64,000 bases of DNA from Arcticibacter pallidicorallinus (GTDB lineage: Bacteria > Bacteroidota > Bacteroidia > Sphingobacteriales > Sphingobacteriaceae), in NCBI RefSeq assembly GCF_003002875.1, contig NZ_PVTH01000002.1, forward strand, positions 186,001 to 250,000. Direction: 5' to 3'. Below, piece after piece: positions 1 to 64,000 of this stretch. The notes below the pieces were generated by a model. It was not told where the DNA came from. It did not search any database and saw only the letters and a program-made list of their open reading frames with translations. The stretch's first letter is position 1. Each line of letters opens with the position of its first letter. Position numbers and translations under genes: made by a program.

Positions 1-1
1 A

Positions 2-955
2 GGAAATTCACTTCCTGAGGGGGTGGTGCCTGCAATGGGACCGGATGGGACGGGAGTAGGCCACATTTTGTGGTATACGCTTGATGCTCCAGGAATGGAT
101 CTCGGCGAACAGCGTGCTGTCCAGGACTGGTATATTAAATTTGCCTTGCAAAATGTCGCAGGCGTGAGTGAGATCGCCTCATTTGGTGGTTTTCAGAAGC
201 AATATCAAATTACGATAGATCCAAATAAGCTCAGTTATTATAAACTGTCCGTTCAAGACGTGATGCGTACTGTAAACGCTAATAACAATGAAGCCGGGGG
301 GAGAAAATTTGAGATGAGCGACGTAGGCTATATCATCAAGACGACGGGATATCTGAAATCGATGGAGGAGATTGGAAGCCTTGCGGTGAAGACCCAGAAT
401 TCTATTCCTGTGAGGATCAGAGATGTAGCTACAGTTCAGATGTCCGGAGAAAGCAGGCTTGGAATCTTTGATTATAACGGAGAGGGAGAAGCCGTAGGAG
501 GTATAGTGGTGCTGCGATATGGAGAGAATGCTGACGAGGTGATAAAGAACGTGAAAGCTAAGATGATCGAAGTATCAAAGGGTTTGCCGGAAGGAGTGAA
601 GTTCAATATTGTATATGATCGGGGTGAGCTTATAGAAGAATCGATCTCTTCAATTACCACTACGCTCATCGAGGAAATGATTGTGGTAACGATTATTGTA
701 ATCGTTTTTCTCTTTCATTGGCGCAGTGCTGTAAGTATTGTAATACAGATTCCCATAACCATCGCTGCGAGCTTTATTATTCTGAATGCGTTCGATATCT
801 CGTCTAACATCATGTCACTTACCGGTATTGCCCTGGCGATCGGGGTGATCGTTGATAATGGGATAATTATGTCGGAGAATGCTTATAAGCATCTTGCCGT
901 TCGGCAAGCAGAACTTGGTGAGTTAAGGAAGAAAGGAGATACACATGTGGAGTAA
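2..955 (+). CDS. cusA: CusA-type heavy-metal RND efflux pump, N-terminal part (5' end outside window)
   Basis: Inner-membrane, proton-driven pump of the CusA/CzcA family that moves monovalent metal ions from periplasm or membrane to an outer-membrane channel. The frame is open from base 2 (reading LPEGVVPAMGPDGTGVG), so the start codon and about the first 100 residues lie outside the window. Visible are porter-domain motifs (FGGFQKQYQITIDP, NNNEAGG, NGEGEAVGG) and a run of membrane helices ending in GVIVDNGIIMSENAYKHL, whose Asp is the family's proton-relay position. The frame stops at 953-955 inside the cytoplasmic loop before the next helix. The rest of the pump starts 11 bases earlier in another frame (945). 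The break is either a frameshift mutation or a true two-polypeptide pump. Metal specificity (Cu/Ag rather than Co/Zn) is inferred from the neighbouring adaptor. Confidence 0.85.
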   Translation, partial: GNSLPEGVVPAMGPDGTGVGHILWYTLDAPGMDLGEQRAVQDWYIKFALQNVAGVSEIASFGGFQKQYQITIDPNKLSYYKLSVQDVMRTVNANNNEAGGRKFEMSDVGYIIKTTGYLKSMEEIGSLAVKTQNSIPVRIRDVATVQMSGESRLGIFDYNGEGEAVGGIVVLRYGENADEVIKNVKAKMIEVSKGLPEGVKFNIVYDRGELIEESISSITTTLIEEMIVVTIIVIVFLFHWRSAVSIVIQIPITIAASFIILNAFDISSNIMSLTGIALAIGVIVDNGIIMSENAYKHLAVRQAELGELRKKGDTHVE

Positions 956-2894
956 AATAAGTAAATATTTCAGAAAGAAGAAGGCAAAGGCAGACTACGT
1001 ACGCCTATCTGATGAGGAGAGATTGACTATCATTGAGAGGGCTTGCAAGCAGGTTTCCAGGGGCGTGTTTTACTCAACTGTGATCATCATAACGTCTTTT
1101 TTACCGGTGTTTCTACTAACCGGGCAAGAGGGTAAATTGTTTCATCCGCTGGCATATACGAAGACGTTTATTCTGGTGATTGATGCTTTACTGGTTGTTA
1201 CGCTTGCCCCTGTACTTATATCCTTTTTCCTGAAAGGAAGATTTCGCTCAGAGAATGAAAACCCCATCAACCGGAGGTTAGAGAAGATTTATGAGCCGTT
1301 AATTAGGGCCTGTATGCGTCATCGAAAAACGACGATAGGAGTGAATATCCTGGCTTTGCTTGTAAGTATTCCACTGTTGATGAGTTTGGGACGTGAATTT
1401 ATGCCCCCTCTGGATGAGCAATCTATCTTATTTATGCCAGTTACTCTACCCGATGTGTCGAACGCCGAGGCGAAACGAATTCTTCAGGTACAGGATAAAA
1501 TTATCAAGTCTGTTCCCGAAGTAGATAAAGTACTGGGGAAGGCGGGAAGAGCGAACACAGCAACCGACAATTCACCGATGTCGATGATCGAAACGATAAT
1601 ATCTCTAAAGCCGAAAAATGAATGGCGTGAAGGAATAACGAAGCAAGATATTATTAATGAGCTTGACTCGAAGCTTCAGATCCCCGGTGTTGTAAATGGC
1701 TGGACGCAACCGATCATCAATCGTATAAATATGCTCTCAACAGGCATACGGACCGACGTCGGCGTGAAAGTTCATGGCCAGGACTTAAACAAGATTGCAT
1801 CAGTTTCACGGGAGGTGCAGACTTTGCTTCAGCATGTGGAGGGTGTGAAGGACCTATATGTCGAGCCTGTTACGGGTGGAAAATACCTGGAGATCGATGT
1901 TAAACGTGATCAACTTGCACGGTATGGATTAACTGTTGATGATGTCAATGCACTTGTTGAAACTACGATTGGGGGAGCGCCCTTTGCTAACACCATCGAA
2001 GGGCGGCGCAGATTTGGTATCCATCTGAGGCTCGGTCAGGAATATCGTAACAGCATCGACCGACTGAAACGGATCCCGTTGAATTCTCCCGATGCCGGAA
2101 CCATACCGCTATCGGCAGTAGCAGACATTCGGTTCGTTGACGGTCCTCCTATGATTACATCTGATAATGCGATACTGCGGGGAGCCGTCATGTTCAATGT
2201 ACGAGACAGGGATCTGGGAGCTACGGTTCAGGAGGCCGTTGATAAGCTGAACAATGAGCTGAAACTGCCTGATGGTTACTTTATCGAGTGGAGCGGACAG
2301 TACGAAAATCTGATGAGAGGACAGCAGACACTCATTTATATTGTGCCGATAGTACTGGTAATTATCCTGGTGTCCCTATATCTGGCTTTCAGATCGATTC
2401 GTGAGGCGTTTTTGAGCCTCGTAACCATACCATTTGCATTGATTGGAGGTGCATACCTTGTTTTCTTCTGGGGGGTTAATCTATCAGTCGCCGTGGCTGT
2501 AGGCTTTATCGCTCTTTTCGGAATAGCTGTGGAGACGGGTGTGGTAATGGTGATATATCTCAATGATGCTATGCGTCAGTTAGTAGCCTTGAAAGGCAAT
2601 TCCAGTGAAACGATTACCAAGGAAGATTTGAGAGAGTATGTGATTCACGGAGCGGCCAAGCGGTTGAGGCCAAAGATCATGACGGTTTGTGTGGCCCTGT
2701 TCGGTCTTATTCCCGTCTTATGGTCTACCGGAGTTGGTAGTGATATGATGCAACCCATCGTTTTGCCAATGATTGGAGGGGTGCTCACGTCGTCCACACA
2801 CATTTTACTGGTTACGCCGCTCATCTTTTTGATGACTAAAGAATATGAATTAAAGAAATTTGGAAAGCTGGAGGTATACGATGTACAGCATTAA
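945..2894 (+). CDS. cusA: CusA-type heavy-metal RND efflux pump, C-terminal part
   Basis: Continues the pump of the preceding frame: a basic cytoplasmic loop (ISKYFRKKKAKADYVRLSDEE), then helices beginning VFYSTVIIITSFLPVFLLTGQEG, the second porter domain (about residues 150-450) and the remaining helices through IMTVCVALFGLIPVLWSTG. NRINMLSTGI and GPPMITSDNA keep two methionines that align by eye with the E. coli CusA copper-binding Met573 and Met672; the third position appears to be replaced (IGGAPFANT). Start ATG 945 has a strong purine-rich site (AAGGAGAT) 4 bases upstream, so independent translation is plausible. The frame is also open upstream of 945, which suits a frameshifted single gene. 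The 3' end overlaps the TolC-type gene by 14 bases. Length plus the N-terminal piece suits one pump of the usual 1,040-1,100 residues. Confidence 0.85.
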   Translation: MWSKISKYFRKKKAKADYVRLSDEERLTIIERACKQVSRGVFYSTVIIITSFLPVFLLTGQEGKLFHPLAYTKTFILVIDALLVVTLAPVLISFFLKGRFRSENENPINRRLEKIYEPLIRACMRHRKTTIGVNILALLVSIPLLMSLGREFMPPLDEQSILFMPVTLPDVSNAEAKRILQVQDKIIKSVPEVDKVLGKAGRANTATDNSPMSMIETIISLKPKNEWREGITKQDIINELDSKLQIPGVVNGWTQPIINRINMLSTGIRTDVGVKVHGQDLNKIASVSREVQTLLQHVEGVKDLYVEPVTGGKYLEIDVKRDQLARYGLTVDDVNALVETTIGGAPFANTIEGRRRFGIHLRLGQEYRNSIDRLKRIPLNSPDAGTIPLSAVADIRFVDGPPMITSDNAILRGAVMFNVRDRDLGATVQEAVDKLNNELKLPDGYFIEWSGQYENLMRGQQTLIYIVPIVLVIILVSLYLAFRSIREAFLSLVTIPFALIGGAYLVFFWGVNLSVAVAVGFIALFGIAVETGVVMVIYLNDAMRQLVALKGNSSETITKEDLREYVIHGAAKRLRPKIMTVCVALFGLIPVLWSTGVGSDMMQPIVLPMIGGVLTSSTHILLVTPLIFLMTKEYELKKFGKLEVYDVQH

Positions 2895-4128
2895 AATTGT
2901 GTTTTTCGCCTGGCTGTTTGTCACGCCTGCCCTGGTGGTCGGGCAAGAAATTCTGACGATCGATCAGGTGCTACAGGAGGTTTCTCAGAATAATCCTGCT
3001 ATTCGGGCCCTCGACAGTAGGATTAAAAGCAGTGAAGCAAAAGTTGAGGGGGCAGGAGCCTGGATGGCACCGATGGTTGGAGCCGGCACCTTTATGACTC
3101 CTTATCCAGGGGCAGAACTTATGACCGACTCAGAAAAGGGCTCCTGGATGTTTTCGGCAGAGCAAGAGATCCCCAATCCTTCGAAGATAAGAGCGAAAAA
3201 AAAGTACTTCGCTTCTCAATCTGCTATTAATCTTGCAGAGCAGGACATGCGCCTCAATCAGCTTAAAGCCAGAGCCAGGGATCTTTACTATGGTATAGTT
3301 GTGTTGCATAAGAAATTGGGGTATCAGTCCGAAAATAACATGATTATGCAGAACATGAAGAAACTCGCTGAGATTCGATATCCTTATAATCAGGGTGCAT
3401 TAGGACAAGTTTTTAAAGCAGAAGGTCGCTTGTACGAAACGGAGAATATGTTATTGATGACAGAAGCTGAGATTCAGTCAAACAAAACTGCACTCAATGC
3501 ACTGATGAATAGACCTCTCCAGACTGACTTTCAAATTGATACGACCTTAGAGATAAGGTTTAAGCCCCTGGCTAACCTGGACACCGCCTATTTGTCTGGC
3601 AACAGAAGCGACCTCAAGCAAATGGACCGATCCATCCTGGCAATGGAGTATAATATCAACCAAATGAGGAAGGAGGCTAAACCTGATTTCAGAATTCGTT
3701 TTGAACATATGTTGCCTCGATCGCAGATGATGCCCAATCAGTATTCCATGATGGGCATGCTCTCCATTCCGATTGCTCCATGGTCTTCAGGTATGTACAA
3801 ATCCGAGGTTAAAGCGATGAGTTTTGAACAGGAAGCTATGAAAAAAGAGCGGGAGTCAATGCTTACGGAGATGTTCGGTATGACGAAGGGTATGGAGAAT
3901 AGCCTGATGAATATGGAAAGACAGCTTAGAAACTATAAGGAGAAAATATTGCCGGCATTAAGGAAAAATCTTCAGGTTTCCATGTTGTCTTACCAGGAAA
4001 ATAAAGGAGACTTAAATACGGTAATCGACGGATGGGAAGCGATAAATATGGCACAGATGACGTATATAGAGCAAATGCAGCTGTTTTACAAAATGATTGT
4101 TGACTATGAGAAGAATATTGAAAGATAG
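2881..4128 (+). CDS. TolC/CusC-family outer-membrane efflux channel
   Basis: Outer-membrane channel subunit of the tripartite metal efflux system. The start is placed at ATG 2881, where GGAGG lies 6 bases upstream and a signal peptide (MYSIKIVFFAWLFVTPALVVG then QE) follows directly. A longer reading from 2860 would put polar residues before the signal. The mature part (about 395 residues) has the long helical hairpins and alternating Leu/Ala/Asn pattern of TolC proteins, with LTIDQVLQEVSQNNPAIRAL as the typical N-terminal helix. It is unusually methionine-rich (MIMQNMKK, MLPRSQMMPNQYSMMGM), as often seen in copper/silver handling proteins. It overlaps the pump gene by 14 bases and the following adaptor gene by 23, so the cluster is a tightly coupled operon. 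Confidence 0.85.
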   Translation: MYSIKIVFFAWLFVTPALVVGQEILTIDQVLQEVSQNNPAIRALDSRIKSSEAKVEGAGAWMAPMVGAGTFMTPYPGAELMTDSEKGSWMFSAEQEIPNPSKIRAKKKYFASQSAINLAEQDMRLNQLKARARDLYYGIVVLHKKLGYQSENNMIMQNMKKLAEIRYPYNQGALGQVFKAEGRLYETENMLLMTEAEIQSNKTALNALMNRPLQTDFQIDTTLEIRFKPLANLDTAYLSGNRSDLKQMDRSILAMEYNINQMRKEAKPDFRIRFEHMLPRSQMMPNQYSMMGMLSIPIAPWSSGMYKSEVKAMSFEQEAMKKERESMLTEMFGMTKGMENSLMNMERQLRNYKEKILPALRKNLQVSMLSYQENKGDLNTVIDGWEAINMAQMTYIEQMQLFYKMIVDYEKNIER

Positions 4129-5341
4129 TAGGATAGCTGTTGCTTTACTGGTGTTATTCAGTCTCTTTGGCTGCGGCGGAGTTGGCGGAAAAAAGAATCA
4201 TGAGCAGACCATGATGGATCACGATGCGGTACATGATAGTCTCTCTCATCTCGTAAAACCTACGGACGAAGTGGTAATTGCCAGTATGGAAACCATTAAG
4301 CCACAGAAAGGAAGCCGCTTTGCCAACGTTTCTGCACAAGGTAGAATAGGCTACAATGAGAATAACGTAAGCAGCCAGTCTGCCAGGGTGAGCGGTAGAA
4401 TCGAGCGTCTTTACGTTAAATACAATTACCAGCCGATTTCCAAAGGGCAAAAGCTCATGGATATATACAGTCCGGATATTGTGAACGCACAGCAGGAGCT
4501 TTTGTTCCTTCATGAAAATCATGAGCAGGAACTCGCTGAAATGGCAAAGAGAAAGCTGTTGTTACTGGGAGTTACTAACCAACAAATAAGCCATTTGCTT
4601 AACACCGGTAAGGTAAGTTACACGTTCAGTGTATACAGTACGATATCCGGATATATAGTTGAGAATCTTTCCAGCAACCCAGGAATGAGCAACGCTTCGG
4701 GAAGTACGGTGATCACCTCCTCGCCGTCCGCCACCGGGTCGTCGGATGGGATGGATGGTATGGGTTCATCTGCGGCGCCAGCTCCTGAATTACCAGCCCT
4801 TCCGGAGTCGTCTCCACTGCAGTTGAGAGAAGGGCAGTATATTTCGCAAGGGCAGACTTTGTTCAAAGTTATCAACTCCAATGAGGTTTGGGCTGAATTT
4901 TATGTACAGCCAGAACAGCTTGAAATTTTCAAAAGAGGGGCTAAAATTTCCATAACCTCAGCTAATGAAGAAGAGAAGTCTGCCGACGCTTCCGTAAGCA
5001 TCGTTCGACCCTTTTATTCATCCGGCGAAAGCTACCCCCTGGTGAGAGCTATTCTGCAAAACTCACGGAAAAATTGGAGAATCGGAGAGTTGGTTCAAGT
5101 GAGCAAAGAGGAAGTGAAAAAGGATGGTGTCTGGCTACCGCGCACTGCGGTTTTAGGACTGGGTGGGCGTTCTGTTTCTTTTGTTAAAGAAGATGATGTC
5201 TTTGTGCCGGTAGAGGTAAAGGTCCAAGGCTACGCGGGCGGCTGGGTGGATATTGGCGAGAGTATAGGAAATAGAAAAGTTGCCCTTAATGCCTGGTTCC
5301 TCATGGACAGTGAGAGTTTTGTACAGGTTAGGAATAGATAA
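4106..5341 (+). CDS. RND periplasmic adaptor lipoprotein, first of two (CusB/HlyD family)
   Basis: Periplasmic adaptor that links the RND pump to the outer-membrane channel. ATG 4106 is preferred over upstream TTG codons because it begins a lipoprotein signal (VALLVLFSLFGC, lipidated Cys23). After it comes a His/Met-rich stretch (NHEQTMMDHDAVHDSLSH) that could bind metal. Barrel-sandwich halves are visible around SARVSGRIERLYVKYN and the matching FSVYSTISGYIVENL. Residues about 188-236 form an unusual Ser/Gly/Pro/Met-rich insertion (GSSDGMDGMGSSAAPAPELP) inside this domain. The following beta-barrel (EVWAEFYVQPEQLEIFKRG) and membrane-proximal domain are normal. It overlaps the upstream channel gene and lies 8 bases before a second, different adaptor. 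Confidence 0.82.
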   Translation: MRRILKDSRIAVALLVLFSLFGCGGVGGKKNHEQTMMDHDAVHDSLSHLVKPTDEVVIASMETIKPQKGSRFANVSAQGRIGYNENNVSSQSARVSGRIERLYVKYNYQPISKGQKLMDIYSPDIVNAQQELLFLHENHEQELAEMAKRKLLLLGVTNQQISHLLNTGKVSYTFSVYSTISGYIVENLSSNPGMSNASGSTVITSSPSATGSSDGMDGMGSSAAPAPELPALPESSPLQLREGQYISQGQTLFKVINSNEVWAEFYVQPEQLEIFKRGAKISITSANEEEKSADASVSIVRPFYSSGESYPLVRAILQNSRKNWRIGELVQVSKEEVKKDGVWLPRTAVLGLGGRSVSFVKEDDVFVPVEVKVQGYAGGWVDIGESIGNRKVALNAWFLMDSESFVQVRNR

Positions 5342-5349
5342 AAAGTAAG

Positions 5350-6549
5350 ATGATGAAGAATCTGATGTATTATATACTAGTGGTTGCTGTAGTGGCTTTA
5401 TCTGCTTGCAGTTCAGATAAAACAAAGAGCGAATCAGGCGGTTCAACTACGACGTATACATGTCCCATGCATCCGCAGGTGGTTAGTGCGGAGCCAGGTA
5501 CATGTCCGGTCTGTGCAATGGATCTTGTACCAGTGTCTGCTTCGGGGGAGGGTAACGAAATCATGTTAAGTGCCAGTCAGATACAGCTTGCAAATATTCA
5601 TACCAAGCATATTAGAACTGATCGATTTAAAACTTCCAAGGTATTAAACGGACGTATTATTGCAAATGCGGATTTGGCGGAATCGATTTCATCCCGCTAT
5701 GCGGGACGTGTAGAAAAGCTTTTCGTTAAGGAAACGGGTCGACCCGTGAGTAAAGGCCAACCCCTTTTTCAGATATACAGCGAGGAGATGGAGACTTTGC
5801 AACAGGACTACCTGCTGCAAGCCAGGCAAATGGCTGCGTTTCCTGATGAGAAGATCTACCGAACTCTTTTTGACGCCGCCGGCAACAGACTTAAACTGTT
5901 CGGTTATTCCCAGGCCCAGCTACGTAATTTGCTAAATCAAGCGAAGACCTCTGCACTGGTTACCGTTAATGCTACACAATCAGGAATCATCAACGAGATT
6001 AATATAGTGGAAGGACAGTATGTGAGCGAGGGTACTCCTGTTATCAAGCTGGAAAACCTTTCAGAGCTATGGATTGAAGCAGACGTATATCCCAATGAAG
6101 TTAGATCCTTAAAAACAGGGATGGTCATGATGGTATCAGTCGATGGAGTTACTGCCGGCGCCGAGTCTGTGAAGGTTGATTTCATAGCGCCGCAGGTCGA
6201 TCCGGCCAGTCAGCTCGTAAAGATAAGGGGCACGATCAGGAATCGAGGCAATTTACAGCCCGGTATGCATGCAACCGTTCTATTATCCGACTCAAAAGAT
6301 ATGGAAGGTGTTTCCGTTCCTTTAGACGCGGTCATTCGCGAGGAGGGTGGCTCGCATGTTTGGATTAAGACAGGAAAGGCTACCTTTGAGCCAAGAAAGG
6401 TGACCACAGGTACTGAAGATGCCTCGCAGGTTATCATCCTTTCAGGATTGGACACAGATAACGAAGTAGTTACGACAGGGGCGTACTTATTAACAAGTGA
6501 GTTTATCCTTAAAAAGGGTAAGAACCCCATAGCCTTGGATCATCACTAA
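5350..6549 (+). CDS. cusB: CusB-type RND adaptor lipoprotein with N-terminal heavy-metal-binding domain
   Basis: Second periplasmic adaptor of the efflux cluster. It has a lipoprotein signal (VVAVVALSAC, Cys20) followed by a short heavy-metal-binding domain, YTCPMHPQVV then CPVCAMDLVPV. Cys38, Met40, His41, Cys52, Cys55 and Met57 are the candidate ligands. This domain is typical of Cu/Ag-handling CusB proteins and of some P-type ATPases. The rest has the barrel-sandwich (SSRYAGRVEKLFVKETGRPV), hairpin, beta-barrel (LSELWIEADVYPNEV) and membrane-proximal parts, and ends in a His pair. ATG codons at 5350 and 5353 are both possible starts. The presence of two adaptors suggests a hetero-adaptor complex or division of labour; that is inference. 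Confidence 0.88.
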   Translation: MMKNLMYYILVVAVVALSACSSDKTKSESGGSTTTYTCPMHPQVVSAEPGTCPVCAMDLVPVSASGEGNEIMLSASQIQLANIHTKHIRTDRFKTSKVLNGRIIANADLAESISSRYAGRVEKLFVKETGRPVSKGQPLFQIYSEEMETLQQDYLLQARQMAAFPDEKIYRTLFDAAGNRLKLFGYSQAQLRNLLNQAKTSALVTVNATQSGIINEINIVEGQYVSEGTPVIKLENLSELWIEADVYPNEVRSLKTGMVMMVSVDGVTAGAESVKVDFIAPQVDPASQLVKIRGTIRNRGNLQPGMHATVLLSDSKDMEGVSVPLDAVIREEGGSHVWIKTGKATFEPRKVTTGTEDASQVIILSGLDTDNEVVTTGAYLLTSEFILKKGKNPIALDHH

Positions 6550-6584
6550 ATCAAACAATTTATTTATCATATAAAATAGTTACA

Positions 6585-7133
6585 ATGAAATCGAAGTATT
6601 TTAAAAACGCAGTTTTATCGTTAGGATTTATATCTTTTATGGGACTAGTATCCTGTTCTTCAGGTGATAAGAAACATGCAAGCTCTGAAACAGATGAAGT
6701 GCAGCATACCGAAGCAGCAGAGAGCTCTGCAGCTTCATTTGAGGACGAGAAAGTGGGTCAGGTTTATGCGGACTACATTACTCTTAAAGATGCGCTTGTT
6801 GAGTCAGATGAGAAGAATGCAGGGATTGCGGCTGGTGCCTTGCAGTCGTCCTTGATTGAGAGTTCCAACAAGAAGGCGGCTGATTTGGCGGCTAAGATTG
6901 CTAGCGCTTCGTCTTTGAAAGCTCAGAGAGAGCCCTTTAACGCATTGAGCGCTGAAATGGAAGCGATACTGAAGGCAGCTAAGATTTCAGGCGGAAGCGT
7001 TTATAAGCAATACTGCCCAATGGCCAATGGCGACCAAGGGGGCTACTGGCTTGCGAATGAGAAGTCGATCCGTAACCCTTATTATGGAGACGAGATGATG
7101 ACTTGCGGTAGTGTGAAAGAGGAAATCAAGTAA
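6585..7133 (+). CDS. DUF3347-type lipoprotein, probable copper/metal-binding accessory protein
   Basis: Small exported lipoprotein: signal LSLGFISFMGLVSC with lipidated Cys24, an acidic linker, then an alpha-helical domain of about 120 residues. The C-terminal signature YKQYCPMANGDQGGYW and NPYYGDEMMTCGSV carries two Cys, two adjacent Met and several Tyr. It matches the DUF3347 family, which occurs alone or fused to the C-terminus of CusB-type adaptors. A role in handing copper or silver ions to the efflux complex is inferred from this association. It follows the CusB gene by 35 bases with no terminator and is the last gene of the cluster. No hairpin terminator is visible in the 91 bases after it. 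Confidence 0.75.
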   Translation: MKSKYFKNAVLSLGFISFMGLVSCSSGDKKHASSETDEVQHTEAAESSAASFEDEKVGQVYADYITLKDALVESDEKNAGIAAGALQSSLIESSNKKAADLAAKIASASSLKAQREPFNALSAEMEAILKAAKISGGSVYKQYCPMANGDQGGYWLANEKSIRNPYYGDEMMTCGSVKEEIK

Positions 7134-7224
7134 CAGGTACCGCCTTCGCCGGCATGACAGTGCATGACGGATATTAATGCTCTCTTATTTATTTTTAGCC
7201 AAACTAATTATTAAGCATAAATAA

Positions 7225-8301
7225 ATGTCAGCATTATTTGGAGTCATTTTTCATTTTATTGGAGGGTTTGCTTCGGGCAGCTTCTATATTCCCTACAAGA
7301 AGGTTAAGGGGTGGGCCTGGGAAAGTTACTGGATAGTTGGAGGGATCTTTTCCTGGCTCATCGTGCCGCCTTTAGCTGCCTATTTGACCATTCCTAACTA
7401 TACCGATATCATCAGTGCAACTGACGGTGGAATCTTATGGTTGACCTATTTGTTTGGCACACTCTGGGGAATCGGGGGACTGACCTATGGTCTTGGTGTA
7501 AGATATTTGGGCGTTTCGCTTGGTAGCTCCATTATATTAGGAATCAGTATGGTCTTTGGATCAATACTTCCTTCCATTTACTTTGACTTTTTTCCTGCTG
7601 AAGGGAAGGATACGTTTACCATGTTGATCAGCAACACCTGGGGACAAATGGTATTGCTGGGTCTTTTGATCTGTACAGCGGGAATTGTCCTTTGTGGAAA
7701 GGCAGGGGTCATGAAAGAGAAAGAGCAGGATCAGGAAACGAAAAACTCCAGTAGTAACGAGTTTAAGATAGGACTCGGACTGGTAGTATCTATTATCTCC
7801 GGTGTACTTAGTGCCTGTTTCAACTTCGGTCTTGAGGCCGGAAAGCCAATGGCAGAGCAGGCGAATGCAATCTGGAAAGCCGCCAATCCGGGTGGAGGAG
7901 AGTTCTTATTTCAGAATAACGTAACCTATGTGGTTGTGTTATGGGGTGGATTAACCACCAATTTCATCTGGTGTATGATCCTCAACTTCAAAAACAAGAC
8001 CTTCAAGAACTACACGGATTCAAACACCCCTATACTTAAAAATATTGCCTTTTCTGCACTTGCAGGTATAACATGGTTCCTCCAGTTTTTCTTCTATGGA
8101 ATGGGGGAAAGCAGACTGGGGAACGGACCAAGTTCCTGGATACTGCACATGGCTTTCATCATCTTAATCGCAAACGTTTGGGGTATAATACTAAATGAAT
8201 GGAAGGGTGTAAGCCGTAAAACATATACTACAATAATTATGGGGATTGTAACTATTGTGGTATCCGTATTGGTCGTTGGATACGGGAACTCACTGAAATA
8301 A
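7225..8301 (+). CDS. rhaT: L-rhamnose/proton symporter RhaT
   Basis: Inner-membrane carrier importing L-rhamnose with protons. The N-terminus (FGVIFHFIGGFASGSFYIPYKKVKGWAWES) and the internal LGVRYLGVSLGSSIILGISMVFGS match the RhaT family, which has ten membrane helices. At 358 residues it is close to the 344 of E. coli RhaT. It opens the rhamnose operon: the aldolase/dehydrogenase gene starts 14 bases after its stop. No regulator lies upstream. The 91-base leader holds a direct repeat GCATGAC (7152-7158 and 7162-7168) but no perfect TAnnTTTG element. Confidence 0.92.
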   Translation: MSALFGVIFHFIGGFASGSFYIPYKKVKGWAWESYWIVGGIFSWLIVPPLAAYLTIPNYTDIISATDGGILWLTYLFGTLWGIGGLTYGLGVRYLGVSLGSSIILGISMVFGSILPSIYFDFFPAEGKDTFTMLISNTWGQMVLLGLLICTAGIVLCGKAGVMKEKEQDQETKNSSSNEFKIGLGLVVSIISGVLSACFNFGLEAGKPMAEQANAIWKAANPGGGEFLFQNNVTYVVVLWGGLTTNFIWCMILNFKNKTFKNYTDSNTPILKNIAFSALAGITWFLQFFFYGMGESRLGNGPSSWILHMAFIILIANVWGIILNEWKGVSRKTYTTIIMGIVTIVVSVLVVGYGNSLK

Positions 8302-8315
8302 AACAAATCAAACAT

Positions 8316-10433
8316 ATGTCTATCGTAACAGATTTCAAACACGTTAACTATCTATGGGATAATACTGCTGCCGCAAAGCTGGAAGGTGATGAGGTAGCTT
8401 TATTAATTTACCGGTCCAACCTGCTTGGAGCGGACTTGCGCCTAACCAACTACGGCGGTGGAAATACATCTTGTAAAACAATTGAAAAAGATCCATTAAC
8501 AGGTGCTGATACCGAAGTAATGTGGATTAAAGGCTCAGGAGGAGATATCGGAACTTTAACTCGCAGCGGATTAGCCGGCCTTTATGTGGACCGTTTGAGA
8601 AATCTCGAAAACGTTTACAAGGGAATCGAGCAAGAAGATGAAATGGTTGAGCTCTTCAACCATTGTATATATGACCTGAAATCGAAAGCTCCGTCAATCG
8701 ACACGCCATTGCACGGCTTCCTTCCGTTCAAACATATTGATCACTTACATCCTGATGCTGCGATTGCTATTGCAGCGGCAAAAGATGGAAAGAAAATAAC
8801 TGAAGAACTTTTTAAAGGGACTATCGGCTGGGTTGACTGGCAGAGACCGGGCTTTGATCTGGGTCTTCAGTTAAAGCGTTGCCTTGCGGAAAACCCGGGA
8901 ATCAGAGGTATTATGCTGGGTTCTCATGGCTTGTTTACCTGGGGCGATACAGCGTATGAATGCTACGTTAACAGTCTGGAAGTAATTGAAGCTTCCGCGG
9001 AGTATTTAGAGCAGAATTATGGAAAAAAGGGCCCGGTATTTGGTGGTCAAAAGATAGAGAGCATTGCCCCCGAAGCTCGCAAAAAACAAGCATCCGCAAT
9101 CGCTCCAATATTAAGAGGCTTCTGCTCCAGCGAACGCCACATGGTAGGTCATTTTACCGACGACGCCCGCGTTTTAGAGTTTATTAACTCCAACGATCTG
9201 GACAGGTTGGCGCCACTTGGAACAAGCTGCCCTGACCACTTCCTTCGCACGAAGATCAGTCCTCTAGTACTGGAATTGGATGCCAACGCAGACTTATCCA
9301 ATGTTGCCGAACTGAAAGAGAAGTTAACTCCCGCATTTGAGGCATATCGCCAGATGTACAAGGAATACTATGAAACTTGTAAACACGCGAATAGCCCCGC
9401 TATACGTGATTCCAACCCTGTCGTTATTTTGTATCCGGGTGTTGGAATGTTTACGTTTTCAAAAGACAAACAGACAGCACGCGTAGCTGCAGAATTTTAC
9501 ACCAATGCCATCAATGTAATGAAGGGGGCTGAAGCGGTATCTGAATATACCTCTTTGCCACGTCAGGAGGCATTCGATATTGAATATTGGTTATTAGAGG
9601 AAGCCAAGCTTTCTCGTATGCCTAAGCCAAAACCTTTATCAGGTCGTATCGCATTGATTACAGGCAGTGCAGGTGGTATAGGTAAGGCAATTGCAAAGCG
9701 CTTTATAGATGAGGGTGGAGTTGTCGTTATTAATGACAATGATTCGGGTCGTCTGGAATCTGCCAGATCTGAATTTAACGCTCAGTATGGCAAAGACGCG
9801 TTTGCTGCCGTGTTACTGGATGTGACCGATTCGGCTAAAATAGCGAATGCATATGATGAAGCGGCACTGGCGTTCGGCGGTGTTGATATCATTGTGAATT
9901 GTGCAGGTTTGTCCATTTCTAAGCCAGTTCAGGATCATACAGAAAAAGACTGGGATATTTTATATGACGTACTGGTTAAGGGTCAGTTCCTCGTTACCCA
10001 AAAAGGTATAGAGGTTATGCGTAAGCAGGCTCTTGGTGGTGACGTTTTGAATATTGTCAGTAAAAATGCGCTTGTTTCAGGACCAAATAATGCTGGTTAT
10101 GGATCAGCGAAAGCTGCTCAGTTACATTTAAGCAGATTGAATGCTGCTGAACTGGGTGGTGACGGTATCCGTGTTAACGTTGTTAATCCAGATGCTGTAA
10201 TTTCCGACAGTAAGATCTGGGAAAGCGGATGGGCTGAAGGTCGTGCAAAAGCATATGGCATCACGGTGCCTGAGTTGCCTGCCTATTATGCCAAGCGTAC
10301 CTTACTCAACAAGATCATCCTTCCTGAAGACATCGCTAACGCGTGTTTTGTTCTGGTAGGTGGTTTGATGGATAAGTCTACCGGCAACGTATTGAACGTT
10401 GATGGTGGTGTGGCGATGGCATTTGTGAGATAG
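8316..10433 (+). CDS. rhaE: Bifunctional L-rhamnulose-1-phosphate aldolase / L-lactaldehyde dehydrogenase
   Basis: Fusion enzyme: residues about 1-430 are a class II aldolase domain that cleaves L-rhamnulose-1-phosphate to dihydroxyacetone phosphate and L-lactaldehyde. Residues about 440-705 are a short-chain dehydrogenase domain expected to oxidise lactaldehyde to L-lactate. Aldolase metal-site histidines are seen in LHGFLPFKHIDHLHPD (about 132-142) and SHGLFTWG (about 204). The dehydrogenase has the NAD motif TGSAGGIG (about 449) and the catalytic YGSAK (about 594-598). The same fusion is known as RhaEW in Bacillus. It lies 14 bases after rhaT and its dehydrogenase product feeds the lutABC genes further down. 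No Shine-Dalgarno sequence is seen, as is usual for this phylum. Confidence 0.92.
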   Translation: MSIVTDFKHVNYLWDNTAAAKLEGDEVALLIYRSNLLGADLRLTNYGGGNTSCKTIEKDPLTGADTEVMWIKGSGGDIGTLTRSGLAGLYVDRLRNLENVYKGIEQEDEMVELFNHCIYDLKSKAPSIDTPLHGFLPFKHIDHLHPDAAIAIAAAKDGKKITEELFKGTIGWVDWQRPGFDLGLQLKRCLAENPGIRGIMLGSHGLFTWGDTAYECYVNSLEVIEASAEYLEQNYGKKGPVFGGQKIESIAPEARKKQASAIAPILRGFCSSERHMVGHFTDDARVLEFINSNDLDRLAPLGTSCPDHFLRTKISPLVLELDANADLSNVAELKEKLTPAFEAYRQMYKEYYETCKHANSPAIRDSNPVVILYPGVGMFTFSKDKQTARVAAEFYTNAINVMKGAEAVSEYTSLPRQEAFDIEYWLLEEAKLSRMPKPKPLSGRIALITGSAGGIGKAIAKRFIDEGGVVVINDNDSGRLESARSEFNAQYGKDAFAAVLLDVTDSAKIANAYDEAALAFGGVDIIVNCAGLSISKPVQDHTEKDWDILYDVLVKGQFLVTQKGIEVMRKQALGGDVLNIVSKNALVSGPNNAGYGSAKAAQLHLSRLNAAELGGDGIRVNVVNPDAVISDSKIWESGWAEGRAKAYGITVPELPAYYAKRTLLNKIILPEDIANACFVLVGGLMDKSTGNVLNVDGGVAMAFVR

Positions 10434-10445
10434 AAACCAAATCAG

Positions 10446-10487
10446 GAGCTTCAGTTGGTTCATTCATGTGAATGTTTGCTGAAGCTC
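10446..10487 (+). promoter_or_regulatory. Intergenic hairpin between aldolase/dehydrogenase and rhaI
   Basis: GAGCTTCAG (10446-10454) pairs with CTGAAGCTC (10479-10487). A second stem, CATTCA/TGAATG, is nested in the loop. There is no uridine tract, so it is more likely an mRNA-stabilising or processing hairpin than a strong terminator. Confidence 0.45.
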
Positions 10488-10505
10488 TATTTAAAACCAT
10501 AGTAT

Positions 10506-11780
10506 ATGAAAATTGAGAGGTATCAGATTGAGGAACACAACAGTAAATTAGCTCAATCGCATCAAAGGAAGTTTGAATTTTTAACTCAGGATATTCAGGG
10601 TACAGAGGATATCGTGCAGAAACTGATGAAGTTTCAGATTGCTATCCCAAGCTGGGCACTTGGTACCGGAGGAACACGTTTCGGTCGGTTCTCAGGAGGC
10701 GGGGAGCCACGCAGTCTGGAAGAAAAGATGGGTGATATTGGCCTGCTTCATCAACTAAATCAATCCAGCGGTGCTATCTCTCTTCATATTCCCTGGGATA
10801 TCCCCCAGAACATACAAGACATCAAAGCTCTGGCTGCACAATACGGTTTGCGCTTCGATGCGATGAACTCAAATACCTTCCAGGATCAGCCAGGTCAGGA
10901 ACAAAGCTATAAATTTGGCTCTATGCAGCATGTCGACAAAGCAGTGCGCAAGCAGGCTGTTGATCACAACATCGAGGTAATCAAACAGGGTGTAGCTTTA
11001 GGTTCAGACTCGCTGACGGTATGGCTAGCCGATGGATCTTCTTTTCCAGGTCAGCTTAATTTCCGCCGGGCATTTGAAAATACACTAGAAAGCCTTCAGG
11101 AAATTTATGCAGCATTGCCTGAAGACTGGAAAGTCTTTGTTGAATACAAGGCCTTCGAACCAAACTTCTACTCAACTACAGTTGGAGATTGGGGACAGTC
11201 TTTGCTTTACGCAAATAAACTGGGCCCTAAAGCTTATACACTTGTGGATCTTGGACACCATTTGCCAAACGCAAACATCGAGCAGATTGTATCATTGCTA
11301 TTAATGGAAGGCAAACTGGGCGGATTCCACTTCAACGATTCCAAATACGGTGATGATGATCTTACCGCAGGCAGCGTAAAGCCATACCAGCTGTTCCTCA
11401 TTTTCAATGAGCTAGTAGCCGGAATGGATGCTAAGGGAATGGATCATGCAAGCGGACTTGGCTGGATGATCGATGCTTCTCACAATGTAAAGGATCCTTT
11501 GGAAGACTTGCTACAATCAGTGGAGGCGATCATGATGGCTTATGCTCAGGCATTGTTGGTTGACAAGCAGGGCTTAGAAGAAGCGCGTCTGCAAAATGAT
11601 GTAGTGCGTTGCCAGGAAATCTTACAAAATGCTTTCCGTACGGATGTTCGCCCGCTCGTTGCAGAAGCCAGACTTCGTGCCAACGCTGCATTAAATCCGG
11701 TAGGATTATTCAGAGAACTTCAGGTAAGAGAGAAGCTCATCGGAGAGAGAGGATATAAAACAGTCGCGACCGGCTTATAA
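10506..11780 (+). CDS. rhaI: L-rhamnose isomerase (Pseudomonas stutzeri type)
   Basis: Cytoplasmic TIM-barrel isomerase converting L-rhamnose to L-rhamnulose. It belongs to the RhaI (P. stutzeri-like) family rather than the E. coli RhaA family. Length 424 is close to the 430 of the P. stutzeri enzyme. Metal-binding residues can be picked out: Glu in FVEYKAFEP (about 212), Asp in TLVDLGHHLP (about 247), His in GGFHFNDSKYGDDDL (about 274, with further Asp ligands) and Asp in WMIDASHN (about 321). It is third in the rhamnose operon, flanked by hairpins on both sides (10446-10487 and 11798-11824). Confidence 0.92.
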   Translation: MKIERYQIEEHNSKLAQSHQRKFEFLTQDIQGTEDIVQKLMKFQIAIPSWALGTGGTRFGRFSGGGEPRSLEEKMGDIGLLHQLNQSSGAISLHIPWDIPQNIQDIKALAAQYGLRFDAMNSNTFQDQPGQEQSYKFGSMQHVDKAVRKQAVDHNIEVIKQGVALGSDSLTVWLADGSSFPGQLNFRRAFENTLESLQEIYAALPEDWKVFVEYKAFEPNFYSTTVGDWGQSLLYANKLGPKAYTLVDLGHHLPNANIEQIVSLLLMEGKLGGFHFNDSKYGDDDLTAGSVKPYQLFLIFNELVAGMDAKGMDHASGLGWMIDASHNVKDPLEDLLQSVEAIMMAYAQALLVDKQGLEEARLQNDVVRCQEILQNAFRTDVRPLVAEARLRANAALNPVGLFRELQVREKLIGERGYKTVATGL

Positions 11781-11797
11781 TGAAATAGTTTCTGTAT

Positions 11798-11824
11798 AGA
11801 GCTAAGGGCAATGCTCTTAGCTCT
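11798..11824 (+). terminator. Hairpin with weak T-tract between rhaI and rhaB
   Basis: AGAGCTAAGGGC pairs with GCTCTTAGCTCT around a 3-base loop (12 bp, one G-T pair), followed by TTGCTTATTT. It resembles a leaky terminator or attenuator inside the operon and could set the ratio of isomerase to kinase and Lut proteins. Confidence 0.5.
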
Positions 11825-11856
11825 TTGCTTATTTATGAACTTTTTAATTTATAACA

Positions 11857-13242
11857 ATGCCGATTCCTGTAATAGCCGTTTTTGACGTTGGTAAAACCAA
11901 CAAGAAGATTTTCTTTTTTGATGAGCAATACAAGATCGTTCTCGAACGTACAGCTCAGTTTAACGAAACAGTTGACGAAGACGGTGATCCATGCGAGGAC
12001 ATTCATTTGCTCACAACCTGGATTAAAAATACGATAGCGGAGATCACCGCTCTTGAACGATATGAGATAAAGGGAATTAATTTCTCAGCTTATGGTGCCA
12101 CCTTTGTGCATCTTGACGAAGAAGGAAATCCTCTTACACCCATTTATAATTACCTTAAGCCCTATCCGGAGCATCTTCAGAAACAGTTTAACGATACGTA
12201 CGGAGATGGACTTCAATTTTCCAAAGAGACTGCATCTCCAATCCTGGGCAACTTAAACTCGGGAATGCAGCTATACAGGCTTAAGTATGAACAGCCTGAA
12301 ATCTTTCAGCAGGTAAAAGTTTCTCTGCATTTTCCGCAATATCTTAGCTACCTTATATCAGGAAAGCTTTATACCGATATTACCAGTATAGGATGTCATA
12401 CAGGCTTGTGGGATTTTCAAAAAAACGCTTATCATCGCTGGGTTCGTGAAGAAGGGATAGAAGAAAAGCTTGCCCCTATTTACCCCTCAGATGCTGCTTT
12501 TGAAGTAGATCTGAAAGGGAAACCCTGCGTAGCCGGAATAGGGTTACACGATAGCTCTTCGGCTCTTATACCTTTTCTCACAAGCTTTCATGAGCCTTTC
12601 ATGCTGCTATCAACAGGTACATGGTGTGTGAGCCTCAATCCGTTTAACGATTCCCCGCTATCGGAAATGGAGCTAAAGAAAGATTGTCTCTCATACATTA
12701 GTTATAAGGGCAGACCTGTAAAAGCTTCCCGCCTCTTTGCAGGCAGTGAACACGGTCACCAGGCAAAAAGAATTGCAGATCACTTCAACGAACAGATCGA
12801 CTTTTATAAGCACCTCAGGTATAATGCTGATGTTATCAGTCATTTACGGCAGAAGCACGGAGCTGTAAATACAACAACACAGTCCGGAGATTTAGTCGCT
12901 TCGGGTTTTGAATTAAGAGATTTATCCGGATTCCTTTCTGCGGAAGAGGCCTATCATCAGTTGATAATCGACCTTGTCAGATTGCAGACACAGGTAAGCA
13001 TGCTTGTGCTGAAAAATACAGATGTTAAACGTATCTTCGTCGATGGAGGATTCAGTAAGAATCCTATTTATATGCAACTGCTGGCTTCTGCTTTTCCGGA
13101 TATGGAGGTGTTTGCGGCATCTGTTGCTCAGGCTACGTCTATCGGAGCAGCTCTGGCCATTCATAAACACTGGAACAGTCAGGCATTGCCGACGAACATC
13201 ATTGACTTAAAATTTTATTCAGCTTCAGAATTAGCACTATGA
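11857..13242 (+). CDS. rhaB: L-rhamnulokinase (FGGY family)
   Basis: ATP-dependent kinase phosphorylating L-rhamnulose. It shows the FGGY/actin-like fold: phosphate-1 loop VIAVFDVGKTNKKIFFFD at the N-terminus, an ATP-site segment LLSTGTWCVSLNP (about residue 250) and FVDGGFSKNPIYMQLLASAF near the C-terminus. Substrate is assigned from context, since the isomerase and aldolase of the same pathway lie immediately upstream. FGGY kinases for fuculose or xylulose would look similar. Its stop codon overlaps the start of lutA (ATGA at 13239-13242), so the two are translationally coupled. Confidence 0.88.
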   Translation: MPIPVIAVFDVGKTNKKIFFFDEQYKIVLERTAQFNETVDEDGDPCEDIHLLTTWIKNTIAEITALERYEIKGINFSAYGATFVHLDEEGNPLTPIYNYLKPYPEHLQKQFNDTYGDGLQFSKETASPILGNLNSGMQLYRLKYEQPEIFQQVKVSLHFPQYLSYLISGKLYTDITSIGCHTGLWDFQKNAYHRWVREEGIEEKLAPIYPSDAAFEVDLKGKPCVAGIGLHDSSSALIPFLTSFHEPFMLLSTGTWCVSLNPFNDSPLSEMELKKDCLSYISYKGRPVKASRLFAGSEHGHQAKRIADHFNEQIDFYKHLRYNADVISHLRQKHGAVNTTTQSGDLVASGFELRDLSGFLSAEEAYHQLIIDLVRLQTQVSMLVLKNTDVKRIFVDGGFSKNPIYMQLLASAFPDMEVFAASVAQATSIGAALAIHKHWNSQALPTNIIDLKFYSASELAL

Positions 13243-13973
13243 CCGTTGGGTTATTTATACCTTGTTATGTAGATCAGTTTTATCCTAATGCCGGCATCGC
13301 CACGTTGCAGCTGTTGGAAAAACTGGGAGTTGACGTCGTCTACCCCAAAAAGCAAACCTGCTGCGGCCAACCTATGGCCAATTCTGGTTTCTCCCATCTT
13401 ACGGGAGGGTGTGACGAGCTGTTTACTGAAATATTTGCCGACTTTGAATATGTGGTCGTTCCCTCCGGAAGCTGCGCACTTCATATCAAGGATCACCTTC
13501 ATTCAAAAAAGCAACCTGGTGAGTCAAAAGCGCTGAGGGCGAAGGTCTATGAGCTGGTCGAATTTTTAACGGATGTCCTGAAGGTAGAAAACCTTGAAGC
13601 CAACTTCCCGTATAAGGTAGGCCTGCATCAAAGTTGCCATGGATTACGCGGACTTCACCTTTCACAGATGACAGAGCTTGTGGCCCCCCCGTTCTCAAAA
13701 CCGGGTAAGCTGCTGAGTATGGTTAGTGGACTGGAGCTGGTAGAGCTCGACAGACAGGATGAGTGTTGTGGTTTTGGCGGAACGTTCTGTGTGGCAGAAG
13801 AAGCCGTGTCAGCTAAAATGGGTAAGGACCGCGTTGCCGACCATATCAAGCATGGTGCAGAATATATCACTGGCGCAGATCTCTCTTGTTTGATGCATAT
13901 GGAGGGTATTCTGCGCAGGCAGAAAAGTAATGTTAAAGTTGTGCACATCGCAGAGATTTTAAACGGAATATGA
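13239..13973 (+). CDS. lutA: L-lactate oxidation complex subunit LutA
   Basis: Cytoplasmic (Fe-S)-binding subunit of the LutABC complex that oxidises L-lactate to pyruvate. Two copies of the CCG-type cysteine domain are visible: IPCYVDQFYP with KKQTCCGQPM (about residues 9-50) and LHQSCHGLRG with RQDECCGFGGTFCV (about 125-182). Length 244 is normal for LutA. ATGA overlaps join it to the kinase gene before it and to lutB after it. The upstream fused dehydrogenase supplies L-lactate, which gives the complex a clear job here. The family also includes glycolate oxidase-like subunits, but the ABC gene order supports Lut. Confidence 0.9.
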   Translation: MTVGLFIPCYVDQFYPNAGIATLQLLEKLGVDVVYPKKQTCCGQPMANSGFSHLTGGCDELFTEIFADFEYVVVPSGSCALHIKDHLHSKKQPGESKALRAKVYELVEFLTDVLKVENLEANFPYKVGLHQSCHGLRGLHLSQMTELVAPPFSKPGKLLSMVSGLELVELDRQDECCGFGGTFCVAEEAVSAKMGKDRVADHIKHGAEYITGADLSCLMHMEGILRRQKSNVKVVHIAEILNGI

Positions 13974-15337
13974 GAGATCACGCAGCGTTATCTGAAGAGT
14001 TTAATAAAGATGAGGCCAGAGTGGACTGGCATGATGAAACACTTTGGTTTATCAGGCAAAAGAGAGACCGGGCTGTTCACTCCATTCCGGAGTGGGAATG
14101 GCTACGCGAAACCGGTTCTCAAATTAAAAACAACGTACTTTCAAATCTGAGTGCTTATCTGGAGCAGTTCGAGGCCAATGCCTTGAGAAACGGTGTTCAG
14201 GTGCACTGGGCTGCCGATGCAAAGGAACATAACGAAATTGTTCTCTCCATCATGAAGAGGCATCAGGCCGACCGTATGGTTAAGAGTAAGTCCATGCTGA
14301 CAGAAGAATGCCACCTGAATGACTTTCTTGCCAAAAACGGGATTGAGGTAATTGACTCCGATCTGGGAGAGCGTATTGTTCAACTCGCTGAAGAACCACC
14401 CAGTCACATTGTATTACCCTGTATCCATAAGAAGAAAGAAGAAATTGGAGACCTCTTTCATGAGCATCTTGGAACGGCCGCAGGGGAGGCAGATCCCCAG
14501 GTCTTGACTGAGGCAGCTCGCCAGCATCTTCGGGACACTTTCCTTACCAGGAAGGTAGCACTAACGGGTGTCAATTTTGCGGTTGCGGAGACAGGTGAAT
14601 TTGTTGTTTGTACGAACGAAGGTAACGCGGATATGGGAGCCCATTTGTCTGACGTTCATATCGCCTGTATGGGGATCGAGAAAATTATCCCCGAACGTAA
14701 ACACCTGAGCGTATTTCTGCGCCTGCTTACCAGAAGTGCAACGGGACAGCCTATCACAACCTACTCCAGCCATTTTATGAAGCCTCGTGAAGGGCAGGAG
14801 ATGCATATTGTATTGGTAGACAACGGTAGAAGTCGTCAACTGGGGCGAGCTGACTTTCGCAACTCTCTTAAATGTATCCGTTGTGGATCATGTATGAACA
14901 CATGTCCTGTGTACCGCAGAAGCGGAGGTCATAGCTACCATACAACAATAGCCGGACCAATAGGAGCTATACTTGCTCCTAATCTGGATATGAAAGATCA
15001 CGCAGATCTTCCGTTTGCATCAACCCTTTGCGGATCATGCTCCAATGTCTGTCCTGTAAAGATCGATATCCATGATCAGCTATATAAGTGGCGGCAGGTA
15101 TTGGTCAAGGAAGGGCATGTGAATTCCGCTAAAGCAGCTGGTATGAAGGCAATGGCTTATACCTTTGCGAACCCATCTGTTTTCGAAGTTGCCGGTAAAT
15201 CAGGCCGGTGGTTCATGAAGAATTTTCCGGCTCTCGTCAGCAATAAATTCAACCCATGGTATAAGGAAAGAGAGATGCCCGAACCGCCAAAAGAGTCTTT
15301 CCGCGAATGGTATTCAAAAAACAGAAAGAAAGCATAA
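13970..15337 (+). CDS. lutB: L-lactate oxidation iron-sulfur protein LutB
   Basis: Iron-sulfur subunit of LutABC. The N-terminal two thirds are the LUD domain (NFAVAETGEFVVCTNEGN). The C-terminal part has two 4Fe-4S motifs, CIRCGSCMNTCPVYRR (about 303-318) and LCGSCSNVCPVKIDIH (about 353-368). Length 455 is typical. The gene starts inside the lutA stop codon and its end lies 17 bases before the preferred start of lutC, completing the standard operon order. Confidence 0.92.
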   Translation: MRDHAALSEEFNKDEARVDWHDETLWFIRQKRDRAVHSIPEWEWLRETGSQIKNNVLSNLSAYLEQFEANALRNGVQVHWAADAKEHNEIVLSIMKRHQADRMVKSKSMLTEECHLNDFLAKNGIEVIDSDLGERIVQLAEEPPSHIVLPCIHKKKEEIGDLFHEHLGTAAGEADPQVLTEAARQHLRDTFLTRKVALTGVNFAVAETGEFVVCTNEGNADMGAHLSDVHIACMGIEKIIPERKHLSVFLRLLTRSATGQPITTYSSHFMKPREGQEMHIVLVDNGRSRQLGRADFRNSLKCIRCGSCMNTCPVYRRSGGHSYHTTIAGPIGAILAPNLDMKDHADLPFASTLCGSCSNVCPVKIDIHDQLYKWRQVLVKEGHVNSAKAAGMKAMAYTFANPSVFEVAGKSGRWFMKNFPALVSNKFNPWYKEREMPEPPKESFREWYSKNRKKA

Positions 15338-15354
15338 GATTACTGAACAACAGG

Positions 15355-15948
15355 ATGTCAAGCAAAAACAAAATTTTAACTGCGCTAAAAGCGAATCAGC
15401 CAGATCTCCTTCCACTGCCCGCATTGGAAGTCCCCCTAGCCGAACCCGTCTCAGCGGAGGCAATCGAGGAGAAGTTTAAAACGACTGTCGTGACGATCGG
15501 CGGCAGGATATTCGAAGTAAACAACTTTGACCAGATAAGAGAAGTAATCGTTCAGCAATTTATTCCTCCTGCCAGAATAGTATCTTCATTCCCGGAGCTT
15601 AATGATATTGCCGAGACCGACATAGCTGATGTAAATCCGCACCTTCTTGAAAATATTGAACTTGCAGTGCTAAAGGCACAGCTGGGGGTTGCCGAGAACG
15701 GATCACTATGGGTTCCGGAGGCAAACATGATACAAAGAGTTGTCCCTTTTATTTGCCAGCACCTCGCACTGGTAGTCAACAGAAAGGATCTTATTGCTAA
15801 TATGCACGAGGCTTACGAAATCCTTGGTAATAGTAATACGGGCTTCGGAGCTTTTATAGCCGGCCCCTCGAAGACTGCTGATATTGAACAATCGTTGGTA
15901 CTTGGCGCACATGGGCCAAGGAGCCTGACGGTGTTTATCTACGGATAA
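15355..15948 (+). CDS. lutC: L-lactate oxidation protein LutC (LUD domain)
   Basis: Third LutABC subunit, a single LUD domain of 197 residues. The start is put at ATG 15355 (MSSKNKILTALK), 17 bases after the lutB stop. An earlier in-frame ATG at 15307 would add 16 residues encoded within the lutB end and not typical of LutC. Motifs include VAENGSLWVPE, NMHEAYEIL and GFGAFIAGPSKTADIEQSLVLGAHGPR, the last region being the conserved end of the family. It is the last gene of the rhamnose/lactate operon. No clear terminator follows, only a 9-bp inverted repeat at 15992-16025. Confidence 0.9.
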   Translation: MSSKNKILTALKANQPDLLPLPALEVPLAEPVSAEAIEEKFKTTVVTIGGRIFEVNNFDQIREVIVQQFIPPARIVSSFPELNDIAETDIADVNPHLLENIELAVLKAQLGVAENGSLWVPEANMIQRVVPFICQHLALVVNRKDLIANMHEAYEILGNSNTGFGAFIAGPSKTADIEQSLVLGAHGPRSLTVFIYG

Positions 15949-15991
15949 CTTCTATAGGGCGCCATTGTTTTAGCCCTTCTCTGGTAACAAA

Positions 15992-16025
15992 CCTGTTTCA
16001 AATGCTGGTATAGGAATGAAACAGG
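15992..16025. repeat. Inverted repeat between lutC and the glycosidase genes
   Basis: CCTGTTTCA (15992-16000) and TGAAACAGG (16017-16025) form a perfect 9-bp inverted repeat with a 16-base spacer in the 259-base gap. There is no T-tract. It could be an operator for the following genes or an mRNA-end hairpin. No perfect TAnnTTTG element was found in the gap. Confidence 0.4.
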
Positions 16026-16207
16026 ACGCTACAGGACAGGTATTGTGTAAAAAGGGAGTATTTTAGATACTTCAGCTGAAAACCTAACAATTTCGGCTAT
16101 AACCATTTTTACCTAACACTCATGAAGGTACCAAATAGAATCACACTTTTATTTGACCCATTGAAAGGATCACCAATTCATAAAGTAGCATCCAATTCCT
16201 GTTTTCT

Positions 16208-17278
16208 ATGAAAAGAAGTTCTTTTTTATATCAGATGTCGATTTTATCGGCCCTTGCCGCTTTGCCGGGAAGTGTAAAATCCAATTGGCTTTCAGAACTT
16301 TCAAACGGAGGCTTCCCCTATAAGTTGAAGCCCGTGGGGCGCTGCCTGGAACTGGAAGGATATTATGTCTGGTGTAATAGCCCTATCCTCGGTCCGGATA
16401 ATAAAGTCCACCTCTTCTTTTCGCGCTGGTCATCAGCGAAAAAAATGGGTGGATGGCTAAACGGTTGTGAAATTGCACATGCTGTAGCTGATCATCCAGA
16501 GGCAGAATTCAAGGTGATTGGTACTGTTCTGCCACCGAGAGGGCCTGGCTTCTGGGACGCTACCACTTGTCATAATCCTCATATTCAATTCATCGACGGC
16601 CTTTACTGCCTCTTTTACATGGGTAACTCCAATGGGAAGACCGACACCAAACGCATCGGTCTCGCCACATCGAAATCGTTGTACGGACCCTGGACTCGTC
16701 CCGATGAGCCTTTACTGCAGCCGGGAGAAGCGGGAGCATGGGATGACCATTGTACAACCAACCCTGCTTTCGTCAAGCATCCCAACGGACAGTACATGCT
16801 TTATTACAAATCCTGGAACTCCAACGACTATTATAATTCCAAAGATCCTTCGATTCGCGGAAATCGGAAATATGGCCTGGCTGTATCCGACCGGCTTGAG
16901 GGGCCCTACAAGAGATACCTCTATAATCCAATTGTCGACTTCTCCTCGACCGGTAACAACAATCAGTTTGAAGACGCCTTCGTCTGGATGGATAAAGGCA
17001 AGTTTAAGATGCTCGCGAGAGATATGGGCGTTTTCAACCATGAGGTCGGGTTATATCTCGATTCTTCAGATGGCGTACATTGGAATCGTCCCGAGATCGC
17101 TTACAAAGCGCTTAAAGACTATGTGGAATTACCCCCGGCTCCTGCGCACCTTAAGCGATATGGGCGACTTGAGCGCCCTCAGCTGTTATTCGTAAAGGAT
17201 AAACCGGCCTATCTTTTCGCCGCTTGCCAGGGAGGGAAATATGAAACTGCATCCTCTTTCGTACTGAAAATCACCTAA
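16208..17278 (+). CDS. Exported five-bladed beta-propeller glycosidase (GH43/GH117-like)
   Basis: Probable exported glycoside hydrolase of 356 residues. The N-terminus has a moderate signal-like hydrophobic stretch (FLYQMSILSALAALPG). The body shows repeated blade motifs typical of GH43/GH117/GH32-type propellers: GRCLELEGYYVWCNSPIL, NKVHLFFSRW, CHNPHIQFIDGLYCLFYMG, AWDDHCTTNPAFVKHPNG and FEDAFVWMDKGKFKML. Acidic residues in WDDHC and FEDAF are candidates for catalysis. I cannot fix the exact family or substrate. Position after the rhamnose operon and 17 bases before a GH28 polygalacturonase suggests pectin or rhamnogalacturonan side chains. Confidence 0.7.
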   Translation: MKRSSFLYQMSILSALAALPGSVKSNWLSELSNGGFPYKLKPVGRCLELEGYYVWCNSPILGPDNKVHLFFSRWSSAKKMGGWLNGCEIAHAVADHPEAEFKVIGTVLPPRGPGFWDATTCHNPHIQFIDGLYCLFYMGNSNGKTDTKRIGLATSKSLYGPWTRPDEPLLQPGEAGAWDDHCTTNPAFVKHPNGQYMLYYKSWNSNDYYNSKDPSIRGNRKYGLAVSDRLEGPYKRYLYNPIVDFSSTGNNNQFEDAFVWMDKGKFKMLARDMGVFNHEVGLYLDSSDGVHWNRPEIAYKALKDYVELPPAPAHLKRYGRLERPQLLFVKDKPAYLFAACQGGKYETASSFVLKIT

Positions 17279-17295
17279 TTTTTAACACATACACA

Positions 17296-18726
17296 ATGAA
17301 CACGAAAAGACTATCAGGCTTAGTGCTGGCAATTGGGATGCTGCTATTTATTTCGGCATGCGCAACACGTGAGAAAACAGTCTGGACTTCTACAGAACAG
17401 CCCCTGAAAGAAATGGAGCGTATCAGAGCCCTGATCAAAGCTCCTGTTTTTAAAGATAAAGACTATGATATTACTGCTTACGGTGCTGTGGGAGATGGAG
17501 TGACACTAAATACAGAGGCATTCCGCAGAGCAATCGAAGATTGTAATAAAAACGGAGGTGGCCGGGTGATCGTACCGTATGGCAAGTTCCTTACAGGAGC
17601 GATTACTTTAAAAAGCAATGTCAACCTGCACCTGGCAGACAGCACAACCATATTGTTCAGCAGAGACCCCGAACACTATCCGATTGTGTTTACCCGCTGG
17701 GAAGGTATGGAATTGATGAACTATTCTCCGTTCATCTATGCCTATGGCGAAGAAAACATCGCTATCACCGGAAACGGCACCTTAGACGGAAATGCTGATG
17801 ACGACAACTGGTGGTATTGGAAGGGAAAAAAGGAGCATGGATGGGATGAAAGTAAGGGACACCAGGGTCCCGCTCGCGATTCGCTTCATGCACTAAACCA
17901 TCAAAAGACCGACCCTAAAACCCGTATTTTCGGAAAGGGTCATTACCTGAGACCAAATTTCATCCAACCCTACAAATGCAATAACATCCTGATTTCGGAC
18001 ATCAAGATGATCAACTCACCCATGTGGAACCTTAATCCGGTGTTGTGTGAGAACGTGACCATTGAACGCGTTAAGATCATATCTCACGGACCAAATAACG
18101 ACGGTGCAGATCCCGAATCATGTAAGAATGTATTGATTAAAGACTGTTTCTTCGACACTGGTGATGATTGTATCGCTATTAAATCGGGAAGAGATGAGGA
18201 TGGACGTTCCATCAACAAGCCGGCAGAAAACCACATCATCGAAGGCTGCGAAATGAAAGAAGGTCACGGTGGAGTGGTAATTGGAAGTGAGATATCCGGT
18301 GGCGCACGTAATATCTTCGCTGTCAATTGTGTTATGGACAGTCCTGATCTGGACAGGGTTCTCCGCATAAAAACCAGCTCAAGTCGCGGTGGTGTCATTG
18401 AAAATATCTTTATGAAAGATATCAAAGTGGGTACCTACCGCGAAGCTGCCGTAAGATGTAATATGTTCTACGAGGCTCCGGGAGACTTTATACCTACTAT
18501 CCGCAATGTCTGGGTGGAAAACATGCACGTAGAAAAAGGTGGCACCTACGGATTGCTGGTAAACGCCTACAAAGAGTCGCCTGTCGAAAATCTGAGAATG
18601 GTCAATTGCACAATCAACGGTGTCCAAATTCCTTTTAAGGTTGACTACGTTGAAAATCTAAAGTTTGATAATGTAAAAATCAATGGAGAAGTCACCGTTC
18701 TTCCCGATAGCTTAAGCTCCAAATAG
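17296..18726 (+). CDS. Polygalacturonase-like lipoprotein (GH28)
   Basis: Secreted pectin hydrolase with a right-handed parallel beta-helix. The lipoprotein signal is LLFISAC (Cys22). The N-terminal AYGAVGDGVTLNTEAFRRAI is the usual start of the helix. GH28 catalytic motifs are visible: NNDGADPES (about 266, the NxD motif), DTGDDCIAIKSGRD (about 287, the DD pair), GHGGVVIGSE (about 322) and RIKTSSSRGG (about 356). It should act outside the cytoplasm on polygalacturonan or rhamnogalacturonan. Many Bacteroidota relatives are exo-acting; the type of attack cannot be read from sequence alone. Genes on both sides are 17 and 23 bases away, consistent with one transcript. Confidence 0.9.
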   Translation: MNTKRLSGLVLAIGMLLFISACATREKTVWTSTEQPLKEMERIRALIKAPVFKDKDYDITAYGAVGDGVTLNTEAFRRAIEDCNKNGGGRVIVPYGKFLTGAITLKSNVNLHLADSTTILFSRDPEHYPIVFTRWEGMELMNYSPFIYAYGEENIAITGNGTLDGNADDDNWWYWKGKKEHGWDESKGHQGPARDSLHALNHQKTDPKTRIFGKGHYLRPNFIQPYKCNNILISDIKMINSPMWNLNPVLCENVTIERVKIISHGPNNDGADPESCKNVLIKDCFFDTGDDCIAIKSGRDEDGRSINKPAENHIIEGCEMKEGHGGVVIGSEISGGARNIFAVNCVMDSPDLDRVLRIKTSSSRGGVIENIFMKDIKVGTYREAAVRCNMFYEAPGDFIPTIRNVWVENMHVEKGGTYGLLVNAYKESPVENLRMVNCTINGVQIPFKVDYVENLKFDNVKINGEVTVLPDSLSSK

Positions 18727-18749
18727 TTAATAGGTGCAAATCATTTCCC

Positions 18750-21700
18750 ATGTATAAAAGTACTCTTTTGATCCTCGCAGGACTTCTGTTCTGCGGGAAT
18801 GCGAATATAAATGCTCAGTCGCCGCTTGCTTCCAAACAACTCTGGCATCAGAAAGAACGATCAATCCATTACCGTCCCGATGGTAAGGACTTCGTTTTGG
18901 TCAATGGAACGAAGCGTTTCAACCGTGCCCTTTACGGCACCAATACAGCTTTCCGCGTCGAAGCGGGCGATCTGCCTGAGTTTTCTATGTATATGCCGGG
19001 CATGGGGGGCAATCTTCAGCTGGGTTTGGTGTCCGGAACAAACAGTAAATGGATCATTCAGGCGAAAGATATTAAAAGTATCTATCGCCCCGGATCGATG
19101 CTCTATGAGATCAAAGACCCTGTGCTGGGTTCAGGTACGTTGCATGTCAGCGTATTGGCCCTTGCGGATGCCGAGGGTATGATAATAAAGGCAGCATTTT
19201 CAGGTGTGCCTGAAAATGTTAGCCTGATATGGGCTTTTGGTGGCGCTTCCGGTAAGAAGTTCAGTCGCAGCGGCGATATTGGTGCCGACCCAGAATCTTC
19301 GTTTTACTTAAAGCCTGAAAACTGTCAGAACAACAACTATAAGCTATCGGGCAAGAGCTTTCAGCTGACTTACGCGTCCTCTCAGCAGCTTACCGGTGTG
19401 CTTTCTGATAACGGTGATATTCGTTTGGCAGACGCTAGTGCTCTTGAATCTCCGTCTTCGCTCATAAAGTCTGCAGCCGGAGAGTTTCCGGTCGTTTCAG
19501 GCACGGTCAAAATGAAGAACGCTGAGGATACCTATATCCTGATCCAAAGACCGGCAGATAAAGGAAAGATAAAACCGTCGGATTTAGCTTTGAAGTTTGC
19601 GCAGGCCGAGCAGGCTAGAACGACACTGGCGCAACGTATTCAAGTAAACACTCCCGATCCGTATATCAATACGATTGGTGGAGCCCTTTCTGTTGCTGCA
19701 GACGGAATATGGGAAAGCCCCACTTTCCTTCATGGGGCAGTGGCCTGGCGGATGAGGCTCAATGCATGGCGTGGTGCCTCTGTTGCTGATCCGCTCGGAT
19801 GGCATGATCGCGCGCTGGAGCATTTCCGCAGCTACGCCAAATCTCAGGTGCTTGAACCGGAAAGGGGACCGGTAGTAGCCGACACCGCATTGAACCTGGC
19901 ACGCCAGGAAGAGAAAATGGGAAATTCCATGTTCAGCAGCGGATATATCTCCCGCAATCCTGACAATAACACCGTTCCACACCATTACGATATGAACCTC
20001 GTATTCTTTGATCAGATGATGAGCCATTTTCAGTGGACAGGCGATCTGACGGTTGCTAAAGAAATGTGGCCGGTAATCAAGCGCCATCTGGATTGGGAGA
20101 AACGGAACTTCGATACCGATGGCGACGGACTGTATGATGCCTACTGCGCTATCTGGGCGAGTGATGCCCTGCAGTATAGCGGGGGCGGGGTTACACATAC
20201 CTCTTCTTATAATTACAGAGCAAATAAAATTGCCGCACAAATAGCCCGTCTGATTGGCGAGGATAGCAAACCCTATGAGCTGGAAGCTGAGAAAATCCAT
20301 AACGCCATCAACAGTACATTATGGATGCCCCGCAAGGGATGGTATGCCGAATATCAAGATCTTCTCGGACTTAAAAAGCTGCATCCGGTACCGGGATTAT
20401 GGACTATCTACCACGCCATCGACTCAAAGGTGCCCGATATGTTTAAAGCATACCAGTCACTTCGTTACGTAGACACCCAGATTCCGAGAATTCCAATTCT
20501 AGCGAACGGCCTGGATGACAAAGATCTCTATACGATCCCTACCACCAACTGGCAGCCCTATACCTGGTCTGTTAACAATGTAGCCTTGGCTGAAGTACTT
20601 CATACTTCGCTTGCTTATTGGCAGGCAGGGAGACCAGATGAGGCATTTAAGCTTTGGAAAAGCAATATTCTGGAATCCATGTATTTAAGCTCCAGTCCCG
20701 GAGGATTTCAACAATTATCCTTCTACGACGCAGTGCGCGGTGAGCTGTACAGAGACTTTGCTGATCCCATTGGTGTGGCCGGACGTACGCTGGTAGAAGG
20801 CCTCTTCGGCATAGAACCGAATGCACTCGCTGATACCTTAACCATTCGTCCGGGATTACCATCCGCATGGGGCTACGCTTCGCTGAAAACACCAGACCTA
20901 TCTTTCGATTTCAAACGAGCCGAGCTTGCAGACCGGTATGTCATCGAAGCATACCGAACCAACCCGATGAATCTCAAACTGGAGATTAAGGCTAAGTCTG
21001 ACCGCGTTAAGAATGTTCGTGTGAACGGCGTGGCTGTGAATTGGAAAGTCTCAGAAAGATCCCTGGGCACACCATCCCTGGAGATATTTGCGGGTAAAGC
21101 TGCAAAATACACCATCGAGGTAGCCTGGGATGGCGATTCGTTCGAACAGCCGTCTGTCAGCCCTGCTTTATACAAGGAATTGTTCAAAGCGGAGTTTAAG
21201 AACGCAAAGATCACCAATGTCTACGATCCTCAACAGATCCTTCAGGATGCGGTGTTCAAAAACAACAAACTGGAAGCCCTCATCGATTCTGAGAACGGAC
21301 ACAAGACTTTTTTCCTGAAGATGAGTCAGGGGAATTTCGTCTGGTGGATGCCCGTAGATATCGAGGTGATGAAGACCGTTGAGCTCATGGCACCAGCTGA
21401 ACAAAATGAGGAAAGCCTCACATTTACGGTAAAAAACAATGGTCCTGCAGTAAGAGGCGAACTTATGCTGAAGGGCGGAAGCCGGATCGTATCCAAGATC
21501 GTGGAGCTGCCTGCCGGCGGTTCAGAAGAAATTGTAGTACCAAAGGAATACGTGTCCGCGGGAACCAACCTCATGCGGGTGGAATACAGACCGGGCGTTT
21601 ATGCCGAAAAGGAAATCATCAATTGGAACGCTTTGCCAAACCAAGGCTCAATCTGGGAGTCGGTAGACCTCTCCGCTGTCTTTAATGATAAAGTAACCAA

Positions 21701-22376
21701 CATTTTCAAAAACAGATACCTGAGTCCGCGCCCCGTGTCTCCAACCCTCCAGCTGCCCACGCAGGGAATAGGAAACTGGTGTTACCCGCTCACCACGGCT
21801 AATATAGATGACAGTGGATTAAGGGAAAAGGCCGGCGAAAAGAACCAGATAGTCCTTCCAAACGGAATACCGATGGCAACATCAGGACTTGTTGATGCCA
21901 ACAATATCGCCTTCACTTCACAGTGGGATAACTATCCCGATTCCATCGTCGTACCGCTGTCGGGTTCAGCCTCACATGCCTACCTGCTTATGGCCGGCTC
22001 TACCAATCCTATGCAAAGCAGAATTGAGAATGGAGTGGTTCAGGTGGTGTATACAGACGGTACTATTGATCGTCTTCCCTTGGTTAACCCCTCAAACTGG
22101 TGGCCAATAGAGCAGGATTATATCAACGACGGTTACGCTTTCAATACAGACAGTCCCAAGCCGTATCGAGTGTACTTGAAAAGTGGTCAGGTGAGTCGCG
22201 ACTTTAAGGACTTTATCTCTATTAAAGGATTTACTGAACGGGGAATAGATGGAGGGGCCGCAACAGTTCTTGATCTTGCACTCGATCCTAAGAAGGAGCT
22301 AAAGGAAATCTCTGTAAAGACCCTGGCCAATGATGTCGTCATCGGATTGATGAGTGTAACCTTACAAAAGATCTAA
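18750..22376 (+). CDS. Large exported six-hairpin glycosidase-like protein (DUF4450-like)
   Basis: Exported protein of 1,208 residues with signal peptide (LLILAGLLFCGNANINAQ). An N-terminal beta-rich region (about 30-290) is followed by an all-helical (alpha/alpha)6-type domain (about 300-720) with aromatic and acidic motifs: SPTFLHGAVAWRMRLNAWRG, RNFDTDGDGLYDAYCAIWAS, TTNWQPYTWSVNNVALAEV and FYDAVRGELYRDFADPIG. It continues into beta-sandwich domains to the C-terminus. This layout recalls rhamnosidase-like six-hairpin glycosidases and the DUF4450 family, but I cannot assign a CAZy family. Asp/Glu in FDTDGDGLYDAY and in RGELYRDFAD are candidate catalytic residues. The roughly 450-residue C-terminal part is unassigned. 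Context points to a pectin-related substrate. Confidence 0.65.
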   Translation: MYKSTLLILAGLLFCGNANINAQSPLASKQLWHQKERSIHYRPDGKDFVLVNGTKRFNRALYGTNTAFRVEAGDLPEFSMYMPGMGGNLQLGLVSGTNSKWIIQAKDIKSIYRPGSMLYEIKDPVLGSGTLHVSVLALADAEGMIIKAAFSGVPENVSLIWAFGGASGKKFSRSGDIGADPESSFYLKPENCQNNNYKLSGKSFQLTYASSQQLTGVLSDNGDIRLADASALESPSSLIKSAAGEFPVVSGTVKMKNAEDTYILIQRPADKGKIKPSDLALKFAQAEQARTTLAQRIQVNTPDPYINTIGGALSVAADGIWESPTFLHGAVAWRMRLNAWRGASVADPLGWHDRALEHFRSYAKSQVLEPERGPVVADTALNLARQEEKMGNSMFSSGYISRNPDNNTVPHHYDMNLVFFDQMMSHFQWTGDLTVAKEMWPVIKRHLDWEKRNFDTDGDGLYDAYCAIWASDALQYSGGGVTHTSSYNYRANKIAAQIARLIGEDSKPYELEAEKIHNAINSTLWMPRKGWYAEYQDLLGLKKLHPVPGLWTIYHAIDSKVPDMFKAYQSLRYVDTQIPRIPILANGLDDKDLYTIPTTNWQPYTWSVNNVALAEVLHTSLAYWQAGRPDEAFKLWKSNILESMYLSSSPGGFQQLSFYDAVRGELYRDFADPIGVAGRTLVEGLFGIEPNALADTLTIRPGLPSAWGYASLKTPDLSFDFKRAELADRYVIEAYRTNPMNLKLEIKAKSDRVKNVRVNGVAVNWKVSERSLGTPSLEIFAGKAAKYTIEVAWDGDSFEQPSVSPALYKELFKAEFKNAKITNVYDPQQILQDAVFKNNKLEALIDSENGHKTFFLKMSQGNFVWWMPVDIEVMKTVELMAPAEQNEESLTFTVKNNGPAVRGELMLKGGSRIVSKIVELPAGGSEEIVVPKEYVSAGTNLMRVEYRPGVYAEKEIINWNALPNQGSIWESVDLSAVFNDKVTNIFKNRYLSPRPVSPTLQLPTQGIGNWCYPLTTANIDDSGLREKAGEKNQIVLPNGIPMATSGLVDANNIAFTSQWDNYPDSIVVPLSGSASHAYLLMAGSTNPMQSRIENGVVQVVYTDGTIDRLPLVNPSNWWPIEQDYINDGYAFNTDSPKPYRVYLKSGQVSRDFKDFISIKGFTERGIDGGAATVLDLALDPKKELKEISVKTLANDVVIGLMSVTLQKI

Positions 22377-22405
22377 AAAATAGTATAACCGACAAAACCA
22401 AGTAT

Positions 22406-24547
22406 ATGAAAGTGAAAAAGATTTTATGCGGTCTGGGAATAGCTCTATCACAAGTGCTGTTCGTAAACGCACAGCCGATAAATCGCCAGGCGGTGGTAAG
22501 CCGCCATAATGTTGTTAACACCAAAATTGATTCCCTTACTTCGCTCTCCCTCGGAAATGGAAAGTTCGCTTTCACAGCAGACGTTACCGGTCTGCAGACT
22601 TTCCCGGAGGCATACAAGAAAGGCGTAAGTCTCGGAACCCAGTCCGAATGGGGTTGGAATAGCTTTAAAGATACAATAGGGTACGACTTCTCCGAAATCC
22701 TCCGGAACTATAATTTAAACGGCAGAATGATCTCCTATGCCGTGCAATGGTCCGAGCCCTTAAGAAAACGGCAGGTAGCAGACTGGTTTAGAAAGAATCC
22801 TCACCGCATCCATTTGGGGCATCTTGGCTTTGAAATTCAGAAGCAGAACGGTGCGATGATCAGTAAAACCGATGTTAAAAACATCAGGCAGGAGCTTGAC
22901 CTCTGGACAGGGATACTCAAAAGTACTTTCACCGTAGACAACATCCCTGTAGAAGTAACCACAACGGTTCATCAGGATCAGGATGTCGTTTCCGTTCGCG
23001 TGAAGTCTAAACTTGTTACAAGCGGAAGACTGAAAATCGGCCTCCGCTTCCCTTATCCAACAGCGGAGTTCCTTGATGAAGGCGCTAATTGGGCGGATGC
23101 TCAAAAACACCAGTCTTCCATCCTCTCGTCATCAACTGATGGAGCTGTAATCGAGCATAAGCTCGAGGGTATAACCTATTTCTCAAACCTGAAATGGAAC
23201 GGGGGCAGCGTCAAAGCAGCAACCACCCCTCATTCCTTCCATATCATTCCTGCCAAAGGATCAGATATTCTTGAGCTGAGCTGCCTTTTTAGTCCCGCAC
23301 AGACAACAGCAGCAGCCGTACCAGCATACCAGGAGAGCGAGAACAGCAGTAAAGCCCAGTGGGCCGCCTTCTGGAACAGCGGCGCAGCGATCGACTTCGC
23401 TGGAAGTACTGATCCGAGAGCCAAAGAGCTGGAAAGAAGAACGGTCTTGTCACAATACCTCACCAAGCTGCAGTGCGCAGGGTCTTTCCCTCCACAGGAA
23501 ACCGGCCTTACTTTCAACAGCTGGTTCGGAAAACCACATCTGGAGATGCATTGGTGGCATGCAGTGCACTTCGCTTTATGGAACCGCGTAGACCTCATGG
23601 AGAAGAGCCTTGGCTTCTATGCGCAGGTACAGGAAAAAGCCGAAGCACTTGCTAAACGGCAGGGCTTTAAGGGTGCGCGTTGGCAAAAAATGACCGATCA
23701 TAACGGAGATGAAGCTCCTTCTTCTGTCGCAGCTTTCCTGATCTGGCAGCAGCCCCACCTGATCTATATGGCCGAACTCGCTTATCGCGATAAGCAGGAC
23801 ATAGCAATCCTTGAGAAATACAAAGACCTGGTATTCGCTACAGCCGAATTCATGGCCTCTTTCCCGACGTATGATAAAGCAAAAGACCAGTACAATCTGG
23901 GCAAAGGGCTTATTCCTGCGCAGGAGGTATTTAAGGCTGAAGAAACCTTCAATCCCACCTATGAGCTTGCCTATTGGGATTGGGCGCTTAGAGTCGCACA
24001 AACCTGGAAAGAGCGCCTGGGTATGAGCCGCAATGCTGAGTGGGATAACGTAATCAACAAGCTCGCACCGCTTCCGGTATCTGAAGGGGTCTATCTGGCT
24101 ACAGAAAGCACTCCCGATTCGTATACCACCGATCGCTGGAAGACGGATCACCCGGCTGTTCTGGGAGCTTTAGGTATGGTGCCTCAGTCTAAAAAGCTCG
24201 ATATGCCAACCATGCAGCGTACTTTAGACCTGGTATGGAAGGTATGGTCATGGGATGCTACCTGGGGATGGGACTTCCCGATGACGGCAATGAACGCTGC
24301 CCGTCTAGGCAAACCTGAGCGTGCTATGGACGCACTCTTTATGAAGATACAGACGAACACCTATTTAAAAAACGGACACAACTACCAGGATGGAAGGTTA
24401 CGTATATACCTGCCCGGAAATGGAGGAGTTCTGACTACCGTAGCCATGATGGCCGGCGGATGGGACGGAAGTCAGGGTGTTAATCCCGGCTTTCCTAAAA
24501 ATGGAAAATGGAAGGTACGTTCCGAAGGCTTCAAAAAGATGCCCTAA
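22406..24547 (+). CDS. Exported six-hairpin glycosidase-like protein (GH65/GH95-like architecture)
   Basis: Protein of 713 residues with signal peptide (ILCGLGIALSQVLFVNAQ). An N-terminal beta-sandwich (about 30-290, e.g. LGNGKFAFTADVTGLQTFP) precedes an (alpha/alpha)6 barrel (about 300-690). The barrel motif FNSWFGKPHLEMHWWHAVHF resembles the substrate-site segment of GH65/GH95-type enzymes, and later motifs include NPTYELAYWDWALRVAQ and WSWDATWGWDFPMTAMNAAR. I recognise the architecture but not the exact family. Glu in KPHLEMHW and Glu in NPTYELAYW are candidate catalytic acids. It is last in the glycosidase group, with a strong terminator 14 bases after its stop. Confidence 0.65.
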   Translation: MKVKKILCGLGIALSQVLFVNAQPINRQAVVSRHNVVNTKIDSLTSLSLGNGKFAFTADVTGLQTFPEAYKKGVSLGTQSEWGWNSFKDTIGYDFSEILRNYNLNGRMISYAVQWSEPLRKRQVADWFRKNPHRIHLGHLGFEIQKQNGAMISKTDVKNIRQELDLWTGILKSTFTVDNIPVEVTTTVHQDQDVVSVRVKSKLVTSGRLKIGLRFPYPTAEFLDEGANWADAQKHQSSILSSSTDGAVIEHKLEGITYFSNLKWNGGSVKAATTPHSFHIIPAKGSDILELSCLFSPAQTTAAAVPAYQESENSSKAQWAAFWNSGAAIDFAGSTDPRAKELERRTVLSQYLTKLQCAGSFPPQETGLTFNSWFGKPHLEMHWWHAVHFALWNRVDLMEKSLGFYAQVQEKAEALAKRQGFKGARWQKMTDHNGDEAPSSVAAFLIWQQPHLIYMAELAYRDKQDIAILEKYKDLVFATAEFMASFPTYDKAKDQYNLGKGLIPAQEVFKAEETFNPTYELAYWDWALRVAQTWKERLGMSRNAEWDNVINKLAPLPVSEGVYLATESTPDSYTTDRWKTDHPAVLGALGMVPQSKKLDMPTMQRTLDLVWKVWSWDATWGWDFPMTAMNAARLGKPERAMDALFMKIQTNTYLKNGHNYQDGRLRIYLPGNGGVLTTVAMMAGGWDGSQGVNPGFPKNGKWKVRSEGFKKMP

Positions 24548-24560
24548 TAGTCTAAACATA

Positions 24561-24591
24561 AAACGGGCTGTCTGATAAAGACAGCCCGTTT
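24561..24591. terminator. Strong intrinsic terminator after the glycosidase genes
   Basis: A 13-bp perfect stem AAACGGGCTGTCT / AGACAGCCCGTTT with loop GATAA is followed by further T residues to 24597 on the plus strand. On the minus strand the T-tract is only about 4 bases, so it can also help end pflA transcripts. Confidence 0.9.
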
Positions 24592-24648
24592 TTTTTTATC
24601 TCTCCGGTACCAGGTAGGGTACCAGTAACTTTAACGTTTTTTCAAAGC

Positions 24649-25431
24649 TTATTTAAGCACCACATTGGAGAAATACTTCTGAAATATCGTCAATGCCTTT
24701 TGCTTGCACTCTTCACTAGGGCTCTCCGTGTCCTTTAAGGGATAATTCATTTTCATCAATTCCCATTTGTGCAGACCCAACTGATGGAAAGGAATAATTT
24801 CAACCCGGTCAACGGTCTTGAAGTCTGCGAAACGCTGTCCCCATTCTTCGAGATACTCTTCCTGATCCGTCCATCCCGGTACGAGCACATACCTCAGCCA
24901 CATTCGTTTTCCGGTCGACTCCCGGTAATCCGCCAATGCCAGCGTGGCCTTGTTCGTCAGGCCGGTAAGCTTATGATGAATCTCGTCGTTAATATGCTTC
25001 ACGTCCAGTAGCAGCAAGTCTGTATGCTCCAGAAGCTCATGGACCTGATCATTATTTAAGCGACCATTCGTGTCGAGACAGGTGTTAATACCCTCCGCAT
25101 GAAGGCGTTTAAAAAAGGTGCTCAACTTGCTTCTCTGCAGAAGAGGCTCACCTCCTGAAACCGTTACACCTCCGAATTTGCCGAAGTAAGATTTCTGGCG
25201 AACAGCCCTTTGTACGAGTTCGTCAATAGAAACTAAGGTGCCGCCCCGTACATCAAGAGTATCCGGGTTCTGACAATATAAGCACCGGAACTGGCATCCC
25301 TGAACAAAGATCACCATCCTGATCCCCGGCCCGTCATGGGTTCCAAATGTTTCGAGTGAATGAATCCGCAGATGTTCCGGATCATCAAAATTCAATTTAG
25401 CCGCTTCAATATCCTGTAATGGAAAATACAT
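24649..25431 (-). CDS. pflA: Pyruvate formate-lyase activating enzyme
   Basis: Radical SAM activase that installs the glycyl radical on PflB. The cluster motif CQFRCLYC (Cys46, Cys50, Cys53) follows the family signature ETFGTHDGPGIRMVIFVQG. GGVTVSGGEPLLQ is the SAM-contacting GGEP motif. Length 260 is close to the E. coli enzyme (246), with about 20 extra residues at the N-terminus. It lies downstream of pflB on the same strand, but an intrinsic terminator (25455-25488) separates them, so pflA expression probably relies on read-through. Confidence 0.93.
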   Translation of the reverse strand: MYFPLQDIEAAKLNFDDPEHLRIHSLETFGTHDGPGIRMVIFVQGCQFRCLYCQNPDTLDVRGGTLVSIDELVQRAVRQKSYFGKFGGVTVSGGEPLLQRSKLSTFFKRLHAEGINTCLDTNGRLNNDQVHELLEHTDLLLLDVKHINDEIHHKLTGLTNKATLALADYRESTGKRMWLRYVLVPGWTDQEEYLEEWGQRFADFKTVDRVEIIPFHQLGLHKWELMKMNYPLKDTESPSEECKQKALTIFQKYFSNVVLK

Positions 25432-25454
25432 GCTGTAAGATGTAAAAAATAATC

Positions 25455-25488
25455 CAAAAAAAAGAGGTCAGGTTTATACCTGACCTCT
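25455..25488 (-). terminator. Intrinsic terminator between pflB and pflA
   Basis: AGAGGTCAGGT (25463-25473) pairs with ACCTGACCTCT (25478-25488) around TTAT. On the minus strand the stem is followed by a run of about nine T (25463 down to 25455). It sits 26 bases after the pflB stop and 24 bases before the pflA start, so it should limit pflA relative to pflB. Confidence 0.88.
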
Positions 25489-25513
25489 AACTATTAATAT
25501 ATATAAAAATCGG

Positions 25514-27748
25514 TTACATGTTTTCGTGGAAGGTTCTCGCGATTACCTCCAGCTGATGTGCACGTGACAGGCGAACAAAGTTCACAGCATACCCCGAAAC
25601 ACGGATGGTTAACTGCGGGTATTCTTCAGGATGGTTATAAGCATCCATCAAAGTCTCTCTGTTTAGTACGTTTACGTTCAGGTGATGAGCCATGTGCTTA
25701 AAGTAGCCTTCCATGGTGTTTACCAGGTTGGTGATCTGCTCTTCACGAGTATCTCCTAACGATTTAGGGATCATAGAAAAGGTATTGGAGATACCATCCT
25801 GCGCATCACTATATTTCAGCTTTGCCACAGAGTTTAATGAAGCAATAGCTCCACTGTTATCACGTCCATGCATCGGATTTGCTCCCGGAGCAAAAGACTC
25901 TCCAGCCTTACGCCCGTCAGGTGTTGCACCTGTGTTGGTGCCATACATTACGTTAGACGTAATGGTCAGCAATGACAATGTAGGAGTGGAGTTTTTGTAT
26001 GTAGCGTGCTTTCTCAACTCATTAACAAAGTAATGTGTGATTTCCTGAGCGATTGAATCCGGACGGTCATCATCATTACCAAACTGAGGATATTCTCCTT
26101 CGATTTTGAAGTCAACAGTAAGACCTTTTTCATTTCTGATAGGAGTCACCTTTGCGTATTTGATTGCAGAAAGCGAGTCAGCAATGATGGAAATACCTGC
26201 AGCTCCGTATGCGATATCAATATGAGGATCTGAATCGATCAGAGCCATCTGAGCTCTCTCATAGTAATACTTGTCGTGCATGTAGTGGATGATGAACATT
26301 GCTTTGGCATATACCCTTGCAAGGTCACTCAGCGTGCGTTTGAATACATCCATTACCAGATCATAATCAAGAGGACCTTCTGGTAATTCAGGGATTCCCT
26401 TGATGATTTCAGTGCCTTCGTGTTCTTCACGGCCGCCGTTCAGAGCAATCAAAAGGGCCTTAGGCAGGTTTGCACGTGCACCAAAGTGCTGAATTGATTT
26501 TCCAATCTCCTGATAAGAAACGCAGCATGCGATACCATAGTCATCAGAACCACGGTTAGGACGCATCAGGTCATCATTCTCATATTGAATGGAAGAAGTA
26601 TCAATCGATACCTGAGCACAGAAGTTCTTGAACCCTTCAGGAAGGTGTTCAGACCATAGTACAGTCAGGTTTGGCTCAGGTGAAGCACCTAAGTTGTATA
26701 AAGTTTGAAGGAAACGGAATGAAGTTTTAGTCACCTTCGTACGTCCGTCATTCAGCTGACCACCGATAGATTCTGTTACCCATGTAGGGTCACCACCAAA
26801 AATCTCATCATAAGATCCGGGACGCAGGTGACGTACCAGTCTCAGTTTCATTACAAACTGATCAACCAGTTCCTGTGCTTCCTCTTCTGTCAGAGTTCCT
26901 GCTGCCAGGTCTCTTTCAAAATAAATGTCAAGGAAAGAAGAAACGTTACCGAGCGACATTGCCGCGCCGTCCTGCTCTTTTACCGCAGCTAAGTAGGCAA
27001 AATACACCCACTGAACTGCCTGGTGTGAATTCACTGCAGGTTTTGATACATCAAAGCCATACTCGGCAGCCATGGTGATCATGTCTTTCAAAGCAGCGAT
27101 CTGAGCGTTGATCTCTTCACGAAGACGAACTTTGTGCTCTGTCATCTCTCCGCCAACCTTTGCCAGATCAGCCTTTTTGAAATTGATCAGCGCATCTGCT
27201 CCGTATAGGGCAAGGCGACGGAAGTCACCGATGATACGGCCACGTGCATAGTTATCAGGAAGTCCTGTAAGAACGTGCTTTGAACGGTATTTTCTGATCT
27301 CAGGATCGTAAGCCGCAAAAACACCTTCGTTGTGATTCCTTGCATAATTAAATACGTCTTTTACACGGTCAGAAACTTCCAAACCACGTTCTCTTACTGC
27401 AGACTCTACCAGCTTGATGCCACCAAAAGGTTTCATCGCTCTTTTCAGAACCTGATCTGTCTGAAGACCAACGATTACCTCATCGTCCTGTTTGATATAT
27501 CCGGGCCTGAAGGCCGTCATGTTTGAAATAGTCTCAGTGTCTATTGCAAGGCACCCATTGTTCGCTCTTTCCTGTAGAAGCGCTTCCTTAGCCGCATTCC
27601 ACAGATTCGTGGTTTTAGCAGAAGGTCCAGATAGGAATGATGAATCTCCGGTATAAGGTTTGATGTTTTTTACAACGAAATCATATACGTTTAATGTTGT
27701 GTTCCATTCTCCTTGTTCAAATGGAATTGCTGTGACATCTGTTTTCAT
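25514..27748 (-). CDS. pflB: Formate C-acetyltransferase (pyruvate formate-lyase)
   Basis: Glycyl-radical enzyme that turns pyruvate and CoA into acetyl-CoA and formate without oxygen. The adjacent catalytic cysteines are seen in [12 protein letters not shown] (Cys407-Cys408) and the radical glycine in RVSGYAVNF (Gly719). Length 744 matches the 760-residue E. coli enzyme. It starts about 35 bases after a predicted transcription start, with a TAGATTTG element and a TGAC-N4-GTCA inverted repeat upstream (27787-27830), suggesting activation by an FNR/CRP-type regulator. The pair with pflA indicates facultative fermentation. Confidence 0.95.
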
Positions 27749-27786
27749 AATCTAAAAAATTACTCTTCGTTCATATTAGAATACAT

Positions 27787-27830
27787 CAAATCTACGCAGA
27801 TTAACGCTCATTAAATGTGACTGGCGTCAT
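27787..27830 (-). promoter_or_regulatory. Predicted pflB promoter with FNR/CRP-like operator
   Basis: On the minus strand TAGATTTG (27794-27787) matches the Bacteroidota -7 element TAnnTTTG. The inverted repeat TGAC-TGGC-GTCA (27818-27829, extended ATGTGAC on one side) is centred 33 bases upstream, near -40. No -33 TTTG is present where one would be expected, which suits an activator-dependent promoter. The same arrangement occurs at 29139-29181. Confidence 0.7.
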
Positions 27831-27884
27831 CTATTCTGGTGATTTAAGGATCATTAATGAAACCTCAATAAAATTAAGGAATTA

Positions 27885-29120
27885 TTAAGAAATTACCTCT
27901 TCTGTTAATATTTTCGTTTTTGCAGCAGGTTTTACAGCATCTATTTTTAACTTTCCTTTCAAAACATATGCCATCACTGCCGTAGCGAACAAAATCCCCG
28001 CGAAGCCTGTGAAGATGGGCGTGTAATCGTCTGTCAAAGTAATGAGCCATGGACCGGCAAACGCGGCTGCAGACCAGGCAATCAGCACATAGCCCAGTAC
28101 CGATCCCATCTTATCCGCCCCATAAATATCCTTGATGAAGGCGGGCATCGTAGCAAAGGCACCTCCGTAGCAACTGATGATGACAAGCACGGCAACGTAA
28201 AACAACCATGCAGCCGGCGTGAGGCTAAGGATAAAGAAGCAGGCACTGCCAACAATAAAGAAACACATAAACGTATTCCAGCGCCCGATTTTATCGGAAA
28301 CGCTGGACCAGATCAGTCTTCCCACCCCGTTAAACAATCCGATGATGCCAACAAACACGATAGCAGCAGCATCACTGATATGGATGATGTCCTTCGCCAT
28401 CGGAGCAGCTACGGCAATCAAAGCAATACCACATGTTGTATTGAAAAAAAGCATCAGCCAAAGGCCATAGAAGCGTGTATCTGAAAGTAAGGCTGAAGCC
28501 GGAACCGAAGATCCTCCGCTGTGCCCATCGTCAACTGCTACCGAAGATCCTGATGCCGGAACCGCCAGATAGAGTGAGGCAACAACCATCAAAGTAAAAT
28601 AGCAGGCTGCTAGCAAATAGAAGGTATTTGATACCCCAGCCATTGCCGCAATTGGCGAAATGATTTGTGACGCCAGTACAGACCCCGCAGCAAACGACAT
28701 GATGACCAGTCCGGACGCAAAGCCCGGCTTGTCCGGAAACCACTTTACCACCACAGAAACGGGTGTAATATAGCCAAAGCCCAGTCCGATCCCACTAATT
28801 ACGCCATACGTCAGATAGAACAGTGGCAAAGACCCGATACTGCTGGCTAATCCAGCTCCGGCGAGTCCTGCTCCAAAAAAAGCAGCGCCAAACAGTCCTG
28901 CCTTTTTAGGGCCGATCCTGTTTACAAAGTTTCCCATAAAGGCGGCGGTAAGCCCCAGAAAGCAAATAGCCAGACTAAAAGCCAGCTTAAGCTGATGTGC
29001 ATCCCAGCCGTTCATTGATTCCAGAGGTTTAATCCATACGCTATATGCGTAAATTGATCCGATAGACAACTGCAATGTCATTCCGGATAAGGCCATTAGC
29101 CATTTATTCTTCGAATTCAT
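27885..29120 (-). CDS. MFS transporter of the oxalate/formate antiporter (OFA) family
   Basis: Inner-membrane carrier of 411 residues with about 12 helices. N-terminal SIGSIYAYSVWIKPLESMNGW, and later YGVISGIGLGFGYITPVSVVVKWFPDKPG, are characteristic of OFA-type major facilitator proteins. The start is set at Met 29120 (MNSKNKWLMAL); the longer frame to 29246 would add 42 polar residues and cross the predicted promoter. Substrate is not certain: oxalate/formate, lactate or pyruvate are all known in the family. Formate or lactate is attractive because pflB lies next and shares the operator type. A promoter and operator lie at 29139-29181. Confidence 0.82.
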   Translation of the reverse strand: MNSKNKWLMALSGMTLQLSIGSIYAYSVWIKPLESMNGWDAHQLKLAFSLAICFLGLTAAFMGNFVNRIGPKKAGLFGAAFFGAGLAGAGLASSIGSLPLFYLTYGVISGIGLGFGYITPVSVVVKWFPDKPGFASGLVIMSFAAGSVLASQIISPIAAMAGVSNTFYLLAACYFTLMVVASLYLAVPASGSSVAVDDGHSGGSSVPASALLSDTRFYGLWLMLFFNTTCGIALIAVAAPMAKDIIHISDAAAIVFVGIIGLFNGVGRLIWSSVSDKIGRWNTFMCFFIVGSACFFILSLTPAAWLFYVAVLVIISCYGGAFATMPAFIKDIYGADKMGSVLGYVLIAWSAAAFAGPWLITLTDDYTPIFTGFAGILFATAVMAYVLKGKLKIDAVKPAAKTKILTEEVIS

Positions 29121-29138
29121 TTTGGAGAAATTGTTGTC

Positions 29139-29181
29139 CAAATTTAGCGTCTCTACGTGCCTGAAAAACTGACGCAGGTCA
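29139..29181 (-). promoter_or_regulatory. Predicted OFA-transporter promoter with FNR/CRP-like operator
   Basis: TAAATTTG (29146-29139, minus strand) is a perfect -7 element. The inverted repeat TGAC-GCAG-GTCA (29170-29181) is centred 33 bases upstream, identical in spacing to the pflB promoter. The site lies between the transporter and the divergent regulator gene and could affect both. Confidence 0.7.
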
Positions 29182-29282
29182 TTTATGTACAATATCACAA
29201 TTTTAAAATGCCAAAAAAGATCGGATTTCTCCGTTATAGTCCTCAATTTGGTATCTTAGCCCGGTATCCACACCAATTCACG

Positions 29283-30314
29283 ATGAAACCCATCCGTTTT
29301 TTTGAACATATCCGGATCGATGAATATTCGGCGACTCCAAAGTATCTTCAGCTTACCAATTCCATACTGATAGCTATCGAAGCGGGGAAGATCAGCAAAA
29401 ATGATATGCTTCCGTCGATAAACGAACTCAGTTATGAGCTGGAAATATCGCGTGACACCGCGGAGAAAGGATATAAATACCTCAAGAAGATCGGTGTCCT
29501 GGCTTCTATACCCGGAAAAGGATATTATATAGCCAGTACTGAATTTCGTCAGACGCTTCGGATCTGCCTTTTCTTTAACAAGCTCAGCAGTCATAAGAAA
29601 ATTATTTATGACGCCTTTATTGCTACCCTGGGTGAGCAGATCGCCGTAGATTTCTATATCTATAACAGCGATTACATGCTCTTCAAAAAGCTCCTTAGCA
29701 ATAAGATGGAAGGCTATTCACATTATGTTATCATCCCTCATTTTATAGAGGGAGAGGAGAGTGCCTACCAGATGATTAATTCTATTCCCAAGGAAAAGTT
29801 GATTATCCTCGACAAAAAAATACCGGGTATAACGGGTGAATATGCAGCAGTTTACGAAGACTTTGAAAAGGATATTTACAACTCGCTGGAGAAAGCCCGC
29901 AAGGCCTTAAGTAAATACCATACCATCAAGCTTATATTTCCCGATAAAAGCTACTACCCGCGTGAGATCAAAAAAGGGTATCTCCGCTTCTGCCAGCAAT
30001 ATGCTTTCAACCACAGGATTGTAAACGATATATCCACCGAACCCATTCAGGAAGGTGAGGTTTATATTAATCTGATGGAAAGTGATCTTGTAACATTGGT
30101 AGAGAGACTTTTAAATCTTGATTTGAAAATCGGAAAGCAGATCGGCGTAATATCTTATAACGAAACGCCGCTTAAAAGGGTGATTCTAAATGGAATAACG
30201 ACCATTTCTACCGATTTTCATCAGATGGGAACAGTCGCCGCAAAGATGATCCTGGAGAATTCAAACAAGCATATAGAAGTACCGTTTTCTCTGACTTTAC
30301 GTTCTTCATTATAA
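29283..30314 (+). CDS. GntR-family transcriptional regulator with LacI-like sensor domain
   Basis: Predicted sugar-responsive DNA-binding protein of 343 residues. The N-terminal winged helix-turn-helix (YLQLTNSILIAIEAGKISKN, LPSINELSYELEISRDTAEK, LASIPGKGYYI) is of GntR type. The rest (about 80-343) resembles a LacI/periplasmic-binding-type sensor, ending in MGTVAAKMILENS. This fusion is the AraR-like plan. The start is put at ATG 29283 (MKPIRFFEHIRI), since the 42 residues of the longer frame cross the divergent promoter region. It is the only transcription factor in the sugar half of the window and so the best candidate to control the rhamnose and glycosidase genes; that link is inference. 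Confidence 0.82.
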   Translation: MKPIRFFEHIRIDEYSATPKYLQLTNSILIAIEAGKISKNDMLPSINELSYELEISRDTAEKGYKYLKKIGVLASIPGKGYYIASTEFRQTLRICLFFNKLSSHKKIIYDAFIATLGEQIAVDFYIYNSDYMLFKKLLSNKMEGYSHYVIIPHFIEGEESAYQMINSIPKEKLIILDKKIPGITGEYAAVYEDFEKDIYNSLEKARKALSKYHTIKLIFPDKSYYPREIKKGYLRFCQQYAFNHRIVNDISTEPIQEGEVYINLMESDLVTLVERLLNLDLKIGKQIGVISYNETPLKRVILNGITTISTDFHQMGTVAAKMILENSNKHIEVPFSLTLRSSL

Positions 30315-30354
30315 AAATTGAAAACTTCTTTATCACGCATTTGTATTTTTATCA

Positions 30355-32136
30355 ATGGTTAAACACACATATCAAACAGGTTTAATAGGAAACTGTGCAT
30401 TTCTCGCACATGTACATAAAAACACAGATATCTCCTGGCTCTGCTGGCCTCGTTTCGACAGTACTTTCGTCTTTGGGTCTTTGCTCGATGAACAAAAGGG
30501 TGGCGAGTTCAGCATCAGGCCCGCCAGTGAGTTTACCTCTGAGCAGTCTTATCTGGAAAATACCAATGTGCTGGTAACGAAAGTTACCTGCGATGATGGC
30601 GAATATCAGATTACCGATCTCGCTCCCCGCTTCTTTCAATATGACCGGTATTTTAAACCGCTTATGCTGATCAGAAAGATAGAGCCAATATCGGGGACAC
30701 CACGCATCAAGGTTAAATGCGAGCCTGTTACCGAATACGGCAAAAGGAAGCTCCGGGCTCAGCGTGGCAGTAACCATATTGAATACTACGAAGGCGAGGA
30801 TATCATGCGGTTAACTACCGATATTCCCATTACCTATATCTATGACGAGCGCTACTTTGTGTTAAGCGAAGCGAAATATCTGGTATTGACTTACGGTCAC
30901 CCCCTGGAAGCACCTCTGGTGAGCACCTGCGAAACGTTCCTCAGGGAAACGGTAAAGTATTGGAGAACCTGGATCAAGTTCTCATCGATAGCAGGATTCT
31001 TCCAGGAATACGTCATCCGTTCTGCTCTGGCGCTCAAAATACACCAGTACGAAGATACGGGCGCAATTATCGCTGCAAGTACCACCAGCCTTCCGGAGTA
31101 CGACGGCAGTGGCAGGAACTGGGATTACCGGTATTGCTGGCTGCGCGATACTCATTACGTGTTGAATTCCCTTAACCACATAGGCCATTTCCAGGAAATG
31201 GAAAAATATTTCAACTATGTAGCAGACATTTCGGTATCCGAAGAGTCCCGTTACCAGCCGCTATACCGCATTGACGGCAGCAAGGAGCTGGATGAGTCGA
31301 TTCTCGAATACCTGGACGGATACAAAGGAAATAAGCCGGTACGTATCGGCAACCAGGCAAACGAACATATTCAGAATGATATCTACGGTCAGGTCATGAT
31401 CTCCATCATGCCATTGTATACAGACCATCGTTTTATCTTTCGCGAAAGAAAGGATTCCCGTAAATGGATTTCTTCCATCCTGGATAGAATTGAATCTACT
31501 ATCGATGAAAAGGATGCTGGAATCTGGGAGTTCCGCAACTTTGCCAATACGCATTGTTACAGTAACCTCTTCCAGTGGGCAGGTTGTGCCGCCGCCGCGA
31601 AGACAGCCAGCACGATTGGCGATAAAGATCTGGAAGCGAAAGCCCGAAGGCTACAGGCCAGAGCTGCAGAACATATCGAAAGCTGCTATGACCCGGTTCG
31701 TAAGGTTTACACGAACGCGGTAGGCAGCGAACACCTAGACGCCAGCACGCTTCAGCTTATTATGATGGGTTATCTTGACCCCACGTCGGATAGGGCAAAA
31801 GACCACCTAAAGGCTCTGGAGGCAGAGCTGAAGACGGAGAACGGTCTCATCTACCGCTATCTGCATGCAGATGATTTTGGAAAGCCTAAAACAACCTTCC
31901 TCATTTGCGCCTTCTGGTACGTGGAAGCGCTGGCTTGCGTAGGAAGAATTGACGAAGCTGTCACCGAATTCGAAAAGCTGATGAAGTATTCCAATCATCT
32001 GATGCTCTTTAGCGAAGACGTCGATGAAGAGACGGGCAGTCAATGGGGTAATTTTCCACAGGCTTATAGTCACGTAGGACTGATGAACGCGGCTTACCGT
32101 ATTGCCATGAAGCTTGACAAGCCTATATTTCTATAA
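30355..32136 (+). CDS. Glycoside hydrolase family 15 protein (glucoamylase/trehalase-like)
   Basis: Cytoplasmic enzyme (no signal peptide) of 593 residues. An N-terminal beta-sandwich (about 1-205) with GNCAFLAHVHKNTDISWLCW is followed by an (alpha/alpha)6 barrel. GH15 signatures are clear: GRNWDYRYCWLRDTHYVL, DAGIWEFR with the probable general acid, and LMLFSEDVDEETGSQWGNFP with the probable base. Bacterial GH15 proteins hydrolyse alpha-glucosides, and some are trehalases. The convergent neighbour makes trehalose, so a trehalase or a glucan-side role is possible. It starts 40 bases after the GntR gene and ends at a shared terminator. Confidence 0.88.
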   Translation: MVKHTYQTGLIGNCAFLAHVHKNTDISWLCWPRFDSTFVFGSLLDEQKGGEFSIRPASEFTSEQSYLENTNVLVTKVTCDDGEYQITDLAPRFFQYDRYFKPLMLIRKIEPISGTPRIKVKCEPVTEYGKRKLRAQRGSNHIEYYEGEDIMRLTTDIPITYIYDERYFVLSEAKYLVLTYGHPLEAPLVSTCETFLRETVKYWRTWIKFSSIAGFFQEYVIRSALALKIHQYEDTGAIIAASTTSLPEYDGSGRNWDYRYCWLRDTHYVLNSLNHIGHFQEMEKYFNYVADISVSEESRYQPLYRIDGSKELDESILEYLDGYKGNKPVRIGNQANEHIQNDIYGQVMISIMPLYTDHRFIFRERKDSRKWISSILDRIESTIDEKDAGIWEFRNFANTHCYSNLFQWAGCAAAAKTASTIGDKDLEAKARRLQARAAEHIESCYDPVRKVYTNAVGSEHLDASTLQLIMMGYLDPTSDRAKDHLKALEAELKTENGLIYRYLHADDFGKPKTTFLICAFWYVEALACVGRIDEAVTEFEKLMKYSNHLMLFSEDVDEETGSQWGNFPQAYSHVGLMNAAYRIAMKLDKPIFL

Positions 32137-32158
32137 ATAAACATCAAACACAAAAAAA

Positions 32159-32185
32159 GCCGCTCTGAACGATATTCGGAGCGGC
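32159..32185. terminator. Bidirectional terminator between GH15 and trehalose genes
   Basis: GCCGCTCTGAA pairs with TTCGGAGCGGC (one G-T pair) around CGATA. A tract of seven T follows on the plus strand and seven A precede it, so it can stop both convergent transcripts. Confidence 0.92.
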
Positions 32186-32204
32186 TTTTTTTGATATTCC
32201 TTTT

Positions 32205-34385
32205 TTATACTTCTTCTTTTGCTGCCAGTGTTCTCAGTAATTTTCGAACTTCCCGGTAATCACGCATGTAGAAGCGGGCTGCAGATATATTGCTGCCTAT
32301 CTTGATCGTGTATGCGTCGGCAGGCAGTGCCTTAAACATATCCTCATCCGTATGGTCGTCGCCCAGAGCCAGAACGTAATCATAGTTGTCTTTGTCCAGC
32401 CATGAAGCGACCTTGCCCTTGTTTACTTCGAAATTCTTAATCTCAATGACTTTATTTCCGCCCATCATTTGCAGGCTTTTATCGTCGGTAAGGAATCGCA
32501 TATTGGTCATCAGCTCATTCGCCCTGAGTTCGCCCAGCCCATCTTCCACTTTCCGGTAATGCCAAACCAGCGAATAGCTCTTCTCTTCAATGAATGAGCC
32601 GGGGGTGCGGTCTACATACATTTCCAGCATAGGCATCAGATCTTGTTTCCAATGGTCGTTCAGGCCCGGTAACCTGGTCCACTCTCCATCGGTATGTTTC
32701 TGCCATGCGCCATGCTCCGCGATAATATCAATCTTGAGGTGTCCAAACCAGTCTTCCAGTGTTTCGTGGTTGCGGCCGCTCACAATGACCACATCGTTCA
32801 TCGGCTCACTGATGAGCTCATCCAGTATCTCGTATAGATCATCATCCGGGAACGCCTGGTTAATGTTGGATTTAAACCCAACCAATGTGCCGTCATAATC
32901 CAAAAAGATAAGTCTCTTTTTGGCCTGACGGTATTCATCTTCGATATACGTCATTGTCGCCGCTCCTACATGCTTTGCCTGCATCGAAGCTTGCAGTTGT
33001 TTCACCTCATCTAATCTGTCCATATATATTTTTACCCAGTGTCTTACATTGAATTTAGCGACGACTTCCCGCATCGGTACCATTCGTCTGAGCTGTTCTT
33101 CCAGAGGCATATTAATAGCCTCAATCATCGCGCGGTAGAGCTCGCCTACGTTGTTCGGGTTAACAATGATAGCGTCAATAAGTTCTTTGGCGGCGCCGGC
33201 CATCTCGCTTAAAATCAGAACGCCTGTGTTATCGGTTCTGCTCGCTACGTACTCCTTACTTACCAGGTTCATCCCGTCGCGCATAGGGGTAACCAGACAT
33301 ATCTCAGCCATATTGTAAAGGGCCGAGAGCATCTCCGTCTCGAATGAGCGGTAATAGTAATGAATCGGGTTCCAGTCCAGCGTGCGATATCTCGAGTTGA
33401 TATTACCTACCAGCTTGTCAATTTCGTCCCGCAACTCTTTGTATTGAGGAACGGTGTCCCTGGAAGGTACTACAATCATATACAACACCACCCGTTCATG
33501 GTACTCCGGGTTCTTTTGCAACAAAATATCGTATGCCTGCAGGCGCTGCAATATGCCCTTACTGTAGTCAAGCCGGTCAATCGACAAGATCATTTTGAGA
33601 TCCTGAAAGTTTTCTTTCAGCTTAGACACATTCTCAAGCACCAGACGGTCATGTGTAAGCGACTCGTATTTCTTTTCGTCAATTCCCATGGGGAATGCCT
33701 CTACGATAACCTGACGGTCATTGTAATTGATCTGGTTTGCCGAAGCATGCAGCGGAAGCAGACGTGTGATGGAACTTATAAAGTGTCGTGCGTCATCAAA
33801 GGTATGAAACCCGATCAGGTCAGCTCCAAGCATATTCTCCAACAATTCAGCCCTCCAGGGGATAAGGCGGAAAAGTTCATACGATGGAAAGGGTATATGC
33901 AGAAAAAAGCCGATCGTAATATCGGGTTGTTCTGCGCGGATGAGCCCCGCCAGTAACAGGAGTTGGTAGTCATGGATCCAAATGATATCACCGGGTTCGG
34001 CGATTTCCAGCACAGCCTCCTTGAATTTATGATTTACGGCCAGATAACTGTCCCAGTAACTCTGCTCATAATGTGCGTACGTAGGATGATAGTGAAAAAC
34101 CGGCCAGAGTGTTTCATTCGAGAATCCTTCGTAGTATAAGTTGATCTCTTCCTGTGTAAGAAAGACCGGAAACAGGTTAATCTCCTGTAGCCTGTCTTTT
34201 ATCTCTTCTTGTTTGCTTTCTGATTCTACTTCAATACCCGACCATCCGAGCCACATATTATTACCCTGACGATAGATGGAGCCAAGACCTGTTGCAAGGC
34301 CGCCTTCACTTTGCTTCAACTCAATTTTATCATCGGACTCTGTGATTTTGACTGGTAGCCTGTTTGATACTATAATCGTCTTCAT
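32205..34385 (-). CDS. otsAB: Bifunctional trehalose-6-phosphate synthase/phosphatase
   Basis: Fused enzyme of 726 residues making trehalose from UDP-glucose and glucose-6-phosphate. Residues about 1-465 are a GT20 synthase ([37 protein letters not shown]). Residues about 490-726 are a HAD phosphatase with the nucleophile motif [10 protein letters not shown] (about 495), VIVSGRN and the metal motif [13 protein letters not shown] (about 674). Both active sites look complete. It probably provides osmotic or desiccation protection. No -7 element was seen in the leader, and it converges with the GH15 gene on one terminator. Confidence 0.94.
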
Positions 34386-34707
34386 GAATTATTTTCCCTT
34401 TATTAATTAAGACTGAAATGCCGTTTGTGTTTGATTTTTTTCAAAAAAGGGCCATTCCTGATACCAGAATCGAGCTAAAGGAGCTATCGGAGGATATCTG
34501 AAATGCCTTATGTAGATGGTGCCAGAATCTGGTCCCGGGCATTCAGTGGTCTAGGTTGGCAAGATAAGAAAAATTAATATAGAGGGAAGTTATTCACATA
34601 AGTTATCCACATTATTTCATAAAAGTAATTGATTAACAGGAACATAATGAGAAATTTTGTGTTGATTACCCAATGAACGAATAATTTTTGATCTAATTTC
34701 TACCATT
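34386..34707. other. Gene-free 322-base stretch with two DnaA boxes
   Basis: The interval between the trehalose gene and a small unknown gene has no credible reading frame. It is AT-rich to the right and contains TTATTCACA (34590-34598) and TTATCCACA (34603-34611). Both fit the DnaA-box consensus TTWTNCACA in the same orientation, 13 bases apart. Nothing else in it is recognised. Confidence 0.5.
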
Positions 34708-34995
34708 ATGACGCAAAACAGAGCTTTATCCATTGAGAACTGGATTAAGACCATGGGGTTCCGGTTAACTAAATCGCATAGTCTGGATAATCGCAAGAAG
34801 AAGATTCGCTATTACACCTTAGGCAATTTTGGCGTGTACGAAGAAATCACTCCTTCGAAAAGCACTTCGGGTCAGAAAAAGAAGTTCATTAGCTGGACGC
34901 CCTGGGGCGTTGATATCGAAGTGAATTCGGTTACGGATCTCTGGTGTGCGTATGAAGAATTCGAAATGTACAATCCGAATTTCGTTACCAATTGA
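34708..34995 (+). CDS. Small protein of unknown function (95 residues)
   Basis: Not recognised. The soluble, basic-then-acidic protein begins MTQNRALSIENWIKTMGFRL, has a Lys-rich middle (DNRKKKIRYYTLG, GQKKKFISWTPWG) and ends WCAYEEFEMYNPNFVTN. There is no signal peptide, membrane segment or cysteine cluster. It stands alone, preceded by the DnaA-box region and followed by a 15-bp hairpin, so it is probably its own transcription unit. An in-frame overlap partner on the minus strand (34872-35057) looks spurious. Confidence 0.6.
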   Translation: MTQNRALSIENWIKTMGFRLTKSHSLDNRKKKIRYYTLGNFGVYEEITPSKSTSGQKKKFISWTPWGVDIEVNSVTDLWCAYEEFEMYNPNFVTN

Positions 34996-34999
34996 TCAG

Positions 35000-35043
35000 T
35001 CAGGCGGGCATGGAATGCTTTAAATAAATCCATGCCCGCCTGA
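35000..35043. terminator. 15-bp hairpin between convergent genes
   Basis: A perfect 15-bp inverted repeat (35000-35014 and 35029-35043, GC-rich core GGCGGGCATGG) with a 14-base loop lies between the small unknown gene and the dehydrogenase gene. It lacks a T-tract on either strand, so termination is likely but not certain. Confidence 0.6.
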
Positions 35044-35056
35044 TAATCCCTCCTCA

Positions 35057-35977
35057 CTACTTGATTGTCTTCAACTTTTCCGCAAGAACTTCCGAAATAC
35101 GCCTGTAAGATTCTACACTCCAGCCTGCAACATGCGGAGAGAGAAGGACTTTATCGTTATTTCGGAGCTCCCTGAACCACTCCAGGTCTTCCAGACCGGG
35201 GAATTTTTCGACTTCCAGGACGTCAAGCCCTGCTCCAATGATCTTACCGGATTTAATTGCGTTGAGTACAGCTGCTGTATGGATGATCTCGCCCCTGGCA
35301 GTGTTAAGCAGAATGATCGGTTTGCGGAAGTGAAACAGGTATTCGTCATCTACCATCTGCCGGGTTTCCCGGGTTAAAGGAATGTGGAAGCTTAGCACAT
35401 CGGCTTGCTTTACGACCTGCTCCATGCTGACTTCACGGGCAAACTCGTCACTGAAGCCGGTCTTATATTTATCATATGCGATGACATCGACGCTAAATCC
35501 AGTGAGCTTGCGGGCAAAACTTTGCCCCATGAACCCATAACCAATAATCGCTACCGTGCGGTCGCGAAGTTCGATGCCGCGATTACCTTCCCGGTCCCAG
35601 ATCCCTTCGCGTACCTCCATATCCGCTTTTCGCAAATTGTTCATGATGGAAAGCAGCATACCTATGGCATGTTCAGCAACGGCGTCGCGATTCCCTTCGG
35701 GAGCATTGATGCAGGTGATATTTTGTGAGGCCGCAACCGCCAGATCGATATTATCCATACCGGCGCCCGCCCGCGCTATAAAACGTAGATTGGTGCCTGC
35801 CAGGACAAGTTCTTCATCAATTTTAAACTTGGTACGAATTGCGATACCCGAATAGCGATCAATTATCTTCAGCGTCTCTTCACGGCTGATGTCTGGCAGA
35901 TCATCTACTTCGTAACCCAGTCTCTCCGCCTCGATCTTAAAAACAGGATGAAGCTTATCGGCGATCAGTATTTTCAT
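35057..35977 (-). CDS. D-isomer 2-hydroxyacid dehydrogenase (phosphoglycerate dehydrogenase-like)
   Basis: NAD-dependent oxidoreductase of 306 residues. It has the substrate Arg region FIARAGAGMDNID, the nucleotide fold VAIIGYGFMGQSFA (about 142-155), NTARGEIIHTAAVLNAI, and the catalytic His in LLSPHVAGWS. It lacks the C-terminal ACT/ASB domains of long SerA enzymes, so it may be a short 3-phosphoglycerate dehydrogenase or another 2-hydroxyacid dehydrogenase. The start at 35977 lies 11 bases downstream of the rsmA stop, so the two are probably co-transcribed. Confidence 0.85.
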   Translation of the reverse strand: MKILIADKLHPVFKIEAERLGYEVDDLPDISREETLKIIDRYSGIAIRTKFKIDEELVLAGTNLRFIARAGAGMDNIDLAVAASQNITCINAPEGNRDAVAEHAIGMLLSIMNNLRKADMEVREGIWDREGNRGIELRDRTVAIIGYGFMGQSFARKLTGFSVDVIAYDKYKTGFSDEFAREVSMEQVVKQADVLSFHIPLTRETRQMVDDEYLFHFRKPIILLNTARGEIIHTAAVLNAIKSGKIIGAGLDVLEVEKFPGLEDLEWFRELRNNDKVLLSPHVAGWSVESYRRISEVLAEKLKTIK

Positions 35978-35988
35978 GGTAATGTTCT

Positions 35989-36768
35989 TTAAACGGCAGC
36001 TGTTAACATATTGGTTAAGCGTACAAAGTCGTCAACACTTAACCTTTCGGCGCGAAGTTCGAAGACCGGGTCAGCGGGCATTTTGTCTTTCGGAATCACG
36101 GATGACAGTGCGTTTCTGAGCGTTTTGCGTCGCTGATTAAAGCCGGCCTTTACCACCTTCCAAAAAAGCTTTTCGTCGCAGTCCAACTCCAGGACATCGT
36201 TTCTGGTAAGCCGGATCACCGCCGATAATACTTTTGGCGGAGGATTAAAAACTCCCGCTTTAACCGTAAACAGGTATTCCACCTTATAATAGGCCTGTAC
36301 AAAAACGCTCAAAATGCCATATTCTTTCGTCCCGGGCGCGGAAGTACAACGCTCTGCTACCTCTTTCTGAAACATACCCACCATTTCGGGCACCTGATCC
36401 CGGTGCTCGAGAATCTTGAATAGAATCTGCGATGATATATTATAGGGGAAATTTCCGATGACGGCCACCTTCCCCGGAAAGGTTTTCTTAAAGTCGAGGG
36501 CCAGAAAATCACCCTTGATCAGCCGTTCTCCCAGTTGCGGGTACTTCTTGTGCAGAAACTCAACCGACTCTCCGTCCAGGTCAATCATATAAGTTTCATA
36601 CTCACTGTTCTGGAGCAGGAAGTCGGAAAGAATCCCCATGCCGGGACCTACTTCCAATACCTGGGAGAAGCGCCCGGCAGGGTTTAAGCTGCCAACAATT
36701 TTAAGTGCTATATTCTTATCGGTAAGGAAATGCTGACCGAGATGTTTTTTCGCGCGTACTGAGCTCAT
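35989..36768 (-). CDS. rsmA: 16S rRNA dimethyladenosine transferase RsmA (KsgA)
   Basis: SAM-dependent enzyme dimethylating two adjacent adenines near the 3' end of 16S rRNA. Motifs: KKHLGQHFLTDKNIA, the SAM-binding VLEVGPGMGILSDFLL, and the catalytic NFPYNISSQI, a Phe variant of the common NLPYNIS. NPPPKVLSAVIRL is typical of the second half. The start is set at Met 36768 (MSSVRAKKHLGQHF), giving 259 residues; the longer frame to 36891 adds 41 residues unlike the family. Confidence 0.95.
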   Translation of the reverse strand: MSSVRAKKHLGQHFLTDKNIALKIVGSLNPAGRFSQVLEVGPGMGILSDFLLQNSEYETYMIDLDGESVEFLHKKYPQLGERLIKGDFLALDFKKTFPGKVAVIGNFPYNISSQILFKILEHRDQVPEMVGMFQKEVAERCTSAPGTKEYGILSVFVQAYYKVEYLFTVKAGVFNPPPKVLSAVIRLTRNDVLELDCDEKLFWKVVKAGFNQRRKTLRNALSSVIPKDKMPADPVFELRAERLSVDDFVRLTNMLTAAV

Positions 36769-37423
36769 TTTGCAAATTATTGGAAAGACGAATGGGGTCC
36801 CTTGGCGTAGATACCGCAGAACATCGTCAGACAACAAAATAAGCAATTTAAAGACAGATGGAAGAATTGCGTCGCACTTATGCGGGATCAACTTATCACA
36901 ATCCCATCAAGTTAAAATGAAATTTTCTGCCGGAGCCTAATTTTCGTGGGTTCTTCTTTGAAGCCAGAAGGCCTGGCATGCTTGCTTACTATTTTCCCAA
37001 TCCGGTTTTCCAGCTCCCTCAGTAGCCTGTTTCCATCATACCCCATTTCCTGTATCTTCTCGTGGCGATCCGGGTAGGCCTCTACATTCCAGAGATTTTC
37101 GCACAACCTCTTTTATATGATGGCCATGAGCGGCAGAGATTGTGGCGTGATGAGTCCGACTTACAACATTGTAAGTCGGACTCATCACGCCTTTAAGACT
37201 CCTTAAATACGCTAGCATATAAACGCTAAGCTTTCCCGGATAAAGCTGTTGTCGACCCCCTTATTGAACGCAGATTAGTGATGAACCTCAATCGATAATA
37301 TTAATGGAGATAGAGTCCGGATAAGACCACGTTCAATTTTAAGAACGATAATCTTCGAGATTTGTCTGTAAAGTGTTTAATTTGTAAACTTACGTTTTGT
37401 AGGGGAAGTACTTGAATTTTGAT
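36769..37423. other. Gene-poor 655-base stretch with palindrome and degenerate frames
   Basis: No recognised gene lies between rsmA and pdxA. Two short overlapping minus-strand frames (36912-37106, 64 codons; 37036-37218, 60 codons) give unfamiliar products and overlap each other in different frames, so they may be remains of a decayed gene. The stretch also carries the 48-base near-perfect palindrome at 37144-37191. Confidence 0.5.
37144..37191. repeat. Perfect 23-bp inverted repeat with 2-base centre
   Basis: Bases 37144-37166 (starting GGCGTGATGAGTCCGAC) are the exact reverse complement of 37169-37191, separated only by CA. There is no T-tract on either side. Such a long perfect arm without mismatches is unusual for a terminator and recalls a mobile-element end, a dispersed intergenic repeat or a strong protein-binding palindrome. 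Confidence 0.85.
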
Positions 37424-38479
37424 ATGAGTGAGAAAATTAAAATAGGAATTTCAATAGGTGATGTAAACGGAATAGGGCTGGAAATTATTTTGAAAACGTT
37501 AGTAGACCCGTCTATTTACGACTATTTCACTCCCATTGTTTACGGGACTACCAAAGTGGCGTCGTTTTATCGCAAAACACTTTCTCTGGGTGATTTCAAT
37601 TTTAATGTGATATCCGATGCGGAACAGGCGAATCCTAAAAGGGCGAACATGATCAATTGCTGGGACGAGGACGTAAAGATAGAACCCGGAGTGGCGAATG
37701 AGACAGGAGGCAAGTATGCATTTATTTCTCTTGACCGTGCGGTAGCAGATCTGATAGCCGGGAATATTGCCGCGCTGGTTACAGCCCCTATAAACAAGCA
37801 TAATATACAGAACGAGGAGTTTAAATTTCCGGGGCATACCGAATATATTCAGGCAAAAGCGAATGCCAGTGATTCGCTGATGTTTCTGATCGGAGAAGAC
37901 TTAAAGGTTGGTGTAGTAACCGGACATGTGCCGGTATCGGAAGTTGCACAGAAGATAACGAAAGAAAGCATCCTGTCTAAGCTACAGCTGATGAAAGAAA
38001 GTCTGAAGAAGGATTTCTGGATTCAAAAACCGAAGATTGCCGTGCTGGGACTTAATCCGCATGCAGGTGATAACGGCCTGATCGGAAAGGAAGAGCTGGA
38101 AATTATTATGCCGGCAATAGAAGAGGCTAAAGAAAAGGGCGTATTCGCATTTGGCCCCTATCCGGCGGATGGGTTTTTCGCAAGCGGCGCACACCTGAAG
38201 TTTGACGGTGTGCTGGCTATGTACCACGACCAGGGTTTGATCCCTTTTAAATACATAGCATTCCACAACGGGATCAACTTTACGGCCGGCCTGCCGGTTG
38301 TTCGAACTTCTCCTGACCATGGGACAGGATATGACATTGCAGGTAAGAACGAAGCATCAGAGAGCTCTTTCAGGGAGGCAATGTTTTCGGCTTTGAATAT
38401 CGTGAGGCGAAGGAAGGAGATGGCTGAGCTGACTGCTAATCCATTAAAGATTAGTAAACTTTCAAAGGATCGCGACTAA
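37424..38479 (+). CDS. pdxA: 4-hydroxythreonine-4-phosphate dehydrogenase PdxA
   Basis: NAD-dependent enzyme of pyridoxal phosphate synthesis. Motifs of the family: KIGISIGDVNGIGLEI at the N-terminus, VTAPINKHNI, FPGHTEYIQ, the metal-site YHDQGLIPFK, and VRTSPDHGTGYDIAG near the end. The start is set at ATG 37424; an upstream TTG at 37412 would add only 4 residues. Length 351 is slightly over the E. coli enzyme (329). It stands upstream of yceD with a 94-base gap. Confidence 0.94.
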   Translation: MSEKIKIGISIGDVNGIGLEIILKTLVDPSIYDYFTPIVYGTTKVASFYRKTLSLGDFNFNVISDAEQANPKRANMINCWDEDVKIEPGVANETGGKYAFISLDRAVADLIAGNIAALVTAPINKHNIQNEEFKFPGHTEYIQAKANASDSLMFLIGEDLKVGVVTGHVPVSEVAQKITKESILSKLQLMKESLKKDFWIQKPKIAVLGLNPHAGDNGLIGKEELEIIMPAIEEAKEKGVFAFGPYPADGFFASGAHLKFDGVLAMYHDQGLIPFKYIAFHNGINFTAGLPVVRTSPDHGTGYDIAGKNEASESSFREAMFSALNIVRRRKEMAELTANPLKISKLSKDRD

Positions 38480-38546
38480 AAGGGCAGGGAAAGCGGTAGG
38501 ATACGGGCATAATAAAAAAAAACTTTTTCCAAGTCATTAAATTCAG

Positions 38547-38554
38547 TAGCTTTG
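38547..38554 (+). promoter_or_regulatory. Candidate -7 element for the yceD-rpmF operon
   Basis: TAGCTTTG matches TAnnTTTG exactly and lies 19 bases before the yceD start. No convincing -33 TTTG is seen at the usual distance. Confidence 0.45.
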
Positions 38555-38573
38555 CAGGCTCAATTGCCGTGCT

Positions 38574-39113
38574 TTGAATTTGTTACAGGAATATAGGATA
38601 CCGTTTGTGGGATTGAAGTTAGGGACGCATCAATTTAATTATAAAATTGATTCGCGGTTCTTTGACGAGTTCGAGTATTCTCTTGTTAAAACCGGAGAAG
38701 TTTCCATAGATATGGAACTGACCAAGCAAGAGACGATGCTTATACTGCAATTCACGGGCAAGGGCTCTATTTACCTTACTTGCGACAGGTGTGTATCAGA
38801 GTTTCCGTCAGTAATCAATATTGATGAAAGGCAGATTGTCAAGTTTACAGAAGACGAGAATCTGGAGGATAATACCGATGAGGTTATCGTGTTAAGTAAA
38901 AACGAGCATGAGATTAATGTCGCGCCGCTCATTTATGAATACATTAATTTGGCTGTTCCTTATTTTAATCGATGTGACGAGCCAGGTATGACAGAGTGGT
39001 GTGATAAAGAAATGCTGGATAAACTTGAGAAGCTCTCAGGTTCTTCAGCTGAAGAAACAGAACAAAATAGTGTGGCTGACCCGCGGTGGGAAGCTTTAAA
39101 GAAGATTAAATAA
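38574..39113 (+). CDS. yceD: DUF177 (YceD) family protein, rRNA/ribosome-associated
   Basis: Protein of 179 residues with the DUF177 cysteine pair in GSIYLTCDRCVSEF and a second Cys-rich segment near YFNRCDEPGMTEWCDKE. YceD homologues are linked to 23S rRNA metabolism and almost always precede rpmF, as here (25 bases). No ATG lies near the family's expected N-terminus, so TTG 38574 or TTG 38580 is the likely start; I use the first. The gene opens the rpmF-plsX-fabH run. Confidence 0.85.
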   Translation: MNLLQEYRIPFVGLKLGTHQFNYKIDSRFFDEFEYSLVKTGEVSIDMELTKQETMLILQFTGKGSIYLTCDRCVSEFPSVINIDERQIVKFTEDENLEDNTDEVIVLSKNEHEINVAPLIYEYINLAVPYFNRCDEPGMTEWCDKEMLDKLEKLSGSSAEETEQNSVADPRWEALKKIK

Positions 39114-39138
39114 CATATAAAATAAAAAAACCAGGACG

Positions 39139-39330
39139 ATGGCACATCCAAAACGGAAAATTTCTAAGTCAAGAAGAGATAAAAGAAGAACTCACTACAA
39201 AGCTGAGGCGCCTACCTTGTTTACCTGCAAAACTACAGGAGCGGTTCATTTGCCTCACCATGCATACAATGTAGATGGTAACCTGTATTACAATGGTAAA
39301 TTAGTTATCGAGAATACCTCTATTGCTTAA
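39139..39330 (+). CDS. rpmF: 50S ribosomal protein L32
   Basis: Ribosomal protein of 63 residues beginning [20 protein letters not shown], the standard L32 start. It has a single Cys ([14 protein letters not shown]) rather than the full zinc-ribbon set, so it looks like a zinc-independent form. It sits between yceD and plsX as in many bacteria. Confidence 0.97.
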
Positions 39331-39345
39331 GGTAGTTTTCTGAAA

Positions 39346-40287
39346 ATGAAAATTGGCTTAGATATAATGGGCGGAGATTTTGCTCCTGGCGCTACTGTGC
39401 TGGGAGCAATTGCAGCTTATAAAGCCTTAGAACCACAGCAACAAAAACTCGTACTTATCGGGAATAAGGATCTTGCGCAGCCTATTTTTGCTGAGCAGGG
39501 ATTTAACCCCGATCTTATAGAGATCATCCACACGACCGAGGTAATTGGTATGGGTGAGCATCCAACAAAGGCAATTACACAGAAGCCCAATTCCAGTATC
39601 GGGATCGGATTTCGTATGCTTAAAGAGGGGAGTTTAGATTCTTTCTCTTCTGCCGGCAATACGGGTGCTATGCTCGTTGGTGCTATGTTTAGCGTTAAAA
39701 CAATACCAGGCGTGATACGTCCTGCCATATCGACTATAGTTCCGAAATTGAAAAAGGGCTATGGTATTATGCTGGATGTAGGTGCCAATGCTGATTGTAA
39801 GCCTGATACACTACTTCAATTTGGTGTACTGGGTAGTCTTTTTGCGGAAAATATCCATGGAGTTCATAACCCTAAAGTGGGTCTGATCAATATCGGAGAA
39901 GAAGAGGAAAAGGGCAATATGTTAGCTCTTGCAACGCATACGCTGATGAAGGACACGAACATGTTCAACTTCGTCGGTAATGTAGAGGGAAGAGACTTAT
40001 TCAACGATAAGGCAGATGTTATTGTGTGTGATGGGTTCACAGGTAATGTAATGTTAAAGTTAGCGGAAACGTTTTATGTTCTGACCAAGCAAAAAGGTTT
40101 CGAAGATGAATTTTTCGCGCGTTTTAACTACGAACAATATGGTGGAAGTCCGATCCTCGGGGTGAACGCACCAGTTATTATAGGTCATGGAATTTCCACT
40201 CCTGAGGCTATAAAAAATATGGTTTTGCTCTCCAGAAGTATGATCACGACCAAGCTTATTGATAAGATCAAAGCTGCTTTTAAATAA
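39346..40287 (+). CDS. plsX: Phosphate acyltransferase PlsX
   Basis: Makes acyl-phosphate from acyl-ACP for phospholipid synthesis, acting at the membrane face. It starts with the family signature MKIGLDIMGGDFAPG and has DSFSSAGNTGAMLVGA, LDVGANADCKP, NIGEEEEKGN and VCDGFTGNVMLK. Length 313 is normal. It lies 15 bases after rpmF and 13 before fabH. Confidence 0.96.
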   Translation: MKIGLDIMGGDFAPGATVLGAIAAYKALEPQQQKLVLIGNKDLAQPIFAEQGFNPDLIEIIHTTEVIGMGEHPTKAITQKPNSSIGIGFRMLKEGSLDSFSSAGNTGAMLVGAMFSVKTIPGVIRPAISTIVPKLKKGYGIMLDVGANADCKPDTLLQFGVLGSLFAENIHGVHNPKVGLINIGEEEEKGNMLALATHTLMKDTNMFNFVGNVEGRDLFNDKADVIVCDGFTGNVMLKLAETFYVLTKQKGFEDEFFARFNYEQYGGSPILGVNAPVIIGHGISTPEAIKNMVLLSRSMITTKLIDKIKAAFK

Positions 40288-40300
40288 TTCATAGAGGATT

Positions 40301-41290
40301 ATGCAAAAAATAAACGCTGCAATTACAGCGGTTCACGGGTACGTACCTGATTATGTACTGACAAACCATGAATTGGAAACCATGGTTGATACCAATGACG
40401 AGTGGATTACCACCCGCACAGGGATCAAAGAAAGAAGGATATTGAAGGGCGAAGGTCTTGCAACGTCCGATTTAGCCGTTCCTGCCGTTCTCGGCCTTTT
40501 AGAGAAACGCGGAATAGGCGCAGAAGAGATTGACCTGATCATCTTTTGTACATCTACACCTGATATGCCTATTCCGGCAACAGCAAACATTCTGGCTCAT
40601 AAAATTGGTGCAGTTAACGCATGGGGATATGATCTTCAGGCTGCATGTTCGGGTTTTGTATTCGGCTTAACCACGGGTGCCCAGTTCATTGAGTCGGGCA
40701 AACACAAAAAGGTGTTGGTTGTTGGCGGAGATAAAATGTCGTCTATTGTAAATTATGCAGACAGGGCTACCTGTATTTTGTTTGGTGACGGATGCGGCGC
40801 TGCTCTTCTGGAGCCTAATAGTGAAGGTTACGGCATTTTGGATTCTGTACTGAAAAGTGATGGTGCGGGAAGTCAGTCACTTCACCTCCAGGGTGGCGGA
40901 TCTTTATATCCGGCTTCTGCTGAAACAATTGCTGATTCCAGGCATTATGTTTATCAGGAAGGGCAAACCGTTTTTAAATCTGCTGTACGCAGTATGGCTG
41001 ATGTGGCAGGGGAAATCGTGGAACGCAATAATTTGAAGCCTGAGGATATAGCCTGGCTTGTTCCGCATCAGGCAAACAAACGAATAATTGACGCTACAGC
41101 TAACCGTGCGGGTGTCCCTCCGGAAAAAGTGATGATCAACATCGACAGATACGGCAATACAACGAACGGAACCATTCCGCTATGTTTGTGGGATTGGGAA
41201 AGTAAGCTTAAGAAAGGCGATAACCTGGTAGTGGCTGCATTTGGTGGCGGATTCACCTGGGGTGCGCTGTACATCAAATGGGCTTATTAA
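40301..41290 (+). CDS. fabH: 3-oxoacyl-ACP synthase III FabH
   Basis: Initiates fatty-acid elongation by condensing acetyl-CoA with malonyl-ACP. The catalytic triad is visible: Cys about 115 in LQAACSGFVFGL, His about 256 in VPHQANKRII and Asn about 287 in GNTTNGTIPL. The N-terminal DEWITTRTGIKERR is typical. Length 329 is standard. It is followed 52 bases later by accB. Confidence 0.96.
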   Translation: MQKINAAITAVHGYVPDYVLTNHELETMVDTNDEWITTRTGIKERRILKGEGLATSDLAVPAVLGLLEKRGIGAEEIDLIIFCTSTPDMPIPATANILAHKIGAVNAWGYDLQAACSGFVFGLTTGAQFIESGKHKKVLVVGGDKMSSIVNYADRATCILFGDGCGAALLEPNSEGYGILDSVLKSDGAGSQSLHLQGGGSLYPASAETIADSRHYVYQEGQTVFKSAVRSMADVAGEIVERNNLKPEDIAWLVPHQANKRIIDATANRAGVPPEKVMINIDRYGNTTNGTIPLCLWDWESKLKKGDNLVVAAFGGGFTWGALYIKWAY

Positions 41291-41342
41291 GTATAGCTTC
41301 GTAGATATCAAACGCGAACAATATAAAATTTAACCGGTAAAA

Positions 41343-41831
41343 ATGGATATTAAACAGGTTCAGGAACTCATCAGATTTGTTGCAAAATCAGGTGTTAACG
41401 AAGTTTCGATCGAAGAGAAAGAATTTAAGATCACTATAAAAACTAATCAGCAGCCTACATATGTAACTGCAGCGCTGCCGCCGGCAGCTGCTCCTGCAGC
41501 CCCAGTGCCTGCTGCTCCCGCTGCTCCTGCTGCACCGGTACTGTCAGCTGCTGATGCTAAAGCTGCTGCAACGGCTCAGGAACTGGCTAATTATATCACT
41601 ATCAAGTCGCCGATGATCGGTACGTTCTATCGTTCCGCAGGTCCTGATAAGCCAACTTTTGCGAATGTCGGTGATGAGATAAAAGCCGGTCAGGTGGTAT
41701 GTATCATCGAAGCGATGAAGCTATTTAACGAAATCGAGTCAGAGGTGTCCGGAAGGATTGTGAAAGTACTTGTGGACAATTCCAGTCCGGTTGAGTATGA
41801 CCAACCTTTGTTTCTGGTTGAGCCAGCTTAG
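41343..41831 (+). CDS. accB: Biotin carboxyl carrier protein of acetyl-CoA carboxylase
   Basis: Carries biotin for malonyl-CoA formation. The biotin lysine is Lys126 in EAMKLFNEIE. An Ala/Pro-rich flexible linker (about 45-75, PPAAAPAAPVPAAP) joins the N-terminal part to the biotinyl domain (about 80-162). It is coupled with accC downstream, with an 85-base gap that contains a large hairpin (41845-41889). Confidence 0.96.
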   Translation: MDIKQVQELIRFVAKSGVNEVSIEEKEFKITIKTNQQPTYVTAALPPAAAPAAPVPAAPAAPAAPVLSAADAKAAATAQELANYITIKSPMIGTFYRSAGPDKPTFANVGDEIKAGQVVCIIEAMKLFNEIESEVSGRIVKVLVDNSSPVEYDQPLFLVEPA

Positions 41832-41844
41832 TATATATTATACG

Positions 41845-41889
41845 ATGTGCACACATACAGACGTTTAATACTTCTGTGGGTGTGCACAT
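41845..41889 (+). promoter_or_regulatory. Long hairpin in the accB-accC gap
   Basis: ATGTGCACAC (41845-41854) pairs perfectly with GTGTGCACAT (41880-41889). After a 2x2 internal loop, ACAG pairs with CTGT. No T-tract follows, so it may tune accC translation or protect the mRNA. CATATTTG (41894-41901), one mismatch from TAnnTTTG, lies just after it and could be a promoter for accC. Confidence 0.5.
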
Positions 41890-41916
41890 TGTCATATTTG
41901 CACATTTAAGTAGATT

Positions 41917-43266
41917 ATGTTTAAAAAGATTTTAATTGCCAATCGCGGTGAAATAGCTTTACGTATCATTCGTACATGTAAAGAGATGGGTATTAAGACT
42001 GTGGCTGTATATTCTACAGCTGACAGGGAGAGTTTGCATGTGCGTTTTGCAGATGAGGCTGTGTGTATAGGCCCCCCGGCGAGTAAGGATTCTTATCTGA
42101 ATATTCCCAATATTATATCAGCAGCGGAGCTAACAAATGCTGATGCAATCCATCCTGGTTATGGATTTCTTTCTGAAAATGCAAAGTTCTCGGCTATCTG
42201 CCGCGATTATCATATAAAATTTATCGGTGCTACTCCTGAGCAGATCAATGCTATGGGTGATAAGGCTTCCGCTAAAGAAACGATGAAGGTGGCGGGCGTG
42301 CCTACCATTCCGGGTTCTGAAGGTTTGTTGAGCGATGTGAAGGAAGGTATCCGGATTGCCGGCGAGATCGGTTATCCTGTAATTCTTAAGGCTACGGCAG
42401 GCGGCGGCGGTCGCGGTATGCGGATCGTGTGGAAGGACGAAGAGTTTGAAGCGGCCTGGGATTCGGCACGTATGGAATCGGGTGCTGCCTTCGGAAACGA
42501 CGGTCTGTACCTGGAAAAGTTCGTGGAAGATCCAAGACATATTGAGATCCAAATTATAGGGGACCAGTATGGTACGGTATCGCATTTGTCTGAACGCGAC
42601 TGTTCCATTCAGCGTCGTCACCAGAAGCTGGTTGAGGAGTCGCCTTCTCCGTTTATGACGGATTCTTTGCGCGAAAGAATGGGTGAAGCTGCGGTTAAGG
42701 GAGCTAAGGCTGTGAAATATGAAGGAGCGGGAACCATAGAATTTTTGGTCGATAAACATCGCAACTTTTACTTCATGGAGATGAATACGCGTATCCAGGT
42801 GGAACATCCGGTTACGGAAGAGGTGGTTAACTACGATCTTATTAAGGAGCAGATCCGCGTTGCGGCTGGCGTACCGATCTCAGGGAGAAATTACTTCCCT
42901 AAGATGCATGCCATTGAATGTCGTATCAATGCGGAAGATCCGGCGAATAACTTCCGGCCATCTCCGGGAAGGATCACTATTTTCCATTCACCGGGCGGAC
43001 ATGGTGTACGTGTGGATACTCACGTATATGCAGGTTACCAGATACCTCCGAATTACGATTCAATGATTGCCAAGCTGATCTGTACCGGGCAAACGAGAGA
43101 AGAAGCTCTTTCGACGATGGAGCGTGCGCTGAGCGAGTTTGTGATTGAGGGAATCAAAACAACGATTCCGTTCCACTGCCAGCTGATGCGTGATCCGAAC
43201 TTCCGGGCAGGTAACTTTACCACCAAGTTTATGGAAAGCTTTGAGTATATAGAAGAAGCTATTTAA
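41917..43266 (+). CDS. accC: Biotin carboxylase subunit of acetyl-CoA carboxylase
   Basis: ATP-grasp enzyme that carboxylates biotin on AccB. Signatures: [20 protein letters not shown] at the N-terminus, the glycine-rich [29 protein letters not shown], and [14 protein letters not shown] with catalytic Glu and Arg residues. Length 449 matches E. coli AccC (449). It ends 10 bases before a 12-bp hairpin that precedes tatC. Confidence 0.97.
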
Positions 43267-43276
43267 TACTATTTAG

Positions 43277-43304
43277 ATACCATTCATTACAAAATGAATG
43301 GTAT
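43277..43304. terminator. 12-bp hairpin between accC and tatC
   Basis: ATACCATTCATT (43277-43288) pairs perfectly with AATGAATGGTAT (43293-43304) around ACAA, followed by TCTTGTTT. It covers the upstream ATG 43294 of the tatC frame, which supports the later start at 43321. A weak terminator or mRNA-end hairpin is likely. Confidence 0.55.
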
Positions 43305-43320
43305 TCTTGTTTACAAGATA

Positions 43321-44193
43321 ATGAGCGAAAACAGAGGTAAAAGCTTAATAGAGTCGATAAAGGATAAAGGTAAGTCGATGGAGGCAGAGATGTCTTTTTT
43401 CGACCATCTGGAAGTGTTGAGATGGCACCTGATCCGATCTGCGGTAGCTATCGTTGTATTTACGGGTCTCGCTTTTTCGTACTATGACTTCATCTTCGAC
43501 CAGGTTATTATGGGTCCGAAGAATCCGCAATTCTGGACTTACAGGATGATGTGCTCGTTGTCTGAGCGGTTTAATCTCGGTCCGGATTTTTGTATCACCG
43601 ACATTCCTTTTAATATTATCAATACCGACATGGCGGGGCAGTTTACGCTTCAGCTGAATTCGTCTCTTTTGATTGGTCTGATCCTAGGCTTTCCTTATCT
43701 TCTTTTTGAAATATGGCGGTTTGTTAAACCGGGACTGAATCCGAATGAGAAGAATTCGGCCAGCGGCTTTGTTTTCTGGGCAAGTTTGTTGTTTATTATC
43801 GGGATTCTTTTTGGCTATTACATTATCGCGCCCTTGTCCATTAATTTCCTGGCGAATTATACCGTCAGCGACATTATACAAAATCAGATTACGATCGATT
43901 CCTATCTGTCGTCTGTGGCGACATTGACACTAGGGGCGGGGATTACATTTGAATTGCCAATGGTTATCTTTATATTGTCTAAGCTTGGAATCATGACCCC
44001 AGAGTTTATGCGATCTACAAGACGTTATGCTGTAGTTATCATTCTGATCATAGCGGCAATTGTAACACCTACGCCGGATATTTTGACAATGATCACAGTG
44101 AGCTTACCGTTGTTCCTGCTTTATGAGATCAGTATTATGATCTCGGCTCGTATAGACAGGAAAAGAAAAAAAGAGATTGGTTTACGATATTAA
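43321..44193 (+). CDS. tatC: Twin-arginine translocase subunit TatC
   Basis: Inner-membrane receptor of the Tat pathway for folded proteins, 290 residues and about six helices. The family start MSFFDHLEVLRWHLIRSAVA contains the conserved acidic and Arg residues. Further motifs are FPYLLFEIWRFVKPGLNPNE and TLGAGITFELPMVIFILSKLG. The start is placed at ATG 43321 because the earlier ATG 43294 lies inside a hairpin and adds 9 atypical residues. tatA/B are not in the window. Confidence 0.94.
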   Translation: MSENRGKSLIESIKDKGKSMEAEMSFFDHLEVLRWHLIRSAVAIVVFTGLAFSYYDFIFDQVIMGPKNPQFWTYRMMCSLSERFNLGPDFCITDIPFNIINTDMAGQFTLQLNSSLLIGLILGFPYLLFEIWRFVKPGLNPNEKNSASGFVFWASLLFIIGILFGYYIIAPLSINFLANYTVSDIIQNQITIDSYLSSVATLTLGAGITFELPMVIFILSKLGIMTPEFMRSTRRYAVVIILIIAAIVTPTPDILTMITVSLPLFLLYEISIMISARIDRKRKKEIGLRY

Positions 44194-44202
44194 ATATACA
44201 TC

Positions 44203-44637
44203 ATGAGTGATAAGATAAGTATAGCAATAGGCTCTGACCATGCAGGGTTTGAGTACAAGGAACTTCTGAGAGAGTTTTTGTCGGCCTATGAGGTTAAAGA
44301 CTTTGGAACCTATAGCGCAGAATCTGCTGACTACCCTGATTTTGCACATCCTGTAGCTTCGGCGGTAGAAGATGGCGGGTTTACTTTGGGTATCCTGGTA
44401 TGCGGCAGCGCAAACGGTGTTGCGATTACGGCAAATAAGCATCAGGGAATACGTGCTGCAATATGCTGGACTCAGGAGATCGCTGAACTTGCCCGTTTGC
44501 ATAATAATGCGAATGTGCTTTGTATTCCGGCAAGGTTTGTTTCTACGGATGCAGCAAAGGCTATTACCGAAAAGTTTATCGCTACCGCTTTTGAAGGTGG
44601 CAGGCATGCTGTGCGGGTAGGAAAGATGTCGTGCTAA
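44203..44637 (+). CDS. rpiB: Ribose-5-phosphate isomerase B
   Basis: Interconverts ribose-5-phosphate and ribulose-5-phosphate in the pentose phosphate pathway. N-terminal IAIGSDHAGFEYKE, the catalytic Cys67 in LVCGSANGVAITANKHQGIR and the C-terminal region are RpiB/LacAB-type. The anion loop reads GSANG rather than the more usual GTGIG, a variation I would treat as lineage-specific. Nine bases separate it from tatC; a terminator follows. Confidence 0.93.
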   Translation: MSDKISIAIGSDHAGFEYKELLREFLSAYEVKDFGTYSAESADYPDFAHPVASAVEDGGFTLGILVCGSANGVAITANKHQGIRAAICWTQEIAELARLHNNANVLCIPARFVSTDAAKAITEKFIATAFEGGRHAVRVGKMSC

Positions 44638-44664
44638 GGTATTTCCTGGGATTTTATTAACGTA

Positions 44665-44699
44665 AAAAAGCGGCATCATTTGTTAATGTGCCGCTTTTT
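44665..44699. terminator. Bidirectional terminator between rpiB and a small OMP gene
   Basis: AAAAAGCGGCA (44665-44675) pairs with TGCCGCTTTTT (44689-44699). There are A and T tracts on both sides, between convergent genes. Confidence 0.88.
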
Positions 44700-44721
44700 G
44701 CATGAAATAAGATTTCTATGC

Positions 44722-45195
44722 TTAGAATGTTATTCTAACAGACAGACCGAATCCTTCGGGGTCAAATTCTGTATTCGGAGTAAACTCGATTGCGGGCTTC
44801 CAGTCTAGAGATAAGTTGATAGGAGCATCGGTGAACTTGAAGTCAAGACCAAGTACTCCGTCAACACTGAATACCAGATCGCTCTTGTCTATTGGCTTAT
44901 ACGTTTGGCTACCGATAGTAGCACCACCTCCATAAAACCACTGCAGACCTGGCAGGTCGTTGATCGGATTATGAACTTCATATAAACCTGTCAGACGAAA
45001 TGACGAGTAGTTGTTCCTGTCTTTAAAATTCAGGATGAAGTCTAAGGCTCTGTCTTGCTGGATAAACGTCTTGTATGTCAGACCGTAAGCATTTCCCACG
45101 CGTACACCTAGCGCGTGTTTGTACTGCGCCTGCGCGGTGTTCCCTGCAACTAATAAGAACCCACCAACTAAAAATAATAATAGAAAATTTTTCAT
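44722..45195 (-). CDS. Small outer-membrane beta-barrel protein, function unknown
   Basis: Exported protein of 157 residues with a clear signal peptide (LLLFLVGGFLLVAGNTAQAQ). The mature part alternates polar and hydrophobic residues and ends in VRITF with a C-terminal Phe, the usual mark of an outer-membrane barrel of about eight strands. The sequence GVRVGNAYGLTYKTFIQ and RLTGLYEVH is seen in many Bacteroidota surface proteins of unknown role. A perfect -7 match TACTTTTG (45280-45273) lies 78 bases upstream on its strand. Confidence 0.75.
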   Translation of the reverse strand: MKNFLLLFLVGGFLLVAGNTAQAQYKHALGVRVGNAYGLTYKTFIQQDRALDFILNFKDRNNYSSFRLTGLYEVHNPINDLPGLQWFYGGGATIGSQTYKPIDKSDLVFSVDGVLGLDFKFTDAPINLSLDWKPAIEFTPNTEFDPEGFGLSVRITF

Positions 45196-45417
45196 AAACT
45201 CATTAAAATGATTTGATAAACTACAAATCTGTCGCCTTATTGTTTTGAGTCGACAGGTTAATTATTTTGGGGCAAAAGTATCAGTTTTTAATGAACTGAC
45301 GTATTAGTATTGTTAGTCACAGACGAACTAAGACCGTAAGTAGTTACACGCCACGGGATAAAAATGAATATAAATTCGTATTTCAGTAGAAATAATGGAA
45401 TTTGAACTTTAAAAAGA

Positions 45418-45425
45418 TAAATTTG
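45418..45425 (+). promoter_or_regulatory. Candidate -7 element before the FKBP lipoprotein genes
   Basis: TAAATTTG fits TAnnTTTG exactly and lies 38 bases before the ATG at 45464. A TTTG at 45401-45404 is only 13 bases upstream, shorter than the usual spacing. Confidence 0.4.
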
Positions 45426-45463
45426 TGATCGTTATGTCGCGCGGAGCGACGGATATTTTGAAT

Positions 45464-45952
45464 ATGAGAAAACTAGTATTTGTTGCGTTGCTATTTGCTG
45501 TGATTGGATCTTCGTGTAGTAAGATAGAAAGTTATGACATGGAAAAGCAGATGGCAATTGATGAGAAAGTGATTAAGGATTTTATTGCAGAAAAGAATCT
45601 TGCTAACGTGAAGAGAACTGATAACGGGGTGTATTATATCATCGAAGAGCCAGGATCGGGAGATGTCAAATATACCCGCTCTACTACTATTAAAGCGAAA
45701 TATGAGGGGCGCTTGCTAAATGGCAAGGTATTCGACTCGAGTAAGAAAGGAGATAAGGATGAGTTTACATTTGCTCTTGGAGATGTTATTCCCGGTTGGC
45801 AGATAGGAATCCAGCTGATACAGAAAGGCGGAAAGATCCGCTTGCTGATACCTTCGCCGTTTGCGTATCAAAATAGAGGCCAAGGTAGTATTCCTGCAAA
45901 CGCTGTGCTGGATTTTGATGTTGAACTTTTAGATGTGACTAACCCTCAGTAA
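45464..45952 (+). CDS. FKBP-type peptidyl-prolyl isomerase lipoprotein
   Basis: Exported lipoprotein of 162 residues: signal LVFVALLFAVIGSSC (Cys18), then a helical linker and one FKBP domain (about 60-160). YEGRLLNGKVFDSS, FALGDVIPGWQIGIQLIQKG and RLLIPSPFAYQNRG are the active-site strands of FKBP isomerases. It probably helps fold periplasmic or outer-membrane proteins. ATG 45464 is preferred to upstream GTG/ATG codons because it opens the lipoprotein signal. It is followed 10 bases later by a related double-domain protein. Confidence 0.9.
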   Translation: MRKLVFVALLFAVIGSSCSKIESYDMEKQMAIDEKVIKDFIAEKNLANVKRTDNGVYYIIEEPGSGDVKYTRSTTIKAKYEGRLLNGKVFDSSKKGDKDEFTFALGDVIPGWQIGIQLIQKGGKIRLLIPSPFAYQNRGQGSIPANAVLDFDVELLDVTNPQ

Positions 45953-45962
45953 ATTATAATTG

Positions 45963-46847
45963 ATGAATTTGATTAATAGATATTCTTTTTTAATAGCCCT
46001 TGCTTTTGTTGCTGTAATTAGCGCTTGTACAAAAGAATATGCTTCCATCTCGGAAGAAGATGACACAAACATACAGGCGTATATAAGTGCGAATAACCTG
46101 TCTATGCAGAAGTTTGATACTACGGGTGCATACTATTCTGTTGTAAGTGAGGGTAAGGGACCTGATTTGGATTATACCCAACAGCTTCCATTGATTTATA
46201 CGGTAAAGTCCCTGGACGGTAAGTATACCTCTCAGGATACTTTCGTTAACCATTACGCGGGTCGATTCGGTTATTATACTCCAGATGTGCTGAGAGAAAC
46301 GATAAAGGCTAATTTGAAGAAGGAAGGAGGAACGATTCGTGTACTCGTGCCTTCGCGCAAAGCTTATGGTAGAAATGGAAGTGGACAGATTCCGGGAAAT
46401 GCAAGCCTGGATTATACGGTTAAGGTTTTGGAGAAAGCCAAACTGGCGGAGTATGAGGATGCGGTAATTCAGAATTATCTGAGCAAAAACTCGCTTACCG
46501 GGTTTAGCAAATCTGCCGATAACATCTGGTATAAGATCACCGAGCCGGGCGCCGGGTCTAAAACGATAGAACCGGACTCTACGATTACGTTCAATTATAC
46601 TGGGAGATTGCTGAATGGTACCGTATTCGAAACGAATGAAGGCGTGTCTACTGTTCTTTCGGGCTACATCCCATCCTGGCAAAAGGCAGTTCCTCTTATC
46701 AAGGAAGGCGGATCAATACGCTTCATAGCACCGTCATCTTTTTCTTATGGATTAGCCGGATCGCCGGCCAGTTCAGTAGGACAGGTATCAATTCCGGCTT
46801 TTGCGCCGCTTGATTTTGAGGTTAAGGTAACCAAGGTTGGACGTTAA
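45963..46847 (+). CDS. Lipoprotein with two FKBP-like domains
   Basis: Exported lipoprotein of 294 residues (signal ALAFVAVISAC, Cys22). It holds two tandem FKBP-like domains, each preceded by a short helical linker (YISANNLSMQKF and YLSKNSLTGFSKS). The second (about 170-294) is canonical: FNYTGRLLNGTVFETNEG, YIPSWQKAVPLIKEGGSI. The first is diverged: LIYTVKSLDGKYTSQDTF replaces the usual catalytic strand, so it may bind rather than isomerise. It follows the single-domain gene by 10 bases and probably arose by duplication. Confidence 0.88.
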   Translation: MNLINRYSFLIALAFVAVISACTKEYASISEEDDTNIQAYISANNLSMQKFDTTGAYYSVVSEGKGPDLDYTQQLPLIYTVKSLDGKYTSQDTFVNHYAGRFGYYTPDVLRETIKANLKKEGGTIRVLVPSRKAYGRNGSGQIPGNASLDYTVKVLEKAKLAEYEDAVIQNYLSKNSLTGFSKSADNIWYKITEPGAGSKTIEPDSTITFNYTGRLLNGTVFETNEGVSTVLSGYIPSWQKAVPLIKEGGSIRFIAPSSFSYGLAGSPASSVGQVSIPAFAPLDFEVKVTKVGR

Positions 46848-46880
46848 GACCCTCAAGGTATAATCGTCTTGTAAATATTA

Positions 46881-46913
46881 AAAGGGCAGCAAATCAAGAA
46901 TTCGCTGCCCTTT
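46881..46913. terminator. Terminator between FKBP genes and the M42 peptidase gene
   Basis: AAAGGGCAGC (46881-46890) pairs with GCTGCCCTTT (46904-46913), followed by more T to 46915. It lies between convergent genes and can work both ways. Confidence 0.85.
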
Positions 46914-46953
46914 TTGTTGTCCTATGAATTATTATAACGACTCCTTAGCCGGT

Positions 46954-48060
46954 TTATTTTATCGAACGAAAATCATGTTCGGGATCAATGTTCAGCAACG
47001 TATGATAGATCAGGCTGATGACATTGTCTACATCTTCCTTGTGAACCATCTCCACTGTGGTGTGCATGTAGCGCAGGGGAAGAGAGATCAGTGCGGATAC
47101 CACGCCGTTGTTTGAATAGGCGAAGGCGTCGGTGTCTGTTCCTGTCCAACGCGATGATGCCTGTCTTTGGAAAGGGATCTGGTTCTCTTCGGCAGTTTTC
47201 ACCAACAGCTTATTGAAATTGATCTGAACGGAAGGTGCGTAAGATAATACCGGGCCTTTTCCGCATGAAAGGTCACCCTGAGTGACTTTGTTGATCATCG
47301 GTGTCTGGGTGTCGTGTGTTACGTCTGTCACGATAGCCAGGTTGGGTTTGATTCGGTTGGCGATCATTTCCGCACCGCGAAGTCCAACTTCCTCTTGTAC
47401 AGCATTGACGATATAAAGGCCGAAAGGTAGTTTTTTGTTGTTTTCTTTAAGCAGTCGTGCTACTTCGGCAATCATGAAGCCACCGACACGGTTGTCCAGG
47501 GCTCTGCCAAGATAATAGCGGTTATTCAACACCATGAATTCATCTTCGTAGGTGATTACGCAGCCCACGTGAATACCCAGGGCCTCGACTTCTTCCTGTG
47601 ATGTACAGCCGCAATCAAGGAAAATATTTTTTAACGTTGGTGCTTCTTCTTTTTCTCCACTGCGGGTATGAATGGCTGGCCATCCGAATACGGCTTTAAC
47701 AGTTCCTTTGTCGGTATGAATATTCACGCGCTTGGAAGGTGCGATCTGATGGTCAGAACCGCCATTGCGGATAACATAGATCAAACCGTCTTTGCTGATG
47801 TAGTTGACAAACCAGGAAATTTCATCGGAGTGTGCTTCGATCACCACCTTGAATTCGGCTTCAGGATTGATCACTGCTACCGCTGTGCCGTAGTTGTCTA
47901 CAAAGTGAGAATCTGCGTAGGGTTTGATATAATCTAACCAAAGGCGCTGTCCTTCCCACTCAAATCCGGTAGGTGAGGGGTTGTTGATATATGTTTCTAA
48001 AAATTGAAGTGACTTGTCGGTCACGACCTGAACGTGTTCTTTTTTATTGTCGTTAGCCAT
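46954..48060 (-). CDS. M42-family aminopeptidase
   Basis: Cytoplasmic dimetal peptidase of 368 residues that trims N-terminal residues from peptides. Metal and catalytic residues appear in order: His and Asp in IEAHSDEISWF, Asp in GRALDNRVGGFMIAE, the Glu pair in NAVQEEVGLRGAE, Asp in AIVTDVTHDTQT and His in YMHTTVEMVHKEDV. Glutamyl aminopeptidases, deblocking peptidases and cellulase-like FrvX proteins share this fold. A -7 match TAATTTTG (48089-48082) lies 22 bases upstream of the start. Confidence 0.92.
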   Translation of the reverse strand: MANDNKKEHVQVVTDKSLQFLETYINNPSPTGFEWEGQRLWLDYIKPYADSHFVDNYGTAVAVINPEAEFKVVIEAHSDEISWFVNYISKDGLIYVIRNGGSDHQIAPSKRVNIHTDKGTVKAVFGWPAIHTRSGEKEEAPTLKNIFLDCGCTSQEEVEALGIHVGCVITYEDEFMVLNNRYYLGRALDNRVGGFMIAEVARLLKENNKKLPFGLYIVNAVQEEVGLRGAEMIANRIKPNLAIVTDVTHDTQTPMINKVTQGDLSCGKGPVLSYAPSVQINFNKLLVKTAEENQIPFQRQASSRWTGTDTDAFAYSNNGVVSALISLPLRYMHTTVEMVHKEDVDNVISLIYHTLLNIDPEHDFRSIK

Positions 48061-48223
48061 AAATCGTAATTATCTGATTGTCAAAATTAGCTAATTGAAA
48101 TTTGCCTGCGAAGGTTTGTCTTAAAAACAACGCTGTGATTACAAAGGCTGGGAATAATCAGTGAATGATCGTGTCTTTTATCTATGTCAAACACCATTAG
48201 TGCTGATCGAAGCTTCTCTGAAC

Positions 48224-48976
48224 TCAGGAAATGTAAGGGTATTTCACTTCAGTAAGGTAGAGACCGCAGGCAGGAACAGAACTTCCGGCGTTTGAACGGT
48301 TTTTGCTCTCTATGATATCGTGAATGCTTTCAGGGGGGGTGATTCCTTTGCCGATCAGGACAAGGGTGCCAACAATGGCTCTGACCATATTTCTAAGGAA
48401 GCGATCTGCGGAAATGTGGAAGACCAGATTATCGCCCTCTTCGATCCAAACGGCCCGGGTGATCTTACAGTTATTGGTGAAAACCTGTGTGTTTGATTTG
48501 CTGAAGGCGCTGAAGTCTGTGTAGGCCATCATGTACTGAGCCGCCTGATTCATTTTGGAGATATCAAGTTTGTCTTGCAGCAGCCAGGAGCGGTTATATT
48601 TAAACGGATCTTTACGCCGGTGGATGTGATACTGGTAGGAACGAAGCGTGGCATCAAAGCGGGCATGGGCTTCGGGGTCGGTCTGAATTATCCGCTTGAC
48701 CGCAACCTGATAGGGTAGTAACGAGTTCAGGCTGTTTAAGAACTTCCTGCTAAGGAGATCATGCTGATGGGGCCTGGACTCGGCATTGAAGTGCGCGAAG
48801 AATTCGCTGGCATGGACGCCCGTATCGGTTCTGCCGCATCCGAGCGTTTCAATTTTTTGCCGTAGGATGGTCGATAGTGCCTTGTCCAGAGCTTCCTGAA
48901 CGGTATAAGCGTTGGGCTGGATCTGCCATCCGTGAAAAGAAGTGCCGTCATAGGCGAGTTCAGCAAAATACCGCAT
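48224..48976 (-). CDS. truA: tRNA pseudouridine(38-40) synthase TruA
   Basis: Forms pseudouridine in the tRNA anticodon stem. The catalytic Asp is Asp51 in LGCGRTDTGVHASEF. Further motifs are YDGTSFHGWQIQPNAYTVQ and FLRNMVRAIVGTLVLIGKG. The start is at ATG 48976 (MRYFAELAYDG); a TTG 9 bases earlier is less likely. Length 250 is standard. It is divergent from the DUF4293 gene. Confidence 0.95.
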   Translation of the reverse strand: MRYFAELAYDGTSFHGWQIQPNAYTVQEALDKALSTILRQKIETLGCGRTDTGVHASEFFAHFNAESRPHQHDLLSRKFLNSLNSLLPYQVAVKRIIQTDPEAHARFDATLRSYQYHIHRRKDPFKYNRSWLLQDKLDISKMNQAAQYMMAYTDFSAFSKSNTQVFTNNCKITRAVWIEEGDNLVFHISADRFLRNMVRAIVGTLVLIGKGITPPESIHDIIESKNRSNAGSSVPACGLYLTEVKYPYIS

Positions 48977-49080
48977 ATCGGTCAAAAATAATCATACAAA
49001 ACTAATTAGAGACTATTTTTGTTCTTGGCCTGAGTCCATCCTTTCAACATAATATGTATTTTAGCAGACACGATTAAATT

Positions 49081-49548
49081 ATGCTACAACGTATCCAAAC
49101 CCTGTGGTTGTTCTTATCGACCACCATGATTCTCCTTCTTTTTTTATTCCCGTATTTGCAGATCTTCAACGCTATGGGAACTCCCAAGGTAATTAAGGTT
49201 ACCGGGATCTATGAAAATATTGGCGGACAGATTGTGAAAACGGAAGATTTCACGTTGATCACTATTGTGACGGTGTTACTGGCTTTGGTACCTCTGGTCA
49301 TGGTTTTTATGTATAAGGATAGAAAGCGTCAGATCGTGACCGGATATGTCGCAATTCTGTCGATTCTCGCTTACAGTTTCTGGCTGGCCACTACAGCTAC
49401 CGCATCTTTGGGTGATGTGCAGCTGCAGTTTCAAAACTACGGCCTGGGTATCATCTTTATTCCATTGTCCATTTTATTTATAATATTGGCTTTGAGAGGA
49501 ATACGAAGTGATATCAAGCTATTGAAATCTGCCGATCGCCTAAGATAA
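49081..49548 (+). CDS. DUF4293-family four-helix membrane protein
   Basis: Inner-membrane protein of 155 residues with four predicted helices (WLFLSTTMILLLFLFPYLQIF, TLITIVTVLLALVPLVMVFMY, IVTGYVAILSILAYSFWLA, GIIFIPLSILFIILALRGI). It ends in a conserved-looking basic tail (RSDIKLLKSADRLR). It matches my memory of the DUF4293 family, which is found in Bacteroidota; its function is unknown. TATTTTTG (49014-49021) upstream fits the -7 consensus. Confidence 0.82.
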   Translation: MLQRIQTLWLFLSTTMILLLFLFPYLQIFNAMGTPKVIKVTGIYENIGGQIVKTEDFTLITIVTVLLALVPLVMVFMYKDRKRQIVTGYVAILSILAYSFWLATTATASLGDVQLQFQNYGLGIIFIPLSILFIILALRGIRSDIKLLKSADRLR

Positions 49549-49593
49549 CACGCGAAATACGTGTTGAGAGCCTGTTTTTTTTAAATTTTTTAT

Positions 49594-49601
49594 TATCTTT
49601 G
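49594..49601 (+). promoter_or_regulatory. Candidate -7 element for the DEAD-box helicase gene
   Basis: TATCTTTG fits TAnnTTTG exactly, 38 bases before the ATG. No TTTG at the usual distance was found. The leader after it is T-rich. Confidence 0.45.
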
Positions 49602-49639
49602 TAGAATACCGGCAATACAGTCGGTTTTTTATTGTTATC

Positions 49640-51445
49640 ATGAACCCATTTAGTACCCTGGGTATCCGTCATGATATTGTTAATGCCATAACTGATCTGG
49701 GATTTGAAAATCCCACGCCAATCCAGGAACAATCGATCCCGGTTTTACTTTCAGGCAGCAACGATTTTGTCGGATTAGCCCAAACCGGCACAGGGAAAAC
49801 TGCGGCCTTCGGCCTTCCCTTGTTAGAACTAGTAGACTTTGAACAGAATTACCCACAGGCGCTTATTTTGTGTCCGACCCGTGAGTTGTGTCTACAGATT
49901 ACCAATGACATAAAGAATTATTCAAAAAATTTAAGTAATGTAAATGTTGTCGCTGTTTACGGTGGCGCAAGTATTACTGATCAGCTTCGGCAGATTAAGC
50001 GCGGCGTACAAATCGTTGTTGCTACCCCGGGTCGTATGCTTGATATCATCAATCGTAAGGCTATTGATTTTTCTAAGGTTCGCTATGTTGTTTTGGACGA
50101 AGCGGATGAGATGCTCAATATGGGATTCCAGGAAGATATCGACGTGATTCTTTCTACCACTCCTAACGACAAGAAAACCTGGTTGTTCTCTGCAACTATG
50201 CCTGCAGAGGTTCGTCGGATCGCTAAGAAATACATGACTGATCCGCATGAATTAACCATGGGTAAACAAAATACAGGTAATGCTAATATTGATCATGAGT
50301 ACTTCATTGTACGTGCCCGTGATAAATACGCTGCGTTCAAAAGGATTGTGGATTTCAACCCTGAGATCTTCGGTATCGTATTTTGTCGTACCAAGATCGA
50401 GACGCAGGAGATTGCTGAGTCCTTGATTAAAGACGGCTATAACGCCGACTCTTTACATGGAGACCTTTCTCAGCAACAACGTGATAAGGTAATGAAACGT
50501 TACCGCGAAAGAAGCCTTCAGTTGCTGATCGCGACTGACGTAGCGGCTCGTGGAATTGACGTAAATGATGTTACTCACGTAATCAATTACTCTCTTCCTG
50601 ATGAGATTGAGAACTATACTCACCGAAGTGGCCGTACGGCGCGTGCTGGTAAGTCTGGTGTTTCTATCGCGATCATCAACTCGAAAGAGGTTGGAAAGAT
50701 CAGACAGATTGAGCGTGTTATTGGTAAGAAGTTCACCAAGATCGAGGTCCCAAGCGGATTTGATGTTTGTGAGAAACAGCTTTTTGCTTTAATACACCGT
50801 GTGCATAATGTTGAGGTAAACGAAGCGCAGATTGAATCCTATATCCCAAGGATTATGGCTGATTTCGCTGAGCTGACAAAAGAGGAAGTGATCAAGCGTT
50901 TTGCTTCTCTTGAGTTCAACCGTTTTCTTGATTATTACAAGAATGCTCCGGATCTGAATGCACCGCAACAAGACGATCGCTTTAGTGAGCGTGGTGAGCG
51001 TGTTCCAAGAGCTGGACGCGCTGCAAATAGCGACTACACCAGGTTGTTTATCAATCTGGGATCTGTAGATGATTTTACACGCGGTGATATGCTGGGCTTC
51101 ATTTGTAATAATGCGAAGATCAGTGGAAAAGCTATCGGTAAGATCGATTTGAAAGGTGTTTATACATTTTTCGAAGTAGAAAACTCGGTTGCAGAAACTG
51201 TTCAGCAGAACTTTAAATCTGTTGATTTCAAGGGCCGCGATGTTCGTATCGAACTTGCAGGTGATCGTGACGGTGGTGGCCGCGAAGGCGGTGGCGGCAG
51301 TCGCGAGCGTCGTAGCAGCGGTAGCAGCGGCAGTCGTGAGCGTAGCGGTGGTTACCGTGATTTCTCAGGGAAACGCAGAGATGATCGTGGAGGAAGCAGC
51401 AGCAGGTCTTCAGGTGGAGATCGCGAGCGACGGAAACGTTTCTAA
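49640..51445 (+). CDS. DEAD-box ATP-dependent RNA helicase (DeaD/CsdA-like)
   Basis: RNA helicase of 601 residues. The Q motif FENPTPIQEQSIPVLLSG, Walker A AQTGTGKTAAFG (about 47-56), DEAD box VVLDEADEML (about 153), SAT motif and HRSGRTARAGKSG are all present. A DbpA-like RNA-binding domain (YTRLFINLGSVDDFTRGDML, about 470-545) follows. The last 55 residues are a disordered Gly/Arg/Ser-rich tail with RGG-like repeats (GGGREGGGGSRERRSSG). Such helicases aid ribosome assembly and RNA decay, often in the cold. It ends at a strong bidirectional terminator. Confidence 0.95.
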   Translation: MNPFSTLGIRHDIVNAITDLGFENPTPIQEQSIPVLLSGSNDFVGLAQTGTGKTAAFGLPLLELVDFEQNYPQALILCPTRELCLQITNDIKNYSKNLSNVNVVAVYGGASITDQLRQIKRGVQIVVATPGRMLDIINRKAIDFSKVRYVVLDEADEMLNMGFQEDIDVILSTTPNDKKTWLFSATMPAEVRRIAKKYMTDPHELTMGKQNTGNANIDHEYFIVRARDKYAAFKRIVDFNPEIFGIVFCRTKIETQEIAESLIKDGYNADSLHGDLSQQQRDKVMKRYRERSLQLLIATDVAARGIDVNDVTHVINYSLPDEIENYTHRSGRTARAGKSGVSIAIINSKEVGKIRQIERVIGKKFTKIEVPSGFDVCEKQLFALIHRVHNVEVNEAQIESYIPRIMADFAELTKEEVIKRFASLEFNRFLDYYKNAPDLNAPQQDDRFSERGERVPRAGRAANSDYTRLFINLGSVDDFTRGDMLGFICNNAKISGKAIGKIDLKGVYTFFEVENSVAETVQQNFKSVDFKGRDVRIELAGDRDGGGREGGGGSRERRSSGSSGSRERSGGYRDFSGKRRDDRGGSSSRSSGGDRERRKRF

Positions 51446-51453
51446 GCATACAT

Positions 51454-51492
51454 AAAAAAGCGGCCATTGAGTTTATCAGTGGCCGCTTTTTT
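51454..51492. terminator. Bidirectional terminator after the helicase gene
   Basis: AAAAAAGCGGCCA (51454-51466) pairs with TGGCCGCTTTTTT (51480-51492), between convergent genes. Confidence 0.92.
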
Positions 51493-51526
51493 ATGTTGTT
51501 TATTTGAGGGACTCTTTATTTTTTGA

Positions 51527-51790
51527 TTAATCTGCAAGATAAACTCTTTTTCCTTCTTCGTTTTCGTAGAATTGCCTGTCGTACATATCTATATAGACAT
51601 CTTCTCCGTTCGGACCTTTGACATGGTGAAGAAAGCGGTCTTTCAGTTTGTTGCCATATTGTACGAGACGGTTGCCTAGTCCTTTTGCTGAATGCAGAAG
51701 TTGATCGGCCTCTTCTCTTTTATACATAAGGGCGATTATTGCTGCGGAGGCAGCTCCTGCTATTACACTCCAGATGATCACATTTTTCAT
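51527..51790 (-). CDS. Small single-span membrane protein (YtxH-like)
   Basis: Protein of 87 residues with one N-terminal hydrophobic segment (VIIWSVIAGAASAAIIALMY), then a charged amphipathic helix (LLHSAKGLGNRLVQYGNKLKDR) and a Tyr/Asp-rich end (EDVYIDMYDRQFYENEEGKR). The plan resembles YtxH-like envelope-stress proteins; the function is unknown. It lies 55 bases after gpsA on the same strand, possibly as a second gene of that unit. Confidence 0.68.
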   Translation of the reverse strand: MKNVIIWSVIAGAASAAIIALMYKREEADQLLHSAKGLGNRLVQYGNKLKDRFLHHVKGPNGEDVYIDMYDRQFYENEEGKRVYLAD

Positions 51791-51845
51791 GGTTATATAG
51801 GTTTACAGATTAAACAGTATTACCATGAGGAAAGTTTGATCAAAA

Positions 51846-52850
51846 TCAGGAAAGTTGATCTGCAAGGAGTTTCATTTCGATGGAAGGAGAGTGCTTCTCA
51901 TAGAGAATAGCATAAACAGCTCTGCATATCGGCATGTTAACTTTGTATTGTTTGTTAATGTGGTGTAACGACTTCGAGGCGTAGTAGCCTTCGGCCACCA
52001 TGTTCATTTCTAATTGTGCAGAGCGAACATTGTATCCCTTACCGATCATATTTCCGAAAGTCCGGTTGCGACTGAACTGGGAATAGGCAGTCACCAGAAG
52101 GTCGCCGAGGTAGGCCGATTCCTTAATGTCCCGATCAATAGGGTGAACCGCGTTTACGAAGCGGCTGATCTCCTGAATAGCATTGGATATGAGAACCGAT
52201 TGGAAATTGTCGCCATAACCTACGCCATGGCAGATACCGCTCGCCACTGCATAGATATTCTTAAGCACGGCGGCATACTCTGTACCGTAAATGTCATCGG
52301 ATACATTGGTTTTGATATAGCGGGTATTGACGAGATTGGCGAACTCCGTAGCTAGCGCCTGATCGGGAGAAGCGATGGTAAGATAGGAAAGCTTCTCTAA
52401 AGCTACTTCTTCTGCATGACAAGGTCCGCTGAGTACAACGATGTCTTCAAAAGGAATCTGAAAGCTTTTGTTCATGAACTCGCCGATGATCATGTTGTCT
52501 TCCGGGATAAATCCCTTAATAGCAGAGATGACTTTTTTTCCTTTGAAACTATCAGGATTTAACGTCGATAGCACTTCCTTTAAAAAGGCTGCCGGGATAT
52601 TGAGCAGGATCATATCGCATTTCTCAACGACCTCAGCGAGGTTGCTCGTGATATTGGTTGCGGGTACTTTTATCTCAATGGAGCTGAGATAGCTTCCGTT
52701 ATGCTTGTATTTTTTTATGTGCTCTATATTTTCTTCGTCGCGCATCCACCAGAAGATCTCCTTCGGATTTCTGTTATCAGTCAACATCTTGATGTTAGCT
52801 GTAGCCCAGCTTCCTCCCCCTATAACTGCTATTTTTGTGCTCGTATCCAT
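51846..52850 (-). CDS. gpsA: NAD(P)-dependent glycerol-3-phosphate dehydrogenase GpsA
   Basis: Makes sn-glycerol-3-phosphate for phospholipids. The N-terminal dinucleotide motif reads VIGGGSWATANIKML, followed by VISAIKGFIPED, VVLSGPCHAEEVA and the catalytic-Lys region YAAVLKNIYAVASGI. The start is placed at Met 52850; the longer frame to 52898 adds 16 residues before the fold begins. Length 334 is normal. Confidence 0.94.
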   Translation of the reverse strand: MDTSTKIAVIGGGSWATANIKMLTDNRNPKEIFWWMRDEENIEHIKKYKHNGSYLSSIEIKVPATNITSNLAEVVEKCDMILLNIPAAFLKEVLSTLNPDSFKGKKVISAIKGFIPEDNMIIGEFMNKSFQIPFEDIVVLSGPCHAEEVALEKLSYLTIASPDQALATEFANLVNTRYIKTNVSDDIYGTEYAAVLKNIYAVASGICHGVGYGDNFQSVLISNAIQEISRFVNAVHPIDRDIKESAYLGDLLVTAYSQFSRNRTFGNMIGKGYNVRSAQLEMNMVAEGYYASKSLHHINKQYKVNMPICRAVYAILYEKHSPSIEMKLLADQLS

Positions 52851-52971
52851 AACTGAAAACCGCAAGTTTACGAATTTAAATGCAAATCTTCTGCCCATTT
52901 GGTTTTACCAAAAGGATGTGAGGCTAACATTAGGAGTCTAAGAAGCAGGAAGTGGTTTGCATGACCGGCTT

Positions 52972-54306
52972 CTACTTCTTAGGTTCGCCTTCAAACAGTT
53001 TATCGCGACTTACTTTTTCAACAGCGATGCTATCCTTAAGTGTTTTGGAAATTGCGCTGAAGGGTGCAGCGACGATCTCTTCGTTGCCTTTAAGTCCGCC
53101 CTTAATTTGAATATAGGTGTCGTTCTGGATGCCTGTTGTTACCGGAATTTGTCTGACCAGGCCATTCGCATAGGTGAAGACGTATTCTTTTACCTTGGCC
53201 TTTTCTTTGCTATCTTTCTTCTGTGCGGTGGCGTTCATTTCTTCGCGGGTGGTTACTGACTGAATAGGAACTGAGATAGCTGTGGCTTTTTCCGTTTGAA
53301 TGTCGACAGTCGCGGAGAGGCCGGGAAGAAAGGGAGACTTTGCCTGTTCCCTGTCTTTCATGTAGGCGGCGTAGGACTCAGGTAGAATCCGGATTTTGAC
53401 GCTGAAGTTGGTCACCTGATCGGTGCTTTCGCCAACGATGTTGGCAGAACTTGCTATTTCGGTGACCTTGCCCTGAAATTTCTTTTCCTGAAAGGCGTCG
53501 ACTTCGATATCTGCAAGATCTCCCACAGATACGCGGTTGATGTCGTTCTCGTTTACATTGACATTTACCTCCATGGAATTGAGGTTAGAAATACGCATAA
53601 TTTCGGTTCCGGCCATCTGGGCGGTACCAACCACCCGTTCTCCGAGTTCTACCGCTAGTTTGGATACGACACCATCAACAGGTGCATAGATCGTTGTACG
53701 ATCGAGGTTATCTGCGGCTTCCTTTACAAGAGCCTGTGATTGTTGAACGCCGTAGCCTGAACCAATGATATTCTGACGCAGTGCCTCCAGGTTAGCTCTT
53801 GCACTTTGATATTCGGCCTGAGCTGCGTCGTATTCGGCGGCGGAAAGGACTTTCTGCTTGAACAACTCGGTGCTGCGCTTGTAGCTGGCCTGGGTGTTTT
53901 TGAAAGTTGCTTCGGCTTGTTTCAGTTGTTGACGTGCGGAGGCCAGGGAAGCTCTCTGGGTATTGAGGGAAGCAACTGCCCGGTCATATCCTGATTGCAG
54001 GATATCAGGTCTGATCTTGCATAGCAGCTGGCCTTTCTTTACTACATCGCCTTCTTTCACATCCAGTTTTACTATTTCGCCGGAAACCTCAGAGCTGAGC
54101 TTGACCTCCACTTCTGCCTGTATCTTTCCGCTTGCGGATACGGTTTCAATGATGGTTCTTTTTTCGGCCTTTTCGGTAGCTACCAGGACCTTATCACCTG
54201 AGCCTATCCAACCCATTTTGGATGCAATAGCGAGTAAGACAACTATACATACAACTCCGATAATGACGTATCTGATGGTGCGTTTTTTTCTCTTTTTGGG
54301 TTCCAT
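52972..54306 (-). CDS. HlyD/MacA-family membrane-fusion adaptor
   Basis: Periplasmic adaptor of 444 residues anchored by one N-terminal helix (TIRYVIIGVVCIVVLLAIA). The barrel-sandwich halves (VEVKLSSEVSGEIVKLDVKE and IYAPVDGVVSKLAVELGERV) flank a long Gln/Ala-rich coiled hairpin (about 110-200). It pairs with the TolC gene 15 bases upstream on the same strand. MacA-like proteins usually work with an ABC pump (MacB), but none is adjacent: the next gene is gpsA. The pump may be encoded elsewhere. Late sequence KEKAKVKEYVFTYANG is rather charged. Confidence 0.88.
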   Translation of the reverse strand: MEPKKRKKRTIRYVIIGVVCIVVLLAIASKMGWIGSGDKVLVATEKAEKRTIIETVSASGKIQAEVEVKLSSEVSGEIVKLDVKEGDVVKKGQLLCKIRPDILQSGYDRAVASLNTQRASLASARQQLKQAEATFKNTQASYKRSTELFKQKVLSAAEYDAAQAEYQSARANLEALRQNIIGSGYGVQQSQALVKEAADNLDRTTIYAPVDGVVSKLAVELGERVVGTAQMAGTEIMRISNLNSMEVNVNVNENDINRVSVGDLADIEVDAFQEKKFQGKVTEIASSANIVGESTDQVTNFSVKIRILPESYAAYMKDREQAKSPFLPGLSATVDIQTEKATAISVPIQSVTTREEMNATAQKKDSKEKAKVKEYVFTYANGLVRQIPVTTGIQNDTYIQIKGGLKGNEEIVAAPFSAISKTLKDSIAVEKVSRDKLFEGEPKK

Positions 54307-54321
54307 TTGGTGGGCTTTATA

Positions 54322-55770
54322 TTAAAATGTTAAGGGATTACCGAGATAAAAGTCGATAATTTTATTTCTGAAAATGAGGTCATACCGGGCCTGTATAACA
54401 TCAAACTGCTTTTGATTGAGGTCCGTTTGCGCCTGGTTGAAGTCCAGTGAATTAACGAGACCGACGTCGTATCGTTTGCTGATGGCGTCAAATGCGGTCT
54501 TTGATGATTCGAAGGCACTGGAAGCAGAGAGGAAACGACTTTGCGCCGCTCTGAGGTCCGTCACGGCCTGATAGATGACTTTATTGAAATTATTGCGGGC
54601 CAGTTGTTCGGTGACCTTGGCGTTCTGATAGCTTATCTTGGCACGTCTTACTCCTATGCGGGCGGAGTAGCTGTTGAATATGGGAATGCTCAGCGTCAGA
54701 CCGATCGTTTGATTGAAGTTTTCGTCGAGCTGATCTTTGAAATTTGTTTTTTCAAAAGTGCTGGCAAACTCGGGTGTTAGCACACGTTGATTTGTACCCT
54801 CCAGGAAGCCTATAACAGTATTCTGCCCCGTTAACTCGCGACTAACCAGGTGCTGTCTGTTATTGGAATAACCGGATCCTATGCTTCCGCTGAAAGACAG
54901 GCGCGGATATAGGGATGATTTTGCGACGTCTACTGCCTTCAGTGCCGCCAGTGACCTGTTTTGTGCAAGCCTGACATCCGGATAATTGTCCGCTGCCTTA
55001 GCATATATCTCTGCCGCCGCGTATTTGGAATTGATCTCTCCGATTTCATTGATTACCGGCTTAACCACGCTGAACTGAGCTGCGGGGTCGCGTTCCATAA
55101 GTTGTGCGAGATTCAGTTTACTGATCTCCAGCTGATTTAACGAATTGGTAACATTTAGTTCTGCGGTTGCGAATTGCGCCTTTGCCTGGGAAAGGTCAGC
55201 AAGCGTTTTGCTTCCCACATCAAACTGTTTTTGCTCCCTGTCCAACTGAAGTTTGGCGAGCTGAAGTTGCTGTTGCGAGGCGAGCAGCAGGTCTTCATTG
55301 CTGAGAACCTGTAGATACGTCGTTACAACGGTAAGCGAGAGGTCATTCTGAATCTTGCGGGTATTGCTTTTATCAGCTTCCAGCTGGTATTTGTACTGCG
55401 ACACCTGGTGCCAGAGTCTGAATCCCTGGAAGATGGGCACGGAGGTGCTGATGTTTCCGTTAGACGAAGTGGTTTGCTGATTGACGAACTCATAGGTTAA
55501 GGGGTCTACGTTCCGTCCGAAGTTGAAGTTGAGATTCCCTCCTGCGTTCAGGGTGGGGTAGAAGAATAGCTTCGATTCTTTCAAGTTTTCGTCTGAAAGG
55601 GCTTCACTCAGTTGGGCCTGCTTGATTTGCAGATTATTCTGCAAGGTTAAAGCGACGGCCTGTTCCAGCGTGATGCTTTCCTGTGCAAGAGCGGTGCCTG
55701 ATGCAAGCGTGCAAAAGGCAAATGCAAATGCCGCTATGCCGGTTTTAAAGGGGGATCTTCTGAGGGTCAT
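54322..55770 (-). CDS. TolC-family outer-membrane efflux protein
   Basis: Outer-membrane channel of 482 residues with signal peptide (GIAAFAFAFCTLASGTALAQ). ITLEQAVALTLQNNLQIKQA is the typical N-terminal repeat, and a second related helix pair occurs near QTDLNQKQFDVIQARYDLIF at the C-terminus, reflecting the two-fold TolC repeat. It is upstream of the HlyD adaptor in the same operon and divergent from the deacetylase gene 40 bases away. Confidence 0.93.
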   Translation of the reverse strand: MTLRRSPFKTGIAAFAFAFCTLASGTALAQESITLEQAVALTLQNNLQIKQAQLSEALSDENLKESKLFFYPTLNAGGNLNFNFGRNVDPLTYEFVNQQTTSSNGNISTSVPIFQGFRLWHQVSQYKYQLEADKSNTRKIQNDLSLTVVTTYLQVLSNEDLLLASQQQLQLAKLQLDREQKQFDVGSKTLADLSQAKAQFATAELNVTNSLNQLEISKLNLAQLMERDPAAQFSVVKPVINEIGEINSKYAAAEIYAKAADNYPDVRLAQNRSLAALKAVDVAKSSLYPRLSFSGSIGSGYSNNRQHLVSRELTGQNTVIGFLEGTNQRVLTPEFASTFEKTNFKDQLDENFNQTIGLTLSIPIFNSYSARIGVRRAKISYQNAKVTEQLARNNFNKVIYQAVTDLRAAQSRFLSASSAFESSKTAFDAISKRYDVGLVNSLDFNQAQTDLNQKQFDVIQARYDLIFRNKIIDFYLGNPLTF

Positions 55771-55810
55771 TTCAGGCTAATAATTTGTAGTATTGCACAT
55801 TCTCTATAAT

Positions 55811-56428
55811 ATGTATCTCGTAAAAACTCCTTTTTGGCTGCGACTTATCTACCCTTCTCTTGTATGGAGGAAGTTAAACGATTTGAACAAGATTTACATC
55901 ACCTTTGACGATGGTCCTATTCCAATTGTTACAGACTTCGTCATTAATACATTGAAAATGTATGAGGCTCCAGCTACTTTCTTTTGTATCGGGGATAATA
56001 TAAGAAAACATCCCGAGGTTTTTCAGCGCTTGAAGGAAGCGGGGCACCGTATAGGTAATCATACGTTCAATCATTTAAAGGGTTGGGATACTGACGATGA
56101 CGTTTATCTGGATAATATCAGGGACTGCGCTGCGCTGGTTAGGTCTGATTTACTGCGTCCACCTTATGGCCGGATCCGGAAATCGCAGATCGGCCGCTTG
56201 AAGGAGGCATTTCCAAATATGCAGATTATTATGTGGGACGTGCTTTCGGGTGATTTTGATCAGCAGCTTAGTCCGGAAAAGTGTCTTGAAAATGTGATTA
56301 AGCATACGCGGCCGGGTGCGATAATTGTTTTTCACGATAGTTTGAAAGCCTTTGATCGCCTCGAATATGTGCTGCCCAGGGCCTTGAAGATTTGGAAGGA
56401 TAAAGGATATGTTTTTGAAAAGTTGTGA
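55811..56428 (+). CDS. Polysaccharide deacetylase (NodB/CE4 family)
   Basis: Metal-dependent deacetylase of 205 residues. All five CE4 motifs are visible: YITFDDGP (base Asp and metal Asp), GNHTFNHLKGW (metal His pair), LLRPPYGRIRK, MWDVLSGDFD and IVFHDSLKAF. Substrate may be chitin-like, peptidoglycan or an exopolysaccharide N-acetyl group. The start is set at ATG 55811; the TTG at 55793 adds 6 residues. No signal peptide is evident, so it may act in the cytoplasm or leave by another route. Confidence 0.9.
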   Translation: MYLVKTPFWLRLIYPSLVWRKLNDLNKIYITFDDGPIPIVTDFVINTLKMYEAPATFFCIGDNIRKHPEVFQRLKEAGHRIGNHTFNHLKGWDTDDDVYLDNIRDCAALVRSDLLRPPYGRIRKSQIGRLKEAFPNMQIIMWDVLSGDFDQQLSPEKCLENVIKHTRPGAIIVFHDSLKAFDRLEYVLPRALKIWKDKGYVFEKL

Positions 56429-56548
56429 GTTCTGGTTTAATGCCCGTTGTAAATACTTGTTGTAACCTTAATTAGAACTTTTCCAAATAATAATTGTAAT
56501 ATGATACAGGTCAGGCTCTCATTCATTTTTTGTAAATTCGCATGAATT

Positions 56549-56564
56549 TAACCTAAGTAGGTTA
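56549..56564. repeat. Short inverted repeat upstream of aconitase
   Basis: TAACCTA and TAGGTTA flank AG, 38 bases before the aconitase start. It is small and could be an operator, or chance. Confidence 0.3.
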
Positions 56565-56601
56565 GTTCTTTATATGTAAACCCCTTAATACAAAAATCAT
56601 A

Positions 56602-58866
56602 ATGGCATTTGATATAGAAATGATCCAGAAGGTTTACAGCAATTTGGAAAGCCGTATTGAAGCTGCCAAGAAAGTTGTTGGAAAACCCCTTACCCTAACC
56701 GAAAAAATCCTTTACTCTCATTTGTGGAACGGTAATCCGGAGGAGGTATATACCCGTGGGACATCTTATGTTGATTTTGCACCTGACCGCGTAGCGATGC
56801 AGGATGCGACAGCGCAGATGGCTCTTTTGCAATTCATGCAGGCAGGCAGACCTCAGGTTGCTGTGCCTTCAACAGTACATTGTGATCACTTGATCCAGGC
56901 TAAGATTGGTGCTACCGAGGATTTGGCTATTGCTAATAATACTAACAAGGAAGTTTATGATTTCCTTTCTTCTGTTTGTAATAAATACGGCCTTGGTTTC
57001 TGGAAGCCGGGAGCAGGTATTATTCACCAGGTAGTTCTGGAGAATTACGCTTTCCCTGGTGGAATGATGATCGGTACCGACTCTCATACACCCAATGCAG
57101 GTGGCCTGGGTATGATCGCGATTGGTGTTGGTGGTGCTGACGCTTGCGACGTGATGGCTGGTTTTGCATGGGAGTTGAAGTTCCCTAAGCTGATCGGTGT
57201 AAAGTTGACCGGAAAGATGTCTGGTTGGACTTCAGCTAAAGACGTTATCCTAAAAGTTGCCGGTGTTCTTACCGTTAAAGGTGGAACCGGATGTATCGTT
57301 GAATACTTTGGAGAGGGCGCTCGCTCATTATCTGCAACAGGTAAAGCTACCATCTGTAATATGGGTGCAGAAATCGGTGCTACTACGTCTATCTTCGGAT
57401 ATGATGAGAAAGCTGAAGATTACCTGCGTGGTACATCAAGAGGTGATATCGCTGACCTTGCAAACCAGGTAAAAGCTCATCTGACTGGTGATGATGAGGT
57501 TTATGCTAATCCTGAGCAATACTTCGATCAGGTAATCGAAATTAATCTTTCTGAGCTTGAGCCACATATTAACGGTCCATTTACTCCAGACCTGGCATGG
57601 CCTATTTCTAAATTTGCTGCTGCTGTTAAAGAACATAACTGGCCTGCGAAACTGGAAGTTGGTTTGATCGGTTCTTGTACAAACTCTTCTTACGAAGATA
57701 TTACGAGAGCTGCGTCTCTTGCTCAACAGGCTGTTGATAAAGATCTTTTAACAAAAGCTGAGTACACGGTTACTCCAGGTTCTGAGCTGGTAAGATATAC
57801 GGTTGAACGCGATGGTTACCTGGACACTTTCGAGAAGATTGGTGGTGTTGTACTGGCGAATGCTTGTGGTCCGTGTATCGGTCAGTGGGCTCGTCACACA
57901 GATGATCCTGCCCGCAGAAACTCCATCATTACGTCCTTCAACAGAAACTTCGCGAAGCGTAATGACGGTAACCCCAATACGCATGCTTTCGTAGCATCGC
58001 CGGAGATTGTAACGGCATTGGCCATAGCAGGTGACCTGACTTTCAACCCGCTGACTGATACGCTTGTTAATCAAAAGGGTGAGTCGGTTCGTTTGGACGA
58101 GCCACAGGGACTGGAAATGCCTATCAAAGGTTATGCAGTAGAAGATGCTGGTTATCAGGCTCCGGCAGAAGACGGTAGCGCGGTTAACGTTATTGTTGAC
58201 GAAGCGTCAAGCAGACTTCAGTTACTGGCTCCATTCCCGGCTTGGGAAGGAACAGATCTTAAAGGTCTTCGCCTTCTGATCAAAGCAAAAGGTAAGTGTA
58301 CTACTGACCATATTTCTATGGCTGGTCCATGGTTGAAGTTCAGAGGTCATATTGACAATATTTCTAACAACATGCTTATCGGTGCTGTAAATTACTTTAC
58401 AGAGCAAACAGATTCTGTTAAGAATCAGTTGACCGGCGAATATGGTCCGGTTCCTGCTACTCAGAGAGCTTATAAGGCAGCGAACATCGGTACTATCGTT
58501 GTCGGTGATGAGAACTATGGTGAAGGGTCATCACGTGAGCATGCTGCTATGGAACCACGTCACCTGGGTGTTCGTGTGATTTTGGTGAAGTCTTTCGCTC
58601 GTATCCACGAAACGAATTTAAAGAAACAGGGGATGTTGGGTATAACCTTTGCTGATCCTGCAGATTACAGTAAAATTCAGGAGAATGACGTGATCGACAT
58701 TGAAGGTTTAACTTCTTTCGCTCCAGGAAAACAGCTTAAAGTTGTTCTTCATCATGAGGATGGCAAAACAGAGTCGTTTGCCGTGAATCATACCTATAAT
58801 GAGCAGCAGATCGAGTGGTTCAAGGCTGGTGCAGCTTTAAACCTGATTCGCATGAACAAGATTTAA
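56602..58866 (+). CDS. acnA: Aconitate hydratase (mitochondrial-type)
   Basis: 4Fe-4S enzyme that isomerises citrate to isocitrate in the TCA cycle. Cluster cysteines: Cys359 in [12 protein letters not shown], Cys422 and Cys425 in [11 protein letters not shown]; the 63-residue spacing equals that of the mitochondrial enzyme. [20 protein letters not shown] and the late [15 protein letters not shown] are substrate-site segments. Length 754 matches the mitochondrial-type aconitases of Bacteroidota rather than the 890-residue AcnA of E. coli. Terminators follow at once. Confidence 0.96.
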
Positions 58867-58883
58867 TTTTAGAAATCGATATA

Positions 58884-58918
58884 AAAAAACCTGCCGGCTA
58901 TGCCGAGCAGGTTTTTTT
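58884..58918. terminator. Terminator after aconitase
   Basis: ACCTGCCGGC pairs with GCCGAGCAGGT (one bulged A) between A and T tracts. A second small hairpin, TGCCGGT/ACCGGCA (58925-58944), follows. Confidence 0.85.
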
Positions 58919-58947
58919 TATACTTGCCGGTTTACTTACCGGCACAA

Positions 58948-58992
58948 AAAAAGAAAGTCCCGCATTGATGATTCAAGCGGGACTTTCTTTTT
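58948..58992 (-). terminator. Terminator after sucD
   Basis: AAAAAGAAAGTCCCGC (58948-58963) pairs perfectly over 16 bp with 58977-58992. TTGA/TCAA extend the stem inside. Flanking A on the plus strand become a T-tract for the minus-strand sucD transcript. Confidence 0.9.
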
Positions 58993-59014
58993 AGGGGTGA
59001 GTTAGGGCAATGAG

Positions 59015-59893
59015 TTAGCCCAGTTTAGCCAATTCTTCTGCCATTGCAGCACCAATTTCAGCAGGTGACTCGACTACGCGAATGCCACACTCTGTCATGA
59101 TACGCATTTTTGCAGCTGCTGTATCATCATCGCCACCAACAATAGCACCGGCATGACCCATACGGCGTCCTGCAGGAGCAGTTTGACCAGCGATGAAGCC
59201 AACGACGGGCTTAGTGCCGTTTTCTTTGATCCATCTTGCAGCTTCTGCTTCCATACCACCGCCGATCTCACCGATCATGATGATGCCTTTGGTTTCAGGA
59301 TCTTCCATAAGAAGCTTCACAGCCTCAACCGTAGGAGTTCCAATGATAGGGTCGCCTCCGATACCGATTGCTGTTGTAATACCGAGACCTGCCTTAACAA
59401 CCTGGTCAACCGCTTCATAGGTTAAGGTTCCTGATTTAGAAACTACACCGATAGAGCCTTTCTTGAATATAAAGCCTGGCATGATGCCAATCTTGGCCTC
59501 GTCAGCTGTAATGATACCTGGACAGTTCGGGCCGATAAGACGGCAATCTTTACCTTCAATATATTCCTTTACAAGAATCATATCTTTAGTAGGGATACCC
59601 TCTGTGATACAAACAATAACTTTTATGCCAGCTTCTGCTGCTTCCAGAATTGCGTCAGCAGCGAATGCAGGAGGTACAAAGATAATTGATACGTCTGCTC
59701 CAGCCTGATCAACTGCCTCTTTTACAGTGTTGAATACAGGTCGGTCAAGGTGTGTTTGTCCTCCTTTTCCGGGAGTAACACCACCTACAACCTGGGTTCC
59801 GTACTCAATCATTTGACTTGCATGATACGTACCTTCGTTGCCGGTGAAGCCCTGGACGATAACTTTGGAATTCTTATTAACTAATACACTCAT
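59015..59893 (-). CDS. sucD: Succinate-CoA ligase subunit alpha
   Basis: Catalytic subunit of succinyl-CoA synthetase. The phosphorylated His is His247 in [16 protein letters not shown]; CoA-binding residues lie in [17 protein letters not shown] and the ligase loop in [20 protein letters not shown]. Length 292 is standard. sucC (beta) is not next to it, as is common in Bacteroidota. A promoter with both -33 and -7 elements lies at 59914-59944. Confidence 0.96.
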
Positions 59894-59913
59894 TGGTCGG
59901 ATTTTAAGTTATG

Positions 59914-59944
59914 CAAAACTAAGACAATAGGCCTAAAAGCCAAA
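59914..59944 (-). promoter_or_regulatory. Predicted sucD promoter
   Basis: On the minus strand TTTG (59944-59941), 19 bases, then TAGTTTTG (59921-59914): a full match to the Bacteroidota -33/-7 pattern. The expected start point is about 15 bases before the ATG. Confidence 0.65.
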
Positions 59945-59952
59945 CCTTTTTG

Positions 59953-61728
59953 TCAGGTTACAGTAGTTTTTTCGATTCCCAGGGAATTAAACTGGAGATC
60001 AAACAGTCTTTTGTAAAGTCCATTTAATTTCAGTAGTTCCTGATGTGATCCGATCTCCCGGATCTCGCCCTGGTCGAGTACGATGATCTTATCGGCCTTT
60101 TGCACGGTCGACAATCTGTGGGCGATCACGATCGAGGTTCTTCCTTTCATGAGCTTTTCGAGTGTAGACTGAATCAGTAACTCTGTTTCTGTATCAACGG
60201 AGGACGTAGCTTCATCAAGGACCAAGATTTTTGGGTTATATATTAAAGCCCGGATAAAGGAGATCAACTGTGCCTGTCCCGCAGACAGTGTAGCTCCCCG
60301 TTCCATGACATTGTAGTCGTATCCGCCTGGTAATCTCTCTATAAAATCGTGAGCTCCGGCTTCTTTGGCTGCCTGGATAACGAGAGATCTCGGTATGTCG
60401 GGATTACCCAAAGTGATATTTTTTTCGATGGTGTCTGAGAAGAGAAATACATCCTGGATTACTGTTGCAATCTGTGAGCGAAGGTAAGGGACAGTGTATT
60501 CCCGTATGTCCTTCTCGTCTATTTCAATCGAACCCTTACCAATGGAGTAAAAGCGATTGAGGATATTGATAACTGAGGATTTGCCGGCACCGGTAGCGCC
60601 TACAATGGCCAGCGTTTGTCCGGGCTTGATCTCAAAATTGATGTTTTTTAGAACCCACTTTTCCTCTGTGTAGGAAAACCAGACGTCTTTGAAGACAATT
60701 TTGCCGGTGGTTATTCCTTGCCTAAGTGTTCCTGTATCCTCTTCGTACTCTTTGCTGTCAAGCAACGAGAATACCCTTTCCGCGCCTACCATGCCCATCT
60801 GAAGGGTGTTGAATTTGTCGGCCAGCTCCCGGATAGGGCGGTACATAAGATTGATGAACATGATGAATGAAACGATCACTCCCGGGGAGACGTTGTGCTC
60901 GAGAATGGATTTGGAGCCGTACCATACCAGAAGTCCCAGGGAAAGCGATGATATGATTTCAACCACAGGGAAAAATATAGAATAGTACCAATTTGAGCGG
61001 ATATGTGCATCGCGGTGTTTCGCATTGATGTTTTTGAACTTGTGAATTTCCTGTTGTTCCCGTGCGAAGTACTGTATGATGCCCATGCCGGATATGTGCT
61101 CTTGCAGGAAAGTGTTTAAATGGCTAACCTGAGTTCTTACCTCCTGAAAAGCTGATTTGATCGCTTCTTTGAAGATGTAGGTTGCAAGCATCAGCAAGGG
61201 CATCGGTATTAATACTACCAGCGTTAGTTTCCAGTCGATATACAGCATTACTCCCAAGATAGCCACCAGCTGAAGGATATCGCCTATAATGACGATCAGC
61301 CCTTCTGAAAAGATGTCGGCTATCGTCTCCAGATCCGAAACAGTTCTTGTTATGAGCTGGCCAATAGGCGTCCGGTCAAAAAACCGAAGCTTAAGTTTCG
61401 TGATGTGGTTGAACACGTTTGTTCGCAAGTCTCTGATCGTTGATTGCCCTAGTTTATTAGTGAGATATGTATGGAAATATTGAACAACAGTCTGCAAGAC
61501 GAGCAGCAGAATCAGTACGATTGTCATGAAGCCAAGTCCTGGTGCGTCGTTTTCAAACACGTACTCGTCGAGTGCGTACTGAATAAGGAAGGGCCTGAGA
61601 GGAGCAAGGGCTGCCAGTAATACGGTCAGAATAACACACCAGATGAATTGTTTTTTGTAGGGCTTTATATAAGTATAAATCCGCTTCAACAAATTGATAT
61701 CGTATGCTTTTCCTGCTTTTTTGGCCAT
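59953..61728 (-). CDS. ABC exporter, fused permease and ATPase (MsbA/YknV-like)
   Basis: Half-transporter of 591 residues: six membrane helices (about 20-320, e.g. KQFIWCVILTVLLAALAPLRP) and a C-terminal ATPase with Walker A VGATGAGKSSVINIL, signature TLSAGQAQLISFIRAL, Walker B PKILVLDEATSSVDTE and the H-loop IVIAHRLSTV. The signature reads LSAGQ instead of the common LSGGQ, a variation seen in the YknU/YknV group. It may export lipids, drugs or peptides; the substrate cannot be told from sequence. It is divergent from the porin gene with a 156-base gap. Confidence 0.92.
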   Translation of the reverse strand: MAKKAGKAYDINLLKRIYTYIKPYKKQFIWCVILTVLLAALAPLRPFLIQYALDEYVFENDAPGLGFMTIVLILLLVLQTVVQYFHTYLTNKLGQSTIRDLRTNVFNHITKLKLRFFDRTPIGQLITRTVSDLETIADIFSEGLIVIIGDILQLVAILGVMLYIDWKLTLVVLIPMPLLMLATYIFKEAIKSAFQEVRTQVSHLNTFLQEHISGMGIIQYFAREQQEIHKFKNINAKHRDAHIRSNWYYSIFFPVVEIISSLSLGLLVWYGSKSILEHNVSPGVIVSFIMFINLMYRPIRELADKFNTLQMGMVGAERVFSLLDSKEYEEDTGTLRQGITTGKIVFKDVWFSYTEEKWVLKNINFEIKPGQTLAIVGATGAGKSSVINILNRFYSIGKGSIEIDEKDIREYTVPYLRSQIATVIQDVFLFSDTIEKNITLGNPDIPRSLVIQAAKEAGAHDFIERLPGGYDYNVMERGATLSAGQAQLISFIRALIYNPKILVLDEATSSVDTETELLIQSTLEKLMKGRTSIVIAHRLSTVQKADKIIVLDQGEIREIGSHQELLKLNGLYKRLFDLQFNSLGIEKTTVT

Positions 61729-61884
61729 CAGATACTTATTGGAACGCGAAATTACACAATTTTCTTACCCCTTCTGTCACACAAGTCTGATTTGCGTTGG
61801 ATGCACAAGTTGTGTAAAAAATGCATCGGGCAGCCTATTAATAAATTAATCTTTGATAATTTCGCGGCACAACAAACATCAGCC

Positions 61885-63084
61885 ATGTCAGAATTAAGAT
61901 ACCCATTCATTTTAATACTATCTCTCCTCTCTTGCAGCTTTGCCTTTGCGCAGGGGGAGATTGATGAGCGTGCCATGATCTTCAAGATGAAGGGTTTGGA
62001 AGTTGCAACTAAAGACTCGTCATTTTATGCGAACTTTCGTTTCAGGATGCAAAACCGGATAGGAGCATATACGAACGGAGGAAGCGACCTTGGAATATCG
62101 GAATTTGATGCTCGTGTGAGGCGCCTGCGTTTGAGAGCAGACGGTTATGTACTAAGCCCTAAGCTGGGTTATAGCATCCAACTGGCTTTCACGCGCAGTG
62201 ATCAGGATTTTGACAACACTGGGATTGCCAATATCGTACGCGATGCTGTCGTTTTTTACCACTTTACAGACAACTTTTATATCGCTTTCGGCCAGAATAA
62301 GCTTCCCGGAAACCGCCAGCGGGTTAACTCATCAGGCCAGCTTCAATTCGCTGAACGCTCAATCGTGAACGGTACATTCACAGTCGACCGTGACTTTGGT
62401 TTAAAGGCGTATTATAATAACCAACTAGGCTCGGTTCCTTATCGGTTAAAAGGTGCGATATCTACCGGTGAGGGAAGAAGCGTGAACAATTCAGATAATG
62501 GTCTCGCCTATACAGGAAGGGCTGAAATACTTCCTCTGGGACTGTTTAAGAATGAAGGTGACTATTCTGAAGGAGATCTGGAACGAGAAGAGACACCCAA
62601 GCTGGCAATAGGGGCTGGTTATAGCTATAACGTGCGTACAAACCGTACAGGCGGGCAACTTGGTAAGGAGCTTTATGCAGCAAGAGATATGGGGACGGCA
62701 ATGCTTGACTTGATTTTCAAGTTTAACGGCTGGGCGTTTCAATCTGAATACATGAGCCGGGATTCGGACGATCCGCTAACTTTCAGCGACGATGGCGATG
62801 TGAGATATATTTATAATGGCTGGGGAATAAATAATCAGGTTTCTTATCTTTTTAGAAACAACCTTGAAACGGCCTTTCGTTATTCTCTTCTACAGCCTGA
62901 GGATGAAACTGTTAATTACGAACGAAAGACCGAAGTTCTCGAGCTTGGTGTGTCGAAATATCTAAGGAGTCATCGGATCAAAGCTCAGTTTAACCTGAAC
63001 TATAATACTGAGGATGGAAAGATGAATTTGCAAAACAAGAATAACTACTGGGGAGCTTTGTTTCAGGTAGAATTGGGAATTTAA
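61885..63084 (+). CDS. Porin of the phosphate-selective OprO/OprP family
   Basis: Outer-membrane barrel of 399 residues with signal peptide (FILILSLLSCSFAFAQ). Motifs of Porin_O_P: FEFDAR-like SEFDARVRRLRLRADGYV, YYHF-like VVFYHFTDNFYIAFGQNKLP and repeated amphipathic strands. It ends NNYWGALFQVELGI. ATG 61885 is the start; the frame is open further upstream but the added 79 residues are not protein-like. Substrate is probably an anion such as phosphate, by family. Confidence 0.88.
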   Translation: MSELRYPFILILSLLSCSFAFAQGEIDERAMIFKMKGLEVATKDSSFYANFRFRMQNRIGAYTNGGSDLGISEFDARVRRLRLRADGYVLSPKLGYSIQLAFTRSDQDFDNTGIANIVRDAVVFYHFTDNFYIAFGQNKLPGNRQRVNSSGQLQFAERSIVNGTFTVDRDFGLKAYYNNQLGSVPYRLKGAISTGEGRSVNNSDNGLAYTGRAEILPLGLFKNEGDYSEGDLEREETPKLAIGAGYSYNVRTNRTGGQLGKELYAARDMGTAMLDLIFKFNGWAFQSEYMSRDSDDPLTFSDDGDVRYIYNGWGINNQVSYLFRNNLETAFRYSLLQPEDETVNYERKTEVLELGVSKYLRSHRIKAQFNLNYNTEDGKMNLQNKNNYWGALFQVELGI

Positions 63085-63149
63085 TTCTGTTTTTCTGTAA
63101 TATTTTTATTAAAGGTTGCGTTTTAATAACAACCGGCGATCTATTTTGT

Positions 63150-63157
63150 TAGATTTG
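63150..63157 (+). promoter_or_regulatory. Candidate -7 element before the 107-residue protein gene
   Basis: TAGATTTG fits TAnnTTTG exactly, 19 bases before the ATG at 63177. No matching -33 element is seen. Confidence 0.4.
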
Positions 63158-63176
63158 TTTGAGACCACAGAATTAA

Positions 63177-63500
63177 ATGAGAAGATTCATTGCTAAAAAG
63201 GTATTCAGCATTATTTTCTTGTCCATCTTCATGAGCAAGATGGTTATTTCTGTAGCGCCTTTGGTAATAGCTCATATTGACTCCAAAAGTATGAACGCAG
63301 TGATCATGCAACTGGAGATAGAGCACCCAAAGTCAGCAGATGTCAAAGATTCTGCAATAAAGGAATTTCTCAACCTCAATACGATCAAGATAGGATCCAT
63401 AAGTCCGGTTCTTGTTCTCATGCGTGTCTTTGTAGATGATCATACCAAGCACCGACGCGTGTTTTATCCCTCCGTGCCTACGCCGCCTCCGAACGCATAA
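63177..63500 (+). CDS. Small protein of unknown function upstream of a SulP transporter
   Basis: Protein of 107 residues with an N-terminal hydrophobic stretch (VFSIIFLSIFMSKMVISVAPLVIA) that may be a signal or anchor, then a mixed region (MNAVIMQLEIEHPKSADVKDS) and a proline-rich end (FYPSVPTPPPNA). Not recognised. It lies 81 bases before the SulP gene on the same strand, so a link to anion transport is possible but unproven. Confidence 0.6.
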   Translation: MRRFIAKKVFSIIFLSIFMSKMVISVAPLVIAHIDSKSMNAVIMQLEIEHPKSADVKDSAIKEFLNLNTIKIGSISPVLVLMRVFVDDHTKHRRVFYPSVPTPPPNA

Positions 63501-63517
63501 TCCTTTTTTTAATTTAT

Positions 63518-63533
63518 TATCAGCTTGCTGATA
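63518..63533. repeat. Short palindrome before the SulP gene
   Basis: TATCAGC and GCTGATA flank TT, 48 bases before the SulP start. It may be an operator; no T-tract follows. Confidence 0.3.
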
Positions 63534-63581
63534 TCGTCATTATTAATTAATAGGATTGTTCTACTTAATAGCAGATTATTT

Positions 63582-64000
63582 ATGCCTGCATCAAAAGGCC
63601 TTGGGAAATATTTCTCAGCTCAAAATTTAAAGAAGGACCTCCCTGCAAGTCTTGTCGTCTTCCTGGTTGCATTACCATTATGCCTGGGAATCGCTCTTGC
63701 TTCTGGAGCCCCATTATTTGCCGGTTTGTTAACCGGAATCATCGGAGGTATAGTGGTTGCCGCAATAAGCGGCTCTCAATTAAGTGTCAGCGGACCTGCC
63801 GCCGGCCTTACCGTAATAGTTTTTACTTCAATCGCTCAGCTCGGAGGATACGAAATATTCTTACTCGCATTGGTGATAGCGGGTATTCTTCAGGTCGCAT
63901 TAGGCTTTATGAAGGCTGGTACGATAGCCAACTTTTTCCCTTCATCGGTAATAGAGGGAATGCTAGCAGCAATTGGTATCATTCTAATCATGAAGCAGAT
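63582..64000 (+). CDS. SulP-family anion transporter, N-terminal part (cut by window end)
   Basis: Starts at ATG 63582 ([20 protein letters not shown]) and stays open to the last base, giving 139 residues. The sequence [40 protein letters not shown] and [14 protein letters not shown] are the first helices and the conserved substrate region of SulP sulfate/bicarbonate carriers. Bacteroidota SulP genes often sit with carbonic anhydrase genes, but none is visible here. Confidence 0.9.

Follow-up and report, generated by a model that had tools for sequence, protein, structure and literature searches.

In rhizobia, FixL phosphorylates FixJ, fixK is then switched on, and FixK activates its targets (PMC5582078, PMC4999443). 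In the FixLJ-FixK2 system of Bradyrhizobium diazoefficiens the nos genes are targeted and the box is centred 40.5 bp from the start, and FixK sites take the form TTGA-N6-TCAA (PMC5582078). HcpR1 of deltaproteobacteria recognises sites with the core TGACnnnnGTCA and the consensus TTGACnnnnGTCAA (PMC1274295). Our literature search, with its partial coverage, returned no description in Bacteroidota of the operator reported here or of a FixL-paired receiver-CRP regulator, which is weak evidence. The analysis below pointed to a version of the rhizobial cascade that is probably compressed into two proteins, a heme-PAS kinase and a fused regulator, acting on two promoters of the stretch under study and on others in the same class.

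Two operator-promoters of identical geometry

The window, that is, the whole 64-kb stretch of DNA that was analysed, carried two operator-promoters on its minus strand. The first was TGACGCCAGTCA-N23-TAGATTTG (27829-27787), in which the operator occupied 27818..27829 and the -7 element 27787..27794, and it ended 38 nt 5' of the pflB ATG. The second, TGACCTGCGTCA-N23-TAAATTTG (29181-29139; operator 29170..29181, -7 element 29139..29146), ended 18 nt 5' of the ATG of a transporter gene. In Bacteroidota promoters, TAnnTTTG forms the -7 element. The operator centre lay 33 bp from the centre of this element in each of the two promoters, neither of which had a TTTG at spacers 17-23 upstream of the -7 element. 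The original prediction, a perfect TAnnTTTG with a TGAC-N4-GTCA whose centre lies 33 bp away and without a -33 TTTG, was therefore an exact description of both sites. Provided that the element begins near -12, the N23 spacer places the operator centre near -41/-42, and the position predicted from this spacing, near -41.5, is the one that FNR and CRP take at class II promoters. An operator there would overlie the site of the -33 element, in keeping with the missing -33 TTTG.

Pyruvate formate-lyase, the product of pflB (25514..27748, minus strand), scored 1072.6 bits against TIGR01255 (cut-off 994.2) and contained the Pfam domains PFL-like and Gly_radical. The gene for its activating enzyme, pflA (24649..25431, minus strand; TIGR02493, 292.6 bits, cut-off 231.75), is separated from it by 82 bp and is probably co-transcribed with it. 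The transporter gene (27885..29120, minus strand) encodes an MFS protein related to the OFA transporters, as which it had been labelled originally. That label was given up, because the OFA models of NCBIfam scored below their cut-offs and NF049980 passed its own (351.6 bits, cut-off 320). By these scores the protein is best named an L-lactate MFS transporter of the SfMCT type, and it is a probable lactate exporter. A regulator gene (29283-30314 of the window), whose product combines a GntR HTH with a domain resembling periplasmic binding proteins, is divergent from the transporter gene, and the transporter operator sits between the two.

Spacing and sequence of the operator in genome, family and class

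The pflB and transporter sites were the only two perfect copies of TGACN4GTCA in the window, and of its 39 TAnnTTTG motifs only those of pflB and the transporter had an operator at N23 with up to two mismatches. Copies of TGACN4GTCA with one mismatch were about as frequent in the window as in shuffled sequence (24 vs 20), as would be expected if palindromes had arisen by chance beside ordinary promoters. Against this stood the spacing. In pattern searches of the whole genome, as had been proposed with the original prediction, TGACN4GTCA-N{17,25}-TAnnTTTG gave 7 matches, 5 of them at exactly N23, and the reversed-pattern control gave 0. In the family sample (61 genomes, operator-to-element spacings of 8 to 38), N23 accounted for 43 of 103 matches, followed by N22 (10) and N24 (9), with about 1.4 matches at each other spacing. 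After removal of the own genome, 38 of 95 matches were still at N23 (P 1.7e-31 against even spacing; this and the P values below are optimistic, as the genomes are akin to one another). The same peak appeared in the class sample of 149 genomes, with 55 of 150 among the matches listed. A peak of this kind implies a protein by which operator and promoter element are kept in a fixed register. Together with the functions of the target genes, the N23 peak in family and class refuted the chance reading, which we regard as having practically no probability, and the pflB and transporter sites were confirmed as real, two members of a regulon that spans the class.

The statement that no third copy exists held within the window and failed genome-wide, where 3 further perfect and 18 one-mismatch copies at N23 were found. 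None of the resulting 23 sites, perfect or with one mismatch, lay inside an ORF of more than 100 aa; all were intergenic. With up to two mismatches at N23 there were 55 matches against 33 in the control, so that some single one-mismatch sites may be due to chance.

The base outside TGAC in 45 distinct N23 sites was A in 23, G in 11, C in 8 and T in 3, which makes ATGAC-N4-GTCAT the favoured form. The sites of FNR, FixK and HcpR1 share the register TGA-N6-TCA with it, but their outer base is T, whereas A or G prevailed here. This comparison bears on a reading in which an HcpR- or DNR-like nitrosative stress regulator binds the sites and the response is to NO, not oxygen. The N23 sites do contain the HcpR1 core (PMC1274295), and the list of targets extends to nosZ and an Fe-S repair gene of the YtfE/Ric type. 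The outer T of the HcpR consensus, however, was avoided, occurring in only 3 of the 45 sites, the targets are broader than hcp/frdX and include pflB, adhE, pta and hemN, which are not typical NO genes, and not one of the ten cNMP-domain proteins of the genome was identified as HcpR. We therefore consider control by such a NO regulator improbable.

A receiver-CRP/FNR fusion beside a FixL-type kinase

Two of these ten cNMP-domain proteins had FNR-like helices. One is a fusion of 350 aa encoded 2.2 kb left of the window (C2:182747-183799, minus strand), composed of a receiver (Response_reg, E 2.5e-27), a cNMP_binding domain and HTH_Crp_2. Its recognition helix, ETVSR, is of the E. coli FNR type, and D54, K106, R303, E315, S318 and R319 were invariant in 29 aligned fusion sequences. 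The fusion could not be classed with any single known regulator: it carries the receiver with a phosphoacceptor Asp (D54) that characterises FixJ, but its output is cNMP_binding plus HTH_Crp_2 in place of a LuxR/NarL-type DNA-binding domain; it is not a stand-alone CRP/FNR-type protein as FixK is (NCBIfam FixK, 90 bits, below the cut-off of 300); and the N-terminal cysteine cluster for the 4Fe-4S centre of FNR was absent. Surveys of response regulators may well list the combination of receiver and Crp domains already.

Directly ahead of the fusion gene, and overlapping it, lies a gene for a FixL-type heme-PAS histidine kinase (G000:C2:183771-184985, minus strand). In FixL the RHD histidine is the heme ligand and the HIIGIGR arginine is the oxygen-contacting residue. 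The PAS domain of the kinase matched that of B. japonicum FixL (PDB) at 1.3e-30 with both residues aligned, so that heme-PAS with proximal His, HIIGIGR arginine and kinase were all present as in FixL. A kinase of this type adjoined the fusion gene in 30 of 30 loci examined with phmmer. On the other side, directly 3' of the fusion gene and ahead of usp-hemN, there was an operator with one mismatch at N23; it was perfect in several relatives (L254, L255, L257, L259 and L265), where TAnnTTTG at N23 was not always recognised. Gene order thus links the kinase-fusion pair with the operator as well as with an anaerobic gene. The sites are probably switched by a single fused regulator that takes its signal from a heme oxygen sensor.

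Co-occurrence in the family was consistent with this. Sites were found in 10 of 16 genomes with the fusion only, in 5 of 8 with only a cysteine FNR, which is often encoded beside ccoI, and in 1 of 10 in which the fusion, the cysteine FNR and the stand-alone FNR-like class were all absent. With the fusion or the cysteine FNR present, 30 of 46 genomes had sites, compared with 2 of 15 having neither (Fisher P 0.0007). In the class, the fusion was present in 74 of 149 genomes, and operator matches per genome were 2.26 with it and 1.24 without it (P 1e-4), the control counts being 1.14 and 0.84. The association was not exclusive, since some fusion-bearing genomes had no perfect sites and genomes with the cysteine FNR only did have sites; more than one protein probably reads the operator. 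As the genome studied here has no ccoI-linked cysteine FNR, the fusion is the best candidate and, judged from these comparisons, the likeliest regulator.

A stand-alone FNR-like protein (L039, G000:C4:323136-323825, plus strand), of a class common in the family, was at first favoured as the main reader of the operators and as a cysteine-bearing oxygen sensor. It has N-terminal cysteines at positions 4, 8, 13 and 16 and a further one, in 'SIVCFL', similar to the fourth ligand of FNR, and FNR proteins act at -41.5. Co-occurrence spoke against it. Genomes with the stand-alone FNR-like class only had sites in 1 of 5 cases, none at N23, and its addition to the fusion brought no rise (10 of 17 genomes with sites, vs 10 of 16 for the fusion alone). 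Its recognition helix, YETVFR, also differs from the ETISR of FNR. A main role for L039 is thus unlikely, if less so than that of a NO regulator, and its presence does not predict the operator; with its N-terminal cysteines it could take part alongside the fusion. The family assignment in the original prediction, CRP/FNR, was supported, but the regulator is more probably the receiver-CRP/FNR fusion with its FixL-type kinase than a stand-alone FNR or CRP protein.

Regulon members and the proposed circuit

The genes behind the own-genome sites included pflB and pflA, the L-lactate-type MFS transporter, a cytochrome c gene with a Sec-dependent nosZ (scored with NCBIfam), which by our reading is followed by further nos genes, an AdhE-like gene, pta and hemN. 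An azurin-like cupredoxin gene, whose score was slightly below its cut-off, the gene of a Ric/YtfE Fe-S repair protein, universal stress protein genes, one more Crp-family gene and others were also found, and one site had a CcoI-like copper ATPase gene as a candidate target in the divergent direction. Classic genes of the low-oxygen response make up this list (nosZ, adhE, pta, hemN, ccoI, azurin, Fe-S repair), several of them scoring above curated cut-offs, and with the position near -41.5, the TGA-N6-TCA register and the absence of a -33 element they support, as predicted from sequence, the original proposal of class II activation by a CRP/FNR-family protein in an anaerobic role. The operator in the upstream region of the small Crp-family paralogue L300 (G000:C14:35198-35240, minus strand) hints at a regulatory cascade. 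A 65-aa zinc-ribbon-like small protein was encoded downstream of the operator at G000:C3:58136-58178 (minus strand; L286, L181) and, in another genus, likewise downstream of an operator, and it may be a conserved small member of the regulon.

In relatives, the N23 operator preceded ccoI-like genes in five genomes, and its other targets were an OFA relative, pflB, nirK-like, hemN, ferrochelatase-like and sulfur genes, all named by reading of the proteins. The pflB genes of Jejuia, Hyunsoonleella and Seonamhaeicola had a perfect operator at the same spacing, and an Arcticibacter pflB orthologue had one with a single mismatch, also at the same spacing. No perfect site was found upstream of the pflB orthologues checked in Bacteroides, Porphyromonas and Flavobacterium, and the pflB site is therefore not universal.

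Two operators had no ORF behind them, and Rfam and ARAGORN found nothing at either. The L001 operator-promoter, of the regulon type (G000:C1:45086-45264, minus strand), was followed by a segment of about 120 nt that ended in an intrinsic terminator and was convergent with apt. In two other genomes of the genus (L162, L165) the operator stood at N22, TTTGAGTTTGAGTTTGTTGATAAG was invariant, and the terminator had a changed stem. This conserved segment is a putative low-oxygen sRNA. By BLAST and the invariant 21-mer (120 and 201 genomes) it was confined to three genomes of one genus; other matches that were followed up lay in coding sequence or were chance-like, and consensus folding of the three sequences gave weak covariation. 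In design it would resemble E. coli FnrS, where an FNR-type site controls the promoter of an sRNA. The second, L007 (G000:C9:106877-106919, plus strand), was a perfect N23 operator-promoter without a downstream ORF on its strand, and by our reading it points antisense toward a mqnA-like gene.

From what was computed, namely the sites with their spacing and conservation, the target genes, the domain make-up, the order of the genes and the co-occurrence, we infer low-oxygen kinase activity, phosphotransfer, DNA binding and activation as follows. At low oxygen the deoxy form of the FixL-type heme-PAS kinase would be active and would phosphorylate the fusion at Asp54; a dimer of the phosphorylated fusion would occupy ATGAC-N4-GTCAT, its centre near -41.5, and act as a class II activator that stands in for the missing -33 contact while RNA polymerase uses TAnnTTTG. 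Formate fermentation (pflBA), the probable lactate exporter and N2O reduction would be switched on jointly, along with the pathways to ethanol and acetate, anaerobic heme synthesis and maturation of the cbb3 oxidase. We give this proposal as a whole, from kinase through fusion and operator to the low-oxygen regulon, a probability of about two in three (0.68).

The proposed circuit resembles FixLJ-FixK2 in its heme-PAS FixL oxygen sensor, CRP/FNR-type output, nos target and TGA-N6-TCA register. It differs in that a single protein combines receiver and CRP/FNR output in place of a separate FixJ and FixK, which would save one transcription step, and in its outer A/G and inner C instead of TTGA and its TAnnTTTG-type promoters. 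With E. coli FNR it shares the half-site register, the -41.5 class II position, the E-x-x-S-R helix and the targets pfl and adhE, but the fusion lacks the N-terminal cysteine cluster and has a receiver, and the site is ATGAC, not TTGAT. For the Bacteroidia at large, we lean by a small margin to the view that a fused FixJ-FixK, phosphorylated directly by a FixL-type heme kinase, is a main low-oxygen activator, acting at a fixed class II ATGAC-N4-GTCAT 23 bp before TAnnTTTG and driving fermentation, the reduction of N2O and microaerobic respiration, with an oxygen-responsive sRNA added in some species.

Little is known of low-oxygen switching in Bacteroidota outside the gut anaerobes. The nosZ of these bacteria is Sec-dependent (clade II), and they are of importance for the removal of N2O. 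What can now be offered for them is an operator whose geometry is exactly defined, a sensor-regulator pair identified by name, the regulator occurring in about half of the sampled class genomes, and a list of targets. The geometry also suggests a way in which the -33 contact may be replaced at TAnnTTTG promoters, which would be useful for oxygen-controlled promoters in Bacteroidota.
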